From the NCBI GenBank assembly GCA_023511625.1, contig JAIMBD010000017.1:1-49985 (forward strand): a stretch of 49,985 nt of DNA. The letters are read 5' to 3'. This DNA comes from Bacillota bacterium (lineage in GTDB: Bacteria; Bacillota; Sulfobacillia; Sulfobacillales; Sulfobacillaceae). This document shows, one piece after another, positions 1-49,985 of this stretch. The notes below the pieces were generated by a model, which was not told the DNA's origin, did not search any database, and worked only from the letters and a program-made list of their open reading frames with translations. The first letter of the stretch is position 1; every line of letters begins with the position of its first letter. The translations under genes were made by a program, and so were the position numbers.

Positions 1-618
1 TACCGTCCGGCGAAGCCTGGCCAGCTTTACTGGCGCATCGCCCAGTTCCTGTTTCCCTTCTACACCCAGCCGCCGGAAGGGGTCTTGGGACACAAGGCTT
101 TCACCCGCGCCTGGGTGCCGATGGACGACGAGCACACCATGTACTTCAACATCGGGATTCCGCGTCCCCGCTACCCGATTGAAGGGACCTCGCCCAAGTA
201 CCCCGGCGTGCGCTCGGGGATGCTGCCCAACGACACCGGATGGTACGGGCGCTTTCGGCTAGAGGCGCGAGCGGAGAACGACTACCTTATCGACCGCCAC
301 AAGCAGCGCACGGAGGATTATTCCGGGATCGAGAGCATCAACACCCAGGACCAGGCCATCACCGAGAGCATGGGGGCCATCTACGACCGTACCGAGGAGC
401 ACCTGGCCGTCTCTGACGTCATGGTCATCCGCGTCCGGCGCCGCCTGTTGGCCGCCGTCCGGGCGTTTCAACAAAAGGGGACCGTGCCGCCGGGCGTGGA
501 CCAACCCGAGGTCTACCGCGTGCGGTCGGGGGGTGTGCTGTTGCCCGAAGGCGCCGATTGGATCGCGGCCACCGAGGAGTTGCGGCGGGCCTACGCCGTC
601 CATCCTCCCCTGGCGTAA
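1..618 (+). CDS. Rieske-type aromatic-ring-hydroxylating oxygenase, large-subunit C-terminal part (partial)
   Basis: The reading frame is open from the first base of the window, so the 5' part (Rieske [2Fe-2S] domain) lies outside. The visible 205 residues match the catalytic-domain end of phthalate 4,5-dioxygenase-like oxygenases: RAWVPMDDEHT, then ENDYLIDRHKQR and TQDQAITESMG, ending in the typical tail around SGGVLLPEGADW. Enzymes of this family hydroxylate or O-demethylate aromatic acids using electrons from a separate reductase. The next gene on the same strand is an MFS transporter of the aromatic/organic-acid type, which suggests an uptake-plus-oxidation pair. The substrate cannot be told from this fragment. 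Confidence 0.85.
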   Translation, partial: YRPAKPGQLYWRIAQFLFPFYTQPPEGVLGHKAFTRAWVPMDDEHTMYFNIGIPRPRYPIEGTSPKYPGVRSGMLPNDTGWYGRFRLEARAENDYLIDRHKQRTEDYSGIESINTQDQAITESMGAIYDRTEEHLAVSDVMVIRVRRRLLAAVRAFQQKGTVPPGVDQPEVYRVRSGGVLLPEGADWIAATEELRRAYAVHPPLA

Positions 619-640
619 TCCAGGACGCCGCGCGAACGAG

Positions 641-664
641 GTCGGCGGGGTCCGCTCCGCCGAC
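641..664 (+). terminator. Strong hairpin after the oxygenase gene
   Basis: GTCGGCGGGG pairs with CTCCGCCGAC around a TCCG loop, a 10-bp stem with one G-T pair, 22 bases after the oxygenase stop. No T-run follows, so termination is plausible but not certain; it may instead protect the 3' end. Confidence 0.4.
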
Positions 665-753
665 CAAAAGGGGGTGGTTTCGGCATAAAAGACAGAACTT
701 AGGTAACACACAGGCGTTTAAGGAGATGTGCGAAAAGAAAGGAGGAGGAATCC

Positions 754-2112
754 GTGGCGTTTGCCTTAGCCCGTTGGGCGGAAGAGGCTGGTTTTACCGC
801 TGAGCGGCGGCGGTACGTGTTCGGGGGATGGCTCAGCAGCGCACTCGGGACCTACGACCTTTTTCTGACCGTCATCGTGTTGCCGGCCGCCATCGCCTAT
901 TTCGAGCCGCCTTCCCTCCCGGCGGTGGTCCAAGTGACGCTGGTCAACCTGACCTTCCTGATCTCGATCTTGGCTGCACCTATCGGCGGCTTGATCCTGG
1001 CCCCCTTGGGCGACCGCGTGGGGCGGCGCACGCTGGTGGTCATCGCCGGCGGGGGCTACGCCCTGGTGACGCTGTTGATGGCCATCCTCCCCGGGTACGC
1101 CAGCTGGGGCTACGGGGCCATCGGCGCCTTGTTGTTCCTGCGGTTCCTCGGCAGTGCCATGAGCAGTGCCACCGTCGGCGCCTCGGTCGCCATCGCCCTG
1201 GAATGGACGCCGAAACCGTGGCGGGGACTGATAGGCGGCTGCCTCGGAGTGGCGCCCACGAGTGGCGTCATCCTCTTAAGCGCGGCACAGCTCGCAGCCT
1301 TGAAGATCTGGCCGGGGCCGGCCTTTGTGCACACCGGATGGCGGGCGCCCTTCCTCTTCGCCACGGTCTTGGGCGTGGCCTTGCTGTTCTCCGTCTTTCT
1401 GCGCATGCGAGACGTGGAGTACTTCGAGCACCGGCGCCACCAGCGGGAGGCGCGCCCCATCCGCTCGGTGTTCTCCCGCGCCAACATCCACATGTTCGGA
1501 CAAGGGTTCCTGCTCTACTCCGGCTACCTCTTCGCCATTCAGGTGGCCGTGACCTTCTTGCCGTCCCTGCTCATCAACTACCTCAAGCAGCCGCCGTCGC
1601 AGGTGACCGGCTTGGTGTTGGTGGGCAATGTGGGGATCCTCATCAGCGGCGTGATCCTGGGGGCCATCAGCCAGCGCATCGGGCGCCGGACGGCGCTCAT
1701 CCTCGGCGGAGCGTGGATCGTCGTCTTGTCCACCCTCTTCTACTACTTCATGATTGCGGCCGCCGCGCACGGGGCCGGGTTTGCCACCGTGGGACTGCTC
1801 GGGTTTGCGGTCATCGTCTTAAGCGTGGCGCCGTTCTCGGGCATGGTCCTGACCTACCTCGCCGAACGGTATCCCATCCAGATCCGGGCTACCGGGTTTA
1901 CGGCCGTCATCACCCTCGCCAACATCATCCCGGGGTTTTCGAGCTTCATCCTGTTGGGCCTAAGCCGCTTCATGCCCTATCAGTATACGGTGCTGGTGCT
2001 GGTGGTCTTGGCGGGGCTTCTGACGGCTGTGGGAGCTTGGGCCGGTCCGGAGACCCGCGACGTCGACATGGTGCCGACGGAGGAGGTGGAGTCAAGCCGC
2101 ACGGCCCAGTAA
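754..2112 (+). CDS. MFS transporter, aromatic/organic-acid:H+ symporter type
   Basis: This 452-residue protein shows the 12-helix major facilitator pattern. The family signature between helices 2 and 3 reads APLGDRVGRR, and its second copy in the C-terminal half reads ISQRIGRRT. The N-terminal half carries GTYDLFLTVIVLP, as in the metabolite:H+ symporter subfamily that imports aromatic and dicarboxylic acids. The GTG start at 754 is set by AAAGGAGGAGG about 8 bases upstream. It sits 135 bases after the Rieske oxygenase gene on the same strand and is followed by a strong hairpin, so it likely supplies the oxygenase with substrate. Substrate identity is inference. Confidence 0.85.
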   Translation: MAFALARWAEEAGFTAERRRYVFGGWLSSALGTYDLFLTVIVLPAAIAYFEPPSLPAVVQVTLVNLTFLISILAAPIGGLILAPLGDRVGRRTLVVIAGGGYALVTLLMAILPGYASWGYGAIGALLFLRFLGSAMSSATVGASVAIALEWTPKPWRGLIGGCLGVAPTSGVILLSAAQLAALKIWPGPAFVHTGWRAPFLFATVLGVALLFSVFLRMRDVEYFEHRRHQREARPIRSVFSRANIHMFGQGFLLYSGYLFAIQVAVTFLPSLLINYLKQPPSQVTGLVLVGNVGILISGVILGAISQRIGRRTALILGGAWIVVLSTLFYYFMIAAAAHGAGFATVGLLGFAVIVLSVAPFSGMVLTYLAERYPIQIRATGFTAVITLANIIPGFSSFILLGLSRFMPYQYTVLVLVVLAGLLTAVGAWAGPETRDVDMVPTEEVESSRTAQ

Positions 2113-2114
2113 CG

Positions 2115-2150
2115 GCAAAGCGTGGGCGCCTTCCGGCGCCCACGCTTTGC
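2115..2150 (+). terminator. Perfect 16-bp hairpin after the MFS gene
   Basis: GCAAAGCGTGGGCGCC is followed by TTCC and its exact reverse complement, two bases after the MFS stop codon. The downstream sequence has only short T-runs, so it is a terminator-like structure rather than a textbook intrinsic terminator. Confidence 0.6.
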
Positions 2151-2278
2151 TCTGGCGTTTCCTGGCGCCGATAGCTCTTTCTGCGCCTCCGACCGGGGTC
2201 CGGCCTTTCGACGGCGCTCCCCGCCCTGCCTTCCCCCGGGGCAGATCCGGTACAATAGGCCCGACGGAGGTGCCGAGG

Positions 2279-3439
2279 GTGCGGTGCCAGCGATGCGGCG
2301 CGACAGTAGAAGAATGGGCCAACTATTGCCGATTTTGCGGAAGCCCGCTGTGGCCGCGCGGCAGGCTCGTCCTCCAGTGGCGGGGGATGGCCGTCGCGGC
2401 TGCCGTGGCAGCAGGCGTGGGGGTCGCGGCGCGACTTTGGCCCCTCGTGGGGGCGCATCGGACTGTTCCTCCGCCACTCTCCCTGCCGGCCCTCGTGGAA
2501 CGGGAACTCGGGAGCGTGGTCTCGGTGGAGGCTGTTGCGGCCGACGGCTCTGACCAAGGGTCGGGGTTCATCTACGACCGTCGCGGCGATATCCTCACCA
2601 ACGCCCACGTGGTGGCCGGGGCCGAGCAGGTGTGGGTGCGCACGGCCCAGGGCCAACGCTATGCCGCACAGGTCATCGGGGAGGATCCGACCCGTGACGT
2701 GGCAGCGCTGCGGGTGGCGGCGTTAAGCCACGTGCCGCCTTTGGCCCTGGCCGACTCCCAAACGGTGGCCCTGGGAGATGCGGTGGTGGCCTTCGGCAGC
2801 CCCCTCGGCCTGAAGAACACCGTCACCGAAGGCAACATCAGCGGGCTGGATCGCAATTTTGCCATCGCACCGGCCGTCTACCGCGGCGTGTTTCAGATCT
2901 CGGCGCCCATCGCCCCCGGCAACAGCGGCGGGCCGCTGGTTTTAGCCGCCAACGGGGAGGTGGTGGGCATCGAGACGGCCGCCGTGGTCAACGTCGGAGG
3001 CAACATCGGCTTCGCCATCCCCATCGACCAGGTAAAGGCCTTGGCCGAAGCCTGGGCGGCCCACCCCGAACCGCCGCCGAGCCCTGCCCAGGCCTTGGCG
3101 ACGGCCAGTCAAAACCTGGTTCGCCAGTTCTACCAAGACCTCAATCGACGCCAATACGCCCAAGCCTGGTCTCTCTTGGGGTCGGCGTGGCGGACCAGCA
3201 CTCCCTTGTCGGTCTTTGCGGCCGGATATGCCAACACCGTGCAGGACCAGGTGTCGGCCGTCAAAGCCGTGCATGTCTCGGCCCAGTCGGCGGTGGTCAC
3301 GGCCAACCTCGTGGCCAAGGCGCGGGTGGCCGGCGGCGCCTTGGCCGTCACCCGCTACCGGCTCCGCTATCAGGTGGGGTGGGAAGGGGGCCATCTGGCC
3401 ATCCTGTCGGGACAAGGCACGGTGATCCCGGGACCCTGA
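2279..3439 (+). CDS. Membrane-anchored trypsin-like serine protease with N-terminal zinc ribbon
   Basis: The HtrA/DegP-type catalytic triad is visible: H110 in TNAHVV, D140 in DPTRDVAAL and S216 in GNSGGP. Residues 3-20 hold two CxxC pairs, a zinc ribbon that would lie in the cytoplasm; residues 34-56 form one membrane helix, placing the protease outside. The usual PDZ domain is absent; the C-terminal 110 residues instead look like an NTF2/SnoaL-type fold beginning VRQFYQDLNRRQYAQAW. I chose GTG 2279 (386 residues) rather than upstream in-frame starts because GGAGG sits at the right distance and the protein then begins exactly at the zinc ribbon. A good -10 hexamer, TACAAT, lies at 2251-2256. 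A role in envelope protein quality control is inferred. Confidence 0.85.
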   Translation: MRCQRCGATVEEWANYCRFCGSPLWPRGRLVLQWRGMAVAAAVAAGVGVAARLWPLVGAHRTVPPPLSLPALVERELGSVVSVEAVAADGSDQGSGFIYDRRGDILTNAHVVAGAEQVWVRTAQGQRYAAQVIGEDPTRDVAALRVAALSHVPPLALADSQTVALGDAVVAFGSPLGLKNTVTEGNISGLDRNFAIAPAVYRGVFQISAPIAPGNSGGPLVLAANGEVVGIETAAVVNVGGNIGFAIPIDQVKALAEAWAAHPEPPPSPAQALATASQNLVRQFYQDLNRRQYAQAWSLLGSAWRTSTPLSVFAAGYANTVQDQVSAVKAVHVSAQSAVVTANLVAKARVAGGALAVTRYRLRYQVGWEGGHLAILSGQGTVIPGP

Positions 3440-3445
3440 CCGGCA

Positions 3446-5257
3446 TCACTTCCCCTCTGCCGGTTGTGTCTGCGGCCACGGCACCTTGAGCCACGCTTCG
3501 AACAAGGCGCGTTCGGCGGCGCTGGCATCGGCGCGAGGACGGACCACCACCTTGGTGTAGGGCGCCGGTCCCAACACCACCGGAACCTCCACCAGCTCGT
3601 CGCGGCGAAAGACTGTGACCGTGACGGTGTCCCCAGGCTGGAAGTCGCGTTCGAGGCGGGTCATCAGCTGGTCGCGGGTGCGTACCCGCACGCGATTGAG
3701 CGCCACCACCTCATCCTCGGGGTACAAGAGCTCGGCCGCAGGACCCCCGACGAGGCTTACGCGCACCACCGGCGCCCGAGCCTCAGGGTCCCACTCCACG
3801 CCGAGCCAGGCGCGGGCCGGGACCGGAGGGGAGCCGGCTGGGCCTGCGGCGTCGCCCTCCTCGGCGTCGGGGAGGGGGCGCCAGCCCCGCTCGACCACAA
3901 GGCCCGCCCAGCCGAGATACTCGTCTATGGGCAAGGGGTCGACGCCGTCCACGTACCGGTCGAAGAAGTCTTGCAGTGAGCTGCCCACCACCTCCTCGGC
4001 CGTCTCCTGATAGACAGACTCCGGAAATCCCACCTGATGTCTCCCATAGCGGTCCCAGAGGCGGTGGAGGACGTCCTCGAGGCCCCGCTGTCCCTGCGTG
4101 CGCCGCCGGATCTCCAAGTCAAGGCAGGTGCCGACCAGGTCGCCCTTGAGGTAGTAGGAGATGGTGCGGTTGGGGGAGTCGGGCGAGGGCTTGTAGAACT
4201 TGGTCCACGCCTCCAAGCTGGCTTGGCTGAGGCTTTGCTGAAACCGGCCGGGCGTCTTTTCGTAGGCTTGAATGCGCTCGCCCAACCCCTCGAGGTACCG
4301 AAGCGGCGTGTCCAGGCCGGCCCACAGCAGAGTCAGGCCGGCATAGTAGTCGGTGACGCCCTCCATGGCCCAAAGCAGGTGGGTGTAGTTCTCCCGGTCG
4401 TAATCAAAAGGGCCCAGGGCTTCGGGGTGGATGCGCTTGACGTTCCAGAGGTGAAAAAACTCGTGGGCGATGAGCTTTAACACCTTGCGGTACTGCTTGG
4501 GCGGTCTGAACTGAAACCGTTCCACGTTGATGGTGGTGGAGTTCAAATGTTCAAGCCCCCCGCGGTTGCGGTCGGTCAGGTGCAGGATGAAGGTGTACGC
4601 CGCGTAGGGCAGGCCCCCCATCAGGCGCGCTTGCGTTGCCACGATGCGTTGGATGTCTTGGGTCAGCCGGGCGAGGTCTTCGTTGCCGGTGCCCCACACC
4701 GCCACGGTGTGCGGCTTGCCTTCCACCTCGAACCGCACCGTACGGTGGGTCCCCACCTCGACGGGGCTGTCGATGAGAACGTCGTAGGAGGGCGCCCAGA
4801 AACGGTGCGGTGCATCGGCCACCCGCTCCAGCCCCGTAGCCACCTTCCAGCCCGGCGGGGCCTCGATCTCCACCTCCACCGGGGCTTCGGGGCGGTCGTC
4901 GACCAACAAGAACAGCTGGGCCCCATTCCAGTAGGCGTGGGTGGCGTCCAGGTGGCTGGCTCGCACGTTCAGCTCGTAGGCGAAGACGTGGTAGCGAATG
5001 TCCACCGTGGCCGGCTCCCCCAGCTCGAACTGCCACCGGTTCTTGGCCACCTGGTCGACGGCCAAGGGCCGCCCGTGCGCCGAAGCCTCAAGGCCAAAGA
5101 GGTTGCGGGCATAGTCTTGAATCTGATACGAACCGGGCGTCCATACCGGCAGGCTCAAGACGTGCCGACCGGCCGAAAGATCGGGGATGTGGCAGCGGAG
5201 GTCGAAGACGTGAGATGCCGGACGGAGAAACGATACCGTGTAGCGGATGGATGCCAC
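3446..5257 (-). CDS. M61 family metallopeptidase (glycyl aminopeptidase type) with PDZ domain
   Basis: This 603-residue protein has the M61 layout: an N-terminal beta-rich domain with VWTPGSYQIQDYARN, a thermolysin-like core with zinc motif HEFFH at 265-269 followed by WNVKRI, a third ligand Glu in WAMEGVTDYY near residue 303, and a C-terminal PDZ domain (around GDTVTVTVFRR). Family members cleave N-terminal glycine or acidic residues from peptides. GTG at 5257 is preferred over the TTG at 5281 because AGAGGAGGGG lies just upstream of the GTG and inside the longer version. No secretion signal is evident, so it is probably cytoplasmic. It converges on the protease gene with a 6-base gap. Confidence 0.9.
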   Translation of the reverse strand: MASIRYTVSFLRPASHVFDLRCHIPDLSAGRHVLSLPVWTPGSYQIQDYARNLFGLEASAHGRPLAVDQVAKNRWQFELGEPATVDIRYHVFAYELNVRASHLDATHAYWNGAQLFLLVDDRPEAPVEVEIEAPPGWKVATGLERVADAPHRFWAPSYDVLIDSPVEVGTHRTVRFEVEGKPHTVAVWGTGNEDLARLTQDIQRIVATQARLMGGLPYAAYTFILHLTDRNRGGLEHLNSTTINVERFQFRPPKQYRKVLKLIAHEFFHLWNVKRIHPEALGPFDYDRENYTHLLWAMEGVTDYYAGLTLLWAGLDTPLRYLEGLGERIQAYEKTPGRFQQSLSQASLEAWTKFYKPSPDSPNRTISYYLKGDLVGTCLDLEIRRRTQGQRGLEDVLHRLWDRYGRHQVGFPESVYQETAEEVVGSSLQDFFDRYVDGVDPLPIDEYLGWAGLVVERGWRPLPDAEEGDAAGPAGSPPVPARAWLGVEWDPEARAPVVRVSLVGGPAAELLYPEDEVVALNRVRVRTRDQLMTRLERDFQPGDTVTVTVFRRDELVEVPVVLGPAPYTKVVVRPRADASAAERALFEAWLKVPWPQTQPAEGK

Positions 5258-5367
5258 GAAGCGTACCCCTCCTCTTGTCAACGCCTGGGTTACCTAGGCG
5301 GTTTGGGAGCATCTGTATTTGAGCATACCACCGCGTCACCCAAACCCGAGCCGATTTGGGCAGGCGG

Positions 5368-5395
5368 TTGCTCGCCATCGCCCAGGGGTTACAAT
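5368..5395 (+). promoter_or_regulatory. Sigma-A-like promoter for the small membrane protein
   Basis: TTGCTC and TACAAT are separated by 16 bases, 21 bases before the ATG at 5417. The hexamers fit the vegetative consensus moderately well; no operator is visible. Confidence 0.5.
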
Positions 5396-5416
5396 AGAGA
5401 GAAAGGGGTGAGGCGA

Positions 5417-5683
5417 ATGAGCCGCGCGTGGATTATCCTGGGGATTATCGTCAACCTCTTCGTGCCGGGCCTCGGGACTGTGATGATGGGGAAATGGGTG
5501 ACCGGCCTCGTCCAGCTCGCCATCTTGGGCCTGATCTGGCTTGTGGGCCTTTTGACCTTCGGCCTCGGTACCTTCATCCTGGCCCCTATCCACGGCCTAG
5601 TCTGGCTCTGGGCCTTGGTCGGCGGGCTGTGGCAACTGGCAGTGGCCAGCGGTCGGGCCCGCACCAACCGCTGGATGTGGTGA
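5417..5683 (+). CDS. Small membrane protein, 88 residues
   Basis: ATG 5417 follows GAAAGGGGTGAGG. The protein has a short polar start and two or three hydrophobic helices separated by glycines (IILGIIVNLFVPGLGTVMMG, then LAILGLIWLVGLLTFGLG, then a Trp-rich third segment). The VPGLGTVMMGKW pattern resembles TM2-type small membrane proteins, where a Pro-Gly turn joins two helices. It stands alone between divergent and convergent neighbours with its own promoter. No function can be assigned. Confidence 0.8.
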   Translation: MSRAWIILGIIVNLFVPGLGTVMMGKWVTGLVQLAILGLIWLVGLLTFGLGTFILAPIHGLVWLWALVGGLWQLAVASGRARTNRWMW

Positions 5684-5692
5684 GCCGGGCGC

Positions 5693-6229
5693 CTACCGCG
5701 CCGGCACCTCGACTTCGGCGGGGTCGAAGCGGGCGATCCAGCCCTCCGGGCTTTGAAACAGCCGCACCGCCTTCAGCCGCCGCAGCGAGGTCAGTTCGAA
5801 CGCGTGCCGCACGCCGGCAGGGATGGCGATGAGGTCGCCCGGCTCAAGGGTCACGGTAAAGGTGGCGCCGTTGGCGGTCAGGGTGTAGTCTGCTTCTCCG
5901 TCCACCACCAACCGGATCTCGGCTTCGCTGTGGTGGTGGGGCAGGCGGGAAGGGGAGAGGGCGTCGTCGAGAGCCGGCGTGAGTTCGGGGGCCAGGAGGA
6001 CGAGGTCGTAGGAAATGGTGTGAAATGCCTCCGCCATGCGGCTTAACGGTGCGGACAAGGCCTCGATGACCGCGATGCGCTCGCGCCCGTCGAGGTTCCA
6101 ACCTCGGCGCAGCCGATCCGGCAATCCCGCAAGGTCCCAGTGCTCGTAGTAGATGCCGTGGACGGTGAGGTACTCCACGACGTCCAGCGGACACGAGGCG
6201 GTGGGCCTCCACTCCACGATCCGTGCCAT
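5693..6229 (-). CDS. mtnD: Acireductone dioxygenase-like cupin (ARD)
   Basis: This 178-residue cupin has the four metal ligands of acireductone dioxygenase: H98 and H100 in PHHHSEAEIR, E104, and H142 in PAGVRHAFEL. It also has the family C-terminal VRLFQSPEGW. ARD oxidises the acireductone of the methionine salvage pathway to the 2-oxo acid precursor of methionine (Fe form). ATG 6229 is chosen because GAGAGAGGGAG precedes it and the longer frame runs into the riboswitch. The S-box directly upstream independently supports a sulfur/methionine role. No other salvage genes (mtnA, mtnB, mtnK) are in the window, so it may act with genes elsewhere or on a related substrate. Confidence 0.85.
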   Translation of the reverse strand: MARIVEWRPTASCPLDVVEYLTVHGIYYEHWDLAGLPDRLRRGWNLDGRERIAVIEALSAPLSRMAEAFHTISYDLVLLAPELTPALDDALSPSRLPHHHSEAEIRLVVDGEADYTLTANGATFTVTLEPGDLIAIPAGVRHAFELTSLRRLKAVRLFQSPEGWIARFDPAEVEVPAR

Positions 6230-6270
6230 TGGGTCACTCCCTCTCTCTGGCGGATCCCCGAAAGGCCGCC

Positions 6271-6305
6271 AAAATAAAGACTCCACGGTCGAGAGAGGCC
6301 GTGGA
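6271..6305 (-). terminator. Intrinsic terminator of the S-box expression platform
   Basis: On the minus strand TCCACGG, a 10-base loop and CCGTGGA are followed by GTCTTTATTTT. The loop contains CTCTCTC, which can pair with GAGAGAG at the 3' side of the riboswitch P1 stem. This gives the expected antiterminator alternative: SAM-bound RNA forms P1 and lets the terminator fold. Confidence 0.85.
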
Positions 6306-6315
6306 TCACGGAACT

Positions 6316-6416
6316 CTCTCATCTCTCGGTCTTGCGACCGCCGGAGTTGGCACCGCACGATGGACGCCGGTTGCCCAGGCTTCACAGGGCCGTTCCCTCT
6401 GCCTGTCTTGATAAGA
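6316..6416 (-). ncRNA. SAM-I riboswitch (S-box leader)
   Basis: Read on the minus strand, the element starts CTCTTATCAAGA and contains GGCAGAGGGAACGGCCC, TGAAGCC, GGCAACCGG, GGTGCCAACTCC and a closing GAGAGATGAGAG, in the order of the SAM-I aptamer. P1 pairs CTCTTATC with GATGAGAG (one G-U). The conserved kink-turn and pseudoknot segments are recognisable. It is followed by the terminator and then the ARD-like gene, so high SAM should stop transcription. This is well-established behaviour of the class; its action here is inferred from sequence. Confidence 0.95.
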
Positions 6417-6442
6417 GCGTGGAGCTATGCAATTTTGAGACC

Positions 6443-6471
6443 ATAGTACGGGGGATGGCGGACGAAGTCAA
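6443..6471 (-). promoter_or_regulatory. Promoter driving the S-box/ARD transcript
   Basis: On the minus strand TTGACT and TACTAT are separated by exactly 17 bases, ending about 27 bases before the aptamer. The match to a vegetative promoter is strong. It abuts the terminator of the upstream sulfate operon. Confidence 0.75.
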
Positions 6472-6472
6472 G

Positions 6473-6510
6473 GCCAAAAAGGGCGGAGGCCAAAAAATCG
6501 CTCCGCCCTT
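6473..6510 (-). terminator. Intrinsic terminator of the cysH-sat operon
   Basis: On the minus strand AAGGGCGGAG, a 12-base loop and CTCCGCCCTT are followed by TTTTGG. It lies 36 bases after the stop of the 58-residue gene and directly before the next minus-strand promoter. Confidence 0.85.
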
Positions 6511-6546
6511 GATGGCATCACGTCTCCCGGGGGCCCCATCAGGCGG

Positions 6547-6723
6547 CTACCAACCGGCACGCGCGAGCCAGGTCACGCCCGCCGCACCCAAGGCCACCAG
6601 GAGGTCGCCCAACACCTGACCTTTGGAAGTCAGGTCCACACCGCCCAAAATCAGGTCCACGGCCGCCAACATCGCCATCCCCCATCCCCACATCCGGTCC
6701 TCCGTCGACGGCTTGCGGTCCAT
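6547..6723 (-). CDS. Small membrane protein, 58 residues, in the sulfate operon
   Basis: ATG 6723 has GGGAGGA 8 bases upstream and starts 32 bases after the sat stop. After a charged start (MDRKPSTEDR) it has two hydrophobic stretches, MWGWGMAMLAAVDLILGG and VLGDLLVALGAAGVTWLA. It is the last gene before the operon terminator. I do not recognise a family; co-transcription with sulfate-activating enzymes suggests but does not prove a link to sulfur metabolism. Confidence 0.7.
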   Translation of the reverse strand: MDRKPSTEDRMWGWGMAMLAAVDLILGGVDLTSKGQVLGDLLVALGAAGVTWLARAGW

Positions 6724-6755
6724 GGCGCGGTCCTCCCTTGGGGTCTTGGGTTTGC

Positions 6756-7913
6756 TTAGGCGTCCGGGGCCGACAGGGTGTCGGTCGCGTCTGCCAGCGC
6801 CTGGCGCAGGCTCTCCACCACCTCCGGGCGCATGATTTCGGCCGGGATGGGCTCGCCGCGAGCCAGCCGGTGGCGAAGATCGGTCCCGGACAGCAAAAGC
6901 CAGTGCTCGGGGCCGTGGGGGCAGGTGCGCTGCGAGGCCATGGCTTGGCACCGTCGGCAATACCCCACTGCTTCAAAGCATATGGGCGTGATGCCGAGTT
7001 CATCGCGGTGGGCCACAATCCACTCGCGGGCGGCATCTGGCGGGTAGAACCCGCCGGCCCCGGCGTGGTCCCGCCCGATGATGATGTGGGTGGCGCCGTA
7101 ATTCCGGCGCACCAAAGCGTGAAATCCGGCCTCACGGGGACCGGCATAGCGCATGGGGGCCGGGAACACCGCCAAGAGTACCCGCCCGGCGGGGTAGTAG
7201 TGGGCGAGGGCGGTGCGGTACGCCGCCAGGCGGGCCGCCGCGGGCAAGTCGTCGTCCTTGGTGAGGCCGACCAAGGGATGGATAAGGAGGCCATCCACCC
7301 ACTCCAGGGCCACCTTGTGCAGGTATTCATGCGCCCGGTGCGGCGGGTTGCGGGTCTGAAAGGCGGCGACGGTGCGCCAGCCCCGTTCGGCCAACGCTTG
7401 GCGGACCTGGGCCGGGTCGGCCGGTTCGGGGAAGGGCAGGGTTCCCACTGCGACCCCGATGACACGACCGGCCAAACACCAGGGCGACTCCTGGTAGAGT
7501 CGCGCGACGCCGGGATGGGCAGAGTCGGCGGTCCCGTACACGGCTTGGGCCTCGGCCCTAAGGTCGCGCCAAAACAGCTCGCGCGGCTCCAAGATGGCCC
7601 GAAACCCCCCGGCGCCCCACAGGGCCACCTTGGCCGCCCGGACCAGGGCACGTCCTTGGGCCTCGGGGACCGGCAGCACCACCGGCAAGGGAAACAGGTG
7701 GCCATCGGGCAGCCGCGCGGTGTCGCGCACGGCGCGGTATTGGGCGGCGTCCATGAACCCGTCCAAGGGGTGATAGGCCCCAAAGGCCAACAGGCGGGCC
7801 TCTTGTTCGGATGCGGGAAAGAGCCGAAGCCGGGGCCAGGATTGCATCCGGGCCAGGGTCTCGGCTTGCTCCGCCTCAGGGACGAAGTGGCGCGAAGGCA
7901 ACTGGGCCGTCAT
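6756..7913 (-). CDS. sat: Sulfate adenylyltransferase (ATP sulfurylase)
   Basis: The 385-residue protein carries the ATP sulfurylase nucleotide-binding motif QTRNPPHRAHE at 186-196 and GRDHAG at 280-285, and keeps the usual single-domain length without an APS-kinase fusion. Near the C-terminus it has CRRC and a further TCPHG, likely a zinc site found in many bacterial and archaeal homologues. It converts sulfate and ATP to APS. Its ATG overlaps the cysH stop as ATGA, so the two are translationally coupled. With the APS reductase upstream and no cysC or cysN-cysD in sight, the route is direct APS reduction to sulfite. Confidence 0.95.
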   Translation of the reverse strand: MTAQLPSRHFVPEAEQAETLARMQSWPRLRLFPASEQEARLLAFGAYHPLDGFMDAAQYRAVRDTARLPDGHLFPLPVVLPVPEAQGRALVRAAKVALWGAGGFRAILEPRELFWRDLRAEAQAVYGTADSAHPGVARLYQESPWCLAGRVIGVAVGTLPFPEPADPAQVRQALAERGWRTVAAFQTRNPPHRAHEYLHKVALEWVDGLLIHPLVGLTKDDDLPAAARLAAYRTALAHYYPAGRVLLAVFPAPMRYAGPREAGFHALVRRNYGATHIIIGRDHAGAGGFYPPDAAREWIVAHRDELGITPICFEAVGYCRRCQAMASQRTCPHGPEHWLLLSGTDLRHRLARGEPIPAEIMRPEVVESLRQALADATDTLSAPDA

Positions 7914-8614
7914 TGGTGGATCCCGCATTCCGTCTTGGCAAATCCCGGCCACCGGCCAGCCCGCGGGTCTTCTCCCGGACGCACCGGGCGCGTGCAGGGC
8001 CAACATCCAAGGCTTGGATACCCCTGGTCGTGGAGCGGGTTGTAAGGGACGCCGAGCGCCTCGACGGCCTGGCGCACCCGTGCGCCCGTCCAGTGGGCCA
8101 AGGGATTGACCTTGATGCGCCCGGTGGCCGCATCGGCCTCTACCCACTGCGCGTGGCGGCGGGCGGGCGTCTGCTCGCGCCGGATGCCCGTGATCCACAC
8201 CGCGTACCCTTCGAGCGCGCGTCCCAGAGGCTCCACCTTGCGCAGCCGGCAACAGGCGTCGGGGTCGCGGCGCCACAGTTCTGGCCCAAAGGTCGCGCGT
8301 TGCTGGGCCAAGGTGAGGCTTGGGGCGATACGGCGCAGGCGAAACCGGTAACGGGCCTTAAGGGTCTCGATGAGGGCGTAGGTCTCGGGGAACAACAGCC
8401 CGGTATCGAGGCAGAACACGTCAGGACACGGCGTGATCGCCGCCGCCCAGTGCAAGAGCAGCACGTCTTCCAGGCCAAAGCTCGAGGCCAGCGTGACGGT
8501 GTTGGGAGCGGCGTGGGCGTAGACGAAAGCCAAGATATCGCGCGGATCGGGGTCCTGCCAGGCCAAAATCTCCTGGAAGGCCTTCCACAGCGCCGTCAAA
8601 GCCTCGCGTTCCAT
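7910..8614 (-). CDS. cysH: APS reductase (assimilatory, [4Fe-4S] type)
   Basis: This 234-residue protein has the PAPS-reductase-family fold with SSFGLEDVLLLHW near the start. Cysteines C121-C122 (DACCRLRKVEPL) and C204/C207 (GCWPCTRPV) are the four ligands of the [4Fe-4S] cluster that marks the APS-using type; C230 in ECGIH is the catalytic nucleophile. It reduces APS to sulfite with thioredoxin. ATG 8614 has GGAGGGG before it. It heads the operon cysH-sat-small membrane protein, behind a promoter with a 17-base spacer. Confidence 0.95.
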   Translation of the reverse strand: MEREALTALWKAFQEILAWQDPDPRDILAFVYAHAAPNTVTLASSFGLEDVLLLHWAAAITPCPDVFCLDTGLLFPETYALIETLKARYRFRLRRIAPSLTLAQQRATFGPELWRRDPDACCRLRKVEPLGRALEGYAVWITGIRREQTPARRHAQWVEADAATGRIKVNPLAHWTGARVRQAVEALGVPYNPLHDQGYPSLGCWPCTRPVRPGEDPRAGRWPGFAKTECGIHQ

Positions 8615-8646
8615 GGCGTCCCCTCCAATATATTAATTTCCCGATC

Positions 8647-8675
8647 ATAATACTAGTGAACCGGCTTCGGTGCAA
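8647..8675 (-). promoter_or_regulatory. Promoter of the cysH-sat operon
   Basis: On the minus strand TTGCAC and TATTAT are separated by 17 bases, 33 bases before the cysH start. The short leader leaves no room for a riboswitch, so control is probably by a protein regulator. Confidence 0.65.
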
Positions 8676-8801
8676 CAGCCTCGTCGGCGATTGCCCGGGC
8701 CGCGATTGAGGGGCCAGGAACGGCGGTGGTATGCTCAACCATAGACAGCACTCCTCGCGTTTGGGAGCCTGAAGCGGTGGCCGCAGCAGGGAGGCTCTGG
8801 G

Positions 8802-9650
8802 ATGAAGGTCAAACCGGCGTTTTACACCGTATACGGGGAATTTTTCCTCAAGCGGCGGGAATGGTTTACGTTGCCGGAGATGGTGCGGTTACTGAAGCCG
8901 CTGGGCTTCGGCGAGCCTGCCATCCGCACGGCGCTGTTTCGGCTGCTCAAGGAAGGCCAGCTCGAGGCCTCCGATCGGGCGCGCCCGCGCCGGTACCGGC
9001 TGGCGCCCGGGGCGCAGGAATGGCTGGAGGCGGGCGTCCAGCGCGTCCACGCCCAGGAGGAGCCGCTGTGGGACGGGCTGTGGCGCGTCATCTCGTTTTC
9101 GGTGCCGGAGGATCACCGGGGGGTGCGCGACCGCCTGCGGCGGGAACTGGTCTGGCTCGGGTTCGGCGCGCTCGGCGGGGGGACGTGGGTCTCTCCCCGT
9201 CCCCTCCTGTCCACCATGTTGCACCGCCTGGCCGGGTTGGGCCTAGAGCGGGTGGCGGCGTTTGAGGGCCGGTGGGCCGGAGGCATGTCGGAGGCGGCTC
9301 TGGTGGCGTCGGCCTGGAACCTCGACGAGGTGGCAGAGCGCTACCGGCGCTTCATGGCCGAAGAGCTCGCCCCGCGGGAAGCCGCTTTGGGCTGGGAGGA
9401 CGCCGAGGCCTTTCGGCAGTGGGTGACGTTGGTGTACGAGTTTCGGAAGTTTCTCCACATCGACCCTGGCCTCCCCCACCCGTTGCTGCCCGAGCCCTGG
9501 CCCGGCACCGAGGCGCGCCGCAGGCTGGCCCTGTGGATGGCCCGGTGGCGGCCGGCCGTGGAACGCTTTTTGGCCTGGGCTCAAGGCCAGGCGAGCGGGG
9601 AGCCCGTCCTCGCCTGGACAGGCGCCGAGGAGATGGAGGGACATCGGTAG
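8802..9650 (+). CDS. PaaX family transcriptional regulator
   Basis: The 282-residue protein begins KPAFYTVYGEFFLKR and continues with a winged-helix region (PAIRTALFRLLKEGQLEASDR) and the PaaX central domain (WRVISFSVPEDHRGVRDRLRRELVWLGFG). PaaX repressors respond to aryl-CoA thioesters such as phenylacetyl-CoA. The C-terminal domain (residues around FRKFLHIDPGLPHPLLPEPWPG) is present, so the protein is full length. ATG 8802 follows AGGGAGG. No phenylacetate operon adjoins it here; the degenerate PaaK-like gene at 34.1 kb is the only paa-like gene in view, so the target is unknown. Confidence 0.9.
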   Translation: MKVKPAFYTVYGEFFLKRREWFTLPEMVRLLKPLGFGEPAIRTALFRLLKEGQLEASDRARPRRYRLAPGAQEWLEAGVQRVHAQEEPLWDGLWRVISFSVPEDHRGVRDRLRRELVWLGFGALGGGTWVSPRPLLSTMLHRLAGLGLERVAAFEGRWAGGMSEAALVASAWNLDEVAERYRRFMAEELAPREAALGWEDAEAFRQWVTLVYEFRKFLHIDPGLPHPLLPEPWPGTEARRRLALWMARWRPAVERFLAWAQGQASGEPVLAWTGAEEMEGHR

Positions 9651-9733
9651 CCGGCCCCTTTCTCGGGCGGGTCGGGGGAAACGCGCGCCGGGGGCGAAGG
9701 GGTTGGCCTAGGGGAGATGAGGAGGCGAGCGGC

Positions 9734-10396
9734 GTGGTGCGCGAAGGGTCGGCGCTCCCCTTTGCCGATCGGGCCGTGGCAGGCGAGCGCTTGGGCCAAT
9801 GGTTGGCAGAGGCAGGCATCAAACCGGGTTTGGTGGTGGCCATTCCACGGGGCGGAGTGCCGGTGGCAGCTCCGGTTGCTCGACGGTTTAAGGTCCCGTT
9901 GAGCTTGGCTCCGGTGCGAAAACTCGGCCATCCCTTGGAGCCGGAGTTGGCTGTCGGGGCCGTGGACGCCGACGGGGAGGTGGTGTGGCACCCAGAGTGG
10001 CCTTGGGCGCGGCGGGACATGACGGCTCAAGTGGCCGAGGCCGTGGCGGCGGCCCGGGCGGTGGCCCAGCGCTGGGCTGCCTACCTGCCTGGTCCCGAGG
10101 CCTTTGCAGGGGACGAGGTGGTGGTGGTAGACGACGGCTTGGCGACCGGACTCAGCCTTCGGGCCGCAGTGGGCTGGGTCGTCCGGCGGGCCCAGGCGGC
10201 CGGGTTGGCACCGGCCGTCGAGGCCGCCGTGCCGGTCGCGGCCAAGGCTGCCCTGGCCGCGCTGGCCCGGTACGGCGTGCGGGTCTTCGCGCTGGAGACT
10301 TTGGATCCGCTCGGGGCCGTGGGCCAGGCCTACCGGGACTTCCATCCGGTGACGGAGGCAGAGATGGCTGCGGTGCTGGAGGCTCTCAGTCGCTGA
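9734..10396 (+). CDS. Phosphoribosyltransferase-family protein
   Basis: The PRPP-binding signature VVVVDDGLATG lies near the middle of this 220-residue protein, with VAIPRGGVPVAAPVA near the N-terminus, as in the stand-alone type I phosphoribosyltransferase-like proteins of unknown substrate. GTG 9734 is chosen because GAGGAGG lies 8 bases upstream; the longer open frame reaches back into the PaaX gene. It is followed 21 bases later by the PfkB-like gene, so the two are probably co-transcribed. The base or acceptor is unknown. Confidence 0.8.
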   Translation: MVREGSALPFADRAVAGERLGQWLAEAGIKPGLVVAIPRGGVPVAAPVARRFKVPLSLAPVRKLGHPLEPELAVGAVDADGEVVWHPEWPWARRDMTAQVAEAVAAARAVAQRWAAYLPGPEAFAGDEVVVVDDGLATGLSLRAAVGWVVRRAQAAGLAPAVEAAVPVAAKAALAALARYGVRVFALETLDPLGAVGQAYRDFHPVTEAEMAAVLEALSR

Positions 10397-10417
10397 CGCC
10401 AGACAAGGAGGGGCGCA

Positions 10418-11266
10418 ATGGGACGCACGGTGGTCCTGGGCGGGGTGCGGCTGGAACTGCACCTCAAGGCGCCGCGGGTTCCGGGACCCGGTGAGGCCGT
10501 GGCCGTGCCGGGACAGTGGCAGGTGGCGGGACGGGGTTTGGCCTGGGCCCGCGCCCTCGGGCGGGCGGGCCTAGATCCGGTGCTCTTGGTCCAGGTGGGG
10601 GACGACGCCGCCGGCCGCGTCGTGGAGGGAGATTTGCGCGACCGGGCCTTGGACGTGCGGGTGGCCCGCCGGCGCGGCACCGGCACCGCCACGGCTGTGG
10701 CCGTCACCACCCGTGATGGCGGATTTTGCTGGGAGGTGGAAGGGACCGCTGGATCCGAGGACCCGGCGCGGGTGGTCGGGCAGCTGGAGAGCCTCGACGC
10801 CGTGGGCGGCATCGAGTGGCTCGTGCTGCACGGCGAGACCCGGCGCGAGGCCAACTTGGTGGCGGCCTTGTGGGTAAAGGACCACGGAGGGCAGGTGGCG
10901 CTGGACCCCGAGCCGTCGGGCCGGGTGGGCGAGGAGCTCGTGGCCGTAGCGGATTACCTTTTGCCGAGCCCTGCAGCCTTGGGGTGGTTGTGCCGTGCGC
11001 GCCCGCCCAAGACGCGCGAGGAGACCACCCTTTTGGCGGAGTGGGTGCTCGACCGGCATCGCGGCCTCTCGGGGCTGGTGGTGTCGAAAGTGGCGGGCAG
11101 CGTGTTGGTCGCCACGCGGACGGGACATTGGTGGCATCCCCTCCCTGTCCCGGCGGGGGACGACCTCGACGTGTGGGCCCGGGTGGTGGCGGCGCGGGTA
11201 CGCGGGCAGGGATGGGAGGCCGCCCTTCAATCTGCCGGGTCTGGCGCCCCGCCGAGCGGAGCCTAA
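10418..11266 (+). CDS. PfkB/ribokinase-like protein, degenerate active site
   Basis: The 282-residue protein has the PfkB fold pattern: GQWQVAGRGLAWARALGRAG replaces the usual GG-N-A-AL segment, and KVAGSVLVATRTGHWWHPL precedes the anion-hole region. In true kinases that region reads D-T-x-GAGD with a catalytic Asp; here it reads PVPAGDDLDVW, so the first glycine of the anion hole is lost although an AGD remains. It may be a sugar kinase with altered specificity or a non-catalytic homologue. ATG 10418 follows CAAGGAGGGGC. It sits between a phosphoribosyltransferase and a metallo-hydrolase on the same strand. Confidence 0.65.
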   Translation: MGRTVVLGGVRLELHLKAPRVPGPGEAVAVPGQWQVAGRGLAWARALGRAGLDPVLLVQVGDDAAGRVVEGDLRDRALDVRVARRRGTGTATAVAVTTRDGGFCWEVEGTAGSEDPARVVGQLESLDAVGGIEWLVLHGETRREANLVAALWVKDHGGQVALDPEPSGRVGEELVAVADYLLPSPAALGWLCRARPPKTREETTLLAEWVLDRHRGLSGLVVSKVAGSVLVATRTGHWWHPLPVPAGDDLDVWARVVAARVRGQGWEAALQSAGSGAPPSGA

Positions 11267-11302
11267 GGGAGCAGGGATGGTCTTGAAACAAGGAGGACAG
11301 AC

Positions 11303-12250
11303 ATGGCCGAGGCGCAAGGCGATGACATTTGGCTCTTAGACCTCGAAGAATTCGGGGACTCCAGGCGCACCGGGGCCTACCTGATCTTAGGCCCAGAACC
11401 CACCCTGATCGAGACCGGGTCGGCCCGCTGCCACGACCAGTTGGTGGCCGAGCTGGCGGCAGTGGGCCTTCGGCCCGAAGACCTCCGGCATGTGGTCGTG
11501 ACCCACGTCCACCTCGACCACGCCGGCGGGGCTGGACACCTCATGGCGCGGGCACCCCACGCCTTGCTGCACTGCCATCCGCGGGCGGCGCGCCACCTCG
11601 TCGACCCCGAGCGGCTTTGGCAGGGCGCCATGGCCGTGTACGGGGCGGAGCGGCTTCGGGCCTGGTTTGGGCGCCCTGAGCCCGTCGCGCCCCAACGGGT
11701 GGTGGTGGAGGGCGACGGCGCCCGCCTGGCCCTGGGGACGCGCACGTTGACGTTTTACGATACTCCGGGCCATGCCCGCCATCACTTGGGCGTGGTCGAC
11801 GACCAGAGTCGGGGGCTCTTCAGCGGCGACACGGTGTCGATCCGCTTTGACCCCGCCCTTACCGGGTGGCCGGAGCCGTATTGGTTTCCCTCCACCACGC
11901 CCGTCGACTTCGACCCGCCGGCCCTTTTTGCCACCCTCGACCGCTTGGAGGCGCTTGGGCTGGACGTGGTGTTCCACACCCATTTCGGGGCGACCCGCCC
12001 AGCTGCCCACGCCTTGGCCGAAACCCGGCGAGGCCTCGGGGCCATCCTGGCCGTGCTGGAACAAGTCTCCCGCGACGCCCCGGCAGACGAGGTGGCACGG
12101 CGGTTAGAGGCGGTCGTCCGCCGGGATGTGCAAAGCCGGGGCTGGCCGGAGGAAGGGATTCGCCCGTTGGCGCTCGACCTTGAGCTCAACGCCCAAGGGA
12201 TGCTGGTCTACCTTGCGCGCCAGGCCCAAAGGCCCCACAGCCAGACCTAG
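11303..12250 (+). CDS. Metallo-beta-lactamase-fold hydrolase
   Basis: This 315-residue protein contains the metal-binding motif THVHLDHAGG, a later LHCH, the DTPGHARHHLG strand with a ligand His, and FSGDTVSIRF with the bridging Asp, followed by FHTHFG. These are the ligands of a dinuclear zinc or iron site in the glyoxalase II-like branch. The reaction is hydrolysis of a thioester, lactone or phosphodiester; the substrate is not predictable. ATG 11303 has AAGGAGGACAG upstream. The gene ends in CTAG shared with the stop of the PilZ gene on the other strand. Confidence 0.85.
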   Translation: MAEAQGDDIWLLDLEEFGDSRRTGAYLILGPEPTLIETGSARCHDQLVAELAAVGLRPEDLRHVVVTHVHLDHAGGAGHLMARAPHALLHCHPRAARHLVDPERLWQGAMAVYGAERLRAWFGRPEPVAPQRVVVEGDGARLALGTRTLTFYDTPGHARHHLGVVDDQSRGLFSGDTVSIRFDPALTGWPEPYWFPSTTPVDFDPPALFATLDRLEALGLDVVFHTHFGATRPAAHALAETRRGLGAILAVLEQVSRDAPADEVARRLEAVVRRDVQSRGWPEEGIRPLALDLELNAQGMLVYLARQAQRPHSQT

Positions 12251-12936
12251 TCCCAGCGGTGGCGGTCGCAGAAGGCCTTCCACTGCTCCCGCGCCGGCGA
12301 AGACAACGGGGGGTCCCACAGCGCCACCACATCCACCCCTTCCCAGCCCTGATACTGGCTTGGCCCAGGTACCGTCCGCAATACCCGCATGGTGGCGCGC
12401 AACACCTCGCCCGGGGCAAGCCGCCACTCCGTTTCCAGCACCGTGCCCGGCTCTAGCCGGAATCGGGAGAAAAAGCGCACGGCCGAGTAGGAGATGTTGC
12501 GGGACACGGTCTGCATGGGCCGACCCCGCCGGTCCTGGTCCGTGACCTCCGCCAGCCGGATCTGGCCCACCACTTTGGTGTTGCTGCGCCACTCGCGCCG
12601 GCGGTTGTGGCGGCGCGGTAGGCCGAGGTAGGTGACGCGGAGGGCAGGCAATGGTTCCAAGACCTCCTCGACCGTGATGGGGTAGCGATACAGGTAGTTC
12701 TCCCGCCCCCAGAGGAGGTTCAGCGGGCGGCCCACCAGTGTCCAGCCGGCGACCACCTCGCCGGCTGCCGTGCGCAAGGCGTCGAGGTAGTCATACCCTC
12801 CGTCGCGCAAGATGATCCGCGACTGATACCGTTCGACCGGCATCTCCGGGCCGGGTTGCCATTCGATTTCCACTGCGGCCTTCACAGGAGGGAGGTCCTC
12901 CGGAGCGAGGACTCCGGGCGAAGGGCGTTCGGCCAT
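12247..12936 (-). CDS. PilZ domain c-di-GMP-binding protein (YcgR-like)
   Basis: This 229-residue protein has an N-terminal YcgR-type domain, then the PilZ arginine motif RRHNRRREWR around residue 108 and the downstream SRNISYSAVRFFS, which replaces the usual DxSxxG (the final Gly position is altered). PilZ proteins bind cyclic di-GMP and modulate flagella or exopolysaccharide. It is divergent from cheB-cheR, supporting a link to motility signalling. ATG 12936 follows GGAAAGGAGG. Whether it binds c-di-GMP despite the changed second motif is open. Confidence 0.8.
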   Translation of the reverse strand: MAERPSPGVLAPEDLPPVKAAVEIEWQPGPEMPVERYQSRIILRDGGYDYLDALRTAAGEVVAGWTLVGRPLNLLWGRENYLYRYPITVEEVLEPLPALRVTYLGLPRRHNRRREWRSNTKVVGQIRLAEVTDQDRRGRPMQTVSRNISYSAVRFFSRFRLEPGTVLETEWRLAPGEVLRATMRVLRTVPGPSQYQGWEGVDVVALWDPPLSSPAREQWKAFCDRHRWD

Positions 12937-13170
12937 GGCAACCTCCTTTCCCTGTGGCTAAGGTCGGCCTGTCGTTCGCTTGGCCTGTCGGGATCACGCA
13001 TTCGCGTCGGCCCGGCCGATTTCCTGCCGCCGCGCCGCCATTCGACTGCCATCTTGCCACGCCGCCGGCGCACGCCGGTGAAAGTTCGAAAACGCCGTCG
13101 GAAGGAAGCGCCGGGGGGTGAAGCGAATTAGGTCTGAAAACGCCTTCCGTGGCGAAGGGAGAGGGCAGAC

Positions 13171-14193
13171 ATGCCCACGGTGCTCTTGGTGGATGATTCC
13201 GCCTTGGCGCGGGTGTTGCTGCAACAGCGGTTTCGGCGCCGGGGATGGCGGGTGGCATGGGCCGGCAGCGGGTCCGAGGCCTTGGCCCGCTGGGCGGATG
13301 TGGCTCCGGACCTTATCACCATGGACGTGGAGATGCCCGGAATGAATGGCGTCGAGACGGTCCGGCGCCTGCGCGAAGCGGGATACCACAAGCCGCTGGT
13401 GATGCTGTCCGGGTTTACGCGTACCGGCGCAGAGGTGACGGTCGAGGCGCTTGCGGCCGGGGCCGACGATTTTGTGCTCAAACCGGCAGAGGTGGGAGAA
13501 CTGGACCAGACGGTCGACACCTTGGTGCAGAAGTGGGTGGCCTTAAGTCGCCGACCGCCTGCCGCCTCGACGCCCAAGGCCGCCTGCGACCTGTCGGCCG
13601 AGGGGGTGGCGCTGTGGTGCTTGGCAGCGTCCACTGGCGGCCCCAGGGCCTTGGCCGAACTCTGCCAAGCGGCGCCGGAACCGCCGGCTCCGGTGGTCAT
13701 GGTACAGCACATGCCGGCGGGATTTACGGGCCCCTTCAGCCAGCGGCTGACTCGACTCGCCGGCTGGCCGGTGGTGGAGGTTCCGAGCGACGGGCGCCCC
13801 CGCTCGTTGTGGGAGGCGCCGGCGTGGCTTGCAGCCGGGGGGCGGCACCTGCGCCTGAACCGGCGGGAACTGTGGACGGAGCTGGGGCCGCGCCGGCACG
13901 GAGTCATCCCGGCGGCCGACGTCACCCTGGAGGACGCCGCCCAGGCCTTTGGGCCCCGGCTCGGGGTGGTGGTGCTGACGGGCATGGGCGAAGACGGGGC
14001 GGCCGGCGCCAAACAGGCCCGCCAAGCGGGGGCTCGGGTGGTGGTGGAAGCGCCGGAGACGGCCGTGGTTTGGGGGATGCCGCGGGCGGTGGTGGAAGCA
14101 GGGGCGGCCGAAGCGGTGTGGCCGCTCGGGCGCATCCGAACCTGGCTACACCGGGCGTGGGCGCACCCGGTGGCGGCGGAGGACCCGTCATGA
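13171..14193 (+). CDS. cheB: Chemotaxis response regulator / protein-glutamate methylesterase CheB
   Basis: The 340-residue protein has an N-terminal receiver domain (DD at 8-9, phospho-acceptor D52 in TMDVEMPG, K104 in FVLKPAE) and a C-terminal methylesterase domain with catalytic S154 (AASTGGP), H180 (MVQHMPAGFT) and an Asp in LTGMGEDGAAG. It removes methyl groups from (or deamidates) chemoreceptors when phosphorylated. ATG 13171 follows AAGGGAGAGG. It overlaps cheR by ATGA. No cheA, cheW or receptor gene is nearby. Confidence 0.95.
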   Translation: MPTVLLVDDSALARVLLQQRFRRRGWRVAWAGSGSEALARWADVAPDLITMDVEMPGMNGVETVRRLREAGYHKPLVMLSGFTRTGAEVTVEALAAGADDFVLKPAEVGELDQTVDTLVQKWVALSRRPPAASTPKAACDLSAEGVALWCLAASTGGPRALAELCQAAPEPPAPVVMVQHMPAGFTGPFSQRLTRLAGWPVVEVPSDGRPRSLWEAPAWLAAGGRHLRLNRRELWTELGPRRHGVIPAADVTLEDAAQAFGPRLGVVVLTGMGEDGAAGAKQARQAGARVVVEAPETAVVWGMPRAVVEAGAAEAVWPLGRIRTWLHRAWAHPVAAEDPS

Positions 14194-15011
14194 CGGCCAG
14201 CACGTCGCCCGCCGCCGATGCCGACTGGGCGCTCCACCCTGCTCTTTGGGCTCACCTCGGGCGGCGTACAGGGCTCGACCTCAGCGCCTACAAATCCTCC
14301 CAGCTGGTGCGCCGCCTGATGGGCTTTGCGCGGGCAGAGGGCTTTGACAACCCGAGTGCGCTGGTTCGGGCGTTGGATGGGGATCCGGGGCTGGCCGCGC
14401 GCCTGCGCCACCACCTCACCATCCACGTCACCGGGTTTTTCCGCGATCCGGCCTATTGGACGGCGTTAAAGCAGGCCGTGGCCAGCGACCCGCGCCCGGG
14501 GCCGTGGCGAGTCTGGAGCGCGGCCGCCTCGACCGGCGCCGAGGCGCTTTCGCTCATCGCCCTGTTCGATGCCCTCGGCCGCCCAGTGCAGGTGTGGGCC
14601 ACGGATGTGGACGCAGCGGTGCTGGCGCAGGCCGAAGCGGGCCGCTATCCGGCAGCGGCTCTGGAGGGGCTGTCGGCCGAGGAGCGCGAGGCCTTGTTTG
14701 AACCGGAGGGCGACCAGTGGCGCGTGCGCGAGGCCGTGCGCCGGCGCATCCGTTACCAGGTGCATGACCTTTTGGGAGCCGTGTACCCCTCGGAGCGCTT
14801 CGACCTCATCGCCTGTCGCAACGTGCTGATCTACTTTCAGCCGGAGGACCGGCTGCGGGTGGTGCGGCGCTTGGCTGCGTGCCTGCAGCCTGGCGGCTGG
14901 TTCTTCGTCGGGGCCACCGAGGTGCTGCTCGACCCCGGGCAGTTTCAGCTGGAGCCGGTGAGCCCTTCGCTTTACCGCCGGCGGGCCGATGGGCCAGGCT
15001 CGCCACCATGA
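14190..15011 (+). CDS. cheR: Chemoreceptor methyltransferase CheR
   Basis: The 273-residue protein has the N-terminal helical domain (DLSAYKSSQLVRRLMG), then HLTIHVTGFFRDP and the SAM-binding motif WSAAASTGAEALSL, then IACRNVLIYFQ and a final LYRRR. This is the normal CheR length and order. It transfers methyl groups from SAM to receptor glutamates, opposing CheB. The start at 14190 overlaps the cheB stop as ATGA, so the pair is coupled. A longer frame upstream lies inside cheB and is not used. Confidence 0.95.
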   Translation: MTASTSPAADADWALHPALWAHLGRRTGLDLSAYKSSQLVRRLMGFARAEGFDNPSALVRALDGDPGLAARLRHHLTIHVTGFFRDPAYWTALKQAVASDPRPGPWRVWSAAASTGAEALSLIALFDALGRPVQVWATDVDAAVLAQAEAGRYPAAALEGLSAEEREALFEPEGDQWRVREAVRRRIRYQVHDLLGAVYPSERFDLIACRNVLIYFQPEDRLRVVRRLAACLQPGGWFFVGATEVLLDPGQFQLEPVSPSLYRRRADGPGSPP

Positions 15012-15040
15012 GTCCCGAACGGGGGAAGGAGGCGCGGAGG

Positions 15041-15871
15041 ATGCGACACATCGTGGTAGGGGCCTCAGGACAGGTGGGGAGCCATCTTTTGCGCTGCCTT
15101 GGGGCCATCGGAGAACAGGCCGTGGGGACGTATTACAGCCGTCCGGCGCCCGGCCTGATCTACCTCGACTTGGCCGGCGACGAGGCGGCCCTGGCTGCGG
15201 CAGTGGCCGGCACTGAGTGGGTGTGGATCCCGGCGGCCATGCCGGACGTGGACCGGTGCGAGCGGGAGCCGGCGTGGAGCTGGCAGGTCAACGTCAAAGG
15301 GCCCCTCAAGTTGGCGCGGGCGGCGGCGCAGGCGGGAGCGCGGACCGTCTTCTTCTCCTCGGATTACGTCTTTGACGGCATCGGAGGCCCCTTCGCCGAG
15401 GGCGACCGCCCCCGTCCGCTGCAGACTTACGGGCGGCACAAGCTGGAGGCGGAGCAGGCGCTGTTGGCGGACGTGCCGGAAGCGCTCGTGGTGCGCACGG
15501 CGTGGGTCTACAGCAAAGAGCGCCATCCCCGCAACTTCGTGCACCGGGTGGTGGAGGCATTGGCCGCCGGCCAGCGGGTGCCGGCAGCCGAAGACCAGTG
15601 GAACACTCCCACCGATGCCGAGGCGCTGGTTTCGGCCGCTTGGGAGGCGGCCCGCGCGGGGCTCTCGGGCGTGCTGCACCTCGCGGGCCCGGAGCGTCTG
15701 ACGCGCTACGAGTTTACCTGTCGGATTGCGGAAGCGGCCGGCTACCCGCGCGATCGGGTGGAACCGGTGGCGCTTGGATCGCTGTCCTTGCCGGCGGCAC
15801 GACCCCTCGACGGCGGCTTGAAGTCCACGCGGTGGGCCCCGGTAGGCGCGCCCTTCGGAGGCGGAACCTAG
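15041..15871 (+). CDS. RmlD-like NAD(P)-dependent sugar-nucleotide reductase
   Basis: The 276-residue SDR protein begins RHIVVGASGQVGSHL (Rossmann motif), has SSDYVFDG with the family Asp, and YGRHKLEAE holding the catalytic Tyr-x3-Lys. This resembles dTDP-4-dehydrorhamnose reductase. The other rml genes are not here, so a different NDP-sugar or a SAM-synthetase-associated (MAT2B-like) role is possible. ATG 15041 with AAGGAGG upstream is preferred to ATG 15008, which overlaps the cheR stop but lacks a good site. It ends in CTAG shared with the convergent glycosyltransferase. Confidence 0.75.
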   Translation: MRHIVVGASGQVGSHLLRCLGAIGEQAVGTYYSRPAPGLIYLDLAGDEAALAAAVAGTEWVWIPAAMPDVDRCEREPAWSWQVNVKGPLKLARAAAQAGARTVFFSSDYVFDGIGGPFAEGDRPRPLQTYGRHKLEAEQALLADVPEALVVRTAWVYSKERHPRNFVHRVVEALAAGQRVPAAEDQWNTPTDAEALVSAAWEAARAGLSGVLHLAGPERLTRYEFTCRIAEAAGYPRDRVEPVALGSLSLPAARPLDGGLKSTRWAPVGAPFGGGT

Positions 15872-17007
15872 GAGCCGAGGCGTGCGGGGCGGTCCGCCGC
15901 CAGCTGGGCCATGGAGCGGGCGATGTCGAGCGCCGCCTGGGGTCGACCGAGCCGGGCGCTGGCCTGGGCGAGGCCGGCCAAACGCTGGGGATCTTTTAGG
16001 AGAGCCAGCGCCTTTTGGGCCACATCGGCGCTGTCGGTGGCCACCACGGCGGCCCCCTGGCGCGACAGCCAGGCGGCGTTGCCGGCTTCTTGGCCGGGGA
16101 CTGGACGCACCAGCAGCAAGGGGCGGCCGAGGGCCAGGGCCTCGGAAACCGTCAGCCCCCCGGCCTTGGTGATGACCAGCTCGGCGGCGGCCATGCGTTC
16201 GGCCACGCCGTCGAGGTACCCGAGGACCTCCACCTCGGCCGAGGGATACCGGGGGCCCAAGGCGCCTAGGCGGTGGCGCAAGCGGTGGTCGCGCCCGGTA
16301 ACCACCACCCAGCGTACGGGATGGGGCAGGGCGAAGAGCGCCTCGCACATCTCCCGCACGCCGCCCAGCGTGCCGAGGGCACTGGTCATGAAGAGCACCG
16401 TAGGCTTGGACGGGGAGGGGGCCGGCTCACGGCGGGGCGGATGCCAGAATCCCCGGCGCACGGGGATCCCGGTCACCTCTATGCGCCGGAGGTCGATGCC
16501 GTAGCGGGCCAGTTCCTGGGCCAGATCGGCAGTGGCCACGTAGTAGCGATCCAGGTGCGGCTGGGCCCATTCCGGATGGAGGACAAAGTCGGTAACGACG
16601 GCCCCCACTAAAGGCACCGGAAACCCTGCCTGGCGCAGCAGGCTCAAGGCCCCCATGGGCAAGGGGTGGGTGCAGAGGACGAAGTCGGGCCGGGCTTGGG
16701 CCAAGGCGCGCCGCAGCCGGTGAATGCCCAGGTGGTAGACGTGGCGCCGCCAAGTGGGATGGTGCGTCAACCACGCCGTGGTTCCGTACACCCATCCGTA
16801 GGCCGTCGGCCAGTGGCGGGTCAGGTTGCGGTACAGGCCCAGCGTGCCGGTGGCGATGGAACGCGGCATCCAGTCGAGGTAGTCGATGGTCTCTACGGCG
16901 ACGTTGGGCAGCACCTCGGCCAGGGCTTCGGCCAGGGCTCGCCCGGCTTGGACGTGCCCGGCGCCGTAACCAGCCGCCAGGATCAAGGCGGCACGCGGTC
17001 TTGGCAT
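15868..17007 (-). CDS. GT28-type glycolipid glycosyltransferase (MGDG-synthase/UgtP-like)
   Basis: This 379-residue protein has the MGDG-synthase N-terminal domain (AAGYGAGHVQAGRALAEAL, then TIDYLDWMP) and the GT28 C-terminal UDP-sugar site (ITKAGGLTVSEALALGRPLLLVRPVPGQEAGNA in several short motifs). Homologues move glucose or galactose from UDP-sugars to diacylglycerol at the membrane. ATG 17007 is favoured over ATG 17013 because GAGGAGGG is then 8 bases away. It follows hpnE by 32 bases in the hopanoid operon, so it may glycosylate a hopanoid or supply glycolipid alongside hopanoids; that is inference. Confidence 0.8.
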   Translation of the reverse strand: MPRPRAALILAAGYGAGHVQAGRALAEALAEVLPNVAVETIDYLDWMPRSIATGTLGLYRNLTRHWPTAYGWVYGTTAWLTHHPTWRRHVYHLGIHRLRRALAQARPDFVLCTHPLPMGALSLLRQAGFPVPLVGAVVTDFVLHPEWAQPHLDRYYVATADLAQELARYGIDLRRIEVTGIPVRRGFWHPPRREPAPSPSKPTVLFMTSALGTLGGVREMCEALFALPHPVRWVVVTGRDHRLRHRLGALGPRYPSAEVEVLGYLDGVAERMAAAELVITKAGGLTVSEALALGRPLLLVRPVPGQEAGNAAWLSRQGAAVVATDSADVAQKALALLKDPQRLAGLAQASARLGRPQAALDIARSMAQLAADRPARLGS

Positions 17008-17039
17008 CTCCATCTCCCTCCTCAATCGGCGATGTTCCG

Positions 17040-18449
17040 TCAGTGGCTGCCCCACCGCGGCTCGGCCCGGGTGGCAGAAGGTCTCGGCTTCGGCCGGTCC
17101 ACGAGTACCGGAGCCAAGCCTTCCCCTTCCATTTTGGCGACGGCGGCCGCGACCGCAAGCCCGCTGCGGATGGCCCCCTCGATGCACGCCGGCCAGCCGG
17201 TGGCGGTCCAATCCCCTGCCCGCCACAGGCCGCGCACGGCGGTGGCAAAAGAAGGTCGCGCGGCCACCGCCGCCGGCGTGGCGCGAAAGGTGGCCCGCGG
17301 CTGCCAGACCCCGCGATGGTACAGGAGGCTGGCGACGCCGAAAGCCGGCACCGCCTCCGTCAGTTCCGCGAGGATGGTGTTCACCAGGCGCTCGCTCGAC
17401 CAGCTGCGATACGGGTCAGCGGCGCTGACGCTGACGGCCCAGTGCCGGCCCGCCCAACCGGCGAGGTCCAAGATCTGCCCCCGATCGAAGACGAATTGCA
17501 CCACCCCTTCCGTTCGGGCCCAGACCGGCTCGGCCGCCACCGGGCGGTCAAACCAGAGGTAGAGGTTGTAGATGGGGCTCCACTCCCAGGCGTCGAGGTC
17601 CGACCAGGACGCATCGGCCACGTCGGGCGGGATGAGGGACCGGGCCCGGTCGAAGGGGACGGCCAGCACCACCGCCTCGGCTTCGAGGAGGGTGCCGTCT
17701 GCCAATCGGACGCCCCGCACCTGATCGCCTGCCACCACCACGGCGGCTACTCGCTGCCGAAGTGCCACCGTCACCCCCAAACGGCGGAGGGCTTGACCGA
17801 CGGCGGCGGCGGTATGGCCTAAGGGTTGACGGAAAAAGCCGATGCGGGCACCGGGCCATCCCGCTGCGATGACCATGCCGAGGGCCTGGACGGCCAGGGC
17901 GGCGTCGGCCTCGGCGGCCCGCAGGTTCAGCACGGCCGTGCCCATGAGGTCCCACAGGTGTCGTTCGGCCTCCGGTCCCTGGCCCATGCGGCGGAGCCAC
18001 TCGCGAAAGGTGAGCTGGGGCGAAACACCCCGGCGACCGACCAGCGCCGCCGCGGCCCGGGCGGCGCGCCAGCGCGCGCGCGGAGAAAGGAGCCGAAACC
18101 CGGCAAGGCCAGGCAAAAGGTGCAACGGCCCCGGCCACGGCCGGCTGGTCAACCGGCTCCACCGATGGCGCGCGAAGACCGGCAGGTCCAGGCGCGGCTG
18201 AAAAAAGACCGCCTGCTCCACGCCGAGGCTATCGAGCCAGCGCGGAGTGGTCTCGCACACCCCTAAGAGGACGTGCTGGCCGTTGTCGAGCCACATCCCC
18301 GAGCGGGGGTCGAAGAACGAGAAGGCTCGCCCTCCCAAATAGCCAGTCGCCTCCAACAGCGTGACTGCCCAGCCCCCGCGTGCCAATCCGCTGGCTGCGG
18401 CGAGGCCCGCGAACCCCCCGCCTACCACCACCGCATGCGCCCGCGTCAT
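17040..18449 (-). CDS. hpnE: Squalene-associated FAD-dependent desaturase HpnE
   Basis: The 469-residue flavoprotein starts with the FAD-binding motif VVVGGGFAGLAAASGLA and LEATGYLGGRAFSF, then DNGQHVLLG, as in hydroxysqualene dehydroxylase HpnE; the C-terminal FAD motif is GLWRAGDWTATGWPACIEGAI. HpnC, HpnD and HpnE together convert two farnesyl diphosphates to squalene without squalene synthase. The ATG overlaps the hpnD stop as ATGA. A much longer open frame extends upstream but only through hpnD in another frame, so it is rejected. Confidence 0.93.
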   Translation of the reverse strand: MTRAHAVVVGGGFAGLAAASGLARGGWAVTLLEATGYLGGRAFSFFDPRSGMWLDNGQHVLLGVCETTPRWLDSLGVEQAVFFQPRLDLPVFARHRWSRLTSRPWPGPLHLLPGLAGFRLLSPRARWRAARAAAALVGRRGVSPQLTFREWLRRMGQGPEAERHLWDLMGTAVLNLRAAEADAALAVQALGMVIAAGWPGARIGFFRQPLGHTAAAVGQALRRLGVTVALRQRVAAVVVAGDQVRGVRLADGTLLEAEAVVLAVPFDRARSLIPPDVADASWSDLDAWEWSPIYNLYLWFDRPVAAEPVWARTEGVVQFVFDRGQILDLAGWAGRHWAVSVSAADPYRSWSSERLVNTILAELTEAVPAFGVASLLYHRGVWQPRATFRATPAAVAARPSFATAVRGLWRAGDWTATGWPACIEGAIRSGLAVAAAVAKMEGEGLAPVLVDRPKPRPSATRAEPRWGSH

Positions 18450-19303
18450 CCGCTCTCCCGCCGCCACAACAAGGCCCCCATCAGCTGCAGCTTGCGTCGG
18501 GTGGGGACGCGCACCCGCTGCCGGAGGACGTCGAACCCGCTCGATTCGATGCGCGCCAGAAGCTCGTAGTAGACGGCGTACAGGACTTGCGCGCACAGGC
18601 GGGCATCGCGCTGGATGAGGGGAAAGAGTTGGGCAGCGCGCTGATAATAGGCGCGGGTGCGGGCCACCTCGAGGGCCAAGAGGCGATGGAACGCCGGGGT
18701 GACCCGCCCGGCGGCGAGATCCTCGACGGAATAGCCGGCGGCCTCGAAATCCTCCCTCGGCAGATAGATGCGGTCGCGCCGGACGTCCTCGCGCAGGTCG
18801 CGCAAGATGTTGGTCATCTGCAGGGCCACGCCCATGTCGATGGCGATGGCCCGCGCGCGTTGGTCGGTGTACCCGAAGATTTCGACGCAGAGCTGCCCGA
18901 TGGTGCCAGCCACCTTGCGACAGTACTGGACCAGTTCGGGCACGGTCTGAAACCGCACCCGGTCGAGGTCGATCCGCATGCCTTCCAAGAGACCCCAGAA
19001 CGGTTCGGGACTTAATCGAAAGCGGCGGATGGCATCGCCCAAGGCCACCACCACCGGGTGGCCGTCTCTGGCCCATCCGTCGTCCATGGCGCGCTCCAGC
19101 AGAGACTCGGCCTCCCTGAGCTTGATCTCCGCCTCTGGCCCCCGGTACTCGTCCACGGCGTCGTCGCACAGGCGGCTCCAGGCGTATACGGCGTACATCG
19201 CCATCCGCTTGTGGTCGGGCAACAGTCGCATCCCTAGGTAGAAGTTGGTGCCCGCCTGGCGGACGATCCGCTGGCAGGCGGCGTAAGCGGCAGTGGGAAC
19301 CAT
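18446..19303 (-). CDS. hpnD: Presqualene diphosphate synthase HpnD
   Basis: This 285-residue all-helical prenyl synthase has the two Asp-rich motifs of the squalene/phytoene synthase family: DDAVDEY near residue 47 and DLREDVRRDRIYLP. It condenses two farnesyl diphosphates to presqualene diphosphate. ATG 19303 is supported by AGGGAGGGG upstream and by the family start length. It lies 14 bases after hpnC and overlaps hpnE by 4 bases. Confidence 0.93.
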   Translation of the reverse strand: MVPTAAYAACQRIVRQAGTNFYLGMRLLPDHKRMAMYAVYAWSRLCDDAVDEYRGPEAEIKLREAESLLERAMDDGWARDGHPVVVALGDAIRRFRLSPEPFWGLLEGMRIDLDRVRFQTVPELVQYCRKVAGTIGQLCVEIFGYTDQRARAIAIDMGVALQMTNILRDLREDVRRDRIYLPREDFEAAGYSVEDLAAGRVTPAFHRLLALEVARTRAYYQRAAQLFPLIQRDARLCAQVLYAVYYELLARIESSGFDVLRQRVRVPTRRKLQLMGALLWRRESG

Positions 19304-19317
19304 GATTCCCCTCCCTT

Positions 19318-20202
19318 TCATCCCAGGCGAGAAGCCGGCCGGGTGAGGCCACGTCCCCACAGCACGCGCCCCGCCAGCCGCAGTTTGGCCGCCCGGCTCA
19401 ACGTCGGGCGCCCAGCCCAGGGGTTGTAGCCGATTTGCTGCAATCGGTCTAAGATGGCCAAGCCGCCCAACCGGTACAGGCGCAGCTGACATCCGAGCCG
19501 CCAAGGCACGCTCCGTTCCAAGGGAGCGCCCGCGTCGAACAAGGCCCGCGCGCGCTCTGCCTCGCGCGCCACCACCGAAGCCAGGGCCGGGCCGCCACGT
19601 CCTTGTAAGACCGCCTCGACCCCGATTCCCGCCGCCGCTAGGTCCTCCTCGGGGAGGTAGCAGCGCCCGCGGGCGCGGTCGACGTCGACATCTTGCAAGA
19701 AGTTGACCAGCTGCAGGGCCGTGCAGATGGCGTCTGACCAGGCGATGCGCTCGGGATCGCGGTACCCGAACAGGGCCAAGACCAGCCGTCCGACGGGGTC
19801 GGCGGAATGCCGGCAATAGTCCAAAAGCTCGGCGAAGGTCGCGTACCGCGACTGCCGCTGGTCGCGGCGGTTGGCCTCGATCAGCTTCTGAAACTCTTCC
19901 CGCGGCAGTTGCCAGCGGGAGATGGCATCGGCCAAGGCCACGAACACCGGATGGCTCGGGTTGCCCCGATAAGCGCGGTCGAGTTCAGCTTCCCATCGGT
20001 CGAGGGCCGCCAGCCGGTCGCCCTGGTACTCGTCGCCGAGGTCATCCACGCCGCGGCAGTAGGCGTAGATGGCAGCGAGGGGAGGACGCAGGGGTGCCGG
20101 CACGAACCACGAGATGACGGTGAAATTCTCGTAATGACGGGCCGCCAACCGGGCGCAGTACCGATAGGCGGCGGCCACGCAAGCGGCGCGCACGGCCCTC
20201 AC
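19318..20202 (-). CDS. hpnC: Hydroxysqualene synthase HpnC
   Basis: A second squalene/phytoene-synthase-family protein, 294 residues, with VDDLGDEYQGD and NFLQDVDVDRARGRCYLP, both Asp-rich motifs intact, and NFTVISWFVP near the start as in HpnC. It converts presqualene diphosphate to hydroxysqualene. The GTG start overlaps the shc stop (GTGA). Its distinct sequence from HpnD and its place in the cluster support the assignment. Confidence 0.92.
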   Translation of the reverse strand: MRAVRAACVAAAYRYCARLAARHYENFTVISWFVPAPLRPPLAAIYAYCRGVDDLGDEYQGDRLAALDRWEAELDRAYRGNPSHPVFVALADAISRWQLPREEFQKLIEANRRDQRQSRYATFAELLDYCRHSADPVGRLVLALFGYRDPERIAWSDAICTALQLVNFLQDVDVDRARGRCYLPEEDLAAAGIGVEAVLQGRGGPALASVVAREAERARALFDAGAPLERSVPWRLGCQLRLYRLGGLAILDRLQQIGYNPWAGRPTLSRAAKLRLAGRVLWGRGLTRPASRLG

Positions 20203-22097
20203 CGCCCGCCTTGGGCTTTTTCGTAGCGAGCCAAGGCCAACAAGGGGAAGACCACCCGGTACATTTCATACTGGATGTAAAAGTCCCCCGGAAAACCGGT
20301 ACCGGTGTAGGCCTCCTCGTGCCATCCGCCGTCGGGCCGCTGGGCGTGCACCAAGTAGGTGACGCCGCGCCGCGCTGCTGGGGAGTCTGCCCGCCCACCG
20401 GCGATCAGCGCCAACAGCGCCCAGGCAGTCTGGGAGGGGGTGCTTGGCCCCATGCCGGCCCGGGTGGGATCGCGGTAGGAGATGGGGTCCTCGCCCCATC
20501 CGCCGTCGGGGTTCTGCCGCTGTTCCACCCAATCCAGCGCGCGTTGCACCCAAGGCTGACTGAGGTCTACCCCTACGGCTTTGAGCCCAGGCAACACGGC
20601 CCCCGTCCCGTAGAGGTAGTTAACCCCCCAGCGCCCAAACCACGGCCCCTCGGGTCGCTGCAGTCGGCGCAGGAACTCCACGGCGCGCGCGACCACCGGC
20701 CACGCCTCGTCGTATCCAAACCCCCCGAGGCACTCGAGGACATGGCCAGTGACGTCTTCGGTCGGGGGATCGGTCACCCATCCGAAGTCGCTGAACGGGA
20801 TGCGTCGGGGAAAAGGGCGGGTGTTGTCGGCGTCGAACGCTCCCCATCCCCCCGCGCGGCTCTGCATCGCCACCATCCAGCGAAAGCCGCGGGTGAGCGC
20901 CCGGCGCCGCGCCTCTTCGTCGGGCAACTTGAGCTGCTGCAAGGCCATCAACACCACGGCGGTGTCGTCGACGTCCGGGTAGTTGTCGTTGACGAACTCA
21001 AACGGCCAGCCGCCGGGCTCTACGCGCGGGCGACGGACCTGCCAGTCGCCTCCTTTCAGCACCTGCTGGTTAATGAGCCATCGGCCGGCTTTGACCAGGG
21101 CCTCATGGTCGGGCCCGCATCCCGCCTCGCGCAGGGCTAAGACCGCCAAGGCCGTGTCCCAGGTGGGCGAGACACAGGCCTGCAACCACCAGCGGCCGTC
21201 GGCGGTGTTGACGCCAAAACCTTCGAGCCCCTGCCACCCGCGTTCGAACGCCGGGTGGTCGGTCATGCCGAGCGTCTTTAAGGCCAGCAGGGCGTAAAAC
21301 CACGGTGGCTGAATGCCGCCCCAACTGCCATCGGCTTCCTGGCGGGCCAAAAGCCAATCCAGGGCCAAGGCCTCGGCGCGCCGCCGGATTCCGGCCGGAG
21401 CCCAGTGATGGTAGTGGTGTAGAAACTGGTCGAGCAGGGTCCAAAACCGCCCCCCCTCCTGGTTGGTCAAAACCCGCGCCGGCGGCTCGGTATAAAGTTC
21501 CTGGACGTCCTTGCCGGGCGGGAGGGGAAAGACCGGGCGATGGGCCATGACCAGGGAGAGGGCCACGACGGTGGGCCGGGCCCAGCTGGCAAAGTCGTAG
21601 AGGTTGAGCGGGGCCCAGTTCGGAAAGAAGACCAACTCCGGCGGCAAGATGGGGAGATAATCCCACGGGTATTGGCCGACCAAGGCCAACCAGACGCGGG
21701 TGAAGACCCGCGTCTGGTTGATGCCGCCGTGTTGGCGAATGAAGGCGCGCGCCTTTTGCATCGGCTCCGCCTCGGGGTCGTATCCGATGAGTTTTAAGGC
21801 TTGGTACGCCTCGACGGTGGCGTTGAGGTCTCCGGGGCCACCGGCGTACAACACCCAGGCTCCTTCCGGGGTTTGATTGTGGAGGAGATGGCGCGCGATT
21901 TGCGCCTCCCGGGTCGGATCGCGACGGTCCAGGCAATGGGCCAACAACACGTACTCGGCTTCCATGCAGACGTTGGAAGCCAGAAGTCCCCACCAACTGC
22001 CGTCTTCGCGTTGACGCTGGAGGAGGTGTGCCACCGCCGACTCCACAGCGGTGCGGGTCAATGCCGGACCAGTTGCCAGAAGCCCCATTTGCCTCAT
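20199..22097 (-). CDS. shc: Squalene-hopene cyclase
   Basis: The 632-residue protein has the catalytic DxDD motif at 375-378 (YPDVDDTA) and several QW repeats (for example QREDGSWWG, QEADGSWGG, QRPDGGWHE). Its length matches the Alicyclobacillus enzyme. It cyclises squalene to hopene and hopanol at the membrane. The start may be ATG 22097 or ATG 22088; neither has an ideally spaced site, so I kept the longer. It opens the minus-strand hopanoid operon, which continues through hpnC, hpnD, hpnE and the glycosyltransferase. Confidence 0.96.
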   Translation of the reverse strand: MRQMGLLATGPALTRTAVESAVAHLLQRQREDGSWWGLLASNVCMEAEYVLLAHCLDRRDPTREAQIARHLLHNQTPEGAWVLYAGGPGDLNATVEAYQALKLIGYDPEAEPMQKARAFIRQHGGINQTRVFTRVWLALVGQYPWDYLPILPPELVFFPNWAPLNLYDFASWARPTVVALSLVMAHRPVFPLPPGKDVQELYTEPPARVLTNQEGGRFWTLLDQFLHHYHHWAPAGIRRRAEALALDWLLARQEADGSWGGIQPPWFYALLALKTLGMTDHPAFERGWQGLEGFGVNTADGRWWLQACVSPTWDTALAVLALREAGCGPDHEALVKAGRWLINQQVLKGGDWQVRRPRVEPGGWPFEFVNDNYPDVDDTAVVLMALQQLKLPDEEARRRALTRGFRWMVAMQSRAGGWGAFDADNTRPFPRRIPFSDFGWVTDPPTEDVTGHVLECLGGFGYDEAWPVVARAVEFLRRLQRPEGPWFGRWGVNYLYGTGAVLPGLKAVGVDLSQPWVQRALDWVEQRQNPDGGWGEDPISYRDPTRAGMGPSTPSQTAWALLALIAGGRADSPAARRGVTYLVHAQRPDGGWHEEAYTGTGFPGDFYIQYEMYRVVFPLLALARYEKAQGGR

Positions 22098-22112
22098 CCC
22101 TTCTAGCGAAAC

Positions 22113-22127
22113 GCCGAATGATTCGGC
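22113..22127. promoter_or_regulatory. Inverted repeat in the shc leader
   Basis: GCCGAATGATTCGGC, a 6-bp perfect inverted repeat with a 3-base centre, lies 16 bases before the shc start and downstream of the candidate promoter. It could be an operator or a small RNA hairpin near the ribosome binding site. Confidence 0.4.
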
Positions 22128-22169
22128 AGAAAAGGTGCGACAAATTTCTCCGGCACTGTGAACACTTTC

Positions 22170-22198
22170 GTTCTAGCAAATATTAGCTATCTTGGCAA
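22170..22198 (-). promoter_or_regulatory. Candidate promoter of the shc operon
   Basis: On the minus strand TTGCCA and TAGAAC are 17 bases apart, 73 bases before the shc start, in a conspicuously AT-rich patch at the end of the MFS-acyltransferase gene. The -10 match is moderate. Confidence 0.45.
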
Positions 22199-24535
22199 GG
22201 GGCCTGGGGGCCGCTCCAGCCCTAACGCCATCCTCGCCTCCACCGTCTCTTGGGCTTGGGCCAAGAGCCAGGCGAAAAGGTCCTCTACATGGGGAAAGCG
22301 CCGGTCGCGCCAAGGGCGGGCCACCCGCAGCCCGCCGTTTCGGGCGATTTCCACCCAGCCGCGCCTGAGGCAGTGGCCTAACGTCGCCTCAAACGTCTCT
22401 CGCGGGGGGCGCGCCCAGGCGCGGTGCGCCTCCCACCAGGGACCGAGTTGCAAAAGCCGGCGGGCTTCGGCCCAAGCTCCGGCCCGGGTGGCCACCGGTT
22501 GCGCGGCCCGAAAGACGGCCACCACCACCCAGTGCAACGGGGTCAAGGGCCGCCAGGCCGCCAGTTGGCGGGGGATGTCGCCGCCGTGGGCAGGTTCCAA
22601 GCGGCAGTAGAGGTCCATCCGCCGGGTGGAGGCGGGGTTGTAGGCGATGGCCGCCAACCACACCTCCTGCGCCAGGGGATAGAGGCGGTCGACGAAGCTG
22701 CCGAACCGCTCCACCCGCCCGGAACGGCTCAAGTGTCCCTCGGGGGTGAGGTAGAGGTTGACCCCGGCGGCAAGGGTTTGCCCGATTTGCCTCAGATCCT
22801 CCTCCCAACGGCGCCGGGCCGCCTCCAAAAGGTGCGTCCGGTACGGCTCGGTCACCTCGCGCAGGGCGACCGGCTGGGCCCACCAGTCCTCCAGCCCCGA
22901 CCACGCCGCGCGCAGGGTGGCACCGGCCCAGCGCGCAGGGACGGCCAGGCGAGGAAAGACCGTCTTTAAGGGAAGGTCGCCTTCCAGTTGGTGCAAGGCC
23001 CAGGCCCAGGAGCGGAGGGGGCGCAAGCGCGGGGCGTCTTCGATGGGATGAAGGCCAAGACGGCGGAGGATGGGGCCGAGGGGAATCGGGCGGACCCAAG
23101 GCTTGAGCCAGTGTGGGGCGCGCTGCACCAGGAATCCCGGCTCAAAGAGCCGCCAGGAGGCCACGGCCGCCAACGGGCGCAGCCGAAAGTGCACGTAGAG
23201 ATAGGCGGGTAGAAACATGCCATCGAGGTCGTGGGTGTGGTTGGCGATCACCAACACGCCGCGCCGGCCAAGCGGCGTCGTCGCCCATAGGTGCACGCGG
23301 CAGTGGGCCCGCACCCAAAGTCCGAGGATCCCGGCCACGGCGCGCCGTAACCCGAGCTCGCTCCAGCGGGGCCAGGGCAGGGCCGCGATGCCAACCATGG
23401 CCGAACCGAGCAACATAAAGCCGCCCGCCCAATGGAAGAGGTGGGTGTAGGCCACGGCAGGGGGCCCCGCCGTGGCAACCAAAGAGGCGCCCACCAGGGG
23501 TGCGACCACTGCAGGCAGTCCCGCCGCAACGCCCCAAAACCCCAACGTCTCGCCGAATCGCCCCGGCTGCGGCGTCACGTCCAGGGCCAGGGCCCAGTCA
23601 ACGGCCAAAAAGGTGCCGTAGCCCACGCCGTACCCGATCCCCAAGGCCTCGGCCCAGATCGCTGCGGGGGCCGCAGGAAAGGCCAGCGTGGCTGCGGCCA
23701 TCGGCAGGCTGGAACACGCCACCAACGCCAGACGCGAGCGGCGGTCGGAGCGGCGACCCACCCACCACGCGGCCAAGGCCGCGGCGCCGAGTGCCCACAG
23801 CGCCAGGCGCGCCGCGTCGCGAGCGGGGTTGGCGGTGTGCCACACCCGCTGGAAGTAGGTGAGGACGAAGGTCATCAAGAGGGTTTGGCCAAAGAGGACG
23901 GCCATGCGGGCCCCAAAGAGGAGGGTAAAGCGGCCCCGGGACACCGGGGCAGGCGCCGGGGACGGCAGGGGGGGCGCCGGCCGCGACAAGGCCACTGCGG
24001 CGCTTAGGGCCATGAGCGCCGCCATTAGCGCGTAGGTGGCGTGCAACGGTAAAAAGCCGGCCGCGAGGATGCCGGCGCCGTTGCCGATGAGACTCCCCAC
24101 GCCGATGGCCGCCGACATCTCGCCGTAGCGCTTCGGGCCCACCAGTTCCGGTACCCAGGCCTGCACGCCGGTGCCGGCCGTGGCCAACCCTAAGGCCAAA
24201 AGTCCGAGCCCGGCGCCCAACGTGATGGCGTGGGTGGCCGAGGCGACCAAGGCGAGCCCGGCCAGATTGACGGCACATCCCGCCCCTAAGAACCACAGCG
24301 GCGGACGGGTGCGGCGCAAGCGGTCCCAACCCCGCCCCACCAAGGGCGGGGCCACTACTCCCACCAATTGGGCCAAGGCGGCCAACCGTCCCAGGGTCCA
24401 CAGCGGCTGGGCCACCGCCATGCGGGTGACGGCTAACGGCAACGCGATGGTCAGCCACGCGCCCTGCTGGAAGTTGATAGCCCCCCACAGCGCGAGAAAT
24501 CCCCACGGCAACGAGGACCCCGGCGGTCGCCGCAT
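22187..24535 (-). CDS. MFS transporter-acyltransferase fusion protein (lipid-related)
   Basis: One uninterrupted 782-residue frame. Residues 1-390 are a 12-helix MFS domain with helices starting at WGFLALWGAINFQQGAW. From about 405 a PlsC-like acyltransferase domain begins, with HX4D at 433-438 (ANHTHDLDG) and the PEG motif at 598-600 (YLTPEGHLSR). The architecture parallels E. coli LplT-Aas, where a lysophospholipid flippase and an acyltransferase cooperate. ATG 24535 follows AAGGAGGG. It lies between the two arms of the hopanoid locus, 89 bases upstream of shc, suggesting a membrane-lipid acylation or transport role; substrate is inference. Confidence 0.8.
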   Translation of the reverse strand: MRRPPGSSLPWGFLALWGAINFQQGAWLTIALPLAVTRMAVAQPLWTLGRLAALAQLVGVVAPPLVGRGWDRLRRTRPPLWFLGAGCAVNLAGLALVASATHAITLGAGLGLLALGLATAGTGVQAWVPELVGPKRYGEMSAAIGVGSLIGNGAGILAAGFLPLHATYALMAALMALSAAVALSRPAPPLPSPAPAPVSRGRFTLLFGARMAVLFGQTLLMTFVLTYFQRVWHTANPARDAARLALWALGAAALAAWWVGRRSDRRSRLALVACSSLPMAAATLAFPAAPAAIWAEALGIGYGVGYGTFLAVDWALALDVTPQPGRFGETLGFWGVAAGLPAVVAPLVGASLVATAGPPAVAYTHLFHWAGGFMLLGSAMVGIAALPWPRWSELGLRRAVAGILGLWVRAHCRVHLWATTPLGRRGVLVIANHTHDLDGMFLPAYLYVHFRLRPLAAVASWRLFEPGFLVQRAPHWLKPWVRPIPLGPILRRLGLHPIEDAPRLRPLRSWAWALHQLEGDLPLKTVFPRLAVPARWAGATLRAAWSGLEDWWAQPVALREVTEPYRTHLLEAARRRWEEDLRQIGQTLAAGVNLYLTPEGHLSRSGRVERFGSFVDRLYPLAQEVWLAAIAYNPASTRRMDLYCRLEPAHGGDIPRQLAAWRPLTPLHWVVVAVFRAAQPVATRAGAWAEARRLLQLGPWWEAHRAWARPPRETFEATLGHCLRRGWVEIARNGGLRVARPWRDRRFPHVEDLFAWLLAQAQETVEARMALGLERPPGPLPR

Positions 24536-24613
24536 CGCCGCTCGCCCTCCTTTGGCCCTTTAGGCCTTGGTACGGCCGCCTTCGCCGTTCGCGGCCCGAA
24601 GTGTCCTTTTTCT

Positions 24614-24626
24614 GTTATTCTATAAC
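24614..24626. promoter_or_regulatory. Inverted repeat in the divergent hopanoid promoter region
   Basis: GTTAT-TCT-ATAAC sits in the only AT-rich patch of the 211-base gap between the MFS-acyltransferase (minus) and hpnH (plus) genes. It can read as a -10 element on both strands (TATAAC plus, TAGAAT minus) and is placed well for an operator. No clear -35 was found on either strand. Confidence 0.35.
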
Positions 24627-24746
24627 GGAAAAACCGAGAAAGACGCGACGGTTTCCCGGTCCTCAGGGCCAAGGCGAGCCGCGCTCTGGAAGGAGGCGGG
24701 CCCCGGGGCCGGTTGGGGAAGCTGGCAAAAGCAAGGAGGCGAGGGC

Positions 24747-25751
24747 ATGCGGCAACCTCTGGGGCTGACGTGGGACATGACCCGGTACGTGATCGCCCAG
24801 CGCCTGCGCGGACGGCGGCGCTATCCCTTGGTGCTGATGTTAGAGCCCACGGAGCTGTGCAACCTGACGTGCACCGGCTGCGGGAAGATTCGCCAGGATC
24901 CGGCAGTGCTGCAACGGCGGCTGTCGGTCGAGGAATGCCTGGCGGCCGTCGACGAGTGCGGGGCGCCGGCAGTCTCTATCGCCGGCGGGGAGCCCCTGAC
25001 TCATCCCGACATCGTGGCCATCGTGGAAGGGATCCTGGCTCGGCGCAAGTTGACCCTGTTGTGCACCAACGGGATCTTGTTGGGGCGCGTGCTGCCCAAA
25101 TTGAAGCCGCATCCCCGGTTCTCCCTGGTGTTTCATCTCGATGGCCCCCGCGAGCACCACGACCGAATGGTGGAGCGGCGGGGGGTGTACGACCTCGTCA
25201 TCAAAGGCATCGCCGAGGCCAAAAAACGAGGGTTTCGCGTCACCACCAACACCACCCTCTACAAAGGAGCCGATCCGAAGGCGGTGGGCCAACTGTTGCG
25301 CGAACTGAACGCCATGGGGGTCGACAACTGCATCGTCTCCCCGGCCTTCACCTACGAAGAGGTGGGCATGAGGTCGGACATCTTTTTGCGGCGCAAGGAG
25401 GCCATCGCCCTCTTCCGGGCCGTGGCCGAGGCCGCCGGCCCCGGCGTGCGCTATTACAACACCCCGGTCTACCTCGATTTCCTCATGGGCAAGCGCCACC
25501 TGCGGTGCACCCCTTGGGGCAACCCCACCCGCGATCCCTTGGGCTGGAAGGGCCCCTGCTATCTGTTGACCGACCGGCACTACCAGCGCTTCGACGAGCT
25601 CATGACCGAAACCCGTTGGGAGGAGTTCGGGTACGGCGAGAACCCGCGCTGCGCGAGCTGCATGATGCACAGCGGCTACGAGGCCTCGGCGGTGTCGGCC
25701 ATCACCCCGCGCGACGCCTGGCGCATGGTGCGCTGGCTGTTTGCCTCGTGA
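24747..25751 (+). CDS. hpnH: Adenosylhopane synthase, radical SAM HpnH
   Basis: The 334-residue protein has the radical SAM cluster motif C38-x3-C42-x2-C45 (CNLTCTGC), then the SAM-binding AGGEPLTHPDI and the HpnH C-terminal cysteine set RCASCMMHSGYE. HpnH adds the 5'-deoxyadenosyl radical to diploptene to give adenosylhopane. ATG 24747 has AAGGAGG upstream at 24733-24739. The stop overlaps the GTG of the next gene (GTGA). It starts the plus-strand arm of the hopanoid locus. Confidence 0.96.
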   Translation: MRQPLGLTWDMTRYVIAQRLRGRRRYPLVLMLEPTELCNLTCTGCGKIRQDPAVLQRRLSVEECLAAVDECGAPAVSIAGGEPLTHPDIVAIVEGILARRKLTLLCTNGILLGRVLPKLKPHPRFSLVFHLDGPREHHDRMVERRGVYDLVIKGIAEAKKRGFRVTTNTTLYKGADPKAVGQLLRELNAMGVDNCIVSPAFTYEEVGMRSDIFLRRKEAIALFRAVAEAAGPGVRYYNTPVYLDFLMGKRHLRCTPWGNPTRDPLGWKGPCYLLTDRHYQRFDELMTETRWEEFGYGENPRCASCMMHSGYEASAVSAITPRDAWRMVRWLFAS

Positions 25752-26335
25752 CGCTGGTACTGGTGGCCCTGGCCCTCGAGGCCGTGGGGCTGGTGGCCCG
25801 TCTCGGCCGAAGGGGCGCCCAGTTCAGGGTGGCCGTGACCGGGATGGGCCCGGAGCGCGGTGCCGAGGGGGCCCGCCGGGCCTTGGCCCGGTGGCGCCCG
25901 ACGTGGGTGATCGGGCTTGGCTTCTGCGGCGGGCTGCATCCGCCAGCGGCAGTCGGCAGCTGGGCCTATCCAGCCGCGGTGGTCACGGAAGAGGGAACCG
26001 TGCTCGCCTTGACTCCGCTGCCGGGGCATCCGGCCCAAGGGCGGATGGTATCGGTGGCCCGCCCCGTGGTCTCGCCGGCAGGCAAGGCGGCGCTGTACGC
26101 TGCCACTGGCGCCCTATGGGTGGACCAAGAAGGCTTTGCCTGGGCTCGCGCCTGCCAGGCGGTGGGGGTCCCCTTCACGCTGGTCCGCTGGGTGCTGGAC
26201 GGCCCCGAGGACCCCTTACCGGTGTTGGCTTGCCCCAAAAGCTGGCGCGCCGTGCCGCACCTCGCGGTGCTGGTGGCGCAGGGCGTTCGGGCCTTGGCCG
26301 AGAAGGGAGAGGAGATGGCGTGCGGGCTCTCGTGA
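25748..26335 (+). CDS. hpnG: Hopanoid-associated nucleoside phosphorylase HpnG
   Basis: This 195-residue protein has the nucleoside-phosphorylase fold pattern (VTGMGPERGAEGAR after an ALEA start, then GFCGGLHP), matching HpnG, which releases adenine from adenosylhopane to give ribosylhopane or its phosphate. It overlaps hpnH by GTGA and hpnA by 16 bases. At the short end of the family range; the catalytic acidic residue was not pinned down by eye. Context makes the assignment firm. Confidence 0.88.
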   Translation: MTLVLVALALEAVGLVARLGRRGAQFRVAVTGMGPERGAEGARRALARWRPTWVIGLGFCGGLHPPAAVGSWAYPAAVVTEEGTVLALTPLPGHPAQGRMVSVARPVVSPAGKAALYAATGALWVDQEGFAWARACQAVGVPFTLVRWVLDGPEDPLPVLACPKSWRAVPHLAVLVAQGVRALAEKGEEMACGLS

Positions 26336-27327
26336 CCGGCGCCACGGGCTTCATCGGCTGGCACGTGGCGCGGGCGCTTCGGGAAGCGGGGCACAGCGTG
26401 CGGGCGCTGGTGCGCAACCCTGCCTGGGCGGCGCGGCGCCTCGAGCCTTTGGGGATCGAGTGGGTAGTGGGCGACCTCGCCCAACCCGAGCGGTGGGCGC
26501 CGGCGTTAGAGGGGGTCGACGCCGTCTTTCACGTCGCGGCCCTGTATTCCTTGGCCCAGCGCGATGCCGCGGCCATGCTGCGCGTCAACGTGGAGGGCAC
26601 CCGGCGGCTGTTGGCGGCGGCTTTGGCCCACGGCGTGCGCCGAGTGGTCTACACCAGCAGCACGGCTGCCGTGGGGCTCCGCCCCGGTGGCGAGCCGGCC
26701 GACGAAACCGACTGGGCAGACCCCGATAGGGCCCCGGGGGCGTACAAGCGCTCGAAGATCCTGGCTGAACAGGCGGCGCTTCAGGCCGCCCGCTCAGGGC
26801 TGGACGTGGTGGTGGTCAACCCGTCGGCTCCCATCGGCTGGGGCGACATCAAGCCCACGCCTACCGGCAAGATCATCCTCGACGCCGTGGCCGGGCGCAT
26901 GCCGTACTACGTAGAGACCGGGCTCAATTGGGTCGCGGTGGAAGACGTGGCCCAGGGTCATCTTTTGGCGTTCGAGCGCGGGCGGCCGGGGGAGCGCTAC
27001 ATCCTAGGCAACGCCAACCTCTCGCTGCGCGAGATCCTCGAGCGCATCCAGCGGATTTTGGGGCGGCGGGGGCCGTTGGTGCAGATCCCGTGGGGACTCG
27101 CGGCCGCGGCCGGCTGGGCGGACGAGTTTATCCTCTCGCCGCTGTTCCGACGTCCGCCCGCCATCCCTTGGGATGGAGTGCGACTGGCCCGGCGGCCGAT
27201 GTATTTTTCGGCCGCCAAGGCGGTGCGGGAGCTCGGCTTGCCCCAGACGCCCATCGACCAGGCCTTGGAAGCGGCCGTGCGATGGTTTCGCGAGGAATGG
27301 CCGCGCTGGCGCACCGAGGTCCGCTAG
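26320..27327 (+). CDS. hpnA: Hopanoid-associated NAD-dependent epimerase HpnA
   Basis: The 335-residue extended SDR protein begins VRALVTGATGFIGWHVA (NAD-binding GxxGxxG), has TSSTAAVG and a catalytic YKRSK (Tyr-x3-Lys), and the HpnA-type APIGWGDIKPTPTGKI. HpnA is part of many hopanoid clusters; its exact step on the ribosyl/sugar side chain is not fully settled. GTG 26320 is set by AGGGAGAGGAG upstream. The gene ends in a CTAG shared with the convergent MFS gene. Confidence 0.92.
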   Translation: MRALVTGATGFIGWHVARALREAGHSVRALVRNPAWAARRLEPLGIEWVVGDLAQPERWAPALEGVDAVFHVAALYSLAQRDAAAMLRVNVEGTRRLLAAALAHGVRRVVYTSSTAAVGLRPGGEPADETDWADPDRAPGAYKRSKILAEQAALQAARSGLDVVVVNPSAPIGWGDIKPTPTGKIILDAVAGRMPYYVETGLNWVAVEDVAQGHLLAFERGRPGERYILGNANLSLREILERIQRILGRRGPLVQIPWGLAAAAGWADEFILSPLFRRPPAIPWDGVRLARRPMYFSAAKAVRELGLPQTPIDQALEAAVRWFREEWPRWRTEVR

Positions 27328-28505
27328 CCGGGTCCGGCGCCGCGAGGGGTGCGGGCCGCGTGCGCGGCCAAGGCCATGGCCGCCACAGTGGCGGCTGCGG
27401 CTACCTCCATCACCCGGCGGAAAGAGATGGCGGCCAGGGGGCCAAACGCCAGGGCCGAGACGCCGATGCCGAGGTCGAAGGCGGCGAAGTAGGTGCCAGC
27501 GGCCGCTCCGCGCTCGGCGGGCGGGTTGCGTTCCATGGTCCAGGCCAACACCGAGGGCTGGGCAGCGCCGAAGCCGAGCCCGAACAGGACCGAGAAGGCG
27601 ATCAACGACGGCAGGGTGTGAAGGCGGCTCAAAAAGAGGGCGGCGACGGCAAAGACGCCTAATCCGGGCAGGATCACGGCAAAGCGGCCGAAGGTGTCCG
27701 AAAGGCGCCCGAGCCAGCCGCGGAACAGGAGCAGCGTGAAGGCATAGCCGACGTAGAAAAAGCCGTAGGCGTCGACGCCTGCCACCGGGTGAAGAAGCCC
27801 GCGGCGGGCCGCGAGGACGGGCAAGAAGGTCATCACCGCGCCGAAATTGATGTTCATCAAGAACTGAATGGCCGAAGGCAATACGGCTCCGCGTTGGACC
27901 CAGGACCGAGGCCTTTCGTGGGCGGGGGGCCTTTGGGTGTGAGGCATTTTGGCGAGGAGCAGGATCGCTAAACCCATGGCCGCCGCCGCGATCCAGGAAA
28001 AGGCAGCGAATCCCCAATGGCTTAAGGCGGCTACGGCCAGGAAGGGGCCGAAGGCCATGGCCAAGTCGCCGAAGTTGGCGTAGTAGCCGGTGGCCTCGCC
28101 CCGTCGGCGGGGCGGTACGACGTCTTGGACCAAGGTGGCCGAGGCAGTAGAAGCGAGCCCCCACCCTACGCCGTGCAGGATGCGCAGGGCGACCAACACA
28201 GGCAGGACGGTGCCCCAGGGATAGGCGGCGAACACCAGCCCGATGACGGCGAGGCCTACCCGAAGAAAGCCGAGACGGCCGTAGCGGTCGAGCAGGTGGC
28301 CGACCGGAAGCCGCACCGCCACGGCGGTCAACACGAAGGCGGCGCCACTTAGCCCCACGGCCTCGACCGACATGCGGTGCTGGAGCATAAAGGGGGCGAT
28401 GACGGCCATCAGCCCCTGGAAGCTCGCGAAAATCAGGAAACTGGCGGCCGAAAGCCGTAAGAAGGGGCCGGTGAAGATCGGTTCGGGTTGGGCGGCAGCA
28501 TCCAT
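27324..28505 (-). CDS. MFS transporter, drug/metabolite efflux type
   Basis: This 393-residue, 12-helix protein has MFS loop motifs VGHLLDRYGRLGFLRVG after helix 2 and GRLSDTFGRFAVILPG in the second half. The Arg-rich central loop lies near residue 200 (HTQRPPAHERPR). ATG 28505 follows TTGGGAGGAGAT. It is convergent with hpnA and follows the phosphatase gene on the same strand after 136 bases. Substrate unknown; a quinolone/multidrug-like exporter is the nearest resemblance. Confidence 0.85.
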   Translation of the reverse strand: MDAAAQPEPIFTGPFLRLSAASFLIFASFQGLMAVIAPFMLQHRMSVEAVGLSGAAFVLTAVAVRLPVGHLLDRYGRLGFLRVGLAVIGLVFAAYPWGTVLPVLVALRILHGVGWGLASTASATLVQDVVPPRRRGEATGYYANFGDLAMAFGPFLAVAALSHWGFAAFSWIAAAAMGLAILLLAKMPHTQRPPAHERPRSWVQRGAVLPSAIQFLMNINFGAVMTFLPVLAARRGLLHPVAGVDAYGFFYVGYAFTLLLFRGWLGRLSDTFGRFAVILPGLGVFAVAALFLSRLHTLPSLIAFSVLFGLGFGAAQPSVLAWTMERNPPAERGAAAGTYFAAFDLGIGVSALAFGPLAAISFRRVMEVAAAATVAAMALAAHAARTPRGAGPG

Positions 28506-28587
28506 GTGGTATCTCCTCCCAAAAGGCCGAACCCCTCGGTCGTGACTGGGGCGAACGGGACCGAGGGCTTGGGCTTAGGCTTTTTGG

Positions 28588-28606
28588 CGCCGGGATCCCG
28601 GCGCGG
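28588..28606. repeat. Perfect palindrome between two minus-strand genes
   Basis: GGCGCCGGGATCCCGGCGC is a near-perfect GC-only palindrome, 36 bases after the phosphatase stop. It would form a very stable hairpin in RNA from either strand, but T-runs are absent on the 3' side in both directions, so it is not a classic terminator. Confidence 0.55.
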
Positions 28607-28641
28607 TCGCTCCGAGGGGGCCCCGTACGGGGGGCGACCCG

Positions 28642-29262
28642 TCAGGGATGGGCCAAGGCCGCGGGGCACAACGGGCCCAAGTGGATGCCCCACTGGCCAG
28701 ACCGGTAACGCAACCACAGCTGGCCGAGATTGGGTGCCCACAGCCGGCGAGCCGCCGGCCCGTCGGCGTCGAGGAGGGTGAGGACGGCGGCCTTCAGGCA
28801 GTCGGCATGGGTGGCGGCCACCACCCATCCTGCGGGATGGGCGTCGCAGAAGGCGCCGAGCGCCGCCAGGACGCGGCGGCCGACGGCCAAGATAGACTCG
28901 CCGCCCGGCGGGGGGAACCGTTCGGGGTCCCGCCGCCACGCCTCGAAGGGCTCGAGTTGGTACAGCTCTCGAAAATGGCGGCCGTCCCATTCGCCGAGGT
29001 CGACCTCGCTCAAGTCGGCCAGGATGGTCACCGGAAGCCCACGGGCCCGCGCTAAGGGTTCCAGGGTTTCGCGGGCGCGCGCCAAGGGACTCGAGACCAG
29101 GTGGCGGATGGGCACCCCCTCGAGTTGCGCCACGAGCTTTTCGGCCTGCCGGCGCCCGATGGCCGTCAAGTGAGGGTCCCATCGGCGACTGGCAAAGCGC
29201 CCCTGGGCGTTGGCTTCGCTTTCTCCATGCCGCACCAACAACACGTCGACCCATTCGCCCAC
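28642..29262 (-). CDS. Histidine phosphatase family protein (phosphoglycerate-mutase-like)
   Basis: The catalytic LVRHGESEAN motif lies at the N-terminus, with SSPLARARETL, E in LSEVDLGEWDG, and the second His in VVAATHADCLK, as in the cofactor-dependent phosphatase branch (CobC/PhoE-like). About 206 residues, the usual length. GTG 29262 gives the best spacing to AGGAGG; ATG 29268 directly abuts that site and ATG 29307 has none. Substrate unknown; the family includes broad phosphatases and alpha-ribazole phosphatase. Confidence 0.85.
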   Translation of the reverse strand: MGEWVDVLLVRHGESEANAQGRFASRRWDPHLTAIGRRQAEKLVAQLEGVPIRHLVSSPLARARETLEPLARARGLPVTILADLSEVDLGEWDGRHFRELYQLEPFEAWRRDPERFPPPGGESILAVGRRVLAALGAFCDAHPAGWVVAATHADCLKAAVLTLLDADGPAARRLWAPNLGQLWLRYRSGQWGIHLGPLCPAALAHP

Positions 29263-29394
29263 GGCCATCCTCCTGTCCTGCTCCAAGGTCCAGTGCTCAT
29301 TGGTCATGATACGACATCGCGGCCGGCGAAGCAGCGGCACCTTGCAGTCGAAGGGCCTAAAGCGCGCAGGCGGCGGCGCCCCCAGCGATTTTGC

Positions 29395-29400
29395 TACAAT
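29395..29400 (+). promoter_or_regulatory. Extended -10 element before the MarR gene
   Basis: TGCTACAAT is an extended -10 (TGn plus TACAAT), 41 bases before the MarR ATG. A -35 hexamer is not evident, as is common with extended -10 promoters. MarR-type regulators often bind here to repress themselves. Confidence 0.5.
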
Positions 29401-29440
29401 AAGGCAAAAGGGGCTTCAGGGGGAGAGGAGGCCGGTGGTG

Positions 29441-29866
29441 ATGGAACGACAGGAGGCGGAAGAGCTGTTCGAATCCACCTTTGTGCTGTTCCGCAGTTTC
29501 GGCCGTCGGTTCCGCCGGGAGCGCGAGCCGCACTACATCACCCCCACTCAATACCATGCCTTGGCGCTGGTGGCTGAACGCGGCACCGTCACGTTGATGG
29601 AGTTGGCAGGGCTTTTGCGGGTGGCGGGACCTACGGCCACCCGCACCATCGAGGCGTTGGTGCAAAAGCAGCTGCTGGTCCGGGACCGGGACCCCCAGGA
29701 CCGGCGGATCGTATGGGTGCGGCTCTCTCCGGCCGGAGCCCGCTTGTTAGACCAAGAACGGGCGGGGCACGTGCAGTACTTCCAGAATCTCTTGGCGGTA
29801 TTGCCGCGCGAGGACCAGACGGCCTTGGTGCGCATCATGAAGCGGCTGGCCATGGTTGCGCCTTAA
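29441..29866 (+). CDS. MarR family transcriptional regulator
   Basis: This 141-residue protein has the MarR winged helix: helix-turn-helix around LMELAGLLRVAGPTATRTIEALV and the wing DRDPQDRRIVWVRLSPAG. MarR dimers typically repress adjacent genes and respond to small aromatic ligands. Starts GTG 29435, GTG 29438 and ATG 29441 follow GGAGAGGAGG in frame; I kept the ATG. The next gene on the strand, an ATP-NAD-kinase-like protein, begins 35 bases later and may be in the same transcript. Confidence 0.9.
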   Translation: MERQEAEELFESTFVLFRSFGRRFRREREPHYITPTQYHALALVAERGTVTLMELAGLLRVAGPTATRTIEALVQKQLLVRDRDPQDRRIVWVRLSPAGARLLDQERAGHVQYFQNLLAVLPREDQTALVRIMKRLAMVAP

Positions 29867-29901
29867 GCGGCGGGAAAGCGAGGCGGGACGGTACGGGACG
29901 G

Positions 29902-30864
29902 GTGGGGCTTCTCATCAACCCCATGGCCGGACGGGACATTCGCCGGGTGGTGGCCGCGGCGGGATTGCACTCCACGGCCGACAAACTCCTCGCTGCCCGG
30001 CGCCTCTTGGCGGGGATGGCGGCCGTGGAAGACACCGAGGTGTGGATGGTTGATGACCGCGAGGGCTTGGCGGCGTACCTCGCGGCCGAAGTGGGGCCGT
30101 GGCTGCACCGGGTTCCAGAAGGCCAAGCCGAAGGCAGCGCCCGCACCCCGGAGTGGACGCGGCGCCTGGAGGACGTCGGCGTGTCGGTGTTGGTGGCGGT
30201 CGGCGGCGACGGGACCCAGCGCCTGGTGGCACAGGCGCGCCCGCAGGTGCCGGTGTTGCCGGTGGCCGGCGGTACCAACAACGTGGCCTGTTGGGTGGGG
30301 GATGAGACGGCCGCGGGCATGGCCGCAGCGCGGTACGCCGCCGGCGGACTTCGGTTGAGCGACGTGGCCCGCCGCGTCAAGTGGATTCGGGTGGAGGGAG
30401 AGGTGGAGGCGCCCGAGGTGGCCTTGGTGGACTTGGCGTGGGTCCGCCGCTCCTTTACCGGAGCGCGGGCGGTGTGGGAGCCGGAGGCGGTGGGGGCCTT
30501 GGTCCTCGCCCAGGCAGATCCGGCCCGGCCGGGCCTCTCCAACCTCGGTGGCCACCTCTGCCCGGTCGGCCCGGGGATCGACGGGGGCCTCTTTGTCGCG
30601 TGCGCCGAGCCGGGGCGGGGTCAACCGGTGCCGACCATTTTGGCTCCCGGGTTGGTGCGGCCGGTTTGGGTGGAGCGTTGGGAGCCGTTGGCGTTGGGTG
30701 CAGTCCGCGAGCTGCGGGAGTCGGAGGGGGGCACGTTGGCCCTCGATGGCGAACGGTGGGTGGTGTTGCCGCAGGGCGCGGCGGTGTGGGTGCGGGTGGA
30801 GCGAGAGGGTCCCTGGTTCCTCGAACCCGAGCGGGTGCTGGCCCCTCAGACCGGGGCCGAATGA
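29902..30864 (+). CDS. ATP-NAD kinase/AcoX-like protein
   Basis: The 320-residue protein starts VGLLINPMAGRDIRRVV and contains the kinase motif VAVGGDGTQRL followed by VAGGTNNVACW, the pattern of the NAD kinase superfamily and specifically the AcoX branch found beside acetoin dehydrogenase genes. GTG 29902 is the first start fitting the conserved N-terminus, but its ribosome binding site (GAGGCGGG) is weak. Canonical NAD kinases have a tighter C-terminal NAD domain; this one may phosphorylate another nucleotide or a metabolite. A 2-oxoacid dehydrogenase operon lies 11 kb away. Confidence 0.75.
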   Translation: MGLLINPMAGRDIRRVVAAAGLHSTADKLLAARRLLAGMAAVEDTEVWMVDDREGLAAYLAAEVGPWLHRVPEGQAEGSARTPEWTRRLEDVGVSVLVAVGGDGTQRLVAQARPQVPVLPVAGGTNNVACWVGDETAAGMAAARYAAGGLRLSDVARRVKWIRVEGEVEAPEVALVDLAWVRRSFTGARAVWEPEAVGALVLAQADPARPGLSNLGGHLCPVGPGIDGGLFVACAEPGRGQPVPTILAPGLVRPVWVERWEPLALGAVRELRESEGGTLALDGERWVVLPQGAAVWVRVEREGPWFLEPERVLAPQTGAE

Positions 30865-30867
30865 CCG

Positions 30868-32148
30868 TCAAGCCGGGTGGTTGGTGGGAGACACGGCGGC
30901 TTTTAACGGGGGGAGTTCCTCGGCGTCGGGAACGTGGTCAGGCACGGCGATGGGGAACCGGTCGCGGTTTTGCTCGATAAGCCAGCGGTACAAGCGGGCA
31001 CTCGGTCGGGGGGTGCGGGCCTGCGTCGCATAGTCGACGGCAAACAGGCCAAACCGCGGGTGAAACCCCTCGGCCCACTCGAAGTTGTCCAAGGCCGACC
31101 AGTAAAAGTAGCCGCGCACTTCGAGCCCTTCGGCCTGGGCGGCTGCGAGCTCGCGCAGGTGGTCGACCAGAAATCGCTGGCGCAGGCGGTCGTCGCGGGC
31201 GGCGATGCCGTTTTCCTTCACCACCAGCGGCTTTTGCCACCGTCCCAGCACCCGCAAGGCGTGCCTTAGCCCCGCGGGATAAATCTCCCATCCCATGTCG
31301 GTGGTCAGTGCGCCGGGTTTGGCCGTGATGGGGCGAAAGCCTTGGCGCCAGTGCATCCATTGGCGAAAGTAGTAGTTGACGCCGATGAAATCAAAGTCCG
31401 GGGCGATTTGGGCCACGAAACGGCGGTTGAAGAGCCAGTCGACTGCGGCGGCGTCGCGGCGGTCGGCCCAGCTGGTCTCCCGGTAGGGGAAGAACACGGC
31501 GTAGTGATGGGCCCATCCCACCAGCGCCGTGGGACGGGCCGCCTTGATGGTGCGGTACAGGTGCCGATGCAGGTGCCCAAGGCGGTTGGCGGCCCGCCAA
31601 GCCAGCCATACCGACCGGCGGCCCGGCGGCCACGAGCCGTGGGCGTAGCCCATGACGGCCCAGACCATGGGTTCGTTGATGGTCACGTACAGGTCGACCA
31701 AGTCTCCGAGGTGCTCCACCACTGTGGCGGCATAGCGGGTAAAGCGCTCGACGGCATCGGGGGCGAACAGTCCCCCTCGGTCCGCCAGCCACAGCGGCAG
31801 CGTGAAGTGGTGTAGCGTCAGGCACGGGACCCAACCGTGCGACCGCATGGCCTGCACCATGCGGCGGTAGGTCGCCAGAGCTTCACGGTCCCACTGCCCC
31901 GGCTCCGGCTCGATCCGACTCCATTCCACGGAAAACCGGTAGGCGTTGATGCCGAGCGCAGCAAAGCGCTGGTAGTCTTCTTGGTACCGGCTCCAGTGGT
32001 CGCACCCGCGCCCAGACCGCTGCCCCTCGCGCACCCGGCCGGCCGCCTCCCAGCGGGTCCAGTCGTTATGCGTCTGCCCTTCCACTTGGTGGCTGGACGT
32101 CGCCACGCCCCAGAGAAACGGGGGCAAGGAGCGAGGCCAGGCGCTCAT
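30868..32148 (-). CDS. GH1 family beta-glycosidase
   Basis: This 426-residue TIM-barrel enzyme begins FLWGVATSSHQVEG and carries the acid/base E159 in VTINEP and the nucleophile E312 in VVKENG, both intact. The substrate-binding SALDNFEWAEGF and RFGLFAVDY close the barrel. It is a retaining beta-glucosidase or beta-galactosidase, probably cytoplasmic as no signal peptide is seen. Its ATG overlaps the lipid-kinase stop (ATGA), so the two are coupled, which hints at a glycolipid-related substrate; that is inference. Confidence 0.93.
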   Translation of the reverse strand: MSAWPRSLPPFLWGVATSSHQVEGQTHNDWTRWEAAGRVREGQRSGRGCDHWSRYQEDYQRFAALGINAYRFSVEWSRIEPEPGQWDREALATYRRMVQAMRSHGWVPCLTLHHFTLPLWLADRGGLFAPDAVERFTRYAATVVEHLGDLVDLYVTINEPMVWAVMGYAHGSWPPGRRSVWLAWRAANRLGHLHRHLYRTIKAARPTALVGWAHHYAVFFPYRETSWADRRDAAAVDWLFNRRFVAQIAPDFDFIGVNYYFRQWMHWRQGFRPITAKPGALTTDMGWEIYPAGLRHALRVLGRWQKPLVVKENGIAARDDRLRQRFLVDHLRELAAAQAEGLEVRGYFYWSALDNFEWAEGFHPRFGLFAVDYATQARTPRPSARLYRWLIEQNRDRFPIAVPDHVPDAEELPPLKAAVSPTNHPA

Positions 32149-33041
32149 GCCTCCCTAGCTCCGCCCGGGGGGCCGACCCGTACCGCCAGCGCTTGGGGGT
32201 GTAAGCCCACTGCGATGGGGAGGTGCCCGATGAGTTCGCCATCGGCGTGGACTGCCAGCCGGCGGGGACCGTCTACGGCCAGCCGCGGGGCCTCCAGGAT
32301 GCGCACAGCCCGGTGGGACACATGCGACCCGGAGAAGACGCGGACCAACAGCGGCAACACCTGCCACGGCGCGAGCGGCCCGATCCACACCACCGACAGC
32401 CGGCCGTCGTCTGGAGAGGCCGACGGGCAGATCCGCATCCCGCCGGCATAGACGCCGGTGTTGGCGCAAGCGAGAAGAAAGGTAGGCGCCTCTTCTACGC
32501 CCTCGGGCAGGGTGACGGTCAGCTCTGCCGACCGGTAGCTCCACAAGTTGGCTAACACGCCGCGCACAAAGAGCCCCGCGCCGCTGCCCGCGCCGCGCTT
32601 GTGGTGGTTGGCCCACTCGGCGACCTGGGCGTCGAACCCCACGCCGGCCACCGTCAGAAAGTACCGCCCGTTGACCGTGCCCACGTCGATGCGCCGAATC
32701 GCCCCTTCCCGAGCCACGGCCCACTGACGCACGGGGTCGGTGGCGTGTCCCAGGGCCCGGGCAAAGTCGTTGCCAGTGCCGGCCGCAATCACCGCCAGGG
32801 TGGCCTTGGCTTGGGGCATGAGCCCGTTGACCACTTCGTGGTGGGTGCCGTCGCCGCCCAAGGAGACCACCGTCCAGTCGGCTTCGGAAGCCACCTCCCG
32901 CGCCAGCTCGCGGGCGTGGCCGGGGTAGCGGGTGGCCACCACGTCGGCGTGCACTTCGTCGAACAAGGGCTTTAACCGCTCAAACACCGACCGGGCTCTG
33001 CCCCCGCCGGCCACCGGGTTGAAGATGACGCGCATGGGCAT
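32145..33041 (-). CDS. Diacylglycerol kinase-family lipid kinase
   Basis: The 298-residue protein has the DAGK catalytic-domain signatures FNPVAGGGRA, VSLGGDGTHHEVVNGLM and AAGTGNDFARALG. Such proteins (DgkB, YegS type) phosphorylate diacylglycerol or related lipids at the membrane, recycling lipid made during glycolipid or lipoteichoic acid synthesis. ATG 33041 or the in-frame ATG 33035 is possible. It overlaps the GH1 gene and follows endonuclease IV by 14 bases; the three form one transcription unit. Confidence 0.9.
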   Translation of the reverse strand: MPMRVIFNPVAGGGRARSVFERLKPLFDEVHADVVATRYPGHARELAREVASEADWTVVSLGGDGTHHEVVNGLMPQAKATLAVIAAGTGNDFARALGHATDPVRQWAVAREGAIRRIDVGTVNGRYFLTVAGVGFDAQVAEWANHHKRGAGSGAGLFVRGVLANLWSYRSAELTVTLPEGVEEAPTFLLACANTGVYAGGMRICPSASPDDGRLSVVWIGPLAPWQVLPLLVRVFSGSHVSHRAVRILEAPRLAVDGPRRLAVHADGELIGHLPIAVGLHPQALAVRVGPPGGAREA

Positions 33042-33055
33042 CGATGTTCGCTCCG

Positions 33056-33901
33056 CTAGCTGGCCTGGGCTAAAAGGGCCCGACAGGTGCGGATCTCGTC
33101 GGCGTACTGGGCCTCGTGCTCGACCGGTGTCTCAAGGTAGAACGGGATGTGGTCCAGGCGCGGATCCCGAAGGATGCGGCGGATGGCGTCGGCCCCGAGG
33201 TAGCCTTGGCCAATAAGGGCGTGACGGTCCTTGCGGGCTCCGAAGGGCACCAGGCTGTCGTTGAGGTGGATGGCCAAAAGGCGGTCCATATAGGCGGGCT
33301 CGGAGAATCCGGCGTAATCCTCGGGGTGTTCGGCCGTCATCTGGCCGGCGGCAAAGGCATGCTGGGTGTCAAAGCAGAACCCCACCGCCTCTTTGGGAAA
33401 CGGTTCGGCGATGGCCAACAGTTCGTCCAGGTGGGTGCCGATCTCCGAGCCCTGCCCGGCGGTGTTTTCCAACAGGATGGTCACGCCCTGGGCCGTACTC
33501 TTTTCTAACACCGCCGCGAGCGCCTCTTGCATGCGCCGTACGCCCCAGGCCGCGCTCTCGCCCTTGGGCTTGCCGCAGTGCACCACCACGGCATACGTCC
33601 CCCGGGCTTCGGCGATGACCAAATCCTGCACCAGGGCCTCGATGGAAAGCTGATACAATTCGTCTTCCGGCGAGGCCAGGTTGATGAGGTACGGCGTGTG
33701 CCCGACGGCCACAAGGTCGAGGCGCCTGAGCGCCTCGCGGCCGCGGGCGGCGTCGACGGGATCGAGGGGTTTGGCCCCGCGGAACCCCCGCGGATTTTTG
33801 GTGAAGTATTGGAAGCAGTTGGCCCCTAGTTTCGGCGCATTTTCCGCAGCCTGCCAGAACCCCTTGGCCACGCTCAGGTGGCACCCCAGTCGCACGCGCA
33901 T
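33056..33901 (-). CDS. nfo: Endonuclease IV (AP endonuclease)
   Basis: The 281-residue TIM-barrel protein shows the zinc-ligand motifs of the family: GCHLSVAKG, VVHCGKPKG, ILLENTAGQG, FCFDTQHAFAAG and HLNDS, and ends YLETPV. It cleaves DNA at abasic sites in base-excision repair. ATG 33901 begins RVRLGCHLS, the usual start. It heads a minus-strand unit with the lipid kinase and the glycosidase. Confidence 0.95.
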   Translation of the reverse strand: MRVRLGCHLSVAKGFWQAAENAPKLGANCFQYFTKNPRGFRGAKPLDPVDAARGREALRRLDLVAVGHTPYLINLASPEDELYQLSIEALVQDLVIAEARGTYAVVVHCGKPKGESAAWGVRRMQEALAAVLEKSTAQGVTILLENTAGQGSEIGTHLDELLAIAEPFPKEAVGFCFDTQHAFAAGQMTAEHPEDYAGFSEPAYMDRLLAIHLNDSLVPFGARKDRHALIGQGYLGADAIRRILRDPRLDHIPFYLETPVEHEAQYADEIRTCRALLAQAS

Positions 33902-34044
33902 CCTCCGTTCTCGCCCAAAATCCGACCCGGCACCGATTCGCTCCCATCTTGGACAAACGAGCGAAGTTCGTCAAGGGCAGGCTCGGGCAGGAACTGGGGA
34001 GGGGATCCACCTTGGCAGGACGAGAAACCCGACCTACACTCAAG

Positions 34045-34069
34045 AAAAAGGCCCGGCCCTGGGGCCGGG
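34045..34069 (-). terminator. Minus-strand intrinsic terminator upstream of nfo
   Basis: On the minus strand CCCGGCC, CCAG, GGCCGGG is followed by CCTTTTTCTTG, a 7-bp GC stem with a T5 run. It would stop antisense transcription of the PaaK-like gene before it enters nfo. On the plus strand the same hairpin sits just before that gene's ribosome binding site. Confidence 0.7.
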
Positions 34070-34090
34070 AGCACGATGGGGGAGGCTCGT

Positions 34091-35242
34091 ATGGCAGAGG
34101 CAGCCATGGCGTGGGAGACGTGGCAAGCGACGGTGGGCGGGAGACTTTGGCCGGCAGCGGCGCGGGACGGCATGGACCGCACGGCGGCGTCGGCAGTCGA
34201 CCCCGCGGCAGTCCCCGGAGTCCGGGTGGTCCGTTCAGCGGGAAGGCAAGGGGCGCCGCTGTGGTGGGTTCGCAGTGCCGCCGACTGCGAACGGGAGACG
34301 GTGCTGTGGGGACGGGCCCTGGCCAATGTCGGGGTGCGGCCGCAGGACCGGGTCCTGGTGGCGACGGGGCATCCGGATTGGGACCGGGCCGTGTTAGAGG
34401 GCGTGGCCGCGTCGGGGGCCAAAGGCATGGCTGCCAACGGCGTGCTTGGCCAAAGCGGTCTTGACCCGTATCGGCCTTTTAGGCCCACGGTGCTGGTGAC
34501 CCAGCCGCGGATGGCGCTGGCTTTGGCCCGCGCCGGACAGCTTTCGGGACTCGGGCGGCTCGTGCTGTGGGGAGACATCGGGCGCGGGGTGGTGGAAGCT
34601 CGAAAAGACCTCTTGCCGCCCGAGTTGGCGGTGGCGGAGGTCTATGCCTTGACCGAACACCCCGGCCCTCTGGCCGTGGAGTGCCCGGCCGGGCGGTTGC
34701 ATTGGCTCGCGGAAGGGGTGGCGCTGGAGTGGATGGATCCCTGGCGCCGGGAGCCGGCCGCTGAAGGCCGGATCGCGGAGGTCTGGGTGACTGATCTGAC
34801 CGCCCGGGCGCTGCCCTTGTACCGCTACCGCACCGGAGACCTCGTCGAGCTGCCCAAGGAGCCGTGCCCCTGCGGAGCCGAGGGATGGAGTACCTCGCGC
34901 CTGCGCGGCCGCCTCGCGCAGACGCGTTGGCTCGGGCGGCGCCCGGTGTTGCCGGCCGTGTTGGCGGAGTCGGTGTTGGCTTCTCCCGGGATCGGGGAGT
35001 GGGAGGTGGCCTTCAGGTGGGACCGCAGCCGGGGGCGCGACCTTTTGGAGGTGACCCTGGCCGTGGAGCCGGGCCACGACCCCGATGCGGTGCAACAGGC
35101 GGTGCAAGCGCGGGCCGAGGAAGTCACGGGTTGGCTGACGGTGCGAGTCGAGGTGGTGGCGCCTGCTGCTGTGCCCTTCCATTCCCGGTTTCAGTTCTAC
35201 GACCGGCGACCGGTGGGGGGCGCTGCCGCGCGAGGCGCCTAG
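34091..35242 (+). CDS. PaaK-like adenylate-forming protein, divergent
   Basis: This 383-residue protein resembles phenylacetate-CoA ligase: EVYALTEHPGPLAVEC corresponds to the YG-SE motif region, ALPLYRYRTGDLVEL to the conserved hinge and CPCG to the family Cys pair. It is shorter than PaaK, and the ATP-binding SSGTTG segment is replaced by SAGRQGAP, so the usual activity is doubtful. ATG 34091 follows GGGGGAGG. Its 3' end shares CTAG with the next convergent gene. It may act on another acid or lack ligase activity. Confidence 0.7.
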   Translation: MAEAAMAWETWQATVGGRLWPAAARDGMDRTAASAVDPAAVPGVRVVRSAGRQGAPLWWVRSAADCERETVLWGRALANVGVRPQDRVLVATGHPDWDRAVLEGVAASGAKGMAANGVLGQSGLDPYRPFRPTVLVTQPRMALALARAGQLSGLGRLVLWGDIGRGVVEARKDLLPPELAVAEVYALTEHPGPLAVECPAGRLHWLAEGVALEWMDPWRREPAAEGRIAEVWVTDLTARALPLYRYRTGDLVELPKEPCPCGAEGWSTSRLRGRLAQTRWLGRRPVLPAVLAESVLASPGIGEWEVAFRWDRSRGRDLLEVTLAVEPGHDPDAVQQAVQARAEEVTGWLTVRVEVVAPAAVPFHSRFQFYDRRPVGGAAARGA

Positions 35243-35613
35243 TCCCCGGTCCCAGGGTCCAGGGATTCGGGGGCAAGCGGCGGGCCTTCCAGGGTCTGCA
35301 GGCGGTCGGCGAACAGCGCCCCGAGGTGTGGGTCGAGGGCGGAGGGGTCGAGGGGCTGGCCTTCGTAGGGGGCCCAAGGCCCCCTCGCCTCAGGGGCGCG
35401 CTCGAGGATGATCCTGCGCCAGTCGGGGTCGGCCAAAAACTGCGCCATGGTCCGAAAGCTCAAGGCCGCGCGCGCCTCCAACAGCGCCGCGGCGATGGCC
35501 TCAAGCCAGGCCAGAGCAGCAGGGGTGGCATGCTCGGGGTACAGGAGCGTCACGATGTCCCGTACCGCTTCCACGGCGCGCCGGCGGTCGGGTAAGGTGG
35601 GGCCAAACCCCAT
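35239..35613 (-). CDS. Hypothetical protein, 124 residues
   Basis: ATG 35613 follows AAGGGAAGAAGGG. The protein is soluble, helical in its first two thirds (RRRAVEAVRDIVTLLYP, then AALAWLEAIAAALLEARAAL) and Pro-rich at the end (PPLAPESLDPGTG). I do not recognise a family. It is convergent with the PaaK-like gene (shared CTAG) and 129 bases downstream of the Cys/Met PLP gene on the same strand. Codon use looks like that of neighbours, so it is likely a real gene. Confidence 0.65.
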   Translation of the reverse strand: MGFGPTLPDRRRAVEAVRDIVTLLYPEHATPAALAWLEAIAAALLEARAALSFRTMAQFLADPDWRRIILERAPEARGPWAPYEGQPLDPSALDPHLGALFADRLQTLEGPPLAPESLDPGTGD

Positions 35614-35742
35614 CGCGATCCCTTCTTCCCTTCTTCTCTTTTGCCTTTCTGCCCTCCTGGCCAGAAGACTGCCAAGAAGACGGCGTCGAACCTGGGCAGT
35701 AAAGACGGTGGACGGCTTGCGAACCGGTGCCGCGACGCCGCC

Positions 35743-36948
35743 TTAGGCGTGGGCCGCGGCGGCTTCGGCGGCGGCGATGAGGTCGGCGAAGATGTCCTCG
35801 ACGGCCTCGATCCCCACCGCGATGCGCACCGTCCCTTCAGTGATGCCCATCGCTGCGCGTTCTTCGCGAGTCTGTGAGCGATGGGACGCCATCACCGGGT
35901 ATAGCGCGAGGGTGTACACGTCGCCCACCGTGGTGGCAGGGACCACCAGCTGAAGGCGGCGCAAGAACTCAAACACCGCGTCGCGCCCGCCGGGGAGCTC
36001 TAAGGTCACCACGGCCCCTCCGCGCCCGTGGGCCATGAGGCGCGCGATGCGCTCCCGCTCAGGATGGTCCGGCAAAAGCGGGTAATGCACGCGCCGAAAG
36101 CGGCCCGATTCCAAGAGCCGCACGGCCAAGGTCGCGGCGTTGTCGCACTGGCGGGGAAATCTCAGGCCCAGCGTTTTCAGTCCTCGGTGGATGAGCCAGG
36201 CCTCAAACGGTCCCAGTACGGCGCCCAGAAGCTTCTGCTGGCGATGGATGACCTCGGCGTAGCGCCCCTGGGCCAACAACACCCCGCCCATGGCGTCGCC
36301 GTGGCCGCTGAGGTATTTGGTGGCGCTGTGCACTACCATGTCGGCCCCGAATTCGAAAGGACGCACCAACAACGGCGTGGTGAAGGTGTTGTCGACGATG
36401 ACTTCCGCGCCCGCGGCGTGGGCCAGTTCGGTGATGGCCGGTCCATCGATGACCCGAAGGAGCGGGTTGGAAAGGATTTCGAACAACACCGCCTTGGGCC
36501 GCACCGTTTCCAAGACGCGGCGGGCTTGGTCGAGGTCGACGAGGTCGGCCTGCACCACGCGCAGTCCCAGCGGCGCGAAGAACTCCTGGACCAAATTGAT
36601 CGAGGCGCCATAAAGGTCGCGGCTGACCACGATGGCGTCGCCTGGGCGGGGTTTGGTCGCCCAAAGGGCCGCATGGATAGCGGCCATCCCCGATCCGTAG
36701 GCGGTGGCGAATTCGCCGCCCTCCAGTTGGCGCACGGCCTCCGCCAGGGCGTCAACGGTCGGGTTGTTGTGGCGGCTGTAGGTGTATCCCTGGCGTTGGC
36801 CTCCGAGGATGGCGTCGGCGGCCTCCGGCGATTCAGGGACGAAGCTGTTGCTGACGACGATGTCGTGGACGGTCGGATAGCCGGCTTGGGGGGGGATGCG
36901 TTCCCCCGCGTGGACCAAGCGGGTGTCGAGTTCCCAACGGTTGTCCAT
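35743..36948 (-). CDS. Cys/Met metabolism PLP-dependent enzyme (cystathionine gamma-synthase/lyase or methionine gamma-lyase type)
   Basis: The 401-residue protein has the trans-sulfuration family features: YSRHNNPTVDALAEAV, the PLP-phosphate region YGSGMAAIH, VDNTFTTPLL and the Schiff-base Lys in HSATKYLSGHGD. Members make or break C-S bonds in cystathionine, homoserine derivatives or methionine. ATG 36948 follows AAGGAGAGG. It stands alone; no S-box or T-box was seen upstream, so its exact reaction cannot be decided by context. Confidence 0.88.
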   Translation of the reverse strand: MDNRWELDTRLVHAGERIPPQAGYPTVHDIVVSNSFVPESPEAADAILGGQRQGYTYSRHNNPTVDALAEAVRQLEGGEFATAYGSGMAAIHAALWATKPRPGDAIVVSRDLYGASINLVQEFFAPLGLRVVQADLVDLDQARRVLETVRPKAVLFEILSNPLLRVIDGPAITELAHAAGAEVIVDNTFTTPLLVRPFEFGADMVVHSATKYLSGHGDAMGGVLLAQGRYAEVIHRQQKLLGAVLGPFEAWLIHRGLKTLGLRFPRQCDNAATLAVRLLESGRFRRVHYPLLPDHPERERIARLMAHGRGGAVVTLELPGGRDAVFEFLRRLQLVVPATTVGDVYTLALYPVMASHRSQTREERAAMGITEGTVRIAVGIEAVEDIFADLIAAAEAAAAHA

Positions 36949-37192
36949 GGCGCCTCTCCTTCCCACGGCCGGGGCCGGGAACGCGGCGGGCCGCGGCCCA
37001 TCTCTAAAGACCTTCGTGCCGGCTGGCGTTTGGTTTCAGCCTAACACAGGGAACCCGGGGGCTCAACCGCGCCGGATGCGGCGGCGAGGGGGCGCAGACG
37101 GTCGAAACGGGGGGTGAAAGACGGTGGGAAGCTGCCTAGACTCGAGATCCCGCCTTACCGGGACTTTTCTTCAAGAACGGCGTCGGAGCGGG

Positions 37193-37222
37193 TTGACAGG
37201 CGAAGAGGGGCTCTCATATAGT
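37193..37222 (+). promoter_or_regulatory. Strong promoter of the M-box/NRAMP transcript
   Basis: A perfect -35 TTGACA and a -10 TATAGT are separated by 18 bases, with transcription expected to start near 37229, just ahead of the M-box. Confidence 0.8.
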
Positions 37223-37234
37223 AGGGAAGGAAAA

Positions 37235-37390
37235 CGTTCCTCGTTAGGCGAGGCGTCGATACAAACAGAAGCCACTGCTCCGGCCCGTCGAAAGACGCTC
37301 AGGAGTAGGACAGGGGTGGCCGGATTAAGGCTTCCTCCGAAGTGGCTAAAACTCGCGAGAGTTTTTACGTTGTATCGTGCTGAAGCTCCA
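37235..37390 (+). ncRNA. M-box (ykoK) magnesium riboswitch
   Basis: The conserved blocks of the M-box occur in order: CGTTAGGCGAGGC at the 5' side, AGAAGCCACTGCTC, GTCGAAAGACGC followed by GGAGTAGGACAG, ATTAAGGC, and the closing GTGCTGAAGCTCCA. This aptamer binds several Mg2+ ions and, in known cases, ends transcription when Mg2+ is plentiful. The terminator at 37415-37442 and a downstream metal-transporter gene complete the expected layout. Confidence 0.95.
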
Positions 37391-37414
37391 CTAGGAGGAC
37401 CAAAGCGGGTGAAG

Positions 37415-37442
37415 TCCTCTGGGTGAGCCAGAGGATTTTTTT
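37415..37442 (+). terminator. Intrinsic terminator of the M-box expression platform
   Basis: TCCTCTGG, GTGAG, CCAGAGGA is followed by seven Ts: an 8-bp perfect stem. The segment AGGAGGAC just after the aptamer can pair with GTCCTCT of this hairpin, giving an antiterminator. High Mg2+ would favour termination. Confidence 0.92.
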
Positions 37443-37503
37443 GTGAGAGGTTGCCGCCGCAGGCCCAAGACGCATGGGGCCAAGCAACGGGGAGGTATCC
37501 GTC

Positions 37504-37614
37504 GTGGAAGGAGACCCTGGCGGTCATAGTGGTGGGCGCGCCCGAGGCCCGTGGTGGGGCCCGTGGCGCGCGAACCGGTACGGTAAGAGATTGCGGCGGG
37601 GGAGCGCCGGCTAA
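37504..37614 (+). CDS. Putative MgtL-like leader peptide ORF, 36 residues
   Basis: Between the M-box terminator and the NRAMP gene, GTG 37504 has GGGGAGG ending 8 bases upstream and opens 37 codons to TAA 37612-37614. The peptide starts M-E-G-D-P-G-G-H and is then Gly/Arg/Trp-rich (GPWWGPWRANRYGKRLRR). E. coli MgtL, the leader of mgtA, starts M-E-P-D-P and is also basic later; in that case acidic/Pro codons destabilise ribosomes at low Mg2+. Similarity is only a few residues, so this is a hypothesis. The stop codon lies inside the loop of a hairpin that competes with one covering the NRAMP ribosome binding site. An in-frame ATG at 37474 lacks a ribosome binding site. Confidence 0.5.
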   Translation: MEGDPGGHSGGRARGPWWGPWRANRYGKRLRRGSAG

Positions 37615-37638
37615 AGGCCGCCCCCGCCGAGGCGGGGG
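37594..37638 (+). promoter_or_regulatory. Mutually exclusive hairpins over the NRAMP ribosome binding site
   Basis: CGGCGGGGG (37594-37602) can pair with CCCCCGCCG (37621-37629). Alternatively, CCCCCGCC (37621-37628) can pair with GGCGGGGG (37631-37638), which contains most of the likely ribosome binding site GGGGGTG (37634-37640). The two cannot coexist. A ribosome on the leader ORF stop codon would break the first stem. Confidence 0.6.
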
Positions 37639-37646
37639 TGTGCGCG

Positions 37647-38999
37647 ATGCCGAAGTGGCTCGACACGGCAGCCACGGCCTGGGTCGAGGCCGAGATCCGC
37701 GCGCGCGACCGGGCCCGGATCGCCGCCTTGAAGGCGGATCCGCGCGGGTGGCGCCGGTGGTGGTTGCTGTTCCTATTGGTCGGACCGGGAATCTTGGTGA
37801 TGGTGGCCGACAACGACGCAGGCGGGGTGATCACCTACGCCCAAACCGGGGCCGGCTACGGATTAGGGTTTTACCTGCCCTTTTTGGTCTTGTTGGGTCC
37901 CGTGGCCTACATCGTGCAGGAGATGACGGTGCGACTCGGTGCCGTCACCCGGCGTGGGCACGCGGAGATGATTTGGGGACGCTACGGGCCCTTTTGGGGC
38001 GCCTTCTCGCTGATCGACCTGGTGGTGGCCAACTTTCTGACCTTGGTCACCGAGTTCATCGGCATCACCTTGGGGATGCAGGTCCTGGGGGTGCCACCGG
38101 TGGCAAGCGCGCTCGCAGCCGTCGCCCTGATCGCGGCGGTGCTCTTGGGGCTGCGGTATTACACCTGGGAACGGGTGTCGCTGGGCATTGCTGCCGGGAA
38201 CCTGGTCTTCATTCCCCTGGCCTTGATGGCCAAACCCCACTGGGGGGCTGTGGGCGCCGCATTTCTGCACTGGCAGGTGCGGGGCGGATTCACGCCGGCC
38301 TTTTTGTACGTCCTGTTGGCCAACCTCGGCACCACCATCGCCCCCTGGATGCTGTTCTTCCAGCAGTCTTCGGTGGTGGATAAGGGACTGACGGAGCGCG
38401 AGATCCGGCACGGACAGGTCGACACGGCCATCGGCGCGGCGGTGATGGTGGCCGTGGCCTTGGCCATCGTGATCCTGACTGGCAGTTGGCTGTACGGACA
38501 GCCCGGGTCCGGGCAGTGGGACATGCAGCGCATCCTCGTGGCGTTGGGGGCGCATCTCGGGCGGTGGGGCGAGGACCTCTTCGCGCTGGGGCTGGTCGAG
38601 GCCGGCACCATCGCCGCCATCGCCATCTCCGCCAGCACGTCGTGGGCCTGCGGCGAGGCGTTCGGATGGCCGAAGAGCATCAACCTGCCGCCCAAGGTGG
38701 CGTGGCGGTTCTACCTGCCGGGGTTGATCAGCCTCGTCGCAGCGGCACTGGTGGTGTTGGTGCCGGGGATGCCGCTCGGATTCTTGAACCTTACGGTGCA
38801 GGTGATTGCCACCATCTTTATGCCGGCCGCGATGCTCTTCTTGCTCCTGTTGCTGAACGACCCCGAAGTGATGGGTGAGCACGTCAATCGGCGCTGGCAA
38901 AATTGGGCCGCAGGCGGGATCGTCCTGTTTCTGGTGGCCATGAACGGGCTGTACGGGCTGTCGGTGGTCTTCCCCCACGCCTTTGCCCACTGGCTGTAA
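37647..38999 (+). CDS. NRAMP-family metal transporter, probable Mg2+ (NrMT-type)
   Basis: The 450-residue protein has 11 or so membrane helices of the NRAMP fold. In helix 1 the canonical metal site DPGN is replaced by VADNDAGG (D55, N56, D57), and in helix 6 the MPH segment is TIAPWM (A232, P233, W234), so the transition-metal-selecting Met is missing. Such changes mark NRAMP-related magnesium transporters (NrMT), and the M-box upstream supports Mg2+ as substrate. ATG 37647 has GGGGGTG 6 bases upstream; GTG 37638 is also in frame. A 55-residue membrane protein follows after 37 bases. Confidence 0.85.
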   Translation: MPKWLDTAATAWVEAEIRARDRARIAALKADPRGWRRWWLLFLLVGPGILVMVADNDAGGVITYAQTGAGYGLGFYLPFLVLLGPVAYIVQEMTVRLGAVTRRGHAEMIWGRYGPFWGAFSLIDLVVANFLTLVTEFIGITLGMQVLGVPPVASALAAVALIAAVLLGLRYYTWERVSLGIAAGNLVFIPLALMAKPHWGAVGAAFLHWQVRGGFTPAFLYVLLANLGTTIAPWMLFFQQSSVVDKGLTEREIRHGQVDTAIGAAVMVAVALAIVILTGSWLYGQPGSGQWDMQRILVALGAHLGRWGEDLFALGLVEAGTIAAIAISASTSWACGEAFGWPKSINLPPKVAWRFYLPGLISLVAAALVVLVPGMPLGFLNLTVQVIATIFMPAAMLFLLLLLNDPEVMGEHVNRRWQNWAAGGIVLFLVAMNGLYGLSVVFPHAFAHWL

Positions 39000-39036
39000 C
39001 CCATCGCCGGCGGAGATTTGGAGGAGGTGAACGGCG

Positions 39037-39204
39037 GTGCGCCAGGGAGAGCGGTTGAAGGTGGTGGAAGGGCGCAACGAGGCCGCGCCCCTCGGGCGAG
39101 CCACCCTTCAGGGCTGGGCCGTGTGGGCGTTCTGGGGGCTCAGGGTCTACATCGTGGTGATGACGGCGTTGGTGGTGGTGGGGTTCCTCCACGGGATGGG
39201 CTAG
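39037..39204 (+). CDS. Single-helix membrane protein, 55 residues, downstream of NRAMP
   Basis: GTG 39037 has a perfect AGGAGGTGA 8 bases upstream. Translation reads a basic cytoplasmic start (RQGERLKVVEGRNEAAPLG) followed by one hydrophobic segment, WAVWAFWGLRVYIVVMTALV. It lies 37 bases after the NRAMP stop and is almost certainly co-transcribed, so it could be an accessory subunit or modulator of the transporter. No family recognised. It ends in a CTAG shared with the convergent thioesterase gene. Confidence 0.75.
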   Translation: MRQGERLKVVEGRNEAAPLGRATLQGWAVWAFWGLRVYIVVMTALVVVGFLHGMG

Positions 39205-39599
39205 GCCCCAAACCGGCGCGCGATTTCGGACTTGGCGAGGAGCACTTGGGTGATGCGCCCGTGGCCGATGCGGCCGCGGGCGTTTTCGGCCCATACCGCC
39301 GTCTCCACCCGGTTGCCGTCCAGGCTCAGGAACTCGGCCGTGGCCGTAAAGCGCTCGCCTACCCGCGTCGGCTCCAGGTGGACCACCTCGATCCGGTAGC
39401 CGACGGCGTCCTCTTCCGGCTCCAGGTAAGGGAGAATCAACTTGCGGCTGGCCCACTCCATCCACTCGATCATCACCGCCGTGGCCAAGACGGGATGAAT
39501 CGGCTGACCGCCGAGGTGTGCCGTCATGGCCTCGCTAACCACCGTGGAGACGGTGGCGGTCATTCCCGGCTGCAGTCCCTTGAGCACGTGGGGGTCCAT
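39201..39599 (-). CDS. FlK-like (hotdog) thioesterase
   Basis: The 132-residue protein resembles fluoroacetyl-CoA thioesterase FlK: GLQPGMTATVSTVVSEAMTA near the start, then a hotdog-fold helix with HPVLATAVMIEWMEWASRKL and the strand RVGERFTATAEFLSLDGNRV. FlK relatives hydrolyse short acyl-CoAs. ATG 39599 matches the family length but GGGAGG abuts it with no gap, so the true start could be GTG 39587. An IS200/IS605 remnant begins about 55 bases upstream and may have displaced its original promoter. Confidence 0.8.
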   Translation of the reverse strand: MDPHVLKGLQPGMTATVSTVVSEAMTAHLGGQPIHPVLATAVMIEWMEWASRKLILPYLEPEEDAVGYRIEVVHLEPTRVGERFTATAEFLSLDGNRVETAVWAENARGRIGHGRITQVLLAKSEIARRFGA

Positions 39600-39654
39600 C
39601 CTCCCTGCGATAAAGTCGGTGTACCGCTGTGATACCGGCTTCTTCCTGCCCCGA

Positions 39655-39678
39655 AACCCCTGACTGACCCCAGGGGGG
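39655..39678 (-). repeat. Hairpin at the likely right end of the IS200/IS605 remnant
   Basis: On the minus strand CCCCTG, an 8-base loop and CAGGGG form a small hairpin after the tnpB zinc-finger region. IS200/IS605 elements end in such subterminal hairpins rather than inverted repeats. The exact end of the element is not determined. Confidence 0.4.
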
Positions 39679-39744
39679 TCGCTTCGTGTCTGACAGGCGT
39701 AACATCTCCGCCGACGCCGGGCCCCCCCGGCGCTGTCGCGGCCC

Positions 39745-40955
39745 TTGCGGGCCATGTCGCCACCGGTAGGACCGCGTAGGCGGCCAGTCCTTGCAGCTGG
39801 ATCGCCGCGTTAACATCCCGGTCGGGGGTGACGCCACCACCCGGACAGGTCCATGTGCGATCCCGGAGCCTAAGACCTTGGTTGACATACCCACAACCTG
39901 GACTCGCGCACTGCTTGCGCTTGGGAAACCAGCGGTCGACTTCGGTCGATCGCGTTCCATACCGCTGGGCCTGGTAGCGCAGCGCGGAGAAGAATTGGCC
40001 CAACGCCAGGGTCTTACACGCCCTGCGCCGACCGATGATGGGCGAGCATTCCCGGCACCGACAACGGATCCCCACCCGTTGGTTCTCGCGGCAGAGCCGT
40101 GTGGAGACTTTGGGCCAGCAACCCCGACGAATGTTGGCGCTGCCAAGATGGGTCCGGGCCAGCCGGGTTCGGGCTTGGTCCCCCTTCCGGCTGCCCGGCG
40201 ACCGTGTCCCCTGGGGCAGGAGATCGCGGGCCGTCGGCCCGATTCGCGGCTTGGCCGCTTGCGCCTTGCGGGTAACGGCCCGCTGACGCAGTTTCCACCG
40301 GCCAAGCGCCCGCCGCTACGCTGGCGGCCCCAGGATTTGCTCCCCCGTCGACAGCGTGACCAAAGTCTTGACGACCCCATCGACCCCAACCACACTGGAC
40401 CCCGTACGCTTGCGGTCGTAGGGAATCGCGAGTAAATCTTGCACGAGTTCGGGTTCCGGGGAGAGCGGTTCCTGATTGAGGACCCGCAGTTTAAAACCGT
40501 GTGGGTGAAAGCCCAGCTCCAACCAGGCATTGCCAAAACGCGTCCAACGATTTTGGCAGGCCGCGATCCCGGTCTCCATCTCGCTTATTGCTGCCACGTC
40601 CCTCAACGCCCAGCACGTCTGGCGATGGAAATGCAGACCTCCGCTCACTGCTTCGATGCACTCGACGGGCGCCAATCCACGGGATAGGCAGAACTGCTCT
40701 CCTGCCATGCGCTGGTTCGCCAAATCTGGGCGCTGGCTTAAGCTGATGACCTGACAACAGGCCACGACCTTGCGCGGACCCGCTGGCACCTTGCGCTCAC
40801 GTCGAACGGCCAAGCTGGGATCTTCGGTGCCGTATCGACGACCCGTGGCTTTCGGCCTTGCCGGTTGCAAACGGCGTTCGCGGTCCCAGCGCCGCACGGC
40901 TTTGACGGGGACCTCCACCCAGGGCAACCTCGTGGCTCGTAAAGGTGCGCTCCAT
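39745..40955 (-). pseudogene. tnpB: Decayed IS200/IS605-family tnpB (OrfB)
   Basis: Minus-strand frames carry pieces of TnpB in order. The first RuvC segment is VVGVDGVVKTLVTLSTGEQ; then come SANIRR, VSTRLCREN and MLAHHR in shifted frames; then LGQFFSALRYQAQRYG, the zinc finger CASPGCGYVNQGLRLRD...CPGGG and the last RuvC Asp in PDRDVNAAIQLQ. At least one in-frame stop (after GEQILGPPA, near 40318) and frame changes around 40.0-40.3 kb split it, and the Glu of RuvC II is lost. So no functional RNA-guided nuclease is expected. No tnpA is visible. The left boundary is near ATG 40955. Confidence 0.85.
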
Positions 40956-41058
40956 ATTTGCGATTATACACTGTTAGGGACTTCTCCTACCACCGACTAT
41001 GGACTTCCAAGGACCCTGGCGGGATGCGCGGAAGGCTAAAGGCCCCTTGGGGCCGGAC

Positions 41059-41370
41059 CTAGCCCAAGCGCCGGTAGATGGCCACGAGGACCGCAAAGAG
41101 GGCCGCGGCCCACCATTCCAGGGGACGGCCTCGGCCGAGGAGGCTCGTTAGCACCCCGACCAGAGCCAGCACAGACCCGGTCTTCAACCAAGCGGCCGGC
41201 GCCTGCCACCAGGCCCGAAGCCGCTCGGCCCAGGGAGGTTTTGCGGCGAGCGCGGACCGAAGGCCGTCGGCCCCGTCGTCGGCCAGGGCCGCGCGCGGCT
41301 GCTCGGCTCCGCACAGCGGGCAAAAGTGGCTGTCGTCGGGAATGGTCTCCAGGCAGCGCGGGCATTGCAC
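41059..41370 (-). CDS. Zinc-ribbon membrane protein, 103 residues
   Basis: GTG 41370 (after GAGGGGGGAG) starts exactly at a zinc ribbon with two CxxC pairs (CPRC, then CPLC at residues about 3-20). A charged linker follows, then two membrane helices near the C-terminus (WLKTGSVLALVGVLTSLLG and WWAAALFAVLVAIYRRLG). The zinc-ribbon-plus-membrane layout recalls the N-terminus of the protease at 2.3 kb. Longer starts upstream are not supported. A TATAAT -10 lies at 41417-41422 on the minus strand. Function unknown. Confidence 0.75.
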   Translation of the reverse strand: MQCPRCLETIPDDSHFCPLCGAEQPRAALADDGADGLRSALAAKPPWAERLRAWWQAPAAWLKTGSVLALVGVLTSLLGRGRPLEWWAAALFAVLVAIYRRLG

Positions 41371-41477
41371 CGGCGACTCCCCCCTCTTTCTGCCCCCGGG
41401 GTCAAGCACCGGGTTCATTATAACCAACCCCCTTTTTCTGCGGCACCCTCGGCGGCGCATGTCTCCCCCGGCGCCGG

Positions 41478-41506
41478 TTGGCATGCCCTGGGGCCCATGC
41501 TACTAT
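41478..41506 (+). promoter_or_regulatory. Promoter of the 2-oxoacid dehydrogenase operon
   Basis: TTGGCA and TACTAT are separated by 17 bases, 75 bases before the E1 alpha start. No riboswitch-like structure lies between. Confidence 0.65.
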
Positions 41507-41581
41507 GATGCAGGGGTTTCCGGCTCGGCCGGGGCTTGGGCGCCTTGGCTAAGACCGAAGCCCAACATGGGAGGGACGGCG

Positions 41582-42613
41582 ATGGAGACGTGGCCCATCT
41601 ACCGCGTGATGGGTCCCGATGCCAACGATGAGGACCGCGTGCCGGATCCGGTCAAGGTGAAGATTTACGAAGACATGGTGCTGTTGCGCACCTTTGACGA
41701 GAAGACCATCACCCTGCAGCGCCAGGGGCGGGTGGGCACTTTCCCGCCGTCCATTGGGCAAGAGGCGTCGGAGATCGCCTCGGCGCACGCGCTGTCGAAA
41801 GAGGATTGGCTAGCGCCTTCCTACCGCGACCACGGAGCGCTCTACGTGCACGGGGTTCCCTTCGAAAATGTCATCCTTTTTGCGATGGGGAAGGCCTCGA
41901 GCATCTCCGGCCAGGTTCGGGCACTGCCCACCTCCATTCCCATCGCCACGCACCTGCCGCACGCCGTGGGCTTGGCCTGGGCGGCGCGCCGCCAAGGGGA
42001 GGCAGTGGTGGCCATGGCGTACTTTGGGGACGGTGGCACTTCCGAAGGCGACTTTCACGAAGCGCTCAATTTTGCCGGCGTCTTGAAGGCGCCCGTGATT
42101 TTCTTCTGTCAGAACAACGGCTGGGCCATCTCCGTGCCGGTGCGCTGGCAGACCGCTAGCCCCACCTTGGCCCAGAAAGCGTTGGCCTACGGTGTGCACG
42201 GGCAGCGCGTGGACGGCAACGACGCCTTGGCGGTCTATCAGGCGGTTAAGGCGGCACGCGAGCGCGCCTTGGCCGGCGAGGGCCCCACTTTGATCGAGGC
42301 CTTGACCTACCGGCTGGGCCCGCATACCACGGCCGATGACCCCAGCCGCTACCGCCCTTTGGAGGAGTGGGAGGTCTGGCGCCAGCGCGACCCGTTGGTG
42401 CGTCTGGGCCGGTACCTGGCCGAACGGGGGCTGCTGAGCGAAGCCGAGCAGGCGGCGATACAGGAGCGGGCGCGCGCGTGGATCAACCGCGCAGTGGAGG
42501 CGGCCGAGGCCACGCCGCCGGTCGACCCCACGGCCATGTTTCGCTACCTGTACGCGGAGCCGCCGCCGCGCCTTCTGGCCCAGATGCAAGCGCTCCAGGA
42601 GGAAATCGGGTGA
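41582..42613 (+). CDS. pdhA: 2-oxoacid (pyruvate) dehydrogenase E1 component alpha subunit
   Basis: The 343-residue ThDP enzyme subunit has IGQEASEIASAHAL and SYRDHGALYVHG, the ThDP/Mg motif GDGGTSEGDFHEALNFAG...NNGW, and RLGPHTTADDPSRYR, as in PdhA and branched-chain BkdA. With the beta subunit it decarboxylates the 2-oxo acid and acylates lipoyl-E2. ATG 41582 is preceded by GGGAGGG; ATG 41567 is an alternative. The stop overlaps the beta-subunit start (TGATG). The substrate could be pyruvate or branched-chain 2-oxo acids. Confidence 0.92.
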   Translation: METWPIYRVMGPDANDEDRVPDPVKVKIYEDMVLLRTFDEKTITLQRQGRVGTFPPSIGQEASEIASAHALSKEDWLAPSYRDHGALYVHGVPFENVILFAMGKASSISGQVRALPTSIPIATHLPHAVGLAWAARRQGEAVVAMAYFGDGGTSEGDFHEALNFAGVLKAPVIFFCQNNGWAISVPVRWQTASPTLAQKALAYGVHGQRVDGNDALAVYQAVKAARERALAGEGPTLIEALTYRLGPHTTADDPSRYRPLEEWEVWRQRDPLVRLGRYLAERGLLSEAEQAAIQERARAWINRAVEAAEATPPVDPTAMFRYLYAEPPPRLLAQMQALQEEIG

Positions 42614-43593
42614 TGGCGGAGATCAACATGGTGACCGCCATCAACCAGGCCTTGGCGGAGCTTTTGGCGAGCGACCCCCGGGTGGTGCTGTTGGGGGAGG
42701 ACATCGGCGTAAACGGAGGGGTCTTTCGCGTCACCGAAGGGTTGTACGAGCGATTTGGCCGCGACCGGGTGATGGATACGCCCTTGGCGGAATCCGGCAT
42801 CCTCGGCGCCGCCATCGGCATGGCTGTCGGGGGATTAAGGCCCATTGCCGAAATCCAATTCATGGGCTTTCTCTACCCCGGCCTGGATCAGCTCATCTCG
42901 CACGCCGGCCGCATCCGTCACCGCAGCCTCGGAGCGTTGTCGGTGCCGATGGTGGTGCGCATCCCGTACGGGGGCGGAATCCGCGCTCCGGAGCAGCACG
43001 CCGACTCGGCCGAGGCCTACCTCGTGCACACGCCGGGATTGAAGGTGGTCGTGCCCAGTACCCCCTACGATGCCAAGGGCCTCTTGTACGCGGCCTTGGC
43101 GCAGGACTCGCCGGTGGCGTTCTTAGAACCGATTCGCCTGTATCGCCTCGGGCGGATGGAGGTTCCCGAGGGCCCGTACCAGGTCCCCATCGGGCCGAGT
43201 CGAGTGGCGCGGGAAGGCCGGGACCTATCGCTGTTCGCCTGGGGAGCCATGGTCCCCTTGGCCTTGGCTTGTGCAGAAGAGATCGCGCGCGAGGATGGGG
43301 CCGAGGTGGAGGTGGTGGATCTCCGCACGCTGGCTCCGGTCGATGTCGAAGGCATCGGCCGGTCGGTTCGCAAGACCGGCCGCGCGGTGGTGGTGCACGA
43401 GGCCCCCATGACGGGAGGCGTCGGGGCCGAGGTGGTGGCGACCATCAACGAAACCGCGTTTTGGTGGCTCAAGGCTCCGGTGGCGCGGGTCACAGGCTTT
43501 GACCTGCCCTATCCGCCGTACGCCTGGGAGGAGTTTTATTTGCCGGGGTCCAAGCGTCTGTTGAAGGCCTTGCGCGAGACCTTGCGAGAGTAG
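42613..43593 (+). CDS. pdhB: 2-oxoacid (pyruvate) dehydrogenase E1 component beta subunit
   Basis: This 326-residue subunit begins EINMVTAINQALAELLASDP and shows LLGEDIGVNGGVFRVTEGL, DTPLAESGILGAAIGMAVGG and RIPYGGGIRAPEQHADS, the usual beta-subunit landmarks. Its C-terminal domain (VDLRTLAPVD) is complete. It forms the alpha2beta2 E1 with the previous gene, to which it is coupled by a TGATG overlap; E2 follows 2 bases after. Confidence 0.93.
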   Translation: MAEINMVTAINQALAELLASDPRVVLLGEDIGVNGGVFRVTEGLYERFGRDRVMDTPLAESGILGAAIGMAVGGLRPIAEIQFMGFLYPGLDQLISHAGRIRHRSLGALSVPMVVRIPYGGGIRAPEQHADSAEAYLVHTPGLKVVVPSTPYDAKGLLYAALAQDSPVAFLEPIRLYRLGRMEVPEGPYQVPIGPSRVAREGRDLSLFAWGAMVPLALACAEEIAREDGAEVEVVDLRTLAPVDVEGIGRSVRKTGRAVVVHEAPMTGGVGAEVVATINETAFWWLKAPVARVTGFDLPYPPYAWEEFYLPGSKRLLKALRETLRE

Positions 43594-43595
43594 GG

Positions 43596-44786
43596 GTGGA
43601 TGTCTTGCCGTTTGAATTCAAGTTGCCCGACGTGGGAGAAGGGACCACGGAAGGCGAGATCGTCCGGTGGCTGGTGCAAGAGGGCGACCAGGTGGCGCTG
43701 GACCAGCCCTTGGTGGAGGTGCAAACCGACAAAGCGGTGGTGGAGCTGCCGGCGCCGCGCGCCGGAGTCATTCTGGCGCGATTCGGGCGGGAAGGGGACG
43801 TGGTGCCGGTGGGGGCCACCTTGGTGGTCATCGGCGAGGCCACGTTGGCATCCACGCCCGATGCGGGGCCGACGCCCCCGGAACCGGTCCCAACCGTCCC
43901 TGCATCCCCCGCGTCTGCTCCCCCGTCGCCGGCCGAGGGGGGCGTGAAGGCGGCCCCGTATACCCGAAGGCTGGCCAAGGAGGCGGGCATTGCGCTCGAA
44001 GCAGTGACGGGCACCGGCCCCCAGGGGCGGATCACGCCAGAGGATGTACGCCGCTACCAGGCTCAAGCGCAGGCGGCCGCTAGCGACCCCGAACGCGAGC
44101 CGGTCGTCTTGAGCGGAGTCCGGCGGCGCATTGCCGAGCGCCTTGCAGCCTCCATCCGCGAGATACCCCAGGTCACGGTCGTCGAAGAGGTCGATGCCAC
44201 AGAGCTCGTCGCGCTGCGCCAGCGCTTGAAGCCGGTGGCCGAGGCGGCCGGCGTGCGCCTGACCTACCTTGCTTGGGTGGGCAAGATGTTGGCGGTGGTG
44301 TTGCCCAGGTATCCCGACTTCAATGCCCGCTGGGAGAAGGACGGCCTTTACCGCTACCGCCGCATCCACTTGGGCGTGGCGGTAGACACCCCCGACGGCC
44401 TAGTGGTGCCGGTGGTGCGCGACGTGCAGGAGAAGTCGATTTTCGCCATCGCCCGCGAGATCGCCGACAAGGCGGAGCGCGCCCGGCGCCGGGCATTAAG
44501 CCAAGAGGAGATGTCCGGCTCCACCATCACCATCACCGCCGGTGGCACCCTCGGCGGGCTCTTCGCGACCCCCCTCATCAATGTGCCCGAGGTGGCCATC
44601 TTCGGGCTATATCAAATCCGGCGCAAGCCCTGGATTCATCAGGGAGAGATCGTGCCGCGGGAGGTGGGGCACATCAGCCTGACCTTCGACCATCGGGTGG
44701 CCGATGGCATGATGGCGGCGCGCTGCCTAACCGAAGTGGCGGAGCTGATAGCGGATCCGACTCGCTTGCTGGCGGAGTTGCGCTGA
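43596..44786 (+). CDS. pdhC: 2-oxoacid dehydrogenase E2 (dihydrolipoamide acyltransferase)
   Basis: The 396-residue protein has one N-terminal lipoyl domain with lipoyl-Lys K46 in VQTDKAVVE, a Pro/Ala linker, a peripheral-subunit-binding domain (YTRRLAKEAGIALEAVTGTGPQGRITPEDV) and the catalytic domain with H366 and D370 in FDHRVADG. It passes the acyl group to CoA and forms the complex core. GTG 43596 follows GAGAGTAGG. No E3 (lipoamide dehydrogenase) follows, so E3 is encoded elsewhere. The 3' end overlaps the convergent gene by 60 bases. Confidence 0.92.
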   Translation: MDVLPFEFKLPDVGEGTTEGEIVRWLVQEGDQVALDQPLVEVQTDKAVVELPAPRAGVILARFGREGDVVPVGATLVVIGEATLASTPDAGPTPPEPVPTVPASPASAPPSPAEGGVKAAPYTRRLAKEAGIALEAVTGTGPQGRITPEDVRRYQAQAQAAASDPEREPVVLSGVRRRIAERLAASIREIPQVTVVEEVDATELVALRQRLKPVAEAAGVRLTYLAWVGKMLAVVLPRYPDFNARWEKDGLYRYRRIHLGVAVDTPDGLVVPVVRDVQEKSIFAIAREIADKAERARRRALSQEEMSGSTITITAGGTLGGLFATPLINVPEVAIFGLYQIRRKPWIHQGEIVPREVGHISLTFDHRVADGMMAARCLTEVAELIADPTRLLAELR

Positions 44787-46067
44787 CAGGGCGGCCGCTG
44801 CGACCACGGCTCCAAGCCACACCCAGAGCACGTTGAAGCCAAGAAAGACGCTGGCCGGCGAAAGTCCGCCCAAAAGAAAGCCCCACAGCGCCGGCCAACT
44901 GGCCCAATACGCGTAGCGCACGAAGGGGTCGCGGCCTTGGCCGAGTTCGGCGGCGTGCACCAACACGCGGACGTAGAATAGTACCCAGAGGCCGAGTCCC
45001 GGCCACCCGCCATCCATGGCGGCCTCGAGCCACGGATTGTGGGCGTCGACTACCCCGTAGGTGTTAAACGGCGCAGGATGATGGACCCAGTAGGTGAAGT
45101 ACCGCTCGGCCCCCCGCGGTCCGAGCCCCAAGGGGTGGTGCAGCACGGCCCGGATCCCGCCGGCCAAAAGCGCCAGGCGGATGCGCACCGAGCCGGGACC
45201 GCCGTTGGGACCGGTCCCCTCCCCCATCAAGTGGGCCAAGTCGCGGAGCTTGACCAAGGCAAACGGCAGGTGTTGCGGCGGCAGGCGGTTTAAGGCCACC
45301 ACCAGCAGCACCAAGGCCGCGATCGCGATGCCGGCGCCGACGGCCCACCGGCGGCGGTGGGGGGCCGGCAAGAGTGCGATGGCGATGCCGGCTTCGATGA
45401 GGGCCATCAGTTCGCCGCCGCGGCTTCCGGTCTCGTAGAGGACGACCAATCCCAACGCCACCCCAATGCCGACCACTACTTTTAGCCAAGGATCTGGCCT
45501 CCACACCGGCAGGGCCGCGACCCATGGGAGGAGGATGGCCAAGGCGACGCCGAGGTTGTTGGGGTCGAAGAAGAAGGCCGTGGGCACATGGCTCGGCGGG
45601 GGGCCCCAGGAACGAGATTGGGCCAAATGGTGGGCCGTGCGCACCTCCCAGAACGCTACGGCCACGGAGGCGGCGTAAAAGGCCAAGAGCGCCACCGCCA
45701 GCGTCGCCTTGAACCAGCCGGGGCGGCGAGCCAGAAGCCACAGGCTCAACACGACCAAGACGCCGCCGACCTGGGTCCAGAGGTAGTAGAACGCGTAGTA
45801 GGTGTGAGGGGAGGCGGTCCAATACCGCTCGCCGAGCCACCCGATCCACAGGACCAAGGCCGAAAGAGCCAGGGTCCCGGTCCGCCAGCGGCCGCGCCAC
45901 CACACGATGAGGACCGCCACCGGCACCAAGAAGACCAACAGGCGTTGAAGGATGCTAAAGAGGGAGTGACCGTGAAGGCCGGGCAGGGTAAGGTATCCCT
46001 GATACAGGCTCGTCGACACGAAGACTGCCAATACCAGTCGCCAAATCCCTTCCAACCAACGCCGCAT
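44727..46067 (-). CDS. O-antigen ligase-like (Wzy_C) membrane protein
   Basis: This 446-residue polytopic protein has 10 or more hydrophobic helices and a large loop before the last helices, with FFFDPNNLGVALAILLPW and YETGSRGGELMALIEA, then DAHNPWLEAAMDGGWPGLG, the pattern of the O-antigen ligase/polymerase (Wzy_C) family. Members join or polymerise glycans at the outer face of the membrane; in Gram-positive bacteria some make teichuronic acid or attach cell-wall glycans. ATG 46067 follows GGAGGAACCGGAGGG. It overlaps E2 by 60 bases at the 3' end. Substrate unknown. Confidence 0.82.
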   Translation of the reverse strand: MRRWLEGIWRLVLAVFVSTSLYQGYLTLPGLHGHSLFSILQRLLVFLVPVAVLIVWWRGRWRTGTLALSALVLWIGWLGERYWTASPHTYYAFYYLWTQVGGVLVVLSLWLLARRPGWFKATLAVALLAFYAASVAVAFWEVRTAHHLAQSRSWGPPPSHVPTAFFFDPNNLGVALAILLPWVAALPVWRPDPWLKVVVGIGVALGLVVLYETGSRGGELMALIEAGIAIALLPAPHRRRWAVGAGIAIAALVLLVVALNRLPPQHLPFALVKLRDLAHLMGEGTGPNGGPGSVRIRLALLAGGIRAVLHHPLGLGPRGAERYFTYWVHHPAPFNTYGVVDAHNPWLEAAMDGGWPGLGLWVLFYVRVLVHAAELGQGRDPFVRYAYWASWPALWGFLLGGLSPASVFLGFNVLWVWLGAVVAAAALSAQLRQQASRIRYQLRHFG

Positions 46068-46384
46068 GGCCCTCCGGTTCCTCCTCCCCGCTCGTCCCCA
46101 TGGTAGCAGACTGCCCGGCGAATGCCAAAAGCGGGACCGATGTTTGGCGTCGGCGTGGGAATTCTGGAGGCGACGCCGGACTTCCTGACCCCCAGCGGAG
46201 AGAGCTGCGGCCGTGACCTCGCAAGGGGAATCGGGCCCAAAAACGCCCAATCACTGGATAGAACTCGCCGAGCGTACCGGCGCCCTGGTGAAACTTGCCC
46301 ACCTGATACGCAGTATTATCGGAGGGGCCGGGAAGGACCTTTACCAGTCTGAATACCCGGGAGAGTAAAGTGGCTCGCGGATTT
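46068..46384. other. Intergenic region, no gene seen
   Basis: 317 bases between the O-antigen-ligase-like gene and the three-gene island. No ORF with a ribosome binding site, riboswitch or terminator is convincing. Base composition falls towards the island, so the transfer boundary probably lies here. Confidence 0.5.
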
Positions 46385-47122
46385 CTAAGATCCGTCGACG
46401 AAGGATGAGAGGGAAACGAGACGAATATCAGCAATCTGAAGGGACTGGCATTTTTGGGACAGGCACGGGCTCAACGCTTGCACATGTTCGGGACGAGGTA
46501 CGACTACGTAGGAGGTGAAGTGGGCCAGGTGTTGCATCAAATGCGCTAGATAGCGCAGCTTCCGGTCAAACGTTGCCGTTCCGAGCCAGGTGAGGAGGTT
46601 ATACTTGACCTCAAAACCGGAGCCTGCCGTCAGGGTCGAATTTCGAGGATCGAGAACAGCTGCCAAGACGTCTAGATTACGCTGGCCATTTCCCGGCATC
46701 TCTCCGGTATCCAAGAAATTATGATGGGGGTCCCGGATTCTCACCTGGCGTAAGACCGTATATTGTCCCCGGTGGCGGCGCAGTGGCTCATGTCGCTTGC
46801 TCCTCACCAGCAGGAAGAAGACCCATTCCAAAAGATGGCCCAAGTCGTCATGCAGCTGCTGAGTGGGGCGAGTTTGGTCGTAGATGTCGTCGAACGCCTG
46901 GAGGACAGTATTTTTCCGTTGGCCCTTTACGACAGAAAGAGCTCGCTGTAGGACGCAACGCCCGCTTTCCCAATACACGGTAGACGAATGACAGGTGGCA
47001 GCCAAAAACCAGAGGGCATGAATGAGACCTTTAGAATTTAAGTAAGGGTCCAGGATCTCGGTTACCAGAGCAACGCGCGATGTCGGATTCGGGTTCCCTG
47101 GAACAGCATAAAAATCAGGCAC
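46385..47122 (-). CDS. Putative PD-(D/E)xK nuclease-like protein (third gene of island)
   Basis: The 245-residue protein is not recognised as a named family. Its first half is helical and soluble. In the second half, LDVLAAVLDP (D151) and, 20 residues on, GFEVKYN (E171, K173) give a D-x19-E-x-K pattern, followed by a helix (LRYLAHLMQHLA) and a strand TSYVVVP, the order of the PD-(D/E)xK nuclease core. GTG 47122 overlaps the previous gene's stop by 8 bases, so the genes are coupled; a longer frame to 47218 lies inside that gene. GC is lower than in surrounding genes. The nuclease call is inference from a short signature. Confidence 0.55.
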   Translation of the reverse strand: MPDFYAVPGNPNPTSRVALVTEILDPYLNSKGLIHALWFLAATCHSSTVYWESGRCVLQRALSVVKGQRKNTVLQAFDDIYDQTRPTQQLHDDLGHLLEWVFFLLVRSKRHEPLRRHRGQYTVLRQVRIRDPHHNFLDTGEMPGNGQRNLDVLAAVLDPRNSTLTAGSGFEVKYNLLTWLGTATFDRKLRYLAHLMQHLAHFTSYVVVPRPEHVQALSPCLSQKCQSLQIADIRLVSLSSFVDGS

Positions 47123-47594
47123 GGATCCAAACTCCCAACACGATGGGGGGAATCCCACAGAGAGAGCTAAACCGGTACAGCTCGGCGCGCATGAAAGGCC
47201 AGATATTGACAGGTACATTGGATTGTCGAAAGGTCTCTAAGATTTGATTTTGAAGGGCAGCGTCCATGTTTGGCCACTGCATACGCATGGGTTCGCCGAC
47301 TTGGTAACGTGCAGTCCAAGATGCCCGGTACGCGAACCCTTTTCGCCGACGGTTGAGATGACGGACGAAGACGCTGATATTGAGTGTGCCGGTGCCATCC
47401 ATCACACCGTTTTCTTCGAGATGAGGTTCCGAGAGGTCCCATTTCACATCGGGTTCGAAGGGAAGGGGAGTTGCCCTACGCAGCAAAGAGGCGTCTAGGT
47501 GAAGCCCTCCGGCGGACTCTCGAAGAAATACGTCAATTAACTGAACATTACGCACAAACTCGGCGTACCGGAGACGAAAAGCGCTACCCTCCAT
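47115..47594 (-). CDS. SecB-like chaperone (second gene of island)
   Basis: The 159-residue protein has the SecB-like fold pattern: FRLRYAEFVRNVQLIDVFL at the start, then beta strands (LNISVFVRHLNRR and FAYRASWTARYQV), and the diagnostic C-terminal helix region NVPVNIWPFMRAEL...CGIPPIVLGVW. This corresponds to the segment of SecB that ends PPL-LAPV. SecB-like proteins occur as the chaperone in toxin-antitoxin-chaperone modules (HigBA-SecB, CmdTAC). ATG 47594 starts 11 bases after the first gene's stop; its ribosome binding site is weak, so coupling is likely. The family call is from motifs by eye. Confidence 0.7.
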   Translation of the reverse strand: MEGSAFRLRYAEFVRNVQLIDVFLRESAGGLHLDASLLRRATPLPFEPDVKWDLSEPHLEENGVMDGTGTLNISVFVRHLNRRRKGFAYRASWTARYQVGEPMRMQWPNMDAALQNQILETFRQSNVPVNIWPFMRAELYRFSSLCGIPPIVLGVWIRA

Positions 47595-47605
47595 GGCTGC
47601 ACCGG

Positions 47606-48043
47606 TTACGCGGCGACGGTATCCGGCAATGACAAGGTGGGACTCCTAGAGCTTTTCCACTCCGCCGGACCAGTCGATCCCAACGCTTGCTCCCCGCGCA
47701 AGGTCTCTAGCAGCTCCTGCCGCGCGTACGATAGCCAACAAATGACGAGCTCCAGGCTTTCTGTCGATTGCGCAGACTCGACTAATCGTTTCCCGAACTC
47801 CAAGAGTTCATGAGAAACGGCCTCATATCGGAATGGATCTAACCAGGCCTGCGCCAAATGCTGAGGATAGGAATCCCGAGATTGGTACGCCCTCACTAGG
47901 GCGTCAGCCAATTGCCGGTAGCCATCACGGGTACCGCACCGGCTACGCACTTGCTGCGCGAGGGCTGAGAATTGCTCGAAAAACATCTCGACGAGCCATT
48001 CGCTCGGCGGTCCACCCTCCGCCAAAGACGGTTGCACAAGCAT
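47606..48043 (-). CDS. Helical protein of unknown function (first gene of island)
   Basis: ATG 48043 is set by GGAGGTGG 6 bases upstream; the longer frame to 48103 has no site. The 145-residue protein is almost wholly alpha-helical (WLVEMFFEQFSALAQQVRSR, then YRQLADALVRAYQ, ELLEFGKRLVES and LELVICWLSYARQELLETL) with a polar tail. I recognise no family. It opens the three-gene unit; in toxin-antitoxin-chaperone modules such a small protein can be the antitoxin, but nothing in its sequence proves that here. Confidence 0.6.
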   Translation of the reverse strand: MLVQPSLAEGGPPSEWLVEMFFEQFSALAQQVRSRCGTRDGYRQLADALVRAYQSRDSYPQHLAQAWLDPFRYEAVSHELLEFGKRLVESAQSTESLELVICWLSYARQELLETLRGEQALGSTGPAEWKSSRSPTLSLPDTVAA

Positions 48044-48398
48044 GGCATTCCACCTCCCTCCGACTCCCCAATCCAACATAGTGCAACGGATGATCATTCG
48101 CAACCCCTTCTTTGTCTATTTGACCTCGCACGGGCGTCTTCTCAGTAGTATGCCCGTCGGCCACGACCATGAGTCGGGCCGCCGTCATCGCCTATGAGAC
48201 CGAAGTTTGGGCGATGCTTTTACCGCCAGGGGCGTCTTTACACCCGCGCGGTGACGACCGGTGGGTTTCTGCAGGTTCCAAGACTGGCCCATGCGTCCAA
48301 GTGCCCGGGAGACCTTGGCGCAAGCGAAAGCCGGCGCGGAGGATGTCCCATAGGGGAGCGTTGGCCGGGATAAGATGAAAAAAGAGGGAGGGAAGGGC
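48044..48398. other. Intergenic region, no gene recognised
   Basis: 355 bases upstream of both the three-gene island (minus) and the S9 peptidase (plus). Short open frames exist on both strands, but none has a good ribosome binding site or a recognisable product. The part near 48050-48170 is AT-richer, as expected for promoters of the island. It could hold remnants of a mobile element; I cannot identify one. Confidence 0.4.
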
Positions 48399-49985
48399 AT
48401 GCAGACCGAAGTCGCCAATCGCGCCGTGTCCTTGTTAGCGGTACGCCGGGCCCTCGGCCCGACCTTTGCCGCCGAATCGGCCACCTTGTTGTTTCGCATG
48501 AACTTGACCGGCACCTTCCAGGTCTACGCCGTGCCGCGGCACGGCGGCTGGCCGGATTTGCTGACCGAGGGCGAAGACCGCGTTACGCGGGTCCTGGCCG
48601 CGCCGGTGGGGCGCTGGGTGGTCTTTGCGCGCGACCACGACGGCGACGAGCGCGATGCGCTTTGGGCCATGGTCGACGACGGAAGCCGGCTTCATCCCCT
48701 GACCGACCCCGATTCAGAAGCCATTTGTCGGCTCGGGGGGTTCCGCCACGATGGTCTAGCCATCGCCTACACCGCCAACCGGCGTCACCCGGCCGACTTC
48801 GACGTCTACATCCAGGCGGTAGAGCCGGGGGCAGAGCCGGTGCAGGTGTGGGAGGGTGAAGGGGACTGGTGCGTGGAAGGCTTCTATCCCCAGGACGAGG
48901 CCCTCTTGCTCAGCCGGCGACGCTCGACCTGGGAGGTGGACCTCTACCGACTGGCACTCGACGGCTCGCGCGAGCTGACGTGGCTGACCCCCCACGAGGG
49001 CGCGGCGCGCTTTGTCCGTCCGGTGTTCGGGTTTCGCCGGATCTACTGCCTGACCGATTTTGAGCGGGAGTACCTCGGGGTGGCAGCGGTGGATCCCGCC
49101 GGCGAAGGACTAGAGTGGATCGCAGATCCCCCCTACGACATCGACCTTTTGGCGGGCAGTCCCGACGGCCAGCGGCTGTGCTGGGCCGTCAACCGCGACG
49201 GCTACTCAGAGGTCTATCTTTACGACGTAGCGACCCGGCGCCCGGTCTTGGTGGAAGGGTTCGGACCGGGAGTGGTCACCGACCTCGTATTCTCTCCGGA
49301 TGGGTTGTGGGTGGCGGCCGAGTTTCAGGCGCCCAACTACAACCCGAACATCTGGGTATTTTCCGCCGAGCGCGGCTTTGCCCAACCGGTCACCCGCGCC
49401 CCCTGGTGCGGAGTCGACCCGGACCAGCTGGTGGTGCCAAGCCTCCACCGGGCCCGCGCCCGCGACGGCGTCACGGTGCCATTCTGGGTCTACCTACCGC
49501 CGGCTTCCGAGGGGCCGGCGCCGGTGGTGGTTTCCCTGCACGGCGGTCCGGAGGCTCAAGAACGACCGCTGTTCTCGCCGCTCTACCAGATGCTGCTGGC
49601 GGCAGGATGGGCCGTGGTGGCGCCCAACGTGCGGGGCAGCACCGGCTACGGAAAGACGTATGCGGCCCGAGACGACCGCGAGCGGCGGCTTGACGTGTTG
49701 GAGGATATCGCGGCCGTGGTGGCGTGGATCCAGGCGCGGCCCGACCTCGATGCCGGGCGCCTGGCCGTGTTCGGGGCCTCCTACGGGGGATACCTCGCGC
49801 TGTGGGCGCTCATTCGGTATCCCGAGTGGTTTCGGGCGGGCATCGAAATGGTGGGTATGGCCGACCTCGAGGCCTTTCTGGAACGGACCAGCCCCTGGCG
49901 CCGGGCGTGGCGGGAGGCGGAGTACGGTAGCCTCTGCCACGACCGCGCGCTTCTGCGAACCCTCTCGCCCATCCACCAGATCGAC
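48399..49985 (+). CDS. S9 family peptidase (prolyl oligopeptidase/acylaminoacyl type), partial
   Basis: The frame runs from ATG 48399 (after GAGGGAGGG) to the window end, 529 residues without a stop. An N-terminal beta-propeller has repeated segments such as FSPDGLWVAAEF and SPDGQRLCWAV. The alpha/beta-hydrolase domain follows, with VVVSLHGGPEAQ (oxyanion region), NVRGSTGYGKTY and the catalytic Ser in FGASYGGYLALW. The Asp and His of the triad lie beyond the window. These enzymes cleave acylated amino acids or proline-containing oligopeptides. No signal peptide, so probably cytoplasmic. Confidence 0.9.
   Translation, partial: MQTEVANRAVSLLAVRRALGPTFAAESATLLFRMNLTGTFQVYAVPRHGGWPDLLTEGEDRVTRVLAAPVGRWVVFARDHDGDERDALWAMVDDGSRLHPLTDPDSEAICRLGGFRHDGLAIAYTANRRHPADFDVYIQAVEPGAEPVQVWEGEGDWCVEGFYPQDEALLLSRRRSTWEVDLYRLALDGSRELTWLTPHEGAARFVRPVFGFRRIYCLTDFEREYLGVAAVDPAGEGLEWIADPPYDIDLLAGSPDGQRLCWAVNRDGYSEVYLYDVATRRPVLVEGFGPGVVTDLVFSPDGLWVAAEFQAPNYNPNIWVFSAERGFAQPVTRAPWCGVDPDQLVVPSLHRARARDGVTVPFWVYLPPASEGPAPVVVSLHGGPEAQERPLFSPLYQMLLAAGWAVVAPNVRGSTGYGKTYAARDDRERRLDVLEDIAAVVAWIQARPDLDAGRLAVFGASYGGYLALWALIRYPEWFRAGIEMVGMADLEAFLERTSPWRRAWREAEYGSLCHDRALLRTLSPIHQID

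What the first reader, a model, noticed from the sequence alone, without database searches (positions are those of the whole stretch)
46385..48043. Low-GC three-gene island: helical protein, SecB-like chaperone and PD-(D/E)xK-like protein
Three tightly packed minus-strand genes (11-base gap, then 8-base overlap) stand out by lower GC and unfamiliar products between ordinary genes. The middle protein shows the SecB-like C-terminal signature (PF-R-E...PP-VLGVW). SecB-like chaperones outside export occur in toxin-antitoxin-chaperone modules, some of which defend against phage. The third protein has D-x19-ExK as in restriction-type nucleases. A chaperone-controlled nuclease would be a new arrangement. 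The first protein would then be an antitoxin or sensor. All functional roles are inference.
Basis: partly seen in the sequence, partly recalled or inferred. Interest (0 to 1): 0.82.

Follow-up and report, generated by a model that had tools for sequence, protein, structure and literature searches.

The report
Chaperone-guarded nuclease toxin module (TAC-like)
Three neighbouring genes appear to form a self-poisoning switch in which a DNA/RNA-cutting enzyme is held in check by a fragile partner protein that survives only while a dedicated SecB-type chaperone holds it, a design known from anti-virus "toxin-antitoxin-chaperone" systems but not, as far as I could find, with this kind of cutting enzyme.

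Summary
In detail: three packed minus-strand genes of low GC between ordinary genes, with a same-genus empty site. They form a conserved module. About 20 distinct loci in Bacillota, Clostridioides difficile phage/plasmid DNA and viral contigs carry the same gene order. g2 is a SecB homologue: the profile's best PDB hits are the TAC chaperone Rv1957 and SecB, a relative passes Pfam SecB, and PADLOC's CmdC model matches. g3 is a PD-(D/E)xK nuclease. D151, E171 and K173 are invariant, the AlphaFold model has the core fold, and the nearest structures are Can2/Card1 and restriction enzymes. g1 is helical with a disordered tail. It ends in Ala-Ala in 15 of 23 homologues against 3.6% of background ORFs, like the ClpXP degron of known TAC antitoxins. 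Best reading: a toxin-antitoxin-chaperone (TAC) module with a new nuclease toxin and a new antitoxin family, probably anti-phage. Known TAC toxins (HigB, HicA, MqsR, CmdT) act on RNA or translation; none found is a PD-(D/E)xK nuclease. Toxicity, antitoxin role, chaperone dependence and defence are inferred, not shown.

The parts
47606..48043 (-). g1: 145-aa helical protein with a disordered C-terminal tail ending ...PDTVAA; proposed antitoxin with a degron-like, chaperone-addicted tail
   Evidence: helices 14-122, residues 125-145 pLDDT < 50; 15 of 23 homologues end in AA against 26 of 721 background ORFs
47115..47594 (-). g2: 159-aa SecB-family chaperone (motif NVPVNIWPFMR...GIPPIVLGVW)
   Evidence: profile hits Rv1957 (E 7e-6) and H. 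influenzae SecB (2e-4) over nearly full length; homologue L050 passes Pfam SecB PF02556
46385..47122 (-). g3: 245-aa PD-(D/E)xK nuclease (E99 on helix A, D151 on strand 2, E171-x-K173 on strand 3); proposed toxin
   Evidence: invariant D/E/K, AlphaFold pLDDT 79 / pTM 0.79, nearest folds Can2, Card1, Cdn1, BspD6I, Bse634I
47115..47122 (-). 8-base g2/g3 overlap (GTG start of g3 inside the end of g2): translational coupling of chaperone and toxin
45820..48497 (.). stretch between two blocks conserved with a same-genus genome; 2,678 bases here, 521 in the relative, so the module is an accessory insertion (or was lost there)

Best explanation
A tripartite toxin-antitoxin-chaperone (TAC) module with a new toxin class. 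g3 is a metal-dependent PD-(D/E)xK nuclease toxin. g1 is its antitoxin, a helical protein with a disordered C-terminal tail that ends like an ssrA/ClpXP degron. g2 is a dedicated SecB-family chaperone that binds and shields that tail. While g2 is free, g1 survives and blocks g3. When something occupies g2 (in the known cases a phage capsid or tail protein), g1 is degraded, g3 is released and cuts nucleic acid, aborting the infection. Shown here: conserved gene order, SecB homology, PD-(D/E)xK fold and invariant catalytic residues, the Ala-Ala tail, and accessory and phage-borne occurrence. Inferred: toxicity, neutralisation by g1, tail binding by g2, ClpXP degradation, the phage trigger, and whether DNA or RNA is cut.
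For: Same g1-g2-g3 order in every well-preserved locus. In 398 same-phylum genomes 12 carry g3 and 9 of those have g2 next to it; the other 3 are a broken locus, a remnant with g1 and a contig end. g2 matches the TAC chaperone Rv1957 and SecB, Pfam SecB and PADLOC PD-T4-9_C (CmdC). The same search retrieved HigBA-SecB and MqsRA-SecB type loci. The own genome has no SecB detected by Pfam but has ClpX and tmRNA. g3. g1: disordered tail, Ala-Ala end in 15/23 against 0/22 for g2, 0/22 for g3 and 3.6% of background ORFs; one homologue ends DNDDYALAA. PMC11618068 states that CmdA, like other TAC antitoxins, ends in LAA, a ClpXP signal. TACs give phage defence (PMC9519451). Accessory position and placement beside Zorya, PARIS-like and restriction genes or in phage lysis-integration regions.
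Against: No experiment. g1 has no recognisable antitoxin family and its model is poor (pLDDT 65). 8 of 23 g1 proteins do not end in AA. Gene order differs from the described TACs (chaperone before the toxin). The fold similarity of g3 to named nucleases is moderate (Foldseek E 6e-4; VIA Z at most 8.7), and PF09002 does not detect g3. The flanking defence genes were picked by eye, without a control.
Confidence: 0.75

Rival explanations
1. A non-TA effector module: g3 is a nuclease effector held inactive in a complex with sensor g1, and g2 simply folds or stabilises g3 (or g1) constitutively. Activation comes from a ligand or phage signal sensed by g1, not from antitoxin degradation.
For: g1 has no similarity to known antitoxins. 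The gene order puts the chaperone next to the nuclease, with coupled translation. g1 of the window has a weak sub-threshold hit to the effector-associated domain EAD1 (E 0.0076).
Against: The Ala-Ala ends are concentrated on g1 and absent from g2 and g3, which a constitutive scaffold does not explain. The EAD1 hit is below cut-off and not seen in the homologues tested. The g2 family is the one used in TACs.
Confidence: 0.15
2. A selfish addiction module that stabilises mobile elements, with the same toxin-antitoxin-chaperone biochemistry but without a primary role in phage defence.
For: Found on C. difficile phage-like plasmids and viral contigs and beside transposases.
Against: Chromosomal copies sit beside Zorya, PARIS-like and restriction-type genes, and two TAC relatives have proven phage defence (PMC9519451).
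Confidence: 0.3
3. Unrelated hypothetical genes that happen to be adjacent.
For: None of the three window proteins reaches a curated family cut-off.
Against: Same order in about 20 diverged loci; correlated divergence of the three proteins (Mantel p 2e-4).
Confidence: 0.01

Closest known systems
CmdTAC (PD-T4-9) of E. coli (PMC11618068, PMC9519451)
   Same: Three genes; SecB-family chaperone (g2 homologues hit PADLOC PD-T4-9_C); helical antitoxin with an unstructured tail ending in an Ala-Ala signal
   Different: The CmdT toxin is an mRNA ADP-ribosyltransferase; here a PD-(D/E)xK nuclease. Order T-A-C there; A-C-T here. No PADLOC hit of g1 or g3 to CmdA/CmdT
HigBA1-SecB (Rv1955-1957) TAC of M. 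tuberculosis and HigBAC/MqsRAC
   Same: SecB-like chaperone (best PDB match of the g2 profile is Rv1957); antitoxin tail controlled by chaperone and ClpXP in the literature
   Different: HigB/MqsR are RelE-type mRNases and HigA/MqsA are DNA-binding antitoxins; neither family is present here
Card1/Can2/Cdn1 nuclease domain (PF09002 and relatives)
   Same: Top Foldseek matches of g3 (E 6e-4 to 3e-3); the catalytic D and ExK align in register by profile comparison (p 0.0024, probability 12%)
   Different: No CARF domain, no cyclic-nucleotide control, no PF09002 match; controlled by antitoxin and chaperone instead (inferred)
Type II restriction/nicking endonucleases (BspD6I, Bse634I)
   Same: PD-(D/E)xK fold, VIA Z 8-9
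   Different: No methyltransferase partner; sequence unrelated

Membership tests
Toxin-antitoxin-chaperone (TAC) systems | SecB-family chaperone in the operon | tested here: met
Toxin-antitoxin-chaperone (TAC) systems | Antitoxin with disordered C-terminal extension (ChAD), ending in a ClpXP-type signal | tested here: met
   tail 125-145 pLDDT < 50; ends VAA; 15/23 homologues end AA. That the tail binds the chaperone is untested
Toxin-antitoxin-chaperone (TAC) systems | Toxin toxic alone; neutralised by antitoxin only with chaperone | not testable with these tools
   needs expression experiments
Toxin-antitoxin-chaperone (TAC) systems | Toxin/antitoxin of the described families (HigBA, HicAB, MqsRA, CmdTA) | tested here: not met
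   no Pfam, NCBIfam or PADLOC match of g1 or g3; hence a new variant, not a member of a described TAC type
CmdTAC | ADP-ribosyltransferase toxin CmdT | tested here: not met
   g3 models as a PD-(D/E)xK nuclease; no PD-T4-9_A/B hit
SecB family (PF02556) | Sequence match to the SecB profile | tested here: met
   homologue L050 30.8 bits, cut-off 26; family profile hits SecB structures. The window protein alone gives no Pfam hit
PD-(D/E)xK nucleases | alpha-beta-beta-beta-alpha-beta core with D on strand 2, E-x-K on strand 3 | tested here: met
   strands 122-130, 150-157, 163-172, helix 183-198, strand 202-208; invariant D151, E171, K173; helix-A E99 in 14/16
PD-(D/E)xK nucleases | Metal-dependent nuclease activity | not testable with these tools
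   needs purified protein
Card1 endonuclease family PF09002 | Match to the PF09002 profile | tested here: not met
   no match in the own genome, which contains g3
Anti-phage defence systems | Protection against phage | not testable with these tools
   only neighbourhood evidence

The most novel reading that the evidence does not exclude
A nucleic-acid-cutting abortive-infection system in which a SecB-type chaperone is the phage sensor. Phage structural proteins titrate the chaperone, an antitoxin that mimics an ssrA-tagged protein is destroyed, and a Card1/Can2-like PD-(D/E)xK nuclease is set free. This would be the first TAC that attacks by PD-(D/E)xK cleavage (possibly of DNA) rather than through RelE-type mRNA cleavage or mRNA modification, and it is spread through Bacillota and C. 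difficile phages.
Probability: 0.5. Interest if true: 0.8.

Novelty: new variant of a known kind. Interest (0 to 1): 0.64.

Why it matters
TAC systems are a recently recognised class of phage defence in which a chaperone appears to be the sensor. All toxins I found described act on RNA or translation. A TAC with a PD-(D/E)xK nuclease and an unrelated antitoxin would show that the SecB-plus-degron switch is a plug-in control unit for unrelated toxins. It would give three unannotated protein families (among them PHROGs 27061, 20189 and 22416) a testable function. It would also explain why some Gram-positive bacteria and C. difficile phages carry genes annotated "protein-export chaperone SecB".

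Tried and rejected
Single-sequence Pfam, NCBIfam and PADLOC scans of the window proteins gave nothing usable: the weak EAD1 hit of g1 (E 0.0076) was below cut-off and not seen in the homologues tested. Three-sequence HMMs for g1 and g3 found no wider family; 16-sequence alignments did. A single-protein scan of viral contigs failed; the alignment scan worked. tblastn of L003 g2 and window g3 on plasmids found nothing. tblastn of the C. difficile-type g2 on the phage collection found nothing. PDB sequence search with g3 found nothing, and with g1 only helical chance matches. The idea that g2 is the cell's export chaperone was rejected: canonical SecB is not detected in this Bacillota genome and g2 travels with g1 and g3. 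The idea that g3 is a Card1-family member was rejected at family level (no PF09002 match), while fold and catalytic register agree. ARAGORN missed the tmRNA; Rfam found it and the tag ANDTTEYALAA was read by eye from the reverse complement of the sequence printed.

Full report
Observation. The three minus-strand genes lie as described: g1 47606-48043 (145 aa), g2 47115-47594 (159 aa), g3 46385-47122 with a GTG start (245 aa); gap 11 bases, overlap 8 bases. GC falls to 0.53-0.57 from 0.64-0.70 in the flanks. The neighbours are ordinary: an O-antigen-ligase-like membrane protein (PF04932) and an S9 peptidase (PF00326). A same-genus genome (G001) carries both flanking genes with 521 bases between the conserved blocks, against 2,678 here, so the module is an accessory insertion or was lost there.

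A conserved module. Single-sequence library scans of the window proteins are nearly blank. A tblastn-type search with g2 found two same-family genomes, each with the complete g1-g2-g3 order. Profile searches then found the module in other Bacillota, in an annotated collection including Thermosediminibacter, Tepidanaerobacter, Clostridium, Caloranaerobacter, Limnochordales and Heliorestis and in viral contigs. Reading these loci shows the same three genes in the same order, with short gaps or overlaps in most of them. The same scan also returned loci that read as classical TACs, HigBA-SecB in Thermus and MqsRA-SecB in a Gemmatimonadetes MAG, which serve as an internal comparison. In 398 same-phylum genomes g3 occurs in 12; 9 have g2 adjacent. 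The other three are a locus with broken g2 and g3 but a g1 ending FTVAA, a g1 plus g3 remnant, and a contig edge. Two further g3 hits in the same class are a remnant and an orphan. Divergence of the three proteins is correlated (Spearman 0.43-0.69, Mantel p 2e-4; part of this may be shared species history).

g2 is a SecB. The family profile's best PDB hits are the TAC chaperone Rv1957 (E 7e-6) and H. influenzae SecB (2e-4), aligned almost full length. The C. difficile-type homologue passes Pfam SecB (30.8 bits, cut-off 26) and is annotated "protein-export chaperone SecB" on C. difficile plasmids. PADLOC's CmdC model matches three homologues. Pfam SecB finds no hit in the window's own genome, and the window protein alone also escapes Pfam, so g2 is unlikely to be the export chaperone.

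g3 is a PD-(D/E)xK nuclease. In a first alignment of 12 diverged sequences the only invariant columns are D, E and K. In the 16-sequence alignment they are D151, E171, K173 and K188. The helix-A glutamate E99 is kept in 14 of 16. The AlphaFold2 model (pLDDT 79, pTM 0.79) has helix-strand-strand-strand-helix-strand topology, with D151 at the start of strand 2 and E171/K173 at the end of strand 3. Foldseek's best matches are Can2, Card1 and Cdn1, the nuclease effectors of type III CRISPR (E 6e-4 to 3e-3). A second alignment of Foldseek's list is filled with restriction-enzyme-like folds (BspD6I, Bse634I, NucC, Can2; Z up to 8.7). A small profile-profile comparison puts the catalytic D and ExK in register with Card1-type domains (p 0.0024, probability only 12%; controls 0.42 and 0.78), but PF09002 itself does not match. 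So the fold and active site are well supported, and Card1 family membership is not.

g1 looks like a TAC antitoxin. Its model is helical (14-122) with a disordered tail (125-145) (mean pLDDT 65, so the helices are only roughly placed). Among 23 distinct g1 proteins 15 end exactly in Ala-Ala, against 0 of 22 g2, 0 of 22 g3 and 26 of 721 background ORFs (the nominal binomial p of 8e-17 ignores relatedness). One ends DNDDYALAA. The host has ClpX and a tmRNA whose tag reads ANDTTEYALAA (by eye, from the sequence). [quoted passage not shown]

Mechanism. The inferred scheme: g1 and g2 are made before the translationally coupled g3; g2 holds the tail of g1, and g1 blocks the nuclease. Loss or occupation of g2 exposes g1 to ClpXP and frees g3. 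Precedents for the trigger are the T4 capsid protein for CmdTAC and the lambda tail protein for HigBAC (PMC11980606). Defence is suggested by neighbourhood: Zorya, a PLD helicase with an HmaB-like methylase, a type IV-restriction-like helicase, AriA/AriB-like PARIS genes and PDC-S46, and the position between endolysin and integrase in C. difficile phage-plasmids. I chose the flanking genes by eye, so no enrichment is claimed.

Known or new. The literature library names HigBA, HicAB, MqsRA and CmdTA as TA pairs with SecB. Searches for TAC or SecB with nuclease terms returned no PD-(D/E)xK TAC; subscription papers and preprints are mostly not held. I therefore call it a new variant of a known kind: the TAC control logic with a new toxin class and a new antitoxin family.

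Noticed in passing
L045 5824-6396, L046 5563-6135, L047 4428-4988: Thermus TAC chaperones carry an extra N-terminal helix-turn-helix-like segment (SKSATIRRLYQEGKSISAIAKELGLTYQRVYNTLRRAG) fused to SecB, directly after HigBA-like genes; in L046 and L047 an approximately 1,090-aa gene follows.
   Followed up: no
L092 1601-2185 and 1492-1635: A close relative of the Tepidanaerobacter module keeps g1 while g2 is gone and g3 is a fragment, as expected if the nuclease cannot be kept without its chaperone.
   Followed up: partly
L080 1498-2121: An orphan g3-like ORF without g1 or g2 nearby; decayed or differently controlled.
   Followed up: no
L040 5365-5982: g1 of a Bacillus relative ends ...ALCC instead of ...ALAA.
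   Followed up: no
L060 4079-5776: C. difficile phage-plasmids carry the module between the lysis genes and the integrase, a common cargo position in prophages.
   Followed up: partly
L104 1450-2688: A 412-codon open frame contains a SecB-like domain, perhaps a fusion protein.
   Followed up: no
G000:C34:1983-2331 (L062): Own-genome tmRNA is found by Rfam but missed by ARAGORN; its tag reads ANDTTEYALAA on the reverse strand of L062.
   Followed up: partly
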